Positions 1 through 41,396 of a stretch of DNA of 41,396 nt are shown piece by piece (the first letter of the stretch is position 1; the number at the start of each line of letters is the position of its first letter). This stretch comes from Candidatus Poribacteria bacterium (GTDB taxonomy: Bacteria > Poribacteria > WGA-4E > JAJDTR01): positions 1 through 41,396 of the forward strand of contig JAPPIK010000019.1 in NCBI GenBank assembly GCA_028820655.1, given 5' to 3'. The position numbers were made by a program, and so were the translations under genes. Under the pieces are notes generated by a model. That model was not told where the DNA came from and searched no databases. It was given only the letters and a program-made list of their open reading frames with translations.

Positions 1-286
1 GTAGTGCCGGGAAACGTTCGGGTGCTTTCAAGGGGACGAATTCAACTTTGTCCGGGTCACCGAGGACAGCGGCAGCTATCGCCCTACCATAGTCTGCATC
101 GAAACCGCTCCACTTTCCATCTTCACTTAAAAAACTGAAGCCGGGTAACCCCCCGTGGACCCCACATATCAACTTTTCTCTCTTTTTAACTCTGTCAAGA
201 ATACTCTCGTCACCTTGAGCGAGTCCCGGAACTAACAGTGCAATCGCTAAAACCAATGCAGAAACGCGAAACAAAAATTTACTCAC
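1..286 (-). CDS. aapJ: AapJ-type amino-acid ABC transporter substrate-binding protein (5' part, runs off the window)
   Basis: Read on the minus strand from a GTG at 284-286, preceded by a strong AGGAGAGG ribosome site about 6 nt upstream, this frame stays open to the window edge and gives the first 95 residues. Residues 1-24 are a typical signal peptide: basic start, a hydrophobic stretch of A, L, V and I, and a cut near LAQ. The mature part has the hallmarks of periplasmic general L-amino-acid-binding proteins: LDRVKKREKLICGV (30-43), LPGFSF (47-52), GFDADYGRAIAAAVLGD (about 62-78) and ERFPAL (90-95). Family role: captures amino acids in the periplasm for an AapQMP-type permease; the partner genes would lie outside the window. 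The rest of the gene is missing only because the window ends. Confidence 0.85.
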   Translation of the reverse strand, partial: MSKFLFRVSALVLAIALLVPGLAQGDESILDRVKKREKLICGVHGGLPGFSFLSEDGKWSGFDADYGRAIAAAVLGDPDKVEFVPLKAPERFPAL

Positions 287-642
287 AGCAATCCTCTCCT
301 TTTCGGTATGACCCCTATTGCAGAGGTCGTTTAGCTGAAGTACCTTGATTTAAGGTCTATTATCATTGCCAACAACTCAAAGTTTCTCCTTTTGTTCATT
401 TGTAAGATCGTTTGATACGCTCAGATGCAACATAACGTCAAAGAATGCGCACACAAAGATAGCGATGACAACAAGGGGCATTGCCCTGCTCAGCAAGTTT
501 ATTAGACATCTTTCCTAATTGATCCGAGTTGCTGCCGATTGAAAACTTATCGGCTATACGCTAAGATTGAAGTACCCAACCTATAGCGCCGCCGGATCGG
601 CGTGTTTAAAGCTTAATCGAATTAACTCACATAGCCCCAGCG

Positions 643-682
643 GGGATCAAGCGAATGGATAGTGAGCGCGATAGAGATCCCA
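643..682 (+). repeat. family A modular repeat, single unit plus cap
   Basis: One 23-nt unit starting GATCAAGCGA, then the 13-nt cap GCGATAGAGATCC. This is the simplest form of the repeat found across the window. Confidence 0.8.
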
Positions 683-960
683 GAGATAGCAACATACGTT
701 AATTGAATCACAGCGATACAGAGAATCCAAGCAGGTAAATGAGTAGACATACGAGTAAACATGCTACAGGAACACCTCCGCAAGCTCTTGACCGTGCGTT
801 TGCGCCTTGGGTCAATCAACACCATGAGAAAAGCCCGACACGACTGACATTATTTTGGAAAGATGTCTATTATAGTTTTCCTCATCTTCCGCATAATGAA
901 CTTATGTAATTTCGAATTTTTACATCATAGATTTTAGGGCATATCTCCTTGAATGAGCGA

Positions 961-1096
961 AAACGGTCTAGATACTTCCGCGAGTCCGATTGATTGACCG
1001 GATTTCCCTTCCATCATCAGCTTCAGAGCTTGTTTGAATAGTCGGCAGCAAAGCTATTTTTAGAGAATCTATTGACATTGCACTCCGCTGGAGTGC
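961..1096 (+). repeat. 130-bp dispersed repeat ending in a family C palindrome
   Basis: This stretch matches the reverse complement of 22261-22385. Shared blocks include CCGCGAGTCCGATTGATTGA, ATAGTCGGCA and the terminal palindrome GCACTCC-GCT-GGAGTGC. The copies have diverged, with several indels in the middle. Confidence 0.65.
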
Positions 1097-1221
1097 AAGA
1101 ATTTTGGCTTCTCCTTACTATTGACATGGCACGCCTCCGGAGTGCTCACACGGGTGTCGCCCCGCTGGGGCTTGTCCGGGAAGGGTGAATTCATGTTGCT
1201 GTACACCTTTAAGATTTCTAT

Positions 1222-1509
1222 GGAATCTCTATCGCGTTCGTTATCCACTCACTTGATCACTCGGTGTCTACTCGCTTGATCGCCGCTGGCGCCTATAGAG
1301 GCTGGGGGATTCCTATCGCGCTCATTATTCATTCGCTTGATTGCAGTGCGCACCCTACAACTATCAAATCATCCTATTTTACATGGTGCAGGATTTTCTA
1401 TCGCACTCACTATGCGTTCGTTTGATCCTCCGGAGCGCGGAGAGTGGGGGCATCGCGATTCTATTGACATTGAGGATCTCTATCGCGCTCGTTATCCACT
1501 CGCTTGATC
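1222..1509 (-). repeat. cluster of family A repeats, reverse orientation
   Basis: Four copies read on the minus strand (about 1222-1281, 1306-1343, 1388-1425 and 1466-1509). The first has two 23-nt units before the cap. The spacers between copies are unrelated to each other. Confidence 0.75.
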
Positions 1510-1621
1510 TCACGCTGGAGTGAAAAGCATTATTGGAAACAACACCTCCTCAATGCCTGTCATAGATCGAATAATGAGTGTTACGTGCTGAATGAATTGT
1601 TCCGACAGGGATAATGGCACG

Positions 1622-1690
1622 CTCTAAAGAATCGAATCCCGTCGGAAGTTAGTTTTATCACATTTCCACCGGGTCCATCCTTTCTCTCTT
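1622..1690 (-). pseudogene. remnant of the 5' end of a PhyH-family gene
   Basis: About 60 of 69 bases match 2587-2655, the start and leader of the PhyH gene just upstream on the minus strand. Read on the minus strand it gives IKLTSDGIRFFR, against IKLTSEEIRFFR in the intact gene; the ATG has become GTG and the match stops after about 13 codons. This is what is left of a tandem duplicate after deletion of its body. Confidence 0.7.
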
Positions 1691-1795
1691 GGTGCGTACC
1701 GCATACTCATATTATACCAGTTTCTCTCGTTCCATCTCTTCGTGTTTCAGTTCGCTCAGTCGAGACAGTAATGTCATCAGCACACATATTGGCAA

Positions 1796-2626
1796 CTATT
1801 TGTCCGTCGATATCCCAGGCCAACCATCCCACATGTTTTCCGCAGGAGGCTTCGTCATTCTGTCTTCGAGATCGATCTTCTTGAACTCGCCCAACACCGC
1901 TTTTCGGATGCTCTTGGAGCGATTGTATCCCACTCCATGTGCCAATCGGTGATGGCAGAAGATTATGTCACCTGCACCCCCATGGCACTCGACAGGAAGC
2001 TTTTGTTTGAAAAAATCAATATCAGCCTGCCATTCCTCCGTCCTTTCGCCGCCATGTTCAGTCTTGTGTCTATAGTAAAATACGCTGTGGCTCTTGGGCC
2101 AGACTGTGAACCCTCCGCCGCTGGGCGGCACGTCATCGATGTAGCCTACCACACCAAGATGAAAGCTGTGTCTGTCAGTGTGGCAGTGGTCACCAGCTGA
2201 CTGATTCCCGTTGTCTGGTTCGGGAAGACGACAATAAATACCCCTAAGTCGCGAGGGGAGCGCGATGGATCCTTCTCCTAACATCTGCTCAGCCATGCGC
2301 CAGACCTGAGCATTGGTTAAAAGCATGTGGACCATCCAATTTTCGCGACCGATGCTCCGATAATACCAGCCAAATTCGCCACCATTATCGGGCACATTGA
2401 AGTTGCGTTCGCTGGATGTATCTACCGCGACCGTGCTGTTTTCCTTCTTATACGTCTTGATCGGGCCGACCCAGGTATCCGGATCGTTTCGCTTGATTTC
2501 AGGCGGCGCATTTTCCCATAATCGTTCTCGCGCACGAGCCATGAGTGTTTCATCGAGGACCTTGCGTTTTATTACGTAGCCTTCATCTCTAAAGAATCGA
2601 ATCTCCTCGGACGTTAGTTTTATCAT
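1796..2626 (-). CDS. phytanoyl-CoA dioxygenase (PhyH) family oxygenase 1
   Basis: Fe(II)/2-oxoglutarate-dependent oxygenase of 276 residues, probably cytoplasmic. The family hydroxylates an unactivated carbon using O2 and 2-oxoglutarate; the substrate here is unknown. Visible ligands are H149-T-D151 in DHCHTDRHSF, the distal His in CHHRLAHG (H230), and R241 as the likely 2-oxoglutarate anchor. The N-terminal helix LTSEEIRFFRDEGYVI (4-19) is the usual PhyH opening. The frame extends 32 codons further upstream, but I place the start at the ATG at 2624-2626: PhyH homology begins there, a GTGGG element sits just upstream, and the decayed duplicate at 1622-1690 aligns around the same point. C-terminal residues 255-276 are family-atypical. 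A partial copy of its start lies downstream, so the locus was once duplicated. Confidence 0.85.
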   Translation of the reverse strand: MIKLTSEEIRFFRDEGYVIKRKVLDETLMARARERLWENAPPEIKRNDPDTWVGPIKTYKKENSTVAVDTSSERNFNVPDNGGEFGWYYRSIGRENWMVHMLLTNAQVWRMAEQMLGEGSIALPSRLRGIYCRLPEPDNGNQSAGDHCHTDRHSFHLGVVGYIDDVPPSGGGFTVWPKSHSVFYYRHKTEHGGERTEEWQADIDFFKQKLPVECHGGAGDIIFCHHRLAHGVGYNRSKSIRKAVLGEFKKIDLEDRMTKPPAENMWDGWPGISTDK

Positions 2627-3092
2627 AATCCCACCGTGTCCATCCTTTCTCTCAAAAGGTCGCCATAATCTGATGGATTCCTGAGGAGGAAATGCCGGTC
2701 CTGTTCTGCGCGCAACGACCACAGTATTGAATCAGACGGCGGCACCAGCTTCCCGCAGGTGATGAGTTCTCCCTTCGAGTCAGCCGCAGCAAGTGCATTT
2801 CCCTTGTCTTTTTTTCTGGCTCTTACATTTCTCTGCCACATTCACCGATTTCTGACTTGACTTTGCGGGCGTCCTGGGGCTGGAAAACGCGGAACTTGAC
2901 GGTGGCAACTTGAGCCGGCAACCGTCTTTGCGCGTCAGAGGCAAGCATTTCAGCAATGAGTGGAGGCAGGTTTTGTCTGCAAGATATGGATGTTTTACCT
3001 TGACATTCTCCACTACTATTTATAATCATTTAGGTCGTACATGTCGATGTTTCATACCCTGACTCTTAATACATGTCAACAATATTTGGAAG
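2627..3092. other. 466-bp gap with an unassigned small minus-strand frame
   Basis: Two overlapping minus-strand frames are open here: 2823-3029, 68 codons, and 2780-3013, 77 codons ending in a Cys-rich GKCTCCG. Both start near a GTGGAG element. The sequence is GC-rich and coding-like between about 2820 and 3000, but I do not recognise a family and cannot choose a frame. It may be a remnant of a zinc-ribbon-like gene. No repeat of families A-C is present. Confidence 0.35.
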
Positions 3093-3956
3093 TCAGTCGA
3101 ACGGATATTGTTCGGCAGGCGTGTTTAGTTCGCGCGTGAATGTCTCCAACTGGAAGCACCTGCTGCCGGTCAGCACCGGATGGAATTCTTCGGGGATTGT
3201 TTTCAGGAACTCCTGGTTCGGTTCGTAGCCTTGATGGGGTTGGAACATCGATGGCCAGTACCCTCCGAGGATAAAGACGCGCTCTTTGCCCGATTTGCAA
3301 ATTCCGCCCGAATGCAGGAGGGATTCGAAGAACAGGAGAGTGGATCCCGCCGGAGCGACTACGTGATGAACCAGATCGTCGGGATCCTGCAGCGCGACTT
3401 CAATGATCTCATGCCGCTCGATTCCGCCCAGCTTGTGGCTTCCCGCGATGACAGCCGTGCCCCCGTCCTCCTCGCCCAGGTCCGTTAGGTTTGAGAGGGT
3501 TTTGATGAACGGACAGTGGTACAGACCGTGCGTGGTGCGGCCAAATTCGGCGTGCCACCCGCCGTGAAATCCGTAGTTCTGCCGCTCCATCTTTTCCGGT
3601 GGGTATCGAATAATATGGGCGTCCGATTGCAGTAGCCGCACGTGCGTGCCGACGATTTCTTGGGCAAGTCCGACCAAGTAGGGATCGGTCAGATACTCGA
3701 AGAAACATACGGCAATGTGCGGGAGATTGTCGATACGGAAATAGTTCGGATCGATTTTGCTGTGTGCGTTTGCGACAAGTCCGTACGGATAGTCTCCGGT
3801 TTTGCGGAAATACGTTTCAATCTCATAGATTTTGTCGAGCAGTGCGGCGACGCGTTCTTCCGAAAGCGTCTTTTCGATGATGACGTAACCGTACACCTCA
3901 AGATGCAGACGTTGGGCGGGGGTTAAAGCCGGGAACGGTTTCCGAAAGTCCTGCAT
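3093..3956 (-). CDS. PhyH family oxygenase 2 (HxE variant)
   Basis: 287-residue Fe(II)/2-oxoglutarate oxygenase. The N-terminal helix LTPAQRLHLEVYGYVII (11-27) and the core DGGTAVIAGSHK (164-175) are typical of PhyH. The metal motif reads GGWHAEFGR, that is H135-A-E137: Glu replaces the usual Asp of HxD, a substitution tolerated in some members of the superfamily. The distal His is H215 in LLHSGG, and R226 is the likely co-substrate Arg. GAGGA lies 7 nt before the ATG and supports this start. It is the upstream neighbour of PhyH 1 on the same strand, separated by 466 bp, so co-transcription is uncertain. Substrate unknown. Confidence 0.85.
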   Translation of the reverse strand: MQDFRKPFPALTPAQRLHLEVYGYVIIEKTLSEERVAALLDKIYEIETYFRKTGDYPYGLVANAHSKIDPNYFRIDNLPHIAVCFFEYLTDPYLVGLAQEIVGTHVRLLQSDAHIIRYPPEKMERQNYGFHGGWHAEFGRTTHGLYHCPFIKTLSNLTDLGEEDGGTAVIAGSHKLGGIERHEIIEVALQDPDDLVHHVVAPAGSTLLFFESLLHSGGICKSGKERVFILGGYWPSMFQPHQGYEPNQEFLKTIPEEFHPVLTGSRCFQLETFTRELNTPAEQYPFD

Positions 3957-4159
3957 AGTCGGTCCTCTGAGTGCGAATTGTGGATTGGCTCTTGGAATCT
4001 GCTGTCCCGGGAGATTATAGCAGAAAACCGCTTCGAGATGAAATGAACAATCTCCAGTAGATGACAGCCATTTTACTCGGAACCCACGCCTGAATTAGCG
4101 CAGTGGTCAGTGACCAGTCGCCAGTGGCCAGTGAAAACAGTGCGGTCGTGAACGGAGAT

Positions 4160-4217
4160 GGGATCTCTATGGGAGTTCTACGGGATTTCTATCGCATTCG
4201 TAATTCACTCACTTGAT
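4160..4217 (-). repeat. family A repeat with extended cap
   Basis: Reverse orientation. After the cap the sequence continues as repeated short words (TAGAACTCCC, TAGAGATCCC), an extension also seen at 5601, 5889, 9151, 24919 and 39960. Confidence 0.7.
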
Positions 4218-4367
4218 GGGGTGGTGAATGTGTTTGATTTGGTGTTTGTGGCGGGGGAAATTCAGTGACAATATTCAGGCGCGGTTTCCAACCGCGCCTA
4301 CCGTGTGGGTGTATTCATGAGTCATGCCTCGATGGGGAACAGCCGCGCGGAAAGCGGGTCGTGCATT

Positions 4368-4388
4368 CCACAATCTAACAGATTGTGG
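4368..4388. repeat. CCACAATCT palindrome (hairpin)
   Basis: CCACAATCT-AAC-AGATTGTGG, a 9-bp stem with a 3-nt loop. The same element with flanking TTCTGTA is at 15153-15182 in the other orientation, so this is a dispersed palindromic repeat; it could act as a terminator-like hairpin downstream of the esterase gene. Confidence 0.6.
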
Positions 4389-4488
4389 TACAGAATAATG
4401 TTTCTACCCACATCCACATGCGGTTGCCAGTTGCAGTGACGATTGAAGGGGATGCAATGTGTCACTGTGCACGGAATGGCGGGGCGTT

Positions 4489-5469
4489 TCAGATCCCGAA
4501 GTGTTTTTCGAGGAAGAGCAGCGTCTTTCGGTTGCTCCAGGCGTGCGGTCCGTCAAAGAAGTCTTTTTCCAAGTCTTGACGGGCGTCGAGGAGATCGTAA
4601 ACCGGTTCCAGGTCCGAATAGGCTCGCCGCGTTCCATCGATCGGAAAGATGGGATCCTTCGTGCCGCTGATGACCAGAAGCGGACGGGGCGCTATCAGGG
4701 CGGCAACCTCCCGCATCTCTCCCCATTCCATGATACCCGGCACGCAGTTGCATATACAGTGGTGTATGGAGTAGATGGAGTCGGCAAAGGTGCAGTAGTA
4801 TCCGCCGACCATGGCGAGTTTGACTCTGGGTTCCAGCGCCGCCCAGAACAGAGCGATTGTTCCGCCGCCCGACAGTCCTGCCACCCCGATACGCGACGAG
4901 TCAACGGCTTCCAGCGTGTAAAGGTAATCCACGAGGCGCGAGGCGTCCCAGCATCGCAAGCCGACGGGTGTCTTGCCGGTGAGGAAACTGTTCATCGTCA
5001 ACCGCGGACAACCTCTCCCCGATACCCCCGCGCTCTTCGTAGTCTCGTTCCAGCCGCGTTGCACCGGAGCAATGGTCACGTATCCGTTTTCGGCGAAATA
5101 CGGGGCGAAGTCAAGGTCGAGTTTCTTGGACTTTGCCAGTTGCTCCTCGGTTCCGTCGCGAATGTAGGGGTAGATGCCGCTGTGTCCGTGCAAGCAGACC
5201 ACGGCGGACGCTTTCTCCGGTAGGGGTTTCGGCAGAAAGAGGTACGCCGGTATCCAGTAGTCTTCCTCGGAGCGGACATAGATTTTGCGGCGCGTGAACC
5301 GGTCTGTCTCCAGTTCTTCGGCGCATTCCGTGCGGAGAGGGACTTTGGATGGGGTGTGCCCCAAGAGCGTCCGCAGCCGCCGCGCAAAACCCCGGCGCCA
5401 CGCCCGGTGCTCATCGACGGTGGTTGCACCCCACGACAGTTTGGGGGCTAACGACGGTTTCTGTCCCAT
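4489..5469 (-). CDS. alpha/beta-hydrolase, acetyl-xylan-esterase / dienelactone-hydrolase-like
   Basis: 326 residues with a complete alpha/beta-hydrolase core. Visible elements in order: oxyanion-side HGHSG (94-98), nucleophile elbow GLSGG with Ser200 (198-202), acid Asp272 in GTKDPIFP, and catalytic His309 in DGPHAW. The chain ends soon after, at LEKHFGI. No signal peptide is seen, so it is probably cytoplasmic. Known relatives deacetylate carbohydrates or cleave other small esters; the exact substrate cannot be read. The segment RCWDASRLVDYLYTLEAVD before the elbow is typical of the acetyl-xylan-esterase-like branch. No clear ribosome site precedes the ATG, so the start is provisional. It sits alone between repeat-filled gaps, near PhyH genes. 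Confidence 0.85.
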   Translation of the reverse strand: MGQKPSLAPKLSWGATTVDEHRAWRRGFARRLRTLLGHTPSKVPLRTECAEELETDRFTRRKIYVRSEEDYWIPAYLFLPKPLPEKASAVVCLHGHSGIYPYIRDGTEEQLAKSKKLDLDFAPYFAENGYVTIAPVQRGWNETTKSAGVSGRGCPRLTMNSFLTGKTPVGLRCWDASRLVDYLYTLEAVDSSRIGVAGLSGGGTIALFWAALEPRVKLAMVGGYYCTFADSIYSIHHCICNCVPGIMEWGEMREVAALIAPRPLLVISGTKDPIFPIDGTRRAYSDLEPVYDLLDARQDLEKDFFDGPHAWSNRKTLLFLEKHFGI

Positions 5470-5600
5470 GAAGTTCTGAAGAAAGTCGCTGTTACGTGTG
5501 ATGTTAGATTCCTCCGTGGTTGTAGTTGCGAGGTGAAGTTTGCGATGTATTGTCGGGAATCGGAATTCCCTCCTACCGAAAAAGCTGCCAGAGGGGCAAG

Positions 5601-5670
5601 AAGATCTCTATGGGATTTCTATCGCAGTCACTTTTCGTTCCCTTGATCACTCGCTGTTCACTCGCTTGAT
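5601..5670 (-). repeat. family A repeat, two units
   Basis: Reverse orientation. Two 23-nt units, the second degenerate, then the cap and an extended GGGATTTCTAT run. Confidence 0.7.
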
Positions 5671-5888
5671 TCCGCCTACGTGAATTGATTTAAAACACCT
5701 AATCGTAGGGGCGGGGTTGCCCCGCCCCTTAGCCAACGCGGGTTAGGATGACCAAACCATACATTTGAATAGATTGTAAGTCGAGATTGGCATCTCGACA
5801 CCGAAATGCCGATTTTGGAAATCGATTGACAGCCGTCTGAACTCGTCCTTGATGTGTGAACAACGGGTTGGGAAACCCAACCACCAAC

Positions 5889-5951
5889 TGAGCGAATAGC
5901 GAGGGATCAAGCGACTGAATAAGGAGTGCGATAGAAGTCCCGTAGAGATCC
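5889..5951 (+). repeat. family A repeat, unit variant GATCAAGCGACTG
   Basis: Forward orientation. A truncated first unit is followed by a GATCAAGCGACTGAATAAGG variant unit and the cap with an extension. Confidence 0.7.
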
Positions 5952-6069
5952 CCTACGAAGTGGCATGTGTCTGTGTGCTGCTTTTGATTGCCCGGTTGCG
6001 ATGAAATGTCAACAGAACTTGGGAGGAATCAATCGAACGAATATCGACAGCGATAGATAATCTTACGAA

Positions 6070-6093
6070 TCGCGATTCGGAGATCGCTTCTAC
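6070..6093 (-). repeat. family B repeat
   Basis: Reverse complement of the family B motif (GTAGAAGCGATCTCC followed by GAATCGCG). It forms a short GCGAT/ATCGC hairpin. Confidence 0.65.
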
Positions 6094-6114
6094 CGCTGAA
6101 CACTGACGATAGGC

Positions 6115-6912
6115 TTACACTCGTCCGGGGAAGGATCGTCCTCTTACCGACTTGAACGGCGGCACCTTCGGCGCGTCCGTCACCGATTCATCCTTCCACG
6201 AGGAAGCGCGCATGTAGTGTATGGCGTAGCCGCGGCGGCGCTTACCGGAAAGGTTGGCGTTGCTCATGTGCAGCGTAAGACTGTGGTGGAAACTGATACT
6301 GCCGGGCGTGAGCGGCGCCGGCACCACGGGCCACTGCTCTCCTCCGAGGTCGTCCAAAAACACGCGCAGCCGTTCGCCTCGCACCATACCCCAGCGATGC
6401 GTTCCCGGGAGAAAGTTCAAACACCCGTTCTCCTCGGTGGCGTGGTCAAGGGCGGTCCACGCGCTCACCAGATCCATGGGAAAGATGTCGCGCCACGAGG
6501 CGGAGTCCTGATGCCACTGCTGCGCCGAGCCGACGCCTTTGGGTGCCTTCATGAAGAATTGATCGGCGTACATCTTGATGTCGTCGGTGCCCAACAGGTC
6601 GGCGATGATATCCACCACCTTCGGATTGGTGGCGTGACTCCACATGATGTCGTCGTACACCGCCAGATTATATAGCTTGCGCACGGACAAAACTTGGTTG
6701 TCGATGGGTTTTCCGCTCTGGGTGATCGCCGGTTCAATCTGGATGCTGGTGCTCGGTATGTTTTCCGCTTTTCCGGCGGCGATGACGTCGGAATGCGCCG
6801 CGATCATATCCACTTCCTCGGGTGTCAGGACATTCTCGACCGTCAGGAAACCGTTGAGTTTGAATTGCGCCACCTGTTCCTGCGTCAGGCTGCGCAACTG
6901 TTGCTTGGACAT
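6115..6912 (-). CDS. PhyH family oxygenase 3
   Basis: 265 residues, a canonical Fe(II)/2-oxoglutarate oxygenase of the phytanoyl-CoA dioxygenase type. Metal motif WHQDSA gives H134 and D136; the distal ligand is H215 in LTLHMSNAN; the basic cluster KRRRG (R225-R227) supplies the 2-oxoglutarate-binding Arg. The stretch ATEENGCLNFLPGTH (158-172) is the usual double-stranded beta-helix turn. AAAGGAG lies about 11 nt before the ATG. A plausible promoter is at 6962-6991. Nothing abnormal in length. Substrate unknown; the WHQD plus EENGC pattern is shared with PhyH 4 at 18.8 kb, which suggests these two are closer to each other than to the other copies. Confidence 0.9.
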   Translation of the reverse strand: MSKQQLRSLTQEQVAQFKLNGFLTVENVLTPEEVDMIAAHSDVIAAGKAENIPSTSIQIEPAITQSGKPIDNQVLSVRKLYNLAVYDDIMWSHATNPKVVDIIADLLGTDDIKMYADQFFMKAPKGVGSAQQWHQDSASWRDIFPMDLVSAWTALDHATEENGCLNFLPGTHRWGMVRGERLRVFLDDLGGEQWPVVPAPLTPGSISFHHSLTLHMSNANLSGKRRRGYAIHYMRASSWKDESVTDAPKVPPFKSVRGRSFPGRV

Positions 6913-6961
6913 AGATTACAGGCTCCTTTGTTCATATCCTATGTGGTTTGGGAGAGAATAA

Positions 6962-6991
6962 AGTATACCACAACCATCGTCCAAACCTCAA
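6962..6991 (-). promoter_or_regulatory. putative sigma-70 promoter of PhyH 3
   Basis: On the minus strand TTGAGG (-35), an 18-nt spacer and TATACT (-10), ending about 50 nt upstream of the PhyH 3 ATG. Four and five of six consensus bases match. Confidence 0.45.
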
Positions 6992-7139
6992 TCGACAAGG
7001 ACCAGGCTAGTAAACCAAATCCGATTCAATAGAGGATTGAAGTCGATTCCAAATCTCGAATCTTCGCGAAAGACATTTTTCTTTTGCCCGAGCCAATCAA
7101 GCTAATTTTAGATTGATAGTTTTCCAAGCTTGAAAGGGG

Positions 7140-7168
7140 TTGTTACATTGTGCTATGCATGATATAAT
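7140..7168 (+). promoter_or_regulatory. sigma-70-like promoter for the small-gene pair
   Basis: TTGTTA, a 17-nt spacer, and a perfect TATAAT, about 49 nt before the first ATG of the small membrane protein gene. Confidence 0.6.
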
Positions 7169-7216
7169 CCAACTGTTGATTTTGGAGATGTCTGTTAAAT
7201 GTCGTAATGGAGAAGT

Positions 7217-7396
7217 ATGATGAATGCGAAAGATTGGTTACCCCCAGCCGTGATTATTTCTGTAATCATTTTTACAACCACGCTGACGTATAATCTGCTA
7301 AATAAACGAATAGGTGATCTGAAAGAGGAAGTTCGGGATATTAGAAAAGTGTTGTTAGACCATATTGTAAACGGGCATAGAGAGAGAAATGAATAA
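7217..7396 (+). CDS. small single-pass membrane protein with a coiled-coil-like tail
   Basis: 59 codons starting ATG ATG; GGAG lies 4-7 nt upstream depending on which ATG is used. The N-terminal part (about residues 7-27) is one hydrophobic segment, PPAVIISVIIFTTTL, followed by a charged amphipathic stretch NKRIGDLKEEVRDIRKVL that looks like a short coiled coil. Its end overlaps the next gene by 8 bp, so the two are very likely translated together. It is AT-richer than its neighbours. No family recognised. The layout (membrane anchor plus short coiled coil) is often seen in phage-related or toxin/accessory small proteins, but nothing here proves that. Confidence 0.6.
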   Translation: MMNAKDWLPPAVIISVIIFTTTLTYNLLNKRIGDLKEEVRDIRKVLLDHIVNGHRERNE

Positions 7397-7649
7397 AGAA
7401 ACGACCAGAAAGCAAGTCATGGACGCGGCACAAGTCATCTTGGATTATTGTGAAACGTTTGACAGAGATACCGATAATCGCAGAGACTTAATGGAGAAAA
7501 ACGAGTTGCCCAAAGGGGTTGAGACTTTTTCTCACGCATTCCAGCAACTTGAAGAACATAGAAAGCAAGAAAATACTATAGCCACAATTAGAAGTTATGC
7601 AAAGGAAATCCGCAGGCAAATGGATAAGGTTACGTACAGCGGCACATAG
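7389..7649 (+). CDS. small helical hypothetical protein
   Basis: 86 residues, overlapping the end of the small membrane protein gene by 8 bp in another frame, which is strong evidence of coupled translation. Predicted by eye to be almost entirely helical and highly charged (RKQVMDAAQVILDYCE, FQQLEEHRKQENTIATI), with no membrane segment or signal peptide. I recognise no domain. The base composition is AT-rich relative to the surrounding oxygenase genes, suggesting a different origin. The gene ends 50 bp before the convergent sialidase-like gene. Confidence 0.6.
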   Translation: MNKETTRKQVMDAAQVILDYCETFDRDTDNRRDLMEKNELPKGVETFSHAFQQLEEHRKQENTIATIRSYAKEIRRQMDKVTYSGT

Positions 7650-7698
7650 TATTTCTCTGATTTTATACTCCCTCTAAATACTATTCTTCCACGATAGC

Positions 7699-8763
7699 TC
7701 AGCTATCCATCCCCTCCGCCATGGCGTCGATCTCTTCCAGCTTTAACCGGACGCTCACCACAGACTGTTTCTCGGGACCGGGTCTGTATTTGACGTACGT
7801 AGTTACAACGAGCGTGTCGTCTGGGAGAAGCTCCACACCGGGGTAGCCGGTGTCATGCATTTTCACGGTGTCGTAGCTGTGAAGCAGTTTGAGACGATAC
7901 TGCCCTGCGCGGCAGTTGCGAATATCGTCGTAGGTTCCCACCCACGCCACGAAGTGCCCCCAGGTCGGGCTGTGCAGCGTCCTATCGCGGAAAGCCATGA
8001 GGATGCGTCCGTCCGAGGAGTAGCGCGGTTGGTGGCGGTTGCCGGTCATCGTACGGTCAAGCTCGACCGGATCGGTCCAAGTTTCGCCTTCGTCGGTGCT
8101 GAACACGGCAAGAGAGCGGCATTTCATGGTGCTGCTGACGCGCAGCACACAGGCGATTTCCTTCCCGTCGGGGGAACGGATAAACGCCGGCTCGCACGGT
8201 CTTGAATCGGGAAACTTCCCTCCGCTCTCAACCAGAACCCGCTCGGGCGACCACGTCAAGCCGCCGTCTTCGGAGAAGCTGATAAGCGTCGATGGCTTGC
8301 GGCTCCATCCGCCCATCAAGCGGTTCCCGGTGATTTCGATAATGGTGGTGAAAGGCATCGCGGTTTTCAGTCCGTTCTCCTCGAACGGCGTCCAGGTCTC
8401 ACCGCGGTCAAGCGACACCGATTGGCGCATCTTTCCCAAACCCTCAAATACAAACAGCCGTTCCACGCCGTCCGGTCCGACAAATCGGAATATGGCAGGG
8501 CAGTTGGTAGCCGTCTTCCAGTTCTCCGGGACGGGCAATGGATCCGACCAGGTCAGACCGGCATCGTCGCTGCGCTGGAGCACCGCCGAAGGTCCCCCGT
8601 GCCCCAACGGATAGACGCAGAACATCGTTTTTTGGTCCGGCATCAGTAGCGTGGTGGGGTGTCCCTTGTAGCTTTCCGGTGTGCCTTGGGCGATGATCAC
8701 GTGGCGGTGCGTCTCGTCGCACAGGTCGATCATCGGGATATTAAAAGGTATGGATTCTGGCAT
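7699..8763 (-). CDS. sialidase-like six-bladed beta-propeller (BNR/Asp-box repeats), copy 1
   Basis: 354 residues. Four Asp boxes of the form S-x-D-x-G-x-T-W are visible: SDDAGLTW (65-72), SLDRGETW (117-124), SEDGGLTW (164-171) and STDEGETW (222-229), which define the exo-alpha-sialidase fold. I see no signal peptide and no RIP motif, so true sialidase activity is uncertain; many such proteins in environmental bacteria act on other glycans or are unassigned. Late conserved residues include QPRYSSDGR (245-253) and GYPGVELL (306-313). It is a recent duplicate of 9378-10442. The two proteins differ at only about a dozen positions, nearly all in the last third. Confidence 0.85.
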   Translation of the reverse strand: MPESIPFNIPMIDLCDETHRHVIIAQGTPESYKGHPTTLLMPDQKTMFCVYPLGHGGPSAVLQRSDDAGLTWSDPLPVPENWKTATNCPAIFRFVGPDGVERLFVFEGLGKMRQSVSLDRGETWTPFEENGLKTAMPFTTIIEITGNRLMGGWSRKPSTLISFSEDGGLTWSPERVLVESGGKFPDSRPCEPAFIRSPDGKEIACVLRVSSTMKCRSLAVFSTDEGETWTDPVELDRTMTGNRHQPRYSSDGRILMAFRDRTLHSPTWGHFVAWVGTYDDIRNCRAGQYRLKLLHSYDTVKMHDTGYPGVELLPDDTLVVTTYVKYRPGPEKQSVVSVRLKLEEIDAMAEGMDS

Positions 8764-9018
8764 GTTTTATTCCTTTGGGGTTTCCGTAACTGAATGTCTC
8801 GAAATACATAATGCGTAATACGTAATGGGAAAGATTTGCGTAGGTCCTATCCTTAATCTGTTAGATTTTGGAATCCGCAAACTAACTGGTTCACTCGCTA
8901 AGACTGTAATGCATGTTGAAACCGAGTTTTTCCCCGAATCCTATTGACCTCAAGATAACGATCTAGCCGACTCATCACCGGCAACTTGCCGCATGCAATC
9001 AAGGTAATCACAGAAATC

Positions 9019-9055
9019 CAGCAAGCGAGTGGATAGCGAGCGCGGTAGAGATCCG
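9019..9055 (+). repeat. family A repeat, GCAAGCGAG form
   Basis: A 21-nt unit starting GCAAGCGAG and a GCGGTAGAGATCC cap. This form is also the unit of the 35-bp array at 39.8 kb. Confidence 0.75.
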
Positions 9056-9150
9056 ATAAATCACAGTTCAGACAATGTGAACGACCGACACCTAACACTT
9101 ATCATAAACACTTATCGAGTAAACCACTAACAGCGGGACCTTCTATTGCA

Positions 9151-9280
9151 CAGGATTTCTATGGGAGTTCTAGCGCGTGGGATTTGCTATCGCACTCACT
9201 ATTCGTTCGTTTGATTCTATCCGGTCAGTTGCTCATTCGTTATTCACTCACTTGATCACTCACTCTTCATTCGCTTGATC
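9151..9280 (-). repeat. family A repeat cluster, reverse
   Basis: Several reverse units and two cap-like blocks in 130 bp (TATCGCACTCACTATTCG and TTATTCACTCACTTGATC are recognisable). Confidence 0.7.
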
Positions 9281-9377
9281 TCCTACAGCAAATGAGAGAC
9301 ACTATTTAGGCGGGAATACTAAACCAATCACAAGATGGTACTATGAAACGGGGGTTGATTATGGTCTTTCCCATGGT

Positions 9378-10442
9378 TTAATTGCCCATGCTTTCCGCCA
9401 TGGCGTCGATCTCTTCCAGTTTTAAGCGTACGCTTACCACAGACTGTTTCTCGGGGCCGGGTCTGTATTTGACATAGGTCGTCACGACAAGCGTGTCGTC
9501 GGGCAGCAGTTCCACACCGGGGTAGCCGGTGTCGTGCTTTTTATCCGTGGCGTAGCTGTGCAGCAGCTTGAGGCGATACTGCCCTGCGCGGCAGTTGCGA
9601 ATATCGTCGTAGGTTCCCACCCATGCCACGAAGTGCCCCCAGGTCGGGCTGTGCAGCGTCCTATCGCGGAATGCCATCAGGATGCGTCCGTCCGAGGAGT
9701 AGCGCGGTTGGTGGCGGTCGCCGGTCATTGTGCGGTCAAGTTCCACCGGATCGGTCCAGGTTTCTCCTTCGTCGGTGCTGAACATGACGAGAGAGCGGCA
9801 TTTCATGGTGCTGCTGACGCGCAGCACACAGGCAATTTCCTTCCCGTCGGGGGAACGGATAAACGCCGGCTCGCACGGTCTTGAATCGGGAAACTTCCCT
9901 CCGCTCTCAACCAGAACCCGCTCGGGCGACCACGTCAAGCCGCCGTCTTCGGAGAAGCTGATAAGCGTCGATGGCTTGCGGCTCCATCCGCCCATCAAGC
10001 GGTTCCCGGTGATTTCGATAATGGTGGTGAAAGGCATCGCGGTTTTCAGTCCGTTCTCCTCGAACGGCGTCCAGGTCTCACCGCGGTCAAGCGACACCGA
10101 TTGGCGCATCTTTCCCAAACCCTCAAATACAAACAGCCGTTCCACGCCGTCCGGTCCGACAAATCGGAATATGGCAGGGCAGTTGGTAGCCGTCTTCCAG
10201 TTCTCCGGGACGGGCAATGGATCCGACCAGGTCAGACCGGCATCGTCGCTGCGCTGGAGCACCGCCGAAGGTCCCCCGTGCCCCAACGGATAGACGCAGA
10301 ACATCGTTTTTTGGTCCGGCATCAGTAGCGTGGTGGGGTGTCCCTTGTAGCTTTCCGGTGTGCCTTGGGCGATGATCACGTGGCGGTGCGTCTCGTCGCA
10401 CAGGTCGATCATCGGGATATTAAAAGGTATGGATTCTGACAT
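9378..10442 (-). CDS. sialidase-like six-bladed beta-propeller (BNR/Asp-box repeats), copy 2
   Basis: 354 residues, near-identical to 7699-8763, with the same four Asp boxes at 65-72, 117-124, 164-171 and 222-229. Differences include S2 for P2, LVMF for LAVF at 218-221, D242 for N242, YATDKK for YDTVKM around 297-302 and a different last four residues. Between 9835 and 10438 the DNA is identical to 8156-8759, silent positions included, whereas the rest of the gene carries scattered changes. This is the pattern left by gene conversion or by a very recent partial exchange. Function as for copy 1: sialidase fold, substrate unproven. Confidence 0.85.
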   Translation of the reverse strand: MSESIPFNIPMIDLCDETHRHVIIAQGTPESYKGHPTTLLMPDQKTMFCVYPLGHGGPSAVLQRSDDAGLTWSDPLPVPENWKTATNCPAIFRFVGPDGVERLFVFEGLGKMRQSVSLDRGETWTPFEENGLKTAMPFTTIIEITGNRLMGGWSRKPSTLISFSEDGGLTWSPERVLVESGGKFPDSRPCEPAFIRSPDGKEIACVLRVSSTMKCRSLVMFSTDEGETWTDPVELDRTMTGDRHQPRYSSDGRILMAFRDRTLHSPTWGHFVAWVGTYDDIRNCRAGQYRLKLLHSYATDKKHDTGYPGVELLPDDTLVVTTYVKYRPGPEKQSVVSVRLKLEEIDAMAESMGN

Positions 10443-10629
10443 GTTTTATTCCTTTGGGGTTTCCGTAACTGAACGTCTAACAATGCATAATCCGTAATGC
10501 GTAATACGTATTGGGGAAGATTTGCGTATGTTCTATCCGATTCGATTCATGACATTCGGTTTCTAGTGGCAATCTTCAAGAATCAGATCAGGGCAATATA
10601 CGTCAGCGATGTTGTAGGGTGCGCACCGC

Positions 10630-10667
10630 AATCAAGCGAATGAATAATGAGCGCGATAGGGATCCCA
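10630..10667 (+). repeat. family A repeat, single unit plus cap
   Basis: ATCAAGCGAATGAATAATGA, then GCGATAGGGATCCC. It directly abuts the 3' end of the next minus-strand gene. Confidence 0.75.
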
Positions 10668-10683
10668 CAGCTTTTGAATTTAA

Positions 10684-12060
10684 TTACCCGAACTGAAAAC
10701 CGTACAGCTTCGCCTTGTGAAGGCGAAATCTCAGACGCGCTTGCTGTCCGCTTAAACTGGCCAAGCCTCCATCAGCACTCCACGTCACCCGTCCTCCCGT
10801 GACTGTATCGCCGATGGGTTGGCTTGCTGCCAAGCGTGCGTTCTCCGCATCCACGACTTCGACCTGAACGGAACCGCCATCGTCTACGTCGGCGGTTAGC
10901 CCGAGGGTCTCCCCGCCAAGTTCCAGCAATTCGGTCGTTATCACCGCCGTTGCTTCTACGGAGATCGGCTCGTAGCCCGCCCAGCCATCGGGTCTGAGCG
11001 TCGCCAGCGCGAGGTAGCCGTTCCGCCATTCGAAGAAGTGCCAGTCCCCGGCGCCGTAGTAGATTCGAACTTCATCGTCATGGAAGATTGGCGCGGCGGC
11101 GAAGATGGTGCCCCAGTCGTACGGCATCTCCCCGAATCGTTCGTGCTCGGCGGGGCTGTGTCCGATAAACGGGGTGCCCTCCTGTATCCGGTGCCAGGTG
11201 ACGGTGTCCGGGCTCCACGCAAGTTCGGCGTGCTGCTTCACCCCGTGGTCGGAAGCCTCCTCGGGGAACGTCATTACGCCGACCAATCCGATGTAGACGC
11301 CGCATGTCGGAAAGACAATCATGTCGTGGGTTTGCAATTGCGCCGTAGGCCCCTCCATGATGCTCCGCTCACGCCTCCAGGTCACAAAGTCGGACGACTC
11401 GGTCTGCGTGACTTGGCGCCTGCCGAGATCCGAGTTGCGGCGGGTGATGACAACGTATTTGCCGAGAAGCGGCGACCATAACGCGCTGGGGCGGTTGCCG
11501 CCTTCGTGCCCCGGGACGGGGATGAGCTCGTCCCAGTGCAATCCGTCGGGAGAGAACGCCGCGAACGCCCCCCTGCTCGCGGAGAAAAACATCTTGTAAC
11601 GTCTCGCCGGATCAGGGTCCCGGTCATCCTTGTAAACGCCTGCGACCCCGCGGCGGCGCGTGACGATGTTGTTCGATGTGCCGCCTTCGAACTCGGCGAG
11701 GCCCAACTCGGGTTTCTCCCAATGGATTCCGTCGGTCGAAACGGCGTAGCAAAGCCCAATCTCTCGATCCGTCGGTTTCACATCGTTGTACTTTATGATA
11801 TCGGGATGGCGGCGTTCCGGCGTGGTGCTGGTCACGCGCGCGTCAACCACAAACGGGTTGTACCAGCACTTGTAGACCTTTTCGTCCTCGTCATATATGA
11901 CATCGGGATACACGTTGTCGTAGCGCGGCTCCCACGGTTTTTCCTCGGTGAAAAGAGGGTTCTCGGGGTGCTTGCCCACCTTACCGAGCGTGAGTGTCCC
12001 GCCTTCAACGTCGGCTATGATTCGTGAATCGAGGACAAGGTAACCTCTCTCTTCCGCCAT
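10684..12060 (-). CDS. GH32/GH43-like five-bladed beta-propeller protein 1
   Basis: 458 residues. The N-terminal 360 or so show the repeated blade pattern of glycoside-hydrolase families 32/43/68: RYDNVYPDVIYDEDEKVYKC (a strand with an acidic turn), then STDGIHWEKPELGL, SPDGLHWDE and SPDTVTWHR motifs. The last 100 residues form a separate beta-rich domain ending RLHKAKLYGFQFG, which recurs in the proteins at 33277 and 37852. There is no signal peptide. The frame extends nine codons further upstream, but AAGGA lies 8 nt before the ATG at 12058-12060, so I take that start. Likely role: processing of a sugar or glycan; no catalytic residues can be assigned by eye. Exact family membership needs a profile search. 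Confidence 0.75.
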   Translation of the reverse strand: MAEERGYLVLDSRIIADVEGGTLTLGKVGKHPENPLFTEEKPWEPRYDNVYPDVIYDEDEKVYKCWYNPFVVDARVTSTTPERRHPDIIKYNDVKPTDREIGLCYAVSTDGIHWEKPELGLAEFEGGTSNNIVTRRRGVAGVYKDDRDPDPARRYKMFFSASRGAFAAFSPDGLHWDELIPVPGHEGGNRPSALWSPLLGKYVVITRRNSDLGRRQVTQTESSDFVTWRRERSIMEGPTAQLQTHDMIVFPTCGVYIGLVGVMTFPEEASDHGVKQHAELAWSPDTVTWHRIQEGTPFIGHSPAEHERFGEMPYDWGTIFAAAPIFHDDEVRIYYGAGDWHFFEWRNGYLALATLRPDGWAGYEPISVEATAVITTELLELGGETLGLTADVDDGGSVQVEVVDAENARLAASQPIGDTVTGGRVTWSADGGLASLSGQQARLRFRLHKAKLYGFQFG

Positions 12061-12151
12061 CTTCGAATCCTTCGGTTGCAAGATCATGCAATGTTTCGGG
12101 CGACATGTTTGAGGGGTTTCATAACCCGATTGAAGTTAAGTTCCTACGGGA

Positions 12152-12177
12152 GGTCGCGATTCGGAGATCGCTCCTAC
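12152..12177 (-). repeat. family B repeat
   Basis: Reverse orientation: GTAGGAGCGATCTCCGAATC followed by GCGACC. Confidence 0.7.
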
Positions 12178-12329
12178 AGGGAATATCGTGTGGGATTTAT
12201 TCGTCCGGTCTATGGTACAAGATTCATAAGTCGTACAATGACAGGTACTTGGCAATTCTACTCGGCTTTCGCTTCACGGTCAACAACAATCGCTACCAAG
12301 ACGCGGCCAATCTCTCGAGACTTTTGCCG

Positions 12330-12354
12330 GTAGGAGCGACCTCCCGGTCGCGAT
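12330..12354 (+). repeat. family B repeat, variant GACCTCCCGGTC
   Basis: GTAGGAGCGACCTCCCGGTC followed by GCGA. The same variant occurs at 37702-37728. Compensating changes on both sides of the central CTCC keep the short inverted repeat, which suggests selection for the hairpin. Confidence 0.7.
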
Positions 12355-12430
12355 TTCTTTTGCAAAAAAAATCATCAGATCCCGGGACTCCGCCTTGAGG
12401 ACGATTGTCCTGTGGCTGTGTTGAATTTGC

Positions 12431-12460
12431 TTGACAGCAAATGATGCTTTCGACAAGAAT
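12431..12460 (+). promoter_or_regulatory. candidate promoter of the first Gfo/Idh/MocA gene
   Basis: TTGACA (perfect -35), an 18-nt spacer and AAGAAT as a weak -10, about 60 nt before the ATG. Confidence 0.4.
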
Positions 12461-12519
12461 TAACTGGAATGCAAGGACTTTTTCGTTACTCAATTTGAAT
12501 TATATGGAGGCGGTGCCGA

Positions 12520-13509
12520 ATGAAAATCAGGTTTGCACAGTACGGCATTTCGCACGACCACGCCAGCGGCAAGGCGAAGACGCTGAAAGCGAACGACGAT
12601 GTCGATTTTGTTGGCGTGTATGAACCGTCGGCGGAGGTTCGCGAAACGCTCGGCGGCAATGAAGCGTATGAGGGCGTTCATTGGCTCTCGTCCGCGGAGG
12701 AGATACTGGAAGATGAGACCATCGCCGGTGTCGCGGTGCAGGGGCACGTGTCGCGAAATCTCGAATATGCGCGGGCGGCGGTTGAGCGCGGAAAGCATGT
12801 CTGGCTCGATAAACCGGCGGGCGACGATTTGGAGACGTTCCGGGCGGTGCTGGACATTGCACGCGAGAAGGGGCTGTGCGTGCAACTCGGGTATATGTTC
12901 CGTTACAGCCCGGGATTTCAGTTCGTTCTCGATTGGGCGAACTCCGGGAGACTAGGAGACATATTCTCGATTCGCGGACGCATCTCGACCCGGCGCTCTG
13001 ACGCAGCCTCGTGGGAGCGATGGGATTCCCGCGGCGAACGCGAAGGCGGCATCATGTTCATTCTCGCCTGCCACCTTATCGACATCATCGTTGCCATCCT
13101 CGGGCGTCCCGAGCGCGCGGCATTCTTCTCGCAGAACCTGGACAACACCTTCCCGTGGTTCCAAGATAACACGGCGTCGGTTCTCGAATATCCGGACGCC
13201 ATGGTCACCCTCGAGTCGACCGCGTCCGAAGTATCGTCGGGTGCGACAAGACGCTTGGAGGTATACGGAACCCGAGGCAGCGTGATTCTCGAACCGCTGG
13301 AACCGCCGGCGTTGCGACTGTGCCTTGATGAGGACAGGGACGGCTTTGTAAAGGGGTGGCAGCGGGTGGAGGTGGAGCACCGGCCTCGCTACATCGACAG
13401 TCTACGCGCGCTGGTGGCGGACATTCGCGGCGAGAAAGCGCCGGACCGTTCGCTCGACCATGAATTCACGGTGCAGGAAACGGTGCTCCGTGCCGTGGGG
13501 TTGTTATAA
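12520..13509 (+). CDS. Gfo/Idh/MocA-family oxidoreductase, copy 1
   Basis: 329 residues. NAD(P)-dependent sugar or polyol dehydrogenase family. The Rossmann start IRFAQYGISHDHASGKA (3-19) replaces the usual GxGxxG with a His-rich turn (H12, H14), seen in all three copies. Other landmarks are YEPSAEVRE (34-42), the DKPAGDD motif (97-103, the family EKP) and EGGIMFILACHLIDI (175-189), with H185 as the likely catalytic His. The family's usual Asp before it is not obvious. TGGAGG lies about 10 nt before the ATG. First of three tandem paralogues, each followed by a family B composite repeat. Likely role: oxidation or epimerisation of a sugar or sugar acid released by the neighbouring hydrolases; this is inference. 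Confidence 0.85.
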   Translation: MKIRFAQYGISHDHASGKAKTLKANDDVDFVGVYEPSAEVRETLGGNEAYEGVHWLSSAEEILEDETIAGVAVQGHVSRNLEYARAAVERGKHVWLDKPAGDDLETFRAVLDIAREKGLCVQLGYMFRYSPGFQFVLDWANSGRLGDIFSIRGRISTRRSDAASWERWDSRGEREGGIMFILACHLIDIIVAILGRPERAAFFSQNLDNTFPWFQDNTASVLEYPDAMVTLESTASEVSSGATRRLEVYGTRGSVILEPLEPPALRLCLDEDRDGFVKGWQRVEVEHRPRYIDSLRALVADIRGEKAPDRSLDHEFTVQETVLRAVGLL

Positions 13510-13997
13510 TACCATTTCGCTTGAATAATAGTGTATATGATGTCTTCACTATATCGTTCACTTACGCCGTAGGCGGGGCATCTTGCCCCGCCGGCTTTGC
13601 GCGAAGACAAGACTTTTGTTCCACTTCACGCAACCAATGCACAACCATTTTAGAGAAATGGTATAAGTCGCCACAGATTGTGCGTAGGTAGGGTTGGACG
13701 ACGCAATAATGATTTAACGAGTGTTGCATTTCGAAGCAGTTGGGTTTCGCTCGGTCGTTACATTTTTCGGGATGTATTTTAAGGACCGCTCTCCTCTTGC
13801 TGCGAGTAGGGTTTCGTGTTGATTCGCTCAACCCAACCTACGGCGCTGGTAGGAGCGATCTCCAGGTCGCGACCGCTTGGGCGCCGCAAGGCAAGATGCC
13901 CTGCCTACGGGAGCCGTTTACAACTAAATTAAGGTATTATTTGCACTATTATTCAAGTGAATTTGTACACATTCAGAATTCGTGGAGAGAATGCTAA
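13510..13997. other. spacer between Gfo/Idh copies 1 and 2, several repeats
   Basis: Contains a GCGGGGCA-TCT-TGCCCCGC hairpin (about 13572-13591), the AACCCAACCTA / TTGGGTTTC repeat words (about 13738-13842), and the family B composite at 13848-13919. Confidence 0.6.
13848..13919 (+). repeat. family B composite repeat
   Basis: GTAGGAGCGATCTCCAGGTC and GCGACCGCTTG, followed about 15 nt later by AAGATGCCCTGCCTACGG. The same two-part element lies at 15239-15297 and 16440-16500, always downstream of a Gfo/Idh copy. Confidence 0.7.
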
Positions 13998-14987
13998 ATG
14001 AATATTAGGTTTGCGCAGTACGGTATCGCGCACGGCCACGCCAGCGGTAAGGCGAAAGTGATGAAGGCGGGCGACGAGGTTGATTTCGCCGGTGTCTACG
14101 AACCTTCCCCGGAAATTCGCGAAGCGTTCGGCTCACACGAGGCGTATGAGGGGGTTCACTGGTTCTCATCCGCGGGGGAGATGTTGGAGGACGAGAGCAT
14201 TGCGGGAATCGCGGTGCAGGGGCGGGTATCGCATAACCTGGACTTTGCACGGGCGGCGCTTGAGCACGGAAAGCACGTCTGGCTTGACAAGCCGGCGGGC
14301 GATGATTTGGAGACGTTCCGGGGAATACTGGACATTGCACGCGAGAAGGGGCTGTGCGTCCAACTCGGCTACATGTTCCGCTACAACGCGGGATTTCAAT
14401 TTGTCCTCGATTGGGCAAAGTCCGGAAAACTGGGAAAGATATTCTCCGTCCGCGGCCGCATCTCGACGGATCGCTCGGACGAAGCCTCGTGGAAGCAATG
14501 GGATTCCCGCGGCGAACACGAGGGCGGCATCATGTTTATTCTAGGGTGCCACCTCATCGAAATCGTCGTCACGCTGATGGGACGCCCCGAGCGTGTGACT
14601 TCGTTCTCTCAGAACTTGGACCATACTTTCCCTTGGTTCCAAGATAACACCGCGTGTGTTTTCGAATATCCGGGCGCGATGGCCACCCTGGAGTCGACCG
14701 CGTCGGAGGTGTCGTCGGGTGCATCGAGACGATTCGAAGTCTACGGGACGCGCGGCAGCGCGATTCTCGAACCGCTGGAACCGCCGGAGTTGCGGCTGTG
14801 CCTTGACGAGGACCGTGACGGCTATGTCAAGGGCTGGCAGCGGGTGGAGGTGGAGAACCGGCCGCGTTACGTCGAAAGTCTTCGAGCGCTTGCGGCGGAC
14901 ATCCGCGGTGAGAAATCGCCGGACCGTTCGCTCGACCATGAATTTACGGTGCAGGAGACCGTGCTGCGCGCCGTCGGGTTGTTATAG
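13998..14987 (+). CDS. Gfo/Idh/MocA-family oxidoreductase, copy 2
   Basis: 329 residues, collinear with copies 1 and 3 without gaps. Same landmarks: RFAQYGIAHGHASGKA (4-19), YEPSPEIRE (34-42), DKPAGDD (97-103), EGGIMFILGCHLIEI (175-189) and the conserved tail DIRGEKSPDRSLDHEFTVQE. The turn HGH (12-14) differs from HDH in the other copies. GGAGA lies about 12 nt before the ATG. Most differences from copy 1 are conservative, so the duplication is older than that of the sialidase-like genes. No frameshift or lesion; all three copies look functional, which argues for dosage or divergent substrate ranges. Confidence 0.85.
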   Translation: MNIRFAQYGIAHGHASGKAKVMKAGDEVDFAGVYEPSPEIREAFGSHEAYEGVHWFSSAGEMLEDESIAGIAVQGRVSHNLDFARAALEHGKHVWLDKPAGDDLETFRGILDIAREKGLCVQLGYMFRYNAGFQFVLDWAKSGKLGKIFSVRGRISTDRSDEASWKQWDSRGEHEGGIMFILGCHLIEIVVTLMGRPERVTSFSQNLDHTFPWFQDNTACVFEYPGAMATLESTASEVSSGASRRFEVYGTRGSAILEPLEPPELRLCLDEDRDGYVKGWQRVEVENRPRYVESLRALAADIRGEKSPDRSLDHEFTVQETVLRAVGLL

Positions 14988-15058
14988 GACCTACGCGATT
15001 GAACATTTGAAAGATTGCCGTAAGACGTTATATTCGTAGTGCTGACGTTACGGTACTT

Positions 15059-15087
15059 GTAGGAGCGATCTCTAGGTCGCGACCGCT
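15059..15087 (+). repeat. family B repeat
   Basis: GTAGGAGCGATCTCTAGGTC, then GCGACCGCT, and a degenerate GGCAGGGCAATATG tail. Confidence 0.7.
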
Positions 15088-15152
15088 CATGCGCGGCAGG
15101 GCAATATGTCGCACATACAGTCGCACGTGGGAGGGGCAGAGCAATGATGCTC

Positions 15153-15182
15153 TTCTGTACCACAATCTGTCAGATTGTGGTA
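15153..15182. repeat. TACCACAATCT palindrome (hairpin)
   Basis: TACCACAATCT-GTC-AGATTGTGGTA, an 11-bp perfect stem. Second copy of the element at 4368-4388, opposite orientation. Confidence 0.65.
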
Positions 15183-15238
15183 TGCGCAAATTAGCGAATC
15201 GGGTGGGCGTATAATGACCACGATAGAGATTACAACCT

Positions 15239-15297
15239 GTAGGAGCGATCTCCGGGCCGCGACCGCTTAGTCGGGGCGGTGCAAGATGCCCTGCCTA
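15239..15297 (+). repeat. family B composite repeat
   Basis: GTAGGAGCGATCTCCGGGCC variant plus the GCAAGATGCCCTGCCTAC tail. Confidence 0.7.
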
Positions 15298-15385
15298 CTG
15301 TACTAATTTTTGTTGCTGCGTGAGTTCTGCTAACTTTAGCGACATCCCATTATCCGTAGCTTGAATTCCATGGAGGCAAGACCGA

Positions 15386-16375
15386 ATGAAACTGAGGTTC
15401 GCGCAATTCGGCATCTCGCATGACCACGCCCCAAGCAAGGCACGCACATTGAAATCAAACGAGGATGTGGATTTTGTCGGCATCTATGAACCGTCATCCG
15501 AAGTGCGCGCGACCCTCGGCGCCAACGATGCGTTTGAGGGCGTTCAATGGCTGCCGTCCGCGGAGGAGGTGTTGGAAGACGAAACCGTTGTGGGGATCGC
15601 GGCGCAGGGACGGGTATCGGAAAACCTCGACTTCGCGCGGGCGGCGGTGGAGCACGGCAAGCACGTCTGGCTCGACAAACCGGCGGGCGACGATTTGGAG
15701 GCGTTCCGGGCGGTGCTGGACATCGCACGCGAGAAGGGGCTGTGCGTCCAACTCGGTTATATGTTTCGTTACAACGCGGGTTTCCAGTTTGTGCTTGATT
15801 GGGCGAATTCCGGGAAACTGGGCGACATATTCTCGGTTCGTGGACGCATCTCCACGCGCCCTTCCGATGAATCTCTGTGGGCGCGGTGGGATTCGCGAGG
15901 CGAACACGAAGGCGGCATCATGTTCATTCTCGCACCGCATCTTATCGACATTATCGTCGCGCTGCTTGGGCGCCCCGACCGCGTGACATCGTTCTCGCAG
16001 AACTTGGACGGCGCCTTCCCTTGGGCGCAAGATAACACCGCCGCCGTCTTTGAATATCCGGACGCAATGGCGACCATCGAATCTACCGCGGCGGAGGTGT
16101 CGTCGGGAGAATCGAGACGGTTGGAGGTTTACGGGACTCGCGGCAGCGCGATACTTGAACCGTTGAGTCCACCTGCGCTGCGGTTGTGCCTTGATGAAGA
16201 TAGGGATGGTTATGCCCAAGGTTGGCAACGTGTAGAAATCGATGAGTGGCCGGCTCATGTCGGCGATCTGGAGGCGCTTGCGGCGGACATCCGCGGCGAG
16301 AAATCGCCCGACCGTTCACTCGACCACGAATTTATCGCGCAGGAAACGATCCTCCGCGCCGCCGGACTGCTATAG
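15386..16375 (+). CDS. Gfo/Idh/MocA-family oxidoreductase, copy 3
   Basis: 329 residues, collinear with the two upstream paralogues. Landmarks: RFAQFGISHDHAPSKA (4-19), YEPSSEVRA (34-42), DKPAGDD (97-103), EGGIMFILAPHLIDI (175-189). Here Pro precedes the likely catalytic H185, where the other copies have Cys. The start is supported by TGGAGG about 11 nt before the ATG, the same leader arrangement (CCATGGAGGC) as copy 1. Followed after 240 bp by the LamG-like gene on the same strand; the intervening family B hairpin may separate the transcripts. Confidence 0.85.
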   Translation: MKLRFAQFGISHDHAPSKARTLKSNEDVDFVGIYEPSSEVRATLGANDAFEGVQWLPSAEEVLEDETVVGIAAQGRVSENLDFARAAVEHGKHVWLDKPAGDDLEAFRAVLDIAREKGLCVQLGYMFRYNAGFQFVLDWANSGKLGDIFSVRGRISTRPSDESLWARWDSRGEHEGGIMFILAPHLIDIIVALLGRPDRVTSFSQNLDGAFPWAQDNTAAVFEYPDAMATIESTAAEVSSGESRRLEVYGTRGSAILEPLSPPALRLCLDEDRDGYAQGWQRVEIDEWPAHVGDLEALAADIRGEKSPDRSLDHEFIAQETILRAAGLL

Positions 16376-16439
16376 GTCTCATGCGATTTTACGACTGCAG
16401 TAATGCCGTGGGTCAGTTACTGTTTCAACGCAACGATTT

Positions 16440-16500
16440 GTAGGAGCGATCTCCAGGTCGCGACCGCTTGTGCGTGGCAGGGCAAGATGCCCTGCCTACG
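16440..16500 (+). repeat. family B composite repeat with strong hairpin
   Basis: GTAGGAGCGATCTCCAGGTC followed by GGCAGGGCA-AGA-TGCCCTGCC (16476-16496), a perfect 9-bp stem with a 3-nt loop. It could stop or stabilise the upstream transcript. Confidence 0.75.
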
Positions 16501-16618
16501 GTAGTGCTTAGATTGAACAATCGTCAGTCGTTAAATCACCAATTTCGTCCCTTTCTTCACATAGCGTTGCGGCAAATCACTCCAATCCAGAAAACGAGAA
16601 ATTTTAAGGAGCATAACC

Positions 16619-17485
16619 ATGACATACACAAGATTAACTCTGAGCATACTCATCATAGCCGCACTGGCGTGCCCGGCCGCCCCCGCCCAACCGCCCGTGT
16701 TGTTCTTTGACGCCAACACGCAGGATGAGAACGATGACGCGTGGGAAAACAGCGGTTCGGCTGGCGGAGCGGTGCCGCAAACCGACGAACGCCCCATACT
16801 TGAAGAGGGCACCGTGGAGGTTGCCGGCATGTCCTTCTTCACGAAATATTACACGGTGCCCGATTCCCACGCGGTTTTCGCCAACGACGAACCCCTTGAC
16901 GACGCCCCCGTGGTTTTCCTCGAAAATTGGACGTGGGGATCCTTGGTGAGAATCAACGGCGGCCGATTCCCGGGCGATGCGGAGGAGCATCACATGTACG
17001 GCATCCATTCCAATGCGCCGGAAGAAACCCAGACCATGCGCGTCATGCTTCCCTTTGACGCGGAGGATTGGGGATGGATTGACAACGTGAATATCATGCA
17101 AACCGCCATCGGCGTCCGAGAGGATCATGAATCCATCGCTGACACCGGTTTGGATCTCGGTCAAGGCGTCTGGCGTTTCATGCACGTCACGTTTGAAAGC
17201 GGTGTTGCCGTGACGTTTTATCTTGACGGCGAGGAGACTGGGGAAGTGCCGTCCGAGGTGTCGTTCGACCCCAAACACCCGATGAATCTGCACGCATTAT
17301 TTGCCAATAGCGCTGGGGAATCCGTCCAAGCGTGCAACTGTTCGGCGGTCAACTTCAAGTTGTGGGATCGCTGGCTCAGCGCGGATGAGATCAATGCCGA
17401 CATCGCCCAAACGGTTGGGGGCGCGGCAGTGGAAGCTATTGACAAACTCGCTACAGCGTGGGGGCAGGTAAAGTACGACAAATAA
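16619..17485 (+). CDS. secreted LamG / concanavalin-A-like protein 1
   Basis: 288 residues. Signal peptide at 1-23 (hydrophobic LTLSILIIAALACPAAPA, likely cut after APA). The mature protein opens with PVLFFDANTQDENDDAWENS and shows the beta-sandwich pattern of LamG/laminin-type domains: WTWGSLVRINGG, GVWRFMHVTFESGVAVTFYL, LDGEETGEV and the closing FKLWDRWLSADEI. Such domains bind glycans or mediate adhesion; no catalytic motif is seen. The C-terminus KLATAWGQVK recurs almost unchanged in the second LamG-like protein (34927-35790). TTAAGGAG lies about 8 nt before the ATG. Located outside the cytoplasm; its ligand is unknown. Confidence 0.8.
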   Translation: MTYTRLTLSILIIAALACPAAPAQPPVLFFDANTQDENDDAWENSGSAGGAVPQTDERPILEEGTVEVAGMSFFTKYYTVPDSHAVFANDEPLDDAPVVFLENWTWGSLVRINGGRFPGDAEEHHMYGIHSNAPEETQTMRVMLPFDAEDWGWIDNVNIMQTAIGVREDHESIADTGLDLGQGVWRFMHVTFESGVAVTFYLDGEETGEVPSEVSFDPKHPMNLHALFANSAGESVQACNCSAVNFKLWDRWLSADEINADIAQTVGGAAVEAIDKLATAWGQVKYDK

Positions 17486-17694
17486 GCCCCATTCCGCAGA
17501 AATGACGATGCTATAGAAGCCGAGTTTTCTCCACAACACTCCGTTTCTTGGTTGAATCTTCACGGCAAGCAGCCGCGTCGGATTATCAAAGTCAAGTTGG
17601 TCAAGTCTGCGGTTGCCTAGTAGGTGGACTTGCGTCGCCGCTTGATATGCTAAACCGTCACACTAGCAATTCGGCGCAAGGAGAGAGCACTGCA

Positions 17695-17853
17695 ATGGAA
17701 TGGATAGTCATTGGCGGGATAGTCTTCCTAGCGTATGTCTTAAAACCTAAAAGGACATTAAAAGCGCTTGATCGCATAACTGTTTTCGCGTTTGTGGTCT
17801 TTTTTGCGGTTTTGGTTGCTTATGGCCTCGCATCTGTTCTTTCTTTATGGTGA
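17695..17853 (+). CDS. small two-helix membrane protein
   Basis: 52 residues from the ATG at 17695, preceded by AAGGAGAG about 11 nt upstream. A longer frame starts at 17548, but this ATG has the ribosome site and marks where hydrophobic sequence begins. Two hydrophobic segments, WIVIGGIVFLAYVL (3-16) and ITVFAFVVFFAVLVAYGLA (28-46), are separated by a basic loop KPKRTLKALDR. No family recognised. Orphan position between the LamG-like gene and the convergent glycosylase gene. Confidence 0.5.
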   Translation: MEWIVIGGIVFLAYVLKPKRTLKALDRITVFAFVVFFAVLVAYGLASVLSLW

Positions 17854-17998
17854 ATATGTCCCCGGGATCCGTCCCATAGAAACCCCATTAGTTGCCCGCC
17901 CCGTTTTCCCCTCTTTACGCGCGACCTTCACGATTCACATGCTTTCCCTTCGCTTTCATCTTCCCCTCTCATGGTCTTCACCCGCCTAAGATCAAGTG

Positions 17999-18622
17999 TC
18001 AGTTTATTGGGGGCGGCAAATCTCCATGTTTGTACAGATAGCGGCTGGCAATACTGCGGTACGGTTTCCATTTTTCTGCTATCTTCTCGGCGCCTTCAAG
18101 GTCATCGACATCCAAACCGTAAACAGAGGACATCGATTTCCGCAGCGCGAGATCTTTCACGGGAAACACGTCGATTCTGCCAAGACCGAATAGCAGATAC
18201 ATGTCGACGGTCCAATCGCCAATACCCTTTACTTCCGTGAGTAACCGTCGGATAGTAGAATCATCCTCCTCATGGAGTGTGGAGAAGTTTAGCTGTTGCG
18301 ATTCGGTTCTGCGCGCCAAATCCAATACGTACCCGTACTTCCGATTCGATATGCCGGCATCAAGTATTGCCTGCTTCGGTAGAGCCAGCAGTTGTTTTGG
18401 CGTGGGTTTTCCGGCGTCAAAAAGTTCATGAAAGCGATTAATTATTGTGTTGGCAGCATGTTTTGAGAGTTGCTGTCGGACAATGGAATCGCACAAGAAA
18501 TCAAATGCAGCGTGCCCTGGAGCCAGGGTGCACGGGCCAACGATATCAATGACTTCGGCGAGTATATGGTCCTTCGCACACAGTTGATCGCAAATGGATT
18601 CTATGTTTAGGGATAGGGACAT
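17999..18622 (-). CDS. DNA-3-methyladenine glycosylase II (AlkA/MAG type, HhH-GPD)
   Basis: 207 residues, the length of the compact single-domain AlkA-like enzymes. Base-excision repair: removes alkylated bases such as 3-methyladenine by hydrolysing the N-glycosidic bond. Visible: SIVRQQLS (47-54, the conserved QQ-S helix), the helix-hairpin-helix TEVKGIGDWTVDMYLLFGLG (129-148) that grips DNA, catalytic D157 in FPVKDLAL, and the family tail WKPYRSIASRYLY (185-197). A GAGAG ribosome site precedes the ATG. It is the only housekeeping-type repair gene in the window and stands alone on its strand. Confidence 0.9.
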   Translation of the reverse strand: MSLSLNIESICDQLCAKDHILAEVIDIVGPCTLAPGHAAFDFLCDSIVRQQLSKHAANTIINRFHELFDAGKPTPKQLLALPKQAILDAGISNRKYGYVLDLARRTESQQLNFSTLHEEDDSTIRRLLTEVKGIGDWTVDMYLLFGLGRIDVFPVKDLALRKSMSSVYGLDVDDLEGAEKIAEKWKPYRSIASRYLYKHGDLPPPIN

Positions 18623-18803
18623 AAGGAACTCTCTTTTAGTTTGGCGCTGTCTCTCAGGATTCTCGGTTGTTTGTCTATCCGATTGAACTTACCGCTGGTC
18701 TTGAGTTATTGTAGAACTGCGGCGACTCTTGCTTTCGAATCGCCAACATTCGCTTCGGCGCACATCGCCCAAACAGGCTCTCGGATCGTCGCCCAAGCCG
18801 CTT

Positions 18804-19595
18804 TCATCCGGTCAATTGGCTGACCGACAACGCCCCGGATCCAAAAATGCGCGAATACGTAAGCCCGTCGCGAGACTTCGTTTCCGCGGGCATATAGCAG
18901 ACGCTAAACGCCCGACGCGCCGCATCGCTGGAATTCACGCCGGAACTGTGAAACATCCAGTTGTGCATCAGCACTACCTCGCCCGCTTCCAACTCCAACG
19001 GAATCGACTCGGACTCCGCCACAAGCCTCTCCTGCCGGGCACGGCGTTCGTCAGGCCGAGTCAGGGGAACAAGGTTGAGACGATGAGAGTTCGGAATAAT
19101 CCGAACGCAACCGTTCTCCTCCGTCGCCGGGTCAAGCGCCGTATAGATGGTGAGTAACGGTTCCCGGTCAAGATGCGACCAGCGGTCTTGATGCCAGTTC
19201 AACTCAGTGCCTTCACGCGCCGGTTTGTTCATAAACATCGCACGATAGCAGGCGATGGTAGTCTCTTCACCGTAAACCGTCGCGCACGCCTCGCGGAAAA
19301 CCGGTTTCTGCATGTATGAAAGGAAGAGCGGATCAAACTCGAGCGACTGAATCTTGCGATACGACAGCGTCGCCCCTTTGTGACCGTCAGTTTGCGGCCC
19401 CGGACCGTCCTTGCCCGGTTCTCGGTCGAGTTGCATCAACATCCGGTCATAATCCAACGGCGCTTTGCCCAGCATGATATCATCTATCCGGCTCTGAAGC
19501 GCCCGAAGTTCCTCACCGGTTGCCACCCGACCGATTCGGGCGTACCCGTCCTCCCGGTAGTGCTTCCATTGTACATCCGAAATGTAGCTTGCCAT
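18804..19595 (-). CDS. PhyH family oxygenase 4
   Basis: 263 residues. Fe(II)/2-oxoglutarate oxygenase with a full ligand set: NWHQDRW (H135, D137), distal H216 in MFHSSGVNSS, and R228 in AARRAFSVCY. The signature turn ATEENGCVRIIPNSH (157-171) is present. The N-terminal helix VQWKHYREDGYARI is the usual PhyH opening. The start is supported by AAGGTT about 6 nt upstream. Downstream on the same strand of PhyH 5, from which it is separated by about 170 bp holding a gene remnant (19622-19744). Substrate unknown. Confidence 0.9.
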   Translation of the reverse strand: MASYISDVQWKHYREDGYARIGRVATGEELRALQSRIDDIMLGKAPLDYDRMLMQLDREPGKDGPGPQTDGHKGATLSYRKIQSLEFDPLFLSYMQKPVFREACATVYGEETTIACYRAMFMNKPAREGTELNWHQDRWSHLDREPLLTIYTALDPATEENGCVRIIPNSHRLNLVPLTRPDERRARQERLVAESESIPLELEAGEVVLMHNWMFHSSGVNSSDAARRAFSVCYMPAETKSRDGLTYSRIFGSGALSVSQLTG

Positions 19596-19621
19596 ATATA
19601 ACCTTCTTTCAAATTCGGTTT

Positions 19622-19744
19622 CTACTGACCACTATCCACAGGCCACTGCATTTCCCGCGCCGTCAACACTATATCAAGCGCCTTCGCACCCGCCTTCACA
19701 TCATCCAAGCCAAACTCCTCGGCGATGACCTGTTTTCCGCTCGC
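19622..19744 (-). pseudogene. 41-codon gene remnant between two PhyH genes
   Basis: An open stretch bounded by a stop upstream (19745-19747) and a stop at 19622-19624, translating to GKQVIAEEFGLDDVKAGAKA and then LDIVLTAREMQW. It has protein-like composition (alternating charged and hydrophobic helices) but no start codon near its beginning. It looks like the 3' end of a gene whose body was deleted when the PhyH genes were brought together. Parent family not identified. Confidence 0.4.
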
Positions 19745-19768
19745 TTAATCCATGCAGGATTGAGCATG

Positions 19769-20602
19769 TTACGGACTAACGACGTCCCTTGCCAAATGGG
19801 GGAAGAGTTGGTCGTGGATTTCCATCGGTTGACGGAGGTGAACCATCCGATTCTCGTCGGCGGTGTCTATCATGGTGGGATAGTATACGCCGGCTCCTGT
19901 TTTGAGCTTGTAACCGCCGGGTGAATGCATACCAAGGTAACGGCGCGCCATCTCCAAATCCTGCGGCGTTCTGGCGCGGCGGGTGCAATTCATGGTGAAC
20001 ATGCGCCTTCGATTGCTGCCGCCATACGAGGCGTGATAGAGGTCGTGATTGAAAACCACGACATCGCCGGGATGGGTTTCCATGGCGGCGCTGCCGGGGA
20101 ACTCTGTCGGAGGAACGCCGAATAGCTCAAGTGAATTATTGACATCTATCTTCCCTGCCCGCACGTAGTGGTCGGGCTTGTGGCTGCCGGGAATGAAGCG
20201 CAGCGCGCCCGTGTCCCGGGTGAGCGGATCAAGGTAGAACGCGACCTTGGCGGCGAAGAGTTGCCCCCAACTTCCGTCGGGGTGCCAGCCCGTGTTGCCG
20301 CTATAGTAGTTTCCGTCCCCGCCGCAGTAGTTGAAATCCTCTCCCAGAATGCTTCCGATGAGGTCGAGGATCACGGGGTGATCGAGGAGCGCGCACATGT
20401 CCGGTCTATGTTCAATCGGTTTCAGGAACATCGTGCGGCGTGAGCCGTCGTGGTCCCGTCCTCCGCCGCAGTTTTGGATCGTCCATTCGAATTTTTCGAC
20501 GATTTCAATTGTCTCTTCGGGTGAAAACATCTGCGGAATCAATAGGTACCCGAAGGCATCGAAGAAGCTCAGTTGTTCTTGGGTCAGTGGCATCTTTGGC
20601 AC
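19769..20602 (-). CDS. PhyH family oxygenase 5
   Basis: 277 residues. Ligands: TGWHPDGSWG gives H107 and D109; distal H190 in DLYHASYGGSNRRR, with R198-R200 as 2-oxoglutarate anchor candidates. ALRFIPGSHKPDHY (133-146) is the core turn. The N-terminal LTQEQLSFFDAFGYLLIPQM is typical. GGAGGT about 9 nt before the ATG makes the start secure. It lies directly downstream (138 bp) of the mannonate-dehydratase-like gene on the same strand, so the two may be co-transcribed and act on related sugar acids or glycan-derived compounds; that link is inference. Confidence 0.9.
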   Translation of the reverse strand: MPKMPLTQEQLSFFDAFGYLLIPQMFSPEETIEIVEKFEWTIQNCGGGRDHDGSRRTMFLKPIEHRPDMCALLDHPVILDLIGSILGEDFNYCGGDGNYYSGNTGWHPDGSWGQLFAAKVAFYLDPLTRDTGALRFIPGSHKPDHYVRAGKIDVNNSLELFGVPPTEFPGSAAMETHPGDVVVFNHDLYHASYGGSNRRRMFTMNCTRRARTPQDLEMARRYLGMHSPGGYKLKTGAGVYYPTMIDTADENRMVHLRQPMEIHDQLFPHLARDVVSP

Positions 20603-20739
20603 CTCCTGAAAGTGGGGGAGAATACGGTTGGAATCGGGGCATCTGAGCCGCCTTCATCACGCCGGTGCGACGAACGTAATTTGAATAGCGGAGGTTTGAT
20701 GTGCGCTGCGGCAACGCTGTCGGTTTTTGGGTCGAAGGG

Positions 20740-21942
20740 TCACGGTCTCGTCGGGCTGCCGTCGGGCAATCGCGTCTGTGTCCAGTCTACCACCTCGTCG
20801 GCGCAGGGATATTTTGCGGCCAATTCTTCATTGACATCGATCCCCAAGCCGGGTTGATCGTTGGGGTACATGTACCCGTTGCGAACCTCGGGCGTGCCGG
20901 GGAAAACCTCGTAGACAGAATCTGAGAAGCGGCACCACTCTTGAATCCCGAAATTCGGCGCCCATAGATCGAGGTGCAGATTGGCGGCGTGTCCCACGGG
21001 CGACGTGTCGCCGGGTCCGTGCCAAGCGGTTCGAATCCCGTACATATTTGCAAATGCGGCGGCGTTGCGGGCGGGCGTTATTCCGCCCATCTGGCTAACG
21101 TGCATGCGGAGAAAGTCGATGAGCTTGTCGGCAATCAAGGGTTGCCATTCGCGCGGGCTGTTGAAAAGCTCGCCCATGGCGATCGGCGTAGCGCACTGCT
21201 GGCGGATGTGTTGAAACCATTCCAAGTCTTCCGGCGCCAACGGATCTTCCAAGAAGAACAACTTGAAACGCTCGACATCTTTGGCAAATTGGACGGCGTC
21301 GATCGGCTTCAACCGCTCGTGGATGTCGTGCAGCAGTTCGATTTCGTCGCCGACTTTGGAGCGCACGTGCTCCATCATGTGCAGCATGTCGCGCATATAC
21401 GCCTTCGGATCGAAATAAGCTCCCGGCGGGGCGCCGTCGGGTTTGACGAGTTTTTCCGCTTGACCGCCGTAACCGCCCATCTGGATGCGTATGTAGCGGT
21501 ATCCCTGCGCCATGTACTTCCGGACGCTGTCTTCGACTTCGTGCTCGTCCCTGCCGTCGGCGTGCCCGTACACCGCCGCCCCCTCGCGGCACTTCCCGCC
21601 CAAGAGTTGGTACAGAGGCATACCGGCTTGTTTGCCTTTGATATCCCAAAGCGCTTGGTCGGCGCCCGAGATGGCGTTGTTTAGCACGGGTCCGTTGCGC
21701 CAGTAGCCGTTGACCATCGCCATCTGCCAGATTTCCTCGATGCGGGAAACGTCCCGTCCAATCAGAAACGGTTTCAGGTGTTTTTCGATCGCGGTGTGGA
21801 CGGCGTGAAAGCGTTGCGTGAACGTGGCGCAGCCGAGACCGTACAACCCCGGCTGCGATGTCATGATTTTCACGACGATTAATCGCGAGCCTTCGGGCTG
21901 GGTCAGGATGGTTTGGACATCTTCGATAGTGGTGGCAGCCAT
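20740..21942 (-). CDS. enolase-superfamily sugar-acid dehydratase (mannonate dehydratase / RspA-like)
   Basis: 400 residues, the full length of the ManD branch of the mandelate racemase/muconate lactonizing group. These enzymes abstract the proton alpha to a carboxylate with Mg2+ and dehydrate sugar acids such as D-mannonate or D-gluconate. Metal and catalytic residues visible: D206 and H208 in HDIHERL, E232 in FLEDPLAP, E258 in MGELFN, H308 in WHGPGDTSP and E335 in IQEWCRF; this spacing closely follows characterised ManD enzymes. The N-terminal capping domain contains SGADQALWDIKGKQAGMPLY (92-111). Some family members have low or no mannonate activity, so the exact substrate stays open. It probably feeds sugar acids into 2-keto-3-deoxy sugar metabolism. 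Confidence 0.9.
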   Translation of the reverse strand: MAATTIEDVQTILTQPEGSRLIVVKIMTSQPGLYGLGCATFTQRFHAVHTAIEKHLKPFLIGRDVSRIEEIWQMAMVNGYWRNGPVLNNAISGADQALWDIKGKQAGMPLYQLLGGKCREGAAVYGHADGRDEHEVEDSVRKYMAQGYRYIRIQMGGYGGQAEKLVKPDGAPPGAYFDPKAYMRDMLHMMEHVRSKVGDEIELLHDIHERLKPIDAVQFAKDVERFKLFFLEDPLAPEDLEWFQHIRQQCATPIAMGELFNSPREWQPLIADKLIDFLRMHVSQMGGITPARNAAAFANMYGIRTAWHGPGDTSPVGHAANLHLDLWAPNFGIQEWCRFSDSVYEVFPGTPEVRNGYMYPNDQPGLGIDVNEELAAKYPCADEVVDWTQTRLPDGSPTRP

Positions 21943-22102
21943 TTTCGGTTCCCCCGAGCGATTGCGTAAAGTTGATGTCGTGTCGTCAATCTGTTATCCG
22001 GTCGATATCGGAGCACGCGAGTACGTCGAATGCCGGACATCATTATATCATATCCCCGAACGGGTGTATATAGTCTGCAGCCGACTGTGTTCTGTACGCG
22101 GG

Positions 22103-22138
22103 AATCAAACGAGCGGACAACGAGTGCGATAGTTAATC
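22103..22138 (+). repeat. family A repeat
   Basis: Divergent unit AATCAAACGAGCGGACAACG, then a TGCGATAGTTAATC cap. Confidence 0.65.
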
Positions 22139-22183
22139 GCCTTGCCCCGCTTAACCAATAATCGATCAATGGACAGATTACAG

Positions 22184-22240
22184 GTAGGAGCGATCTCGAG
22201 GTCGCGATTCCCCGCTCCAGCGGAGCGGAATGTCGATAGT
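22184..22240 (+). repeat. family B repeat followed by a family C palindrome
   Basis: GTAGGAGCGATCTCGAGGTC, GCGATTCCCCG, then CGCTCC-AGC-GGAGCG and GGAATGTCGATAG. The same B-then-C order is found at 40.1-40.4 kb. Confidence 0.7.
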
Positions 22241-22260
22241 AGGGCGAAAACTCAATTCTT

Positions 22261-22385
22261 GCACTCCAGCGGAGTGCCATGTGAATAGATTCCTTAGTTG
22301 CCGACTATTGTCTAAAACTGATGATAGAGGACAAAATCGGTCAATCAATCGGACTCGCGGTAGTATCTAGGCGATTTTTACTCGA
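22261..22385 (-). repeat. 130-bp dispersed repeat, reverse copy
   Basis: Reverse complement of 961-1096; begins with the family C palindrome GCACTCC-AGC-GGAGTGC. Confidence 0.65.
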
Positions 22386-22462
22386 TCGTGGAGCTGTGCC
22401 CCAAGATCTAGGTTGTGAGAATTCGAGATTATACACGTCTATCATGCTGAAGATGAGTATCA

Positions 22463-22825
22463 CATAACCAAAAAACGGTTTTGCCGCCCACTATTTAAAC
22501 CGAATCCAAGACGGCTCCAATCATATCCCCTGTTCACTTGCTCCATGCCAAACCACGGCGCGCGACGCAAGTCCCAGTTCGGATAGTCTGTAAGGTGCAA
22601 TCAAGCGAGTGGTTAGCGAGTGCGATAGCTAATCTTCTGCGCACCAGCCTTCAAAAGCAGCAGACGCCAATAAAGAGACGAAATGTCTTACTATTTATAA
22701 CCAAAAACGGTATGCCACGCACCAATTAAACCGAATCCAAGACGGCTCCAATCATATCCCCTGTTCACCTGCTCAATGCCAAACCTCGGCTCACGGCGCA
22801 AATCCAAGTTCGGATAGGGCGCGAG
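22463..22825 (+). repeat. pair of about 120-bp direct repeats (22463-22590 and 22693-22825)
   Basis: Both copies carry ACCAAAAACGGT, TTAAACCGAATCCAAGACGG, CTCCAATCATATCCCCTGTT and ATGCCAAACC. The right copy includes the last codons of the broken gene on the minus strand; the left copy is its decayed twin. A family A repeat sits between them. Confidence 0.7.
22599..22634 (+). repeat. family A repeat
   Basis: AATCAAGCGAGTGGTTAGCG unit plus a TGCGATAGCTAATC cap, lying between the two 120-bp direct repeats. Confidence 0.7.
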
Positions 22826-23448
22826 CGTTCATTCCGGCGCGGACAAGCGCGTCCCAACTATGAACGGGCGAGGTTTTGAGTATCGTCGGGAGGTTTGCCC
22901 GCAACTCGCGGATAGGCGGCGGGGTTTCGTCCCGGTGCCCCAAATTGACGAGCCGCGTCAACGCATCGGAAGCGAATCCGACACAGACGGCGTTCCGATC
23001 CTCTCGCACCACGGTTGTCAGCGCGTCTATCGTCGGCTCGAGTGCATCGTCCAAGATGGCGGCGCTGTTTTCTGCCGTTCGCTGGGCTGTTGTCATCCTT
23101 GTGCCAGATCTGATCTCTGCCGTCGCTGGCGAGGGGCACGGCGGCAAACGGAACGATTGCCCAGTTCTCGCCGACGAGTCGGTTGCAGGCGGCGACGACG
23201 CCGGGCGCGTTGAGAATCTCCAACACTTCCGGGACTTGGGAAAGCAGCGCACGTTGCGGGGGTTCGGTCGCACGCTTTTGGCGCTCATAAATGCGGTCGT
23301 GAGTATCGAGGGGTATACCCAACTCCTCCGGTGCGAGGACGACTAGCCCTCGGCAGACGAAATCTTGGAGGAGTCGGTCGGGCGGGGTGTATATCAGTGG
23401 ATTTGAGTCGAGGGAATCGGGAGCGACCGGTGTGCTGTCGTCGGTCAA
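22791..23448 (-). pseudogene. broken PhyH-family gene, frameshifted and joined to a foreign 3' end
   Basis: From the ATG at 23446-23448 the first 120 residues read as a PhyH-type N-terminus: PPDRLLQDFVCRGLVVLAPE (22-41), EVLEILNAPGVVAACNRLVG (74-93) and QIWHKDDN (113-120), whose HKD is the HxD metal motif. After that the frame becomes low-complexity Arg-rich sequence, while protein-like sequence continues in another frame from about 23085 (NSAAILDDALEPTIDALTTV, then SDALTRLVNLGHRDE) to a stop at 22791. That second part has no distal His or Arg of the PhyH fold and looks helical, so it may come from a different gene. I read this as a frameshift, possibly with a deletion. A single sequencing error cannot be excluded. 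Confidence 0.6.
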
Positions 23449-23518
23449 TCGGTTTGTCCTCCGCTTTTGTGCGGGTTACGGCATACGGAGTATGCCTACT
23501 ACTATTTCTCGCCTCGCT

Positions 23519-23742
23519 TGGGTGTTGGGTTTCACTCCGAGTTCGGAGGCATCACTCAAAACGAGTCAGTCAGTAGGTTGGGTTGAATGGCGCCAACCAA
23601 TAAAACATCCGCCGTACCACCAAGGCTCTGATGCTCAATCGCGCTCAAATCCTTGTAAAGCATAAATGAAACCCAACGGAGGAGCGATTCGGGAAAAGAG
23701 GGTGTTGGGTTTCACTCCGAATCCATAGGCATCACGCAAATC
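23519..23742. repeat. GTGTTGGGTTTCACTCCGA direct repeats
   Basis: Two copies about 180 bp apart, each continuing into AGGCATCAC. TTGGGTTTC and AACCCAACCTACG words also occur at about 13738-13842. Confidence 0.6.
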
Positions 23743-24130
23743 AAGGTTTCTACACGTAATTCAAACTCTCAGGTTTTTAGAGGTTCTTCGTTCAACCCAA
23801 CCTACGTGTTTCAGATCGCGCCCGCATTCGGGATAAGTCCTTCTCCCCATTCCGTTATCGGGATCGCCTTTTGAAAAGGAACAATCCAAAACATGCAGCC
23901 TTCGAACTCCCTCCAATCTGGAGAATGTCCGCGCCTTTGGTTAATTGTATGCCATACCATTCGATGCGTCAATAGGATGGTTTTCAACACGTAAAGCCGT
24001 TAGATTCTAATTCCGCTATCTGTATCGACGATCATGGGGTGGCACAGGTAAGTCCTCTATCCGCGAAGGACAATTTGGTGACCCGATTGATTTGTGTGGT
24101 GACAGCAATTCTATAAAATGGTATACTTAA

Positions 24131-24269
24131 GAACCTGTTTGAAAAGTCATTTCGAGCAGAATCATGCGTGTCGAAACCGAGTTTTTTCTTGAAAACTTGG
24201 TTTCTTTCTAGCACTGTTCTGCAGATTTCTTAGTGCGCACCTCGCAAATCATACTTTTCAAACAGGCTC
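24131..24269. mobile_element. 139-bp MITE-like element with 17-bp terminal inverted repeats
   Basis: The left end GAACCTGTTTGAAAAGT (24131-24147) is matched, with one mismatch, by the reverse complement of the right end (ACTTTTCAAACAGGCTC, 24253-24269). Both sides are flanked by TAA (24128-24130 and 24270-24272), a 3-bp target duplication. Inside is a long hairpin, GAAACC-G-AGTTTT / AAAACT-T-GGTTTC (24173-24204), and no coding frame. Ends of this type and a TNA target are characteristic of the IS1031 subgroup of the IS5 family, so a transposase supplied in trans is likely. Confidence 0.7.
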
Positions 24270-24380
24270 TAAGATGAAGATGAAATGCTGGGATTCACTG
24301 TGTTCGGCCCAATCTAGAGGATGCCGCGATTTGGAGATAATCGCAATTTACAGTCAATTCCATCCGAGAGGAGATTATTC

Positions 24381-24869
24381 ATGAAGCGATTGAACAGGAA
24401 TTTAACCGTCCTGATTGCCGGTATTTTTCTCTGTCTGCTGCCGCTGAGCCGGATTCTCGGGTTTGCGGCGGAACCGGAACGTATTCAGCCGCCGGAACTC
24501 AAGCGCTTGCTTGATAGCGGTGCGAAGGTTGTCGTGGTGGATGTTCGCAGCGAACGGGAATTCCGAGAGGCGCATATTCCGGACGCGCTTTCCATTCCAC
24601 TGGCACAGCTAGAGATGCGGCATACCGAACTCCCCAAAGAGGGGCTGATCGCATTCTACTGAAGCTGACCTGCGGAAGCAACAAGTGCCCGGGCGGCACG
24701 ACTTTTACTGAACGAGTTCGGCTATGCGCATGAGCGCTTAAGAGTGTTGGAAGGGGGAATCGGGGCATGGAGGGAAGCCGGTTATCCACTTGAGAAAACG
24801 GTTGCGGTGGACGCCAAAGGCAAGCGCTTTACGCAATGGGGGCGGATCAAGATGGGAGCGTGGCGGTGA
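24381..24869 (+). CDS. exported rhodanese-domain selenoprotein with two in-frame UGA codons (U94-S-U96)
   Basis: 162 residues if both UGA codons (24660-24662, 24666-24668) are read as selenocysteine. The start at 24381 has GAGGAG 8 nt upstream; residues 1-29 are a signal peptide (hydrophobic LTVLIAGIFLCLLPL). Rhodanese domain at about 35-137: VVVDVRSEREFREAHIPDAL before the active site and EATSARAARLLLNEFGY, VLEGGIGAWREAGYP after it. Ordinary members of this branch have YCSCPxEATSA at the active site; here both Cys are UGA and everything else is intact and in frame to the stop at 24867-24869. A hairpin GTGCC-CGGGC-GGCAC (24685-24699) starts 16 nt after the second UGA, with a G in the first two loop bases, as in bacterial SECIS elements. 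Alternative: a pseudogene stopped twice. Proposed role: periplasmic sulfur or selenium transfer or redox chemistry. Confidence 0.75.
24685..24699 (+). promoter_or_regulatory. candidate bacterial SECIS hairpin
   Basis: 5-bp perfect stem GTGCC/GGCAC with loop CGGGC. The loop begins 21 nt after UGA 2 and 27 nt after UGA 1, within the usual 16-37 nt range. It lies inside the coding sequence, as expected for bacteria. Confidence 0.55.
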
Positions 24870-24918
24870 CGCTAGACGGAGCCAATCGTACAATAACGGC
24901 ATCGTTTCAAAGTAGTAG

Positions 24919-24989
24919 AATCAAGCGAGTGGATAGCGAGTGATCAAGGGAATGAATAATGACCGCGATAGAAATCCCGTAGAACTCCC
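24919..24989 (+). repeat. family A repeat, two units plus cap and extension
   Basis: Unit 1 begins GATCAAGCGAG-type, unit 2 is GATCAAGGGAATGAATAATG with ACC, then GCGATAGAAATCC and CGTAGAACTCCCC. This copy shows the 23-nt periodicity clearly. Confidence 0.8.
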
Positions 24990-25026
24990 CGTGTGCCGTA
25001 ATCCGCCTTTCACCACCAAACTACCG

Positions 25027-25051
25027 GTAGGAGCGATCTCTAGATCGCGAT
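25027..25051 (+). repeat. family B repeat
   Basis: GTAGGAGCGATCTCTAGATC followed by GCGA. Confidence 0.7.
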
Positions 25052-25165
25052 CTTCTTACTTGTATTAAACACTTAGCGAGAGTACCACTTAACGGAGCCA
25101 ATCGTACAATAGTGGTACAGCTTTTTTCTATCGGCTGTCAACCGATTCATTAGTCGGAGATTTGT

Positions 25166-25345
25166 TTAAATTCCCATATTCTCGAGGACAGTTTGCGGAA
25201 AACCACGGGAATTAACATGGATGTCGCGGTTGGCGACGGCGCCTAAGCGGTTGCTCAACCCGTCGATCCGTGTGCCTCGTGTGTTTGCCATTAAGTCTTC
25301 AATCGTGATGATTCCGCCTAGATAGACTGCGGGGCGTCCTACATC
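25166..25345 (-). pseudogene. 60-codon gene remnant (3' end)
   Basis: Open frame between two stops, with GRPAVYLGGIITIEDLMANT, then DGLSNRLGAVANRDIHVNS and VLENMGI at the end. It reads like the C-terminal part of a protein but has no start; the upstream side is interrupted by a stop at 25346-25348. Family not identified. Confidence 0.4.
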
Positions 25346-25655
25346 CTACCGAGCGCCGCTTGGAGGCATCGCTCTTTCCTTTCTATTGCCTCGCAACCTC
25401 GATACATTGCCAAGACTATTGGCGGCATCATAGCAGGCCGGGTATGTGTTCAGCCAAAAAACGTTGGGCATCGTTTTGGAGCGGTAGATCCGATTTATAT
25501 TCCGCTTTCGAGTTCGATCACTTACCCACCCCTCCAAGACGGGTTGTCAGCGGTACTTCTCCCGCAGTCAATGTCCGTTCCTTCGACACCACGCACACCC
25601 TACCTCAAGTCCAATTCTGAACTCCCCTCCGCCGCGGTCTTCCCGCACAATGTCC

Positions 25656-25684
25656 TTGACTTTTGCCACAAGCGTCGCTATGAT
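25656..25684 (+). promoter_or_regulatory. sigma-70-like promoter of PhyH 6
   Basis: TTGACT, exactly 17 nt, then TATGAT; five of six bases match consensus in each hexamer. It lies about 150 nt upstream of the PhyH 6 ATG. Confidence 0.6.
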
Positions 25685-25833
25685 GGTTATTGAAATGCTG
25701 GCGCAAATTGACAATAAGGGAATGAGACTTTGATCGCCTATCACCAACCAATCGGCGCCGCCGCAACACCGCCTTTCGCCACTCCACTATCGACCGTTTC
25801 GGCCAACGACCTGTACCGTGCAGGGGTTCGTGT

Positions 25834-26697
25834 ATGAAAATCAATGATTCGGACATGCAGAAACAGTTTGTGAATGACGGCTTTTATGTCTTCAGAAACA
25901 TGCTTGAGCCGGAGTTAATCGATGAATTAACGCGCATAACCGATGAGGTGCTTGACCGGCAGGATGAGGCGCACTTCGAGCGGCAACGCGCTCCGGGCAG
26001 CATGGTGATGATCGATTGGGAACTGGCGTACCGGTACGACACCATTGCCAAACTCATCACCCACCCCAAATTGCTGAAGCGTCTGGCTCAACTGGGATTC
26101 GCGCAACCTAAGTTCGGGCACGGCAGAATCATCAGCAAACCGCCGCACAGTCCGCGGCTGTTTTGGCACGAAGATGGTCGATTCTGGGACGATCCGGTCA
26201 GCTATACGCCGCAACCTATCCAGTGTTTTCTGATGTACTATCTCGTGGACACCGCCCCGGAGAACGGCTGCCTGCGGGTGATTCCGGGGTCGCACCTGAA
26301 GCGCCACGCACTTCATGACGAGGTTCCGGAGCGGCACACCGAGAAACTGTCGACCTACGCCGACCCGGGGCACATCGCCTTCCAACAGGCGGAGGGAGAG
26401 ATTGACGTACCGCTGAATGCGGGCGACGCCGTGATGGGTTACGGCACGCTGTTTCATTCCGCCCATGCCAATAGGACAGACCGGCGCCGTACCGGCTTAA
26501 CCATGTGGTACTATCCCGATTTCGTCGACCTGCCCGAGCATACCCAAGCCACGGTGGTCTCTTTGGAAACCGGAACCCAAATTACCAAGCGTTCACCGGG
26601 AGAGATGCAGCGTCGGATGGAGCCGCTCAGGCTTGTGTACGACGGGGATGTCGAACCTATCCCGCAGCAGTGGAGGCCGGGGGCGAACCTGAGATAG
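25834..26697 (+). CDS. PhyH family oxygenase 6
   Basis: 287 residues. Metal motif LFWHEDGRFWD gives H112 and D114; distal H208 in LFHSAHANRTDRRRTG with R217-R219 as the 2-oxoglutarate anchor; core turn APENGCLRVIPGSH (141-154). The N-terminal helix MQKQFVNDGFYVFRNML is typical. AGGGG lies about 8 nt before the ATG. Transcription probably starts at the promoter at 25656-25684. Followed by a 743-bp gap before the sulfatase, so it is likely its own transcript. Substrate unknown. Confidence 0.9.
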   Translation: MKINDSDMQKQFVNDGFYVFRNMLEPELIDELTRITDEVLDRQDEAHFERQRAPGSMVMIDWELAYRYDTIAKLITHPKLLKRLAQLGFAQPKFGHGRIISKPPHSPRLFWHEDGRFWDDPVSYTPQPIQCFLMYYLVDTAPENGCLRVIPGSHLKRHALHDEVPERHTEKLSTYADPGHIAFQQAEGEIDVPLNAGDAVMGYGTLFHSAHANRTDRRRTGLTMWYYPDFVDLPEHTQATVVSLETGTQITKRSPGEMQRRMEPLRLVYDGDVEPIPQQWRPGANLR

Positions 26698-26828
26698 GGA
26701 GACTTACGCTCCGGATTGTGGACACGCCGGCCCCGATAAAAACCGCAGAAATGTGGCTAGGTCTTCAGCCAACAATTCGCGTCTTTTAACCTAACCCCAC
26801 TTCTGAAGCTTAGCTACCGTTCTTCGCA

Positions 26829-26858
26829 TTGAAAACTTAACATATGTTATGGTATAAT
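26829..26858 (+). promoter_or_regulatory. promoter with palindromic spacer
   Basis: TTGAAA, an 18-nt spacer, and TATAAT. The spacer contains the perfect 12-bp palindrome TAACATATGTTA (26838-26849), positioned as an operator would be. The nearest downstream gene is the sulfatase, about 580 bp away. Confidence 0.5.
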
Positions 26859-26876
26859 TTGCCGAATCGAGTGACG

Positions 26877-26953
26877 GATCAAACGACGGATTACGGGTAG
26901 GAGCGATCTCCGAATCGCGAATAGCGAGCGCGATCGAAATTCCATAGAGATCC
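26877..26953 (+). repeat. family B repeat nested inside a family A repeat
   Basis: Family A start GATCAAACGACGGATTAC, then a family B copy (26897-26920, GTAGGAGCGATCTCCGAATC plus GCGA), then the family A end ATAGCGAGCGCGATCGAAAT. Confidence 0.7.
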
Positions 26954-27440
26954 TCATAACGAAGGATCAAGCGAAGCGTATTTCCGAAAATGCCATGGAT
27001 TACACCTACACCATATCAGTCCGACTTCATTTTTTCTCCACGATTTTGTCCTGGGTATAGGGGTGGGTCAATTGTCTATTCGCAGAAAATCGCAGGATTT
27101 CGCAGACCGCCAAAATCCCTTCCAACCCGCGCCATCACTGGATTCCCAAGCGATCTATGCGAGAATCGCCAGTCTGCGACGCTCGAAAACGCAACTCCGA
27201 ACTAAATGCCGCAACGCCAGGCCGGATTACAAGCTATCCGTCAAACAGAGGAAGCATTACTACCTTGCAGCGTCTGAAGCGAATCACCATGCGATCGGAG
27301 TTTTCGAGCGTCACCCCTAACGATGTGCACGGACATTAGCGGACTTTAACGACCCTTTCAAACCGGCACAGAATCTATTCGAACCCGCGTCATACACGGT
27401 TCGAAACACAACCGGAGGCATACCGCCGCACGATGGATTT

Positions 27441-29036
27441 ATGAGCGAAGAGAAGAAACCGAATATTCTGCTGATTCTGAATGATGACATGGGTTATTCC
27501 GACCTCGGCTGCTATGGCGGCGAGGTGCAGACGCCAAATCTTGACGGGCTGGCGAACGGCGGGTTGCGATTCACGCAGTTCTACAACACGGCGCGTTGCT
27601 GCCCGTCGCGCGCATCGCTCTTGACCGGGCTGCACCCGCACCAAACCGGCGTCGGACACATGATGGTTGACGATGGATTGGAGGGTTATCGCGGGGATTT
27701 GAATCATCGCTGCGTGACGATTGCCGAGGCGCTTGGAAGGTCGGGATATCGCACCTATATGAGCGGCAAGTGGCATATTTCGCGCCACTTGGGGGCGGAA
27801 GGTCCAAAGCATAGCTGGCCGCGCCAGCGGGGTTTTGACCGGTATTTCGGTCTCCGCGGCGGCGGCGCGAATTACTGGCAGCCGCATACCCTCACGCGGG
27901 ACAACGATCATGTTTTGCACGACGACCTCCCGGACGGCTTCTTCTTGACCGATGCGATTAGCGATGAAGCATCCGGTTTCATCCGAGACCATCATGCGAA
28001 ATCGCCCGACGACCCCTTCTTCACGTATGTCGCTTACACGTCGCCGCATTGGCCGCTGCATGCGCATGAGGAGGATATCGCGCGTTATCAGGGTCGGTTC
28101 TCCGCCGGCTGGGATACGCTGCGCGAAGAACGCCTGCTGCGTATGCGGGAGATGGGAATCTTGGAGGATTGCTGGGAATTAAGCGATCGGGATCCGTCAC
28201 AGCCACCTTGGGGAGACGCGCAACACAAAGAATGGAATCAACGTCGAATGGAAGTGTACGCCGCTCAGATTGACCGCATGGATCAGGGGATTGGGCGGAT
28301 TATCGGCACGTTGAAAGCCACGGGTCAACTGGATAACACGCTGATTCTCTTCTTGGCGGATAACGGCGGGTGCGCCGAAGAGTTGGGCACCAATCTACGT
28401 GTCACTCGAGATCGTCCCGTCGAACCGCCGCTGACACGCGGCGGGACGCCGGTCAGCAGGGGGAACGACCCGACGATTATGCCGGGACCGGAAACCACTT
28501 ACCAAAGCTACGGCGTGCCGTGGGCGAACCTGTCGAATACGCCGTTCCGCGAATACAAGCATTGGGTGCATGAGGGCGGCATCAGCACACCGTTCATCGT
28601 GCATTGGCCCGAGCGAATTGCATCGGCGGGCGAGTTTCGGCACCAGCCGGGGCAGTTGACAGACGTGATGGCGACCTGTCTGGAGATCGCCGGAGCGGCG
28701 TATCCCGAGGAGAACGACGGAAATCCGGTTTACCCGCTGGAGGGTACGAGCTTGGTGCCTGTTTTCGATAATCGGGACAACGGCAAAGGCGTGCTGTATT
28801 GGGAGCACGAGGGGAACAGAGCGGTGCGGCGGGAGAATTGGAAGCTGGTCATAAAGTATCCGGGGGATTGGGAGTTGTACGATATGGAGGCGGACCGTAC
28901 GGAGTTGGAGGATTTGAGCGGGAAATGCCCGGAGATTGTCGAAGAGTTGCGCGGGCTGCACGACGATTGGGCGGATCGGTGTCAGGTTCAGCCGTGGAGG
29001 GATATTTTGGATTCGCGGGATCAAGCGAGCGGATAG
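27441..29036 (+). CDS. arylsulfatase-type sulfatase (S1 family)
   Basis: 531 residues. Hydrolyses sulfate esters using a formylglycine made from Cys53 in the motif CCPSRASLLTG (53-63), which fits CxPSR. The N-terminal metal site NDDMGYSDLGCYGG (14-27) and the second site SGKWHISRHLG are present, as is the downstream LFLADNGG. No signal peptide precedes KPNILLILNDD, so unlike most glycan sulfatases it appears cytoplasmic, unless the start is misplaced. A formylglycine-generating or anaerobic maturase must exist elsewhere. GGAGG lies about 23 nt upstream, too far to be convincing. The last five residues (DQASG) and the TAG stop come from a family A repeat at 29019. Likely substrate: sulfated sugar or sterol; not determinable. 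Confidence 0.9.
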   Translation: MSEEKKPNILLILNDDMGYSDLGCYGGEVQTPNLDGLANGGLRFTQFYNTARCCPSRASLLTGLHPHQTGVGHMMVDDGLEGYRGDLNHRCVTIAEALGRSGYRTYMSGKWHISRHLGAEGPKHSWPRQRGFDRYFGLRGGGANYWQPHTLTRDNDHVLHDDLPDGFFLTDAISDEASGFIRDHHAKSPDDPFFTYVAYTSPHWPLHAHEEDIARYQGRFSAGWDTLREERLLRMREMGILEDCWELSDRDPSQPPWGDAQHKEWNQRRMEVYAAQIDRMDQGIGRIIGTLKATGQLDNTLILFLADNGGCAEELGTNLRVTRDRPVEPPLTRGGTPVSRGNDPTIMPGPETTYQSYGVPWANLSNTPFREYKHWVHEGGISTPFIVHWPERIASAGEFRHQPGQLTDVMATCLEIAGAAYPEENDGNPVYPLEGTSLVPVFDNRDNGKGVLYWEHEGNRAVRRENWKLVIKYPGDWELYDMEADRTELEDLSGKCPEIVEELRGLHDDWADRCQVQPWRDILDSRDQASG

Positions 29037-29111
29037 CGAGTGACCAACTGAGCGAACAGATCAAGCGACTGAATAAGGAGCGCGATAGAAGATTCTTATA
29101 GAATTCCTGTG
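29019..29111 (+). repeat. family A repeat overlapping the sulfatase stop codon
   Basis: Units GATCAAGCGAGCGGATAGCG and GATCAAGCGACTGAATAAGG, cap GCGATAGAAGATTC and an extension. The first unit provides the sulfatase's last codons and stop. Confidence 0.75.
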
Positions 29112-29232
29112 GAAGTTTCTCTAGGGACAGGTAGGAAGGGCATCTTGCCCCGATTAACCAACGTTGGATAGGAAACACTTATGAATTCGCTAGAGATTCG
29201 TAATTCACTAACCACTGCTTTTTGAGATTGCC

Positions 29233-30375
29233 ATGTCTACACTTGACTGGATTACCGTAAAGGGATTTAAGAGCATCAAATCTATTGAGGAGTTGGAACT
29301 CCGTCCAATCAATGTCCTAATTGGATCGAACGGTGCCGGAAAGTCAAACTTCATGGAGGTTTTTTCGCTCCTTAACACGATGCGCCTAGGGGGCCTAAGG
29401 GATTACGTCATGAGGTCCGGCGGCGCGGACAGAATACTTCACTTCGGTTCAAAGACAACTCAGCAGCTAAGTATTGAAATTGGTTTCGAGAATGGAAAAA
29501 GAAAGTACAATATAGATTTGGCTCCGAATGATGCCGATGGTATGTTTCCGTCGAATGAAAACGTCTATACTTCGGTCAAACAAGAGACGATTCCCGATGA
29601 CGCCGTTTCTACGCTTTATGCGCTCCTCGGAAGGGATAGCGAAGCGGGAATTAGCAACACAAAGCAAAAATCTCGCGCAATTTCTTACGTTCGGGAACAT
29701 CTTTTTCACTGGCGATTGTACCAATTCCACGATACGAGTTCATCCTCGCCCATTAAGAAAACCGTACCCCTAAACGATAATCGCTACTTGCGGCATGACG
29801 GCTCGAATCTCGCCGCCTTCCTGTACTACCTGCGCGAAAAACATGGACGCTCGTACGACATGATACGCCGCACGGTACGGCTCGTTGCGCCATTTTTCGA
29901 CGACTTTTTCCTTGAACCGCTTGCGCTAAACGAAGATACGATTCGGCTCGAATGGCGGCATCAGGGTTCAGACGACTATTTTGATGTGTCGTCTCTCTCT
30001 GACGGCACTTTGCGTTTCATCGCTTTGGCAACACTGCTGCTGCAACCGACGGAACTGCGCCCCTCGGTGATTCTGTTGGACGAGCCGGAACTGGGATTGC
30101 ACCCCGCCGCGATCGCGATTCTTTCCTTTCTCATTAAGCAAGCCTCTGTGGAAACTCAGATTGTCGTTGCCACTCAATCTTCCTTGCTTTTGGATAATTT
30201 CAACCCCGAAGACGTGCTCGTCGCCGAACGTGTGGAGGGAGCTACCCAATTCACAAGACTGGAAGGAGAAAAACTGAAAATCTGGCTTGAGGATTATAGC
30301 CTCGGTCAACTCTGGGAGAAGAATGAACTCGGTGGTCGGCCGGCTCCGGAGTTCACAGATCGGGAGTCCACGTAA
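29233..30375 (+). CDS. AAA-type (SMC/ABC-like, COG4637) ATPase of an ATPase/DUF4276 pair
   Basis: 380 residues. An ABC/SMC-type nucleotide-binding core: Walker A GSNGAGKSN (31-39), signature-like SLSDGTLRF (254-262), Walker B VILLDEPELGLHP (279-291), and a switch loop VVATQSSLLL (311-320) in which Gln315 takes the usual His position. The N-terminal ITVKGFKSIKSIEELELRPI is typical of the OLD/RecF-like AAA_21 group. The stop overlaps the next start as TAATG, so the two are translationally coupled. Pairs of this ATPase with a DUF4276 protein are recurrent in bacteria and resemble the two-gene layout of AbiL and PARIS. Likely role: phage-sensing ATPase that controls its partner. Cytoplasmic. No strong ribosome site; start provisional. 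Confidence 0.85.
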   Translation: MSTLDWITVKGFKSIKSIEELELRPINVLIGSNGAGKSNFMEVFSLLNTMRLGGLRDYVMRSGGADRILHFGSKTTQQLSIEIGFENGKRKYNIDLAPNDADGMFPSNENVYTSVKQETIPDDAVSTLYALLGRDSEAGISNTKQKSRAISYVREHLFHWRLYQFHDTSSSSPIKKTVPLNDNRYLRHDGSNLAAFLYYLREKHGRSYDMIRRTVRLVAPFFDDFFLEPLALNEDTIRLEWRHQGSDDYFDVSSLSDGTLRFIALATLLLQPTELRPSVILLDEPELGLHPAAIAILSFLIKQASVETQIVVATQSSLLLDNFNPEDVLVAERVEGATQFTRLEGEKLKIWLEDYSLGQLWEKNELGGRPAPEFTDREST

Positions 30376-31079
30376 TGGCGAGACTGCTCGTTCATGTGGA
30401 GGGCCAAACTGAGGAATATTTCGTCAATAGAATCCTTGAAACTCATTTACGTACTCACGGATTCTCAAACGTCAGTGCACGCTTAATGGGAAAGCCACGT
30501 CAACGGAGCCAGCGCGGAGGGGTCCGGGCGTGGATTACAGTACGTAAGGACATAACGAATCATTTAAAGCAAGACCGAGGGTGCATTGCCACCACTATGG
30601 TGGATTACTACGGAATGCCACAAACCGGTTCAAGGGCATGGCCCGGACGCGCTGAAGCCAGTAACTTCGCGTTTCCGAAAAATGCATGCACGGTTGAAAA
30701 CGCACTCGCGTTGAATGTCTGCGAACAAATGGGGACAAACTTTAACCCGATTCGATTCGTTCCTCATGTAATGATGCATGAGTTTGAAGCGATGCTTTTT
30801 AGCGATTGTGGCAAGTTCGCAGAAGGTATCGGGCAGCCTGAACTGGCACCGAAGTTTCAAGCCATCCGTGACAAATTTGCAACCCCGGAAGAAATTGATG
30901 ACTCGCCCGAAACGGCGCCATCCAAACGTATTGAATCGCTGGTTCCCGGATACCAAAAGCCATCATTGGGGATTTTAGCGGCGTTAGACATTGGTCTCGC
31001 GGCAATCCGGTCGGCGTGCCCACGTTTTTGCAGTTGGTTGGAAAAGTTGGAAGGTATACCTGCAAATCCTGATACGTAG
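30375..31079 (+). CDS. DUF4276-family protein, TOPRIM-like putative effector
   Basis: 234 residues. Starts one base before the ATPase stop ends (TAATG), with GGGAG upstream. The opening LLVHVEGQTEEYFVNRIL (4-21) carries the conserved Glu9, TTMVDYYGMP (73-82) the Asp77, and MMHEFEAMLFSD (133-144) the third conserved acidic block; this order matches the DUF4276 family and, more loosely, TOPRIM nucleases such as those in OLD, AbiL and PARIS effectors. That relationship is from memory of fold-level similarity, not something shown by the sequence alone. Likely role: nuclease or other effector released or activated by the neighbouring ATPase. Cytoplasmic. Confidence 0.8.
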   Translation: MARLLVHVEGQTEEYFVNRILETHLRTHGFSNVSARLMGKPRQRSQRGGVRAWITVRKDITNHLKQDRGCIATTMVDYYGMPQTGSRAWPGRAEASNFAFPKNACTVENALALNVCEQMGTNFNPIRFVPHVMMHEFEAMLFSDCGKFAEGIGQPELAPKFQAIRDKFATPEEIDDSPETAPSKRIESLVPGYQKPSLGILAALDIGLAAIRSACPRFCSWLEKLEGIPANPDT

Positions 31080-31182
31080 TTGGGACAGGACGGTATGAGA
31101 ACTACCACAATCAATAATGACCTTCCAATGCTTATAAAAAAGCGTTGCTGTTGAAGACTCGAATTGAAACAGGAGCATCACA

Positions 31183-32715
31183 ATGAGAGCACATGGGAAC
31201 ACCGAAACCACGGAGACACGAATTTCGACACTCCCAGATGTTCGGATTTCAGCGGAGAATTTTGGCCCTATCGTAAACGGCAGTATAGACCTGCGGCCGC
31301 TGACGGTGTTCGTTGGTCCTAGCAACACCGGAAAGACCTATCTCGCCACGCTCATCTACGCATTTCACAAGACTCTTCCCGATTTCTCACTGCTTCCAGT
31401 CATGGGTAAACACCTTCATCGTTTTGTGCAGGATTTGGGAGACACCAAAACGTCAACTAGAGATGAGCGCTCTTGGGAAGTGTTATTTCAAGATATTGTC
31501 GGAAAACTTCAGACTAAGGGGCGACGCTTCATGTTCACGGATTTGCCCAGTCCTGTGCGTGAGCGGTGGAAAATTGTTCTCAACGATAACCAGTTGCTGG
31601 GCAAGGAATTGGAAAACGAACTACAGCGCTGTTTTGGCCTTCGGTCCATTTCCGAGTTGGTGCGACTGTCAGGGAGTTCAGACAGCGCTGAGCTTTCATT
31701 GAATGTCAGTGACGAATGTCGGCCCCTTTGGAATGTCGATATAAAAGTCTCGACATCGGGCATTACTACGGAGGGACGTATTGAGGGCATGGTACTTTTC
31801 CCCGATGGCGGTGCCGTTGCTAACCGCTGGGGACACGGAAAATTTCGAGAACTGGCAAAAAAGACAGTTGGAGAATTCTTCGACGAATTCCTGTATTCCG
31901 CCGCTTGGAATGACAGACGAGGTGAATCGCATTACCTGCCGGCAGCCCGGAGCGGTGTTATGCTGAGCCATCGTGTCATTTCAAGTTCTTTGATGGCAAA
32001 CGCAACTCGTGCAGGGATGGATCCATTTCCGGAGATTCCGACGTTTTCAGGTATGGTAGCAGATTTCCTGCAACAACTTATCCTTTACGAAGAAGAACGC
32101 ACACCCGACAATCTCATGAAAAACTTTGCCGATGTGCTTGAGCGTAATGTTCTTGACGGAAAAATACGGGTCAACAGAGCCTCAGCGGGCGGATATCCGG
32201 ACTTCGTGTATCAGCCGCGAAAATCGAAGAAAACCATTCGCTTGGCTCGTGCGTCGTCCATGGTAACCGAACTTGCTCCTATCGTATTGTTTCTCCGGGG
32301 CGTCATTGCGCGCGGCGACACGCTCATCATTGACGAACCCGAGGCTCACCTGCACCCCGAGATGCAGGTCGAGTTCACACGCTTCCTTGCATCTGTCGTT
32401 CGTTCAGGCATTCGAATCATCCTGACAACACATAGCGAGTGGGTGCTAGAGGAACTCGCCAATTTGGTACAAGCTTCGGAACTTAGCAAATCCGAAAGGT
32501 TAGCAATCAACGGTAGCGACATCGCTCTCACTGAAAAGGAAGTTGGAGCGTGGCTGTTTAAACCCAAGAGACGACCTAAGGGTTCAGTCGTGGAGGAAAT
32601 CCCGCTGAATCGGGAATCGGGAACTTTTGCCGCCGGTTATGACAAGGTGGCTGTCGATGGTTATAACCGTTGGGCTGAGATGACGAGCCGCACGGCTAAA
32701 GACGAGGATAAATGA
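31183..32715 (+). CDS. second AAA-type ATPase (OLD/RecF-like) of the island
   Basis: 510 residues, with AGGAG about 8 nt before the ATG. Walker A FVGPSNTGKTYLA (43-55), Walker B LIIDEPEAHLHPEM (381-394) and a canonical switch His417 in ILTTHSEWVLEEL. Between them lies a 300-residue insertion that includes EFFDEFLYSAAW, probably the coiled-coil/arm region. It is not closely similar to the ATPase at 29233; the two belong to different branches. The stop overlaps the next gene as ATGA. Its membership in an anti-phage ATPase/nuclease pair is inferred from this coupling and from the nuclease-like partner. Confidence 0.85.
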   Translation: MRAHGNTETTETRISTLPDVRISAENFGPIVNGSIDLRPLTVFVGPSNTGKTYLATLIYAFHKTLPDFSLLPVMGKHLHRFVQDLGDTKTSTRDERSWEVLFQDIVGKLQTKGRRFMFTDLPSPVRERWKIVLNDNQLLGKELENELQRCFGLRSISELVRLSGSSDSAELSLNVSDECRPLWNVDIKVSTSGITTEGRIEGMVLFPDGGAVANRWGHGKFRELAKKTVGEFFDEFLYSAAWNDRRGESHYLPAARSGVMLSHRVISSSLMANATRAGMDPFPEIPTFSGMVADFLQQLILYEEERTPDNLMKNFADVLERNVLDGKIRVNRASAGGYPDFVYQPRKSKKTIRLARASSMVTELAPIVLFLRGVIARGDTLIIDEPEAHLHPEMQVEFTRFLASVVRSGIRIILTTHSEWVLEELANLVQASELSKSERLAINGSDIALTEKEVGAWLFKPKRRPKGSVVEEIPLNRESGTFAAGYDKVAVDGYNRWAEMTSRTAKDEDK

Positions 32716-33206
32716 GTAGCCTTGCAAATGCCGTCCGCACTAGAGTCTCGGAGGAGTGTCTAACGACAAGGTGCCAAAAAGAAGGGTGCAAAGTAAGTCT
32801 CCCAAGAATTGGAGGGTTTCCGGATAGACAGCGTCCATACGTCGTTATCGATATGGACCACTCCGAATCGCCTGCTTCGCAAGATGAGCAACGCTGCGAT
32901 TTCCTTTTCGTCGGGGAGTGCGAAAACCAAGGCTGGGTTGTGCCGTTGGAACTGAAGAGAGGTCAGCCAACCGCGAATGAGATTGTACACCAACTCCGGG
33001 CAGGCGCTTCAATCGCGGAGGACATTGTTCCTAGAAATGCGGAAGCTAAGTTCCGGCCGGTTGCAGCCTACGGCGGTGAACTCAAGCGGCATCAATTGAA
33101 ACTTTTCAGATACAAAGCGAACAGGATTGAATTTCGAGGTCAGCGTGAAGGTGTTCGCCTAATCCGCTGCGGAGTGAGCCTAAAACATGCGCTTAAGTCA
33201 CCATAA
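32712..33206 (+). CDS. small PD-(D/E)xK-like putative nuclease coupled to the ATPase
   Basis: 164 residues, starting inside the ATPase stop (ATGA overlap). The middle shows a restriction-endonuclease-fold pattern: a strand PYVVIDMD (42-49), then CDFLFVGE with Asp63, then WVVPLELKRG with Glu80-x-Lys82, followed by a helix EIVHQLRAGA with Gln94; the D-(16)-ExK spacing fits PD-(D/E)xK nucleases. The N-terminus has three Cys (C16, C21, C26) and two more follow (C62, C70), which might bind a metal. No family recognised by name. The alternative is a nuclease-fold protein without activity. Confidence 0.7.
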   Translation: MSSLANAVRTRVSEECLTTRCQKEGCKVSLPRIGGFPDRQRPYVVIDMDHSESPASQDEQRCDFLFVGECENQGWVVPLELKRGQPTANEIVHQLRAGASIAEDIVPRNAEAKFRPVAAYGGELKRHQLKLFRYKANRIEFRGQREGVRLIRCGVSLKHALKSP

Positions 33207-33276
33207 GTGCCGGTTTGAATGACGGCTATCAAAGGCATTTTTCGGCATCTGTAGATTCTTTTTGGAGTAAATCAGA

Positions 33277-34671
33277 GTGGGTAACAGACACCTTTTACTA
33301 GACACGCGCATCACGGAGAGGACGCAGAACGCGAAGCTGGCCGTCACGCCGGCGGAAAAGGATCCACGCAACCCTCTTTTTGGCGAGGACAAGCCGTGGG
33401 AGCAACGGTTCGACAATCTCTACCCGAATGTCATGTATGACCGGCAGGAAGCGCTGTACAAATGCTGGTACAGCCCCTTCATCTCCGATCTTCCCGCCAA
33501 GGGCATCGGTTTGGCGGAGCGGCAGAGGCGGGAGTATAACCCTCCGAAGGGCAGGGAGATGGGACTCTGCTACGCCACATCCGAGGACGGTGTTGTGTGG
33601 GACAAGCCGGAACTCGGGCTCGTCGAATTCGAGGGGAGCACGGAGAACAACCTCGTCATCCGCACCGTGCACGGCTCGGGCGTTCTGAAGGAGGATCGGG
33701 AGAACGATCCGGCGAAGCGCTACAAGATTCTCGCCTCGTGCGGGCGGAAGGGGTTAGGCGTCTCCTTCTCGCCGGACGGGGTCAGGTGGGAGCCGCCGAC
33801 GCTGTGTCCGACGATAAATCCCTATCGGGTCGACGGCACGCATTACAACGTCCTGTGGGTCGAGGAATTGGGCGAGTATGTCGGGTTCACGCGGATGCGC
33901 GACCCGTGTGGCGATGGACCCGACGAGGTGATGGAGCGCCACGGCGCTTGGCCGCCGCGGCAGGTGGGACGGACTACAAGCAAGGATTTTCTGAATTGGA
34001 CGCAAGCCACGGCGGTCATGCAGGGAGTGGACGAAAATCTGCAGATATACTCCATGCCCGTCTTCCGCCATGGGCACGTGTATCTCGGGCTGCCCGTCAT
34101 TCACAACCAACGGACGGATAGGGCGTGGACGGAGTTGGCGTGGAGCCACGACACGATTGACTGGCGTTTCGTTTGCCCGGGCTCGCCGCTCATACCGAAT
34201 AGCGACGAGGTGGGAAGCTACGACTGGGGATGCGCCTACTCGTCCGCCTACCCAATTATCCTCGGGGACGAGATTCGACTCTACTACGGCGCGAGCAACT
34301 GGACGCATTTCGGCTGGCGCGACGGATTTCTCTGCCTGGCGCGGCTGCGACCGGACGGGTTCGCGGGATACGAGCAGATCTCCGCCAAGATGCCCGCGGT
34401 GGTCACATGCAAGCCGATAGCAATCAAGGGAAGCGAGTTTCACCTGAGCGCCGATGTCTACGGCGTCGGCTCGGTGCAGGTGCGCCTGCTGAATAAAGCC
34501 GATGAAGGGGTGGTTGCCGAGAGTGAGCCGATAGAAGAGACGGTTACCGACGGCGTTGTCGCGTGGCTGGACGAGTTTTCACTCGGTTCGGTCAAAGACG
34601 AAAATCTACGAATTGAGTTCAGTATGAACGGCGCCAAATTGTATTCGTTCGGGTTTGATTTGAAACAGTGA
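33277..34671 (+). CDS. GH32/GH43-like beta-propeller protein 2
   Basis: 464 residues from a GTG start, with GGAG 10 nt upstream. Clear paralogue of the protein at 10684: NPLFGEDKPWEQRFDNLYPN and VMYDRQEALYKCWYSPF line up with its N-terminus, ATSEDGVVWDKPELGL and SPDGVRWEPP are blade motifs, and the C-terminal beta-rich domain ends MNGAKLYSFGFDLKQ. No signal peptide, so it is probably cytoplasmic or released by another route. It immediately follows the defence island but belongs with the metabolic genes by family. The catalytic triad cannot be assigned by eye, and glycan substrate is unknown. Confidence 0.75.
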   Translation: MGNRHLLLDTRITERTQNAKLAVTPAEKDPRNPLFGEDKPWEQRFDNLYPNVMYDRQEALYKCWYSPFISDLPAKGIGLAERQRREYNPPKGREMGLCYATSEDGVVWDKPELGLVEFEGSTENNLVIRTVHGSGVLKEDRENDPAKRYKILASCGRKGLGVSFSPDGVRWEPPTLCPTINPYRVDGTHYNVLWVEELGEYVGFTRMRDPCGDGPDEVMERHGAWPPRQVGRTTSKDFLNWTQATAVMQGVDENLQIYSMPVFRHGHVYLGLPVIHNQRTDRAWTELAWSHDTIDWRFVCPGSPLIPNSDEVGSYDWGCAYSSAYPIILGDEIRLYYGASNWTHFGWRDGFLCLARLRPDGFAGYEQISAKMPAVVTCKPIAIKGSEFHLSADVYGVGSVQVRLLNKADEGVVAESEPIEETVTDGVVAWLDEFSLGSVKDENLRIEFSMNGAKLYSFGFDLKQ

Positions 34672-34773
34672 GGTAGGTTGCAGGGTTGAAGTTTATATTG
34701 TGGTAGGATGTGCGCCTTTGAACGCCCCAATGCCTTGTAGAGTCAATCAATAACGCCTGAAGCGTAATCCGGA

Positions 34774-34800
34774 TTCTTACGCATTACGCATTACGCATTG
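34774..34800. repeat. TTACGCA short tandem run
   Basis: TTACGCATTACGCATTACGC, three units of TTACGCA. The same words appear upstream of both sialidase-like genes (AATGCGTAATACGTA). Confidence 0.5.
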
Positions 34801-34926
34801 CTTCACACCCTTGTCCCTTTCTATAAATCGTGGCAACGTTCGTAAGTCCCATTTTGAAAATGAAGAATTGCCATGTCGCCCCTACATCTCAGGATCAGAC
34901 GAAATGACCGTAACGGAGACTCTCAG

Positions 34927-35790
34927 ATGCGAAACCATACCTTTTGCATAGTTGCCATGCTTGGCATGGCGTTTCACCTTATCCTATCATTCTCAGCGGC
35001 GCACGCTCAGGCGGTCCCCGATCCCGTGCTCTATTTTGACCCCGTCGAAACCGAGCAGCGGGAGAATGATAAATTTTGGAGAAATGCGGGCACCGCCGGA
35101 GGTCAGTTGCAGAAAACCGGCGCGCCGCGATTGGAAGAGGGCGCCATTGAGATCAAAGGCATCGGGTTTAAACAGGAAACCAAGTGGTATACCACCAGAG
35201 CATCCGGATCGACGTTCAGCAATGACGGGCCGGGAGATGTGCCTGTCGTCAACCTTGAAGACTTCACAATGGGACTGCTTTTGAGGATAAACGGCGGATT
35301 GATCGCGCAAGAACACCATCTTGTCGGGCTGCAGGCGACTCCAAGAGAATCGGTTCAAAACGTGCGAATCTGGCTGGACGAAAACGGCGGCGGGTTCGGA
35401 AACATTAGCATTGCCCAAGGCGCCATCGGGGCGCGCGCCGACCTGCGCGTCGGCCAAACGCTGATGTCGTTCGACCAAGGCAAGTGGCACTGGACGCATC
35501 TCGTATTTAAAAGTGGAAAAACCTTAACCGGTTACATCAACGGCGAGCAGGTCTCTGAGAGTCGGATAGATGTAAAGTGGAACAAAAAACATGACATGAA
35601 CCTGCACGCCATCTTCGCCCACAGCCGGCCCGAAGCGGTGCGCACGTGCAATTGCTCGATATCCATCTACCGCGTGTACGACCGTGCGTTAAGCGCCGCG
35701 GAAATTGGGAAAAATGTGCGACGTTCGTTTGCGGTAGATCCGGCGGGAAAACTGGCAACCACCTGGGGCAAGTTGAAGCGTGGGTCTTAG
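34927..35790 (+). CDS. secreted LamG / concanavalin-A-like protein 2
   Basis: 287 residues from the ATG at 34927 (GGAG about 8 nt upstream); a longer frame begins 18 codons earlier, but this start opens directly into a signal peptide with hydrophobic MLGMAFHLILSF and a cut after AHA or AQA. The mature part mirrors the protein at 16619: VLYFDPVETEQREND, TMGLLLRINGG, WTHLVFKSGKTLTGYINGE and YRVYDRALSAAEI. The C-terminus KLATTWGKLKRG matches KLATAWGQVK of the other. Exported glycan-binding or adhesive role proposed. It follows the propeller gene at 33277, as the other LamG gene follows the Gfo/Idh genes. Confidence 0.8.
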   Translation: MRNHTFCIVAMLGMAFHLILSFSAAHAQAVPDPVLYFDPVETEQRENDKFWRNAGTAGGQLQKTGAPRLEEGAIEIKGIGFKQETKWYTTRASGSTFSNDGPGDVPVVNLEDFTMGLLLRINGGLIAQEHHLVGLQATPRESVQNVRIWLDENGGGFGNISIAQGAIGARADLRVGQTLMSFDQGKWHWTHLVFKSGKTLTGYINGEQVSESRIDVKWNKKHDMNLHAIFAHSRPEAVRTCNCSISIYRVYDRALSAAEIGKNVRRSFAVDPAGKLATTWGKLKRGS

Positions 35791-35880
35791 TTTCTATATG
35801 CGCATCCTTACACCATTTCCTTATAGTTGCAGTGCATTAAAACTGCGAATCAAGTCTTACCCCAATGCAAGTCAAGGGCA

Positions 35881-35924
35881 CTTCTATGGGATTTTTATCG
35901 CGTTCGTTATTCACTTGTTTGATT
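35881..35924 (-). repeat. family A repeat, reverse
   Basis: Cap and one unit: TTTTTATCGCGTTCGTTATT and CACTTGTTTGATTAC. Confidence 0.7.
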
Positions 35925-36226
35925 ACCGTAAACGAATTTCGGTGTACACGGCAACCTCCGCCATACCGCGTGAGATGAATTCTACATCTCCATTCTTGAT
36001 GACGGGAGATACATTAGACATCTTTCCGAAATAACTCTTTGCAGGTACGGTAACCTTGCTGATTAGAATAACGCAAGTTGCTACCCATTCCCGTAGATTG
36101 GGCTTCTGGCCCGACACTCTTATAGAATGCATCGCAAACCGGGGCGGCGTACATTAAATCGACGAATTCTGCTCGCAGTGGATTGGCAAATCCACTGCAC
36201 ACATACGGATACGGCTTGCATCTGCC
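35923..36226 (-). pseudogene. decayed gene, frameshifted
   Basis: On the minus strand one frame gives GFANPLRAEFVDLMYAAPVC followed by RYSNQQGYRTCKELFRK, then stops at 36014; a second frame, ending at 35923, continues SNVSPVIKNGDVEFISRGMA and EVAVYTEIRL. Together they read like one protein broken by a frameshift near 36020. No start is found; a stop lies upstream at about 36227. Family not recognised. Confidence 0.45.
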
Positions 36227-36382
36227 TAGCCAAACAGAGTAGGACTACAGTTTAACTTATCTTCCGCATTAACACTTATCATCCGCACTATTGAACACCC
36301 AAAAGTTTAATTTCTCAGGTGACGGCATCCCGCATCATGATTGACAGAATGGAGAGCCTATTCGAAAAGTACATTTGTAGGG

Positions 36383-36451
36383 CAATCAAGCGAGTGGATA
36401 GCGAGTGATCAAGGGAGTGGCTAGCGACCGCGCTAGAAATCCAATAGAGAT
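36383..36451 (+). repeat. family A repeat, two units
   Basis: AATCAAGCGAGTGGATAGCG, then GATCAAGGGAGTGGCTAGCG, then GCGCTAGAAATCC and an extension. Confidence 0.8.
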
Positions 36452-36557
36452 CTTCTCCAGATCGCGATTCCCCGCTCCATCCGTAGGAGCGATCTCCAGG
36501 TCGCGATTCCCTGCGTCGTCCGTAGGAGCGATCTCCAGGTCGCGATTCCCCGCCCCA
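36446..36557 (+). repeat. three family B copies in tandem
   Basis: One truncated and two full copies of GTAGGAGCGATCTCCAGGTC plus GCGATTCCC, spaced about 50 bp apart and ending in a degenerate family C stem. Confidence 0.75.
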
Positions 36558-36561
36558 GCGG

Positions 36562-36623
36562 AGATCAAGCGACTGGATAAGGAGCGATCAAGGAAGTGAA
36601 TAACGACCGCGATAGAGATCCCC
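36562..36623 (+). repeat. family A repeat, two units
   Basis: GATCAAGCGACTGGATAAGG, then GATCAAGGAAGTGAATAACG, then GCGATAGAGATCCC. Confidence 0.8.
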
Positions 36624-36655
36624 AATGTCGATAGAAAACGGACATCTCAATTCCC

Positions 36656-36672
36656 GCACTCCAGCGGAGTGC
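36656..36672. repeat. family C palindrome
   Basis: GCACTCC-AGC-GGAGTGC, followed by AATGTGAATAGAAATG. Confidence 0.7.
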
Positions 36673-36754
36673 AATGTGAATAGAAATGCCATGCACACAA
36701 TTCTCTCTTCTCCCTAAAAGAGCGGTCTCCAAATCGCGATTCCCTACTATAGGA

Positions 36755-36791
36755 GATCAAGCGAGTGAATAGCGAGTGCGATAGAAATCCC
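36755..36791 (+). repeat. family A repeat, single unit plus cap
   Basis: GATCAAGCGAGTGAATAGCG unit, then TGCGATAGAAATCCCC. Confidence 0.8.
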
Positions 36792-36955
36792 CTTGCCCCG
36801 CTGTCTTTGCGCGGAGACGAGACTCATTATTCTGATCCACGTAGTCAATACCTGCAATTTTATAGAAAATGTATAAGAAACGCAGGCGTCAAGGGGTCAC
36901 AGTCACTGAGCGGAAAGAAAAAACGCATTAAACCGATCGAGGAGGTCCGATATAC

Positions 36956-37645
36956 GTGATTGGTGTAGACGAAGCCAAGATCCGATTGGCCGAAGAGGGT
37001 TACTGTGTGTTGGAGGCGCTATTGGATCCGGCGGACGCGGATCGACTCGGCGAATTGTCGCGCCCCTTTATGAAGTCACCCGAGCCGAATTTCTTTCATC
37101 TGGGAGGCGCGCTCAACGACGTGCCCGAACTCGCTCAACTGTGCATTCATCCGACAATTCTTGAGATCGCGGAACATGAACTCGGCGACGGGTTTATACT
37201 GGCAAATAACGTAGATGTCACGCGCACCGAACCCGGAGCGCCGGCGCAGCCTCTGCACGCAGACGTTCCGTTGTCTTGGATGCCTCAGCCGTGGCCCGCG
37301 TTTCCCACCGCGTTGCAGGTGTTTTGGATGCTCACCGATTACACTCCGGACAACGGAGCAACCGTGGTCGTGCCTTTCAGTCACCACGCACGGCGGCCCC
37401 CGACGCGATCCAGCTATCCGGGTGAGGTTCCGGTACTCGGCTGCAAGGGATCCGTATTCCTCATGCGCCCCGGCGTCTGGCACGGGCGCGGGCAGAATAC
37501 CGGCCGGGACCGACATCGGGGCACAGTCAACATCTTCTACCTGCCGCGGTACATACACCGCCCAAAAGACACGTGGCCATTGGTGAAGCATAACGTCTAC
37601 GAGCAACTGCCGGAGCGCCTTAGGCAAATGACCGTTTCCGCCTGA
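36956..37645 (+). CDS. PhyH family oxygenase 7 (short form, GTG start)
   Basis: 229 residues, the shortest of the set. GTG start at 36956 with GAGGAGGT 9 nt upstream, one of the best ribosome sites in the window. Ligands: PLHADVPLSW gives H101 and D103; distal H176 in GVWHGRGQNTGRDRHRGT with R188 as the probable 2-oxoglutarate anchor; core turn TPDNGATVVVPFSHH (130-144). Typical opening AKIRLAEEGYCVLEALL. Sits 206 bp upstream of the third propeller gene on the same strand, with a family B repeat between. Substrate unknown. Confidence 0.88.
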   Translation: MIGVDEAKIRLAEEGYCVLEALLDPADADRLGELSRPFMKSPEPNFFHLGGALNDVPELAQLCIHPTILEIAEHELGDGFILANNVDVTRTEPGAPAQPLHADVPLSWMPQPWPAFPTALQVFWMLTDYTPDNGATVVVPFSHHARRPPTRSSYPGEVPVLGCKGSVFLMRPGVWHGRGQNTGRDRHRGTVNIFYLPRYIHRPKDTWPLVKHNVYEQLPERLRQMTVSA

Positions 37646-37701
37646 TGTGGACATACCCGGAGCATTCGCGCACAGACAGGTCTGTCTTATTTGACGTCCT
37701 T

Positions 37702-37728
37702 GTAGGAGCGACCTCCCGGTCGCGGTTT
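37702..37728 (+). repeat. family B repeat, GACCTCCCGGTC variant
   Basis: GTAGGAGCGACCTCCCGGTC, then GCGG. Same paired variant as at 12330. Confidence 0.65.
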
Positions 37729-37851
37729 CCCTTGGTGAGCAGCACTCGCTCCCAAAGGAGACACGCAATGAATCGCGCCACTGCAAACGGAACAACCTGA
37801 GCCCTGTCTGCAGAAACTTTAGCTGCAATCATACACGAGGAGTTATATTTA

Positions 37852-39384
37852 ATGCCAACTAACGAGACTATGCTGCTGCTTGACGAGGCGCTGATTGACG
37901 CCGAGAGCGGCATCCAACGAGAGGTTCATCCCGGTGTGAAGAGCGGTGTCGTCATGGAGCCCGACAGGGACAAACCGTGGGAGTATTGCGGTCCCGGAAT
38001 GAGCAAACGCATTCACCTGTACGGCACGACACTATACGACGACCTCATGGGGAAATACCGGATGTGGTATTTCGCAAGAATGGGTCCCCACTGGCGCGAG
38101 GAAGCGGGCAACTATCAGATCCCGGGCTTGTTTGTGCCGCGTACCGACGAGAAGCCCTACAATTGCAACGGCGTGACTCGGGACAAATACGGACGAACCT
38201 TTGTGGACAACGACCGGGGTGATTTGACCTGTTATGCGGAGAGCGATGACGGTATCAATTGGGTCAAACCGAATCTCGGCATCTTTACCTTTGACGGCAG
38301 CCCCGACAACAACATCATTTGGGATCTCCACGGCGCGTCGGTGTTTATCGACCGCGAGGAGGAGGATCCGAACAAGCGATACAAAGCTATCGGGTTTTGC
38401 CGCCGCTACCGCAATATCTTCCTCATCACGTCACCCGACGGCATCCACTGGGACGACAAGGACAACGTCGAGCCTGTCTCGGATCGAGGGAACGAGGGTA
38501 CGTTCAACGTGATTTGGGATACCCACAGCCAACTATTCCGGGCGTATTCGGTTATGCGGTTTGACGACGTGGACAAGCGCCGCGTCATCTGCTACACCGA
38601 AAGCCCGTCGCTTGAAGGACCATGGAAGGACTCGGTGCCCATGCTGGAGCCGACGAATTGGGACGACGAGGTCGGACGCCGAAAATACGGCGCACTGCGC
38701 GCCGAATTTCACAATCTGTCCGGTTTTCGGTACCATAACCTGTATCTAGGCTTGGTGGGCGCCCTGTATGTGACGGCGGAGCAGATTTCCGGACAGAAGA
38801 ATCAGGTACCGTGCGACGGGCCGATCGATTCGCAAATCGTGTACAGCCGCGACGGGATAACTTGGGTGCACGCCGACCGGGAGCGGACAGCCGTCATTCC
38901 TCGCGGAGAGGGTGACGCCTTCGATCGAGGTATGATAATCGGTACCGCCAAGGAACCGGTAATCGAAGGAGACGAGGTGCACTGGTACTACACCGGCTGC
39001 GAGCACACGCACGGCGAGACCGATATGGAAAAGCGGGTGAAGCGGTTGGCGCGCGCCACGTGGAAACGGCACCGGTTCGTCGCGCTGAGCGCTCAGGACG
39101 ACGGTATGGTCACCACGAAAACAGTGGCGCTGCCCGAGGATGCGGCTGGTCTGGAAGTGAACGCGGACGCCGAAGGCGGGCGGGTACGCGTCGAACTATG
39201 CGGGGCGGACGGACGAGTTTTGGACGGTTTTTCTCGAGAGGAGTGTCTCCCATTGACTACCGACGACCTGCGGTGGCAGGTTGGATGGAGAGACGCCGAT
39301 ATTTCAAATATCCACGGAGACGTGAAACTCCGGTTCCTATTAAATCGGAGCAAACTGTACAGTTTCACATTTCGGCAGCAATAA
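37852..39384 (+). CDS. GH32/GH43-like beta-propeller protein 3
   Basis: 510 residues, with GAGGAG about 9 nt upstream of the ATG. Shares the plan of the proteins at 10684 and 33277: acidic blade turns, ESDDGINWVKPNLGIFTFDG, TSPDGIHWDDKDN and YSRDGITWVH, and the C-terminal beta-rich domain ending RFLLNRSKLYSFTFRQQ. It is about 45 residues longer than the others and more divergent, with inserted loops around GNYQIPGLFVPRTDEK. No signal peptide. Probable role in processing a sugar or glycan; not assignable to a characterised enzyme by eye. It is the last gene before the 2-kb repeat region. Confidence 0.75.
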   Translation: MPTNETMLLLDEALIDAESGIQREVHPGVKSGVVMEPDRDKPWEYCGPGMSKRIHLYGTTLYDDLMGKYRMWYFARMGPHWREEAGNYQIPGLFVPRTDEKPYNCNGVTRDKYGRTFVDNDRGDLTCYAESDDGINWVKPNLGIFTFDGSPDNNIIWDLHGASVFIDREEEDPNKRYKAIGFCRRYRNIFLITSPDGIHWDDKDNVEPVSDRGNEGTFNVIWDTHSQLFRAYSVMRFDDVDKRRVICYTESPSLEGPWKDSVPMLEPTNWDDEVGRRKYGALRAEFHNLSGFRYHNLYLGLVGALYVTAEQISGQKNQVPCDGPIDSQIVYSRDGITWVHADRERTAVIPRGEGDAFDRGMIIGTAKEPVIEGDEVHWYYTGCEHTHGETDMEKRVKRLARATWKRHRFVALSAQDDGMVTTKTVALPEDAAGLEVNADAEGGRVRVELCGADGRVLDGFSREECLPLTTDDLRWQVGWRDADISNIHGDVKLRFLLNRSKLYSFTFRQQ

Positions 39385-39724
39385 TACCTTACCAAGCCAC
39401 CCGTCATCTGTCCGAGAAAACGCGAGAATCTATAATTCGGTGATTCCGCTTGACGTCAATTGTTTGCTTAATTACGATAGTTATGTAGATGTGCGGTCAA
39501 TCACATACAAACGACGTAGAGTTGATCGGGTTCATTTTCAAGCGCTAATACATTGGTGCGTGTCACAAGATGCCGCCGCGCCTGCAATTCTACTTCTAGG
39601 AATTCGAAAGACGACACCACCTACGCGTGCCCGATACCGCCGCGCCGCTGGAACTTATACCATTTCGCTTGATAAAAGTGCAGTGGATGCCTTAACCATA
39701 TCGTTTCCCTATTCCGTAGTCGGG

Positions 39725-40013
39725 AATCAAGTGACCGAATAGGATCAAACGAGTGAATAACGAGTGATCAAGGGAATGGATAATGACTGATCAAGCGAGT
39801 GGATAGCGAGCGCGATAGAGATCCAGCAAGCGAGTGGATAGCGAGCGCGGTAGGAATCCAGCAAGCGAGTGGATAGCGAGCGCGGTAGGAATCCAGCAAG
39901 CGAGTGAATAGCGAGCGCGGTAGGAATCCAGCAAGCGAGTGAATAGCGAGTGATCAAGGGAATGAATAATGACCGCGATAGAACTCCCATAGAACTCCCA
40001 TAGAAACCTTCTC
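39725..40013 (+). repeat. large family A array with a 35-bp tandem section
   Basis: Parsed by eye: a short leader, three 23-nt units beginning GATCAAACGAG, GATCAAGGGAA and GATCAAGCGAG, a 13-nt cap, then three 35-bp units (21-nt GCAAGCGAGTG-type unit plus GCGGTAGGAATCCA), then a 21-nt unit, a 23-nt unit, a cap and repeated CATAGAACTCC words. No spacers between units. Confidence 0.85.
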
Positions 40014-40041
40014 TAAATCGCGATTCCCTACGTAGTCTGTA

Positions 40042-40079
40042 GGATCAAGCGACTGGATAAGGAGCGCGATAGAAATCCC
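40042..40079 (+). repeat. family A repeat
   Basis: GATCAAGCGACTGGATAAGG unit plus GCGATAGAAATCCC cap. Confidence 0.75.
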
Positions 40080-40080
40080 T

Positions 40081-40375
40081 GGATCTCCAGGTCGCGATTC
40101 CCCGCTCCAGCGGAGCGGCATGTTGATAGAAATGCGATGCACACAATTCTTTCTTCTCCCTGTAGGAGCGATTTCCAAATCGCGATTCCCCTCTGTAGGA
40201 GCGCTCTCCAGGTCGCGATTCCCCGTCCAGCGGAGCGGCATGTCAATAGAAATGCGATGCACACAATTCTTTCTTCTCCCTGTAGGAGCGATTTCCAAAT
40301 CGCGATTCCCCTCTGTAGGAGCGCTCTCCAGGTCGCGATTCCCCGCTCCAGCGGAGCGGCATGTCAATAGAAAGG
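40081..40375 (+). repeat. 120-bp tandem repeat made of family B and C elements
   Basis: Two copies with period 120 (for example AATGCGATGC at 40131 and 40251). Each has two family B copies (one GATTTCCAAATC variant, one GCTCTCCAGGTC variant) and one family C palindrome (CGCTCC-AGC-GGAGCG) followed by GCATGTCAATAGAAATG. Confidence 0.8.
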
Positions 40376-40402
40376 AGAGGCCTCAATTCTCGCACTCCAG
40401 TG

Positions 40403-40439
40403 GATCAAGCGAGTGGATAGCGAGCGCGGTAGGAATCCA
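40403..40439 (+). repeat. family A repeat
   Basis: GATCAAGCGAGTGGATAGCG unit plus GCGGTAGGAATCC cap. Confidence 0.75.
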
Positions 40440-40616
40440 ATAGAAATCTCCTTACCCCGCTGAATTTGCGCAGAAGCCGGCTACTTATTCTGATTCACGC
40501 GATTAATGCACAAGGATTTGGTTCTTCAGAGTCAAACGTGGGAACGGGATTCACTGCAAAACGGCGTGTGTGCCCATTCGGTGCAAATTGATTGCTGTAT
40601 CTCCCGAATTTTATAG

Positions 40617-40645
40617 TTGCAAACTATACACATGTATAGTATAAT
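40617..40645 (+). promoter_or_regulatory. promoter with an operator-like palindrome as its spacer
   Basis: TTGCAA (-35), 17 nt, TATAAT (-10). The spacer is the inverted repeat ACTATACA-CA-TGTATAGT (40623-40640), which overlaps the first base of the -10. A repressor bound here would block polymerase directly. Confidence 0.55.
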
Positions 40646-40651
40646 AGGGCC

Positions 40652-40820
40652 TGGTAGCGTGTGTTGCAGCCCCGCTGCGGTTGGCAATATGTTGCCGCGA
40701 CGATAATCCAAGGTAGGTCGAATGCGCTCTGTTCGCCGGCGCATCCTCCGCACCTGCGCTGATAAAGTGTTCCGCCGCTGTAGAAGTCGTAACACCTTCA
40801 AACCGCTGCACTGAGAACAA
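40652..40820 (+). ncRNA. candidate small structured RNA downstream of the palindromic promoter
   Basis: If transcription starts at about 40652, the RNA would carry three hairpins in its first 95 nt: GCAGC-CCC-GCTGC (40666-40678), GGCAA-TATG-TTGCC (40683-40696) and ATGCGC/GCGCAT (40722-40744). No convincing protein frame follows. The 3' end is not defined. Confidence 0.3.
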
Positions 40821-41189
40821 ATAAGATCACTTTTGCGCGCTGTTTATTGACATAATAAAAGGAAAAACCCGCGGTGTAAAATGTCGAATCTGTTTTTAAG
40901 TCGTACGTTATCTCGAGATGTTCTTGTGCCTGTTCGGCGCCGGTTTAATTTGCAATTGGGCAAATCTAGTCGGCGTCCGGTCACTGAGCCTGCCGTGGTT
41001 TTGAGGGTTGGCTTCAACACCGGGGGAGGGGTTGAACCTGTATTCGCAATATATCGCAGGATTTCGCCCACCCCAATCACGGGCAGAAATCATACGCGAA
41101 GCCAAGCTACGCGCCGCTTCGACGCCCTTTTCGAGTCGAAACGCTTTGACTGCGACGATATTTGTAGGGTGGGCACCGCCCACCAGAAG

Positions 41190-41396
41190 TTTGTAGGGTA
41201 AGCAAGTGAGTGGATGGCGAGTTTGTAGGGTGGAATCAACCGACTGAATAGGGAGGGCGATAGAAATCCTACGCCCACCAGCCTCTAATCTCCCCGGTGG
41301 AGATCAAGCGAACAATCAATTGACTGAATAGCGAGCGCGGTAGTTTGTAGGGTGGAATCAACCGACTGAATAGGGAGGGCGATAGAAATCCTACGC
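41190..41396 (+). repeat. family A variants fused to GTTTGTAGGGTGG words
   Basis: A 54-bp block (GTTTGTAGGGTGGAATCAAC, CGACTGAATAGGG, AGGGCGATAGAAATCC) occurs identically at 41221-41274 and 41343-41396. It joins a family A unit to another repeat word and runs to the window edge. Confidence 0.75.

Follow-up and report, generated by a model that had tools for sequence, protein, structure and literature searches.

The window, that is the whole stretch of 41,396 nucleotides from Candidatus Poribacteria bacterium that was analysed (contig JAPPIK010000019.1), contains a rhodanese gene on the forward strand whose features are listed in Table 1. The gene begins with an ATG at position 24381, preceded by the sequence GAGGAG, and its frame contains three TGA codons and neither TAA nor TAG. 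The third TGA (24867-24869) is the terminal stop; the other two are codons 94 and 96, and the preliminary description, according to which these were the only internal stops in an otherwise intact rhodanese, was right on this point and on their coordinates. When both are read through, the product is 162 residues long and has a hydrophobic N-terminus and a single rhodanese domain. A Pfam profile search matched PF00581 to residues 37-132 (E 3e-15; 56.9 bits against a curated cut-off of 22.2). The predicted model of the protein has pLDDT values above 90 in the rhodanese domain, and its fold was matched by PDB rhodaneses with E-values from 8e-10 and a probability of 1.00, the nearest structures being BH2092, YgaP and the rhodanese domains of CoA-disulfide and persulfide reductases. 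The N-terminal hydrophobic segment, as seen in the sequence and in the model, suggests that the protein is probably exported.

Table 1. Features of the rhodanese gene, in window coordinates
Feature	Position	Strand	Remarks
Rhodanese selenoprotein gene	24381-24869	+	162 codons and TGA stop; Sec predicted at codons 94 and 96
N-terminal hydrophobic segment	24381-24470	+	Helix 4-25 in the model, then FAAEPER; probable signal peptide or membrane anchor (sequence reading)
Rhodanese domain PF00581	24489-24776	+	Pfam match and fold matches to rhodanese structures
UGA codon 94	24660-24662	+	Canonical catalytic Cys position; orthologue alignment
UGA codon 96	24666-24668	+	TGA in 14/14 orthologues of the phylum
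Predicted bacterial SECIS hairpin GUGCC-CGGGC-GGCAC	24685-24699	+	Loop G at position 2; comparative evidence and fold

Several other features of the window were recorded. Shortly 3' of the rhodanese gene an 18-bp direct repeat, GGAGCCAATCGTACAATA, is present at 24878 and 25094 (+). Two almost identical ORFs of 354 aa (7699-8763 and 9378-10442, minus strand) reflect a recent tandem duplication, and three tandem paralogous ORFs of 329 aa (12520-13509, 13998-14987 and 15386-16375, plus strand) encode proteins which we take to resemble Gfo/Idh-type oxidoreductases. The region 29233-33206 (+) contains an ATPase gene paired with a DUF4276 gene that match HEC-01A (4e-138) and HEC-01B (6e-69), respectively, followed by a second ATPase gene similar to PD-T4-4_A/PDC-M47A, whose small partner weakly resembles PDC-M47B; this region is a probable anti-phage defence island. 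A PHROGs search gave no match.

In the window's phylum, of which 85 genomes were searched, there were 14 orthologues, including the window's own. Codons 94-96 read TGA-AGC-TGA (U-x-U) in 10 of them and TGT-AGC-TGA (C-x-U) in the other four, without any other codon at position 94, and none of the 14 has Cys at codon 96. An exchange between Cys and UGA, envisaged earlier for both sites, hence recurs at codon 94 and, within the phylum, not at codon 96, and no close relative has TGC or TGT at both sites. In ordinary rhodaneses from the same genomes the residue aligned to codon 94 is the catalytic Cys, and in-frame UGA where homologues have Cys, a mark of bacterial selenoproteins, is thus seen in this gene. 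A scan of genome contigs with the single protein produced, besides distant or chance matches, one orthologue only, located on an uncultured Poribacteria chromosome (OY282444.1) and belonging to the 14. In one orthologue (L042, genome G005) the frame does not end after the rhodanese domain but reaches about 540 residues, forming a fusion with a C-terminal part.

Downstream of the UGAs, comparison of the window gene with that of its congener G013 gave a dN of 0.174 and a dS of 0.723, and the downstream dN/dS was about 0.15-0.37, also within other genera. Therefore, the C-terminal half is translated and useful, which requires that both UGAs are passed. Ordinary Cys rhodaneses are also present in the window's genome, a situation that would suit a decaying Cys rhodanese having acquired two nonsense changes, or a sequencing error. 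The orthologues already contradict this: identical TGAs recur across ten genomes from one phylum and four genes from two others, the downstream dN/dS is well under 1, and the hairpin described below covaries. We consider decay or error exceedingly improbable. The earlier argument against random decay thus holds, as the same codons are TGA/TGA or Cys/TGA in the 13 other orthologues and compensating changes preserve the hairpin.

Outside the phylum we searched 387 genomes with the NF041203 family model. This gave U-x-U members in genomes G116 and G156 (two copies in the latter), to which G387, of the same genus as G156, adds another, making four genes in two other phyla. Many C-x-U members were found, at loci L060-L063, L065, L068, L080, L092-L098 and L100, and C-x-C members in two genomes, G307 and G132. 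SelB above the cut-off was found in neither C-x-C genome. Among the tested genomes with a Sec form it was found in all except G156, which is 97% complete, yet it was present in the congener G387. On an unrooted tree of 35 sequences, in which several branches are open, the U-x-U distribution needs five changes, at least two of which are forced by well supported branches. Therefore, the first site underwent more than one exchange of Cys and Sec, in a direction that this unrooted tree with its open branches does not settle.

The genome holding the window (5.88 Mb, 95% complete) contains all four selenocysteine genes that the preliminary description had named as a check. On contig C51, selC (tRNA-Sec; 30802-30891, 76.6 bits against a gathering score of 47), selB (30933-32819) and selA (32936-34294) are clustered side by side, the latter two above their cut-offs. 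The selD gene lies on contig C22 (locus L118, around 1520-1550) and has an in-frame TGA within its N-terminal motif ECAGUASK, which is presumably the known Sec/Cys site of SelD. A second rhodanese of the same genome (contig C4, locus L006, 1465-2298, minus strand), of the two-domain mercaptopyruvate/thiosulfate sulfurtransferase type, carries one TGA, at the position of the active-site Cys (CYUQGG), and is a probable second Sec rhodanese. In the phylum as a whole, SelB above the cut-off was found in 76 of the 85 genomes; among those bearing an orthologue the sole exception was G023, which is 80% complete. The in-frame TGAs of selD and the second rhodanese could also be taken to mean that UGA is reassigned to an amino acid throughout the genome. 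These TGAs fall, however, on a known Sec site and on an active-site Cys position; moreover, the window gene and five relatives terminate in TGA, most matched genes are read without TGA, and tRNA-Sec, SelA and SelB are present. Genome-wide reassignment is contradicted by these observations, and the chance that it applies is minute.

The hairpin listed in Table 1 has a 5-bp stem, starts 16 nt past UGA96 and spans codons 102-107, where its consensus is GUGCC-NGKNN-GGCAC. The preliminary description had placed a hairpin with a G-containing loop at exactly this distance, and its reading as a SECIS is supported by covariation. Among 32 Sec-type sequences the stem pairs were kept in 158 of 160 cells (98.8%), and three of the five pairs displayed two-sided changes (GC/CG, UA/CG/GC and GC/AU). 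The covariation score was 0.412 versus 0.185 for shuffled data, and none of 500 shuffles matched either the observed paired fraction or the covariation score. Pairing was lost when the partner was slid by one to three columns, and no other of the 246 tested combinations of offset and loop size did better than that of the hairpin. All Sec-type sequences carry G as the second loop base, with G or U after it, and the position of the hairpin relative to UGA96 is kept in C-x-U members too. In the three sequences of Cys or Ser type the stem is incomplete. Where residues are conserved, the fraction of identical codons was 0.92 within the stem versus 0.50 upstream and downstream, as expected of overlapping selection on the RNA.

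When the 56 nt that start with UGA94 were folded as a whole, another structure was preferred, which was no better than shuffles (z -0.62); only for the ribosome-free part, starting 11 nt after the second UGA, does the hairpin have the lowest energy (-7.8 kcal/mol). Therefore, we rested the case for a SECIS on covariation, which makes it comparative and not thermodynamic. The published bSECIS model specifies a stem of 4-16 bp, a loop of 3-9 nt with G in its first two positions and G or U next to it, a spacing of 16-37 nt between UGA and loop, and a minimum free energy of at most -7.5 kcal/mol (PMC13188914). The window hairpin, with its 5-bp stem, 5-nt loop, G at position 2 and -7.8 kcal/mol in the ribosome-free segment, agrees with this model, and it does so for both UGAs, as the loop lies 21 nt from UGA96 and 27 nt from UGA94, both inside the allowed spacing. 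Several relatives have weak stems of about -5 kcal/mol, short of the energy limit given in that review.

Together these results make it very likely that selenocysteine is inserted at both codons 94 and 96, as judged from comparative sequence evidence. One downstream SECIS hairpin, within reach of both UGAs, would serve both codons, and SelB would deliver Sec-tRNA twice, at positions one codon apart. An alternative is that only UGA96 encodes Sec, as in the C-x-U family, and that UGA94 is a selenium-sensitive stop or is misread, for instance as Cys or Trp. This would account for the constancy of TGA at codon 96 across the phylum's 14 orthologues, as against a variable codon 94, and for the fixed place of the hairpin relative to UGA96 in C-x-U members as well. 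Yet the variation at codon 94 is limited to TGA or TGT, the pattern of a Sec/Cys exchange, U-x-U recurs in three phyla, the distance of TGA94 from this SECIS is also a permitted one, and synthesis of the remaining protein, which is under selection, requires that codon 94 is passed. We therefore regard decoding of UGA96 alone as improbable. We are also confident, if slightly less so than of Sec at both codons, of a wider picture: the gene belongs to a rhodanese lineage of at least three phyla in which a C-x-C redox pair gave rise to a U-x-U diselenide site, with one SECIS recoding two UGAs a codon apart, and in which Cys and Sec have repeatedly replaced each other at the first site.

The active-site loop of the protein reads U-S-U-P-A-E-A-T-S-A and lacks what we take to be the usual rhodanese pattern, Cys-Arg-x-Gly-x-Arg. 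Because of this, and because position 96 is an invariant Sec, we tentatively favour a two-residue redox centre engaged in persulfide or redox chemistry, in which residue 94 would be the sulfane-sulfur acceptor or attacking selenol and residue 96 the resolving residue; sequence and model leave this at somewhat under an even chance. In such a cycle Sec94, at the canonical position of the rhodanese nucleophile, would either accept sulfane sulfur or act as the nucleophile towards a di- or polysulfide. Resolution of the intermediate by Sec96 would leave an Se-Se pair, or an Se-S pair in C-x-U relatives, which a presumed partner would reduce. A protein with both Sec residues might equally not be a sulfurtransferase at all, its rhodanese fold acting as a pure thiol/selenol redox domain or as a selenium- or metal-binding domain. 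The atypical loop and the stricter conservation of Sec at position 96 would suit this as well, whereas the correspondence of position 94 to the catalytic Cys in ordinary rhodaneses, and a standard rhodanese fold close to the persulfide-handling domains of YgaP, CoADR-RHD and Npsr, argue against it. We consider plain selenol redox or metal/selenium binding about as likely as a sulfane-sulfur redox centre, and this alternative too falls a little below even odds.

The gene neighbourhood was inspected for candidate partners. In genus g5, and in that genus only, a Pyr_redox flavoprotein gene adjoins the rhodanese gene on its 3' side; no such neighbour is present in the window. This flavoprotein is a possible reductase in genus g5, although the compartments may not match: Pyr_redox-type flavoproteins are usually cytoplasmic, whereas the window protein looks exported. 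Sharing of neighbouring genes does not extend beyond a single genus or sister genomes. As the neighbourhood is therefore not general, we make no operon-based claim of function.

Two UGAs one codon apart under a single hairpin constitute a natural test of SelB and SECIS function in consecutive decoding events, and raise the question why a cell pays for two recodings in one small protein. In addition, the occurrence of C-x-C, C-x-U and U-x-U at matched positions makes disulfide, selenenylsulfide and diselenide chemistry comparable within one fold.

A 2026 review lists rhodanese-like selenoprotein forms: forms 1, 2 and 4 with the motif UxxS/UxxG, form 3 (NF041203) with the motif CxU and one Sec, and form 5, TsoB, with UxxxxU (PMC13188914). 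UxU has no entry in that review, which is a single source and does not prove that the motif has gone unseen; in papers pairing Poribacteria with selenocysteine the latter is mentioned just once in each. Forms 1, 2, 4 and TsoB share with the window protein a rhodanese domain with active-site Sec, but differ in motif and spacing. TsoB also has two Sec residues, but it is fused to a DsbD-like part, and the window protein scored 28 bits against 805. The review further describes UxxU motifs in a Prx-like thiol:disulfide oxidoreductase and in mercuric-reductase-like proteins (PMC13188914). These are earlier examples of redox motifs with two Sec residues close together, in a different fold and with the UGAs nine nt apart from start to start versus six here. 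The rhodanese domains of YgaP and of the NADH-dependent persulfide reductase (5hbo, 3ntd) have the same fold as the window protein and perform sulfane-sulfur chemistry on the equivalent residue, which is Cys and not Sec; in Npsr the domain is fused to its own flavoprotein.

The closest named family is NF041203 (rhodanese_LYCAU), which has the same domain and the same two positions with Sec at the second, was the best NCBIfam match for every orthologue tested, and has above-cut-off members (L060, L061 and L062) with a SECIS at the same position as in the window gene. It differs in its single Sec, as the window protein has a second one at the catalytic position. The window protein scored 74.4 bits and the orthologues 70-82, below the equivalog cut-off of 115; on these scores it is outside NF041203 as defined, yet in the same wider group. 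As the C-x-U family model misses the U-x-U branch, such genes are likely annotated as truncated at codon 93. The preliminary description was correct that single-Sec rhodanese-related proteins are known, as the C-x-U form attests (PMC13188914). Its claim of novelty stands in so far as a U-x-U rhodanese is absent from the table of the review, but was overstated, since other double-Sec motifs (UxxU and UxxxxU) are known. By comparison of sequences, the window gene encodes a conserved rhodanese with two strongly supported, predicted selenocysteines, which is a two-Sec variant of the known single-Sec C-x-U rhodanese.
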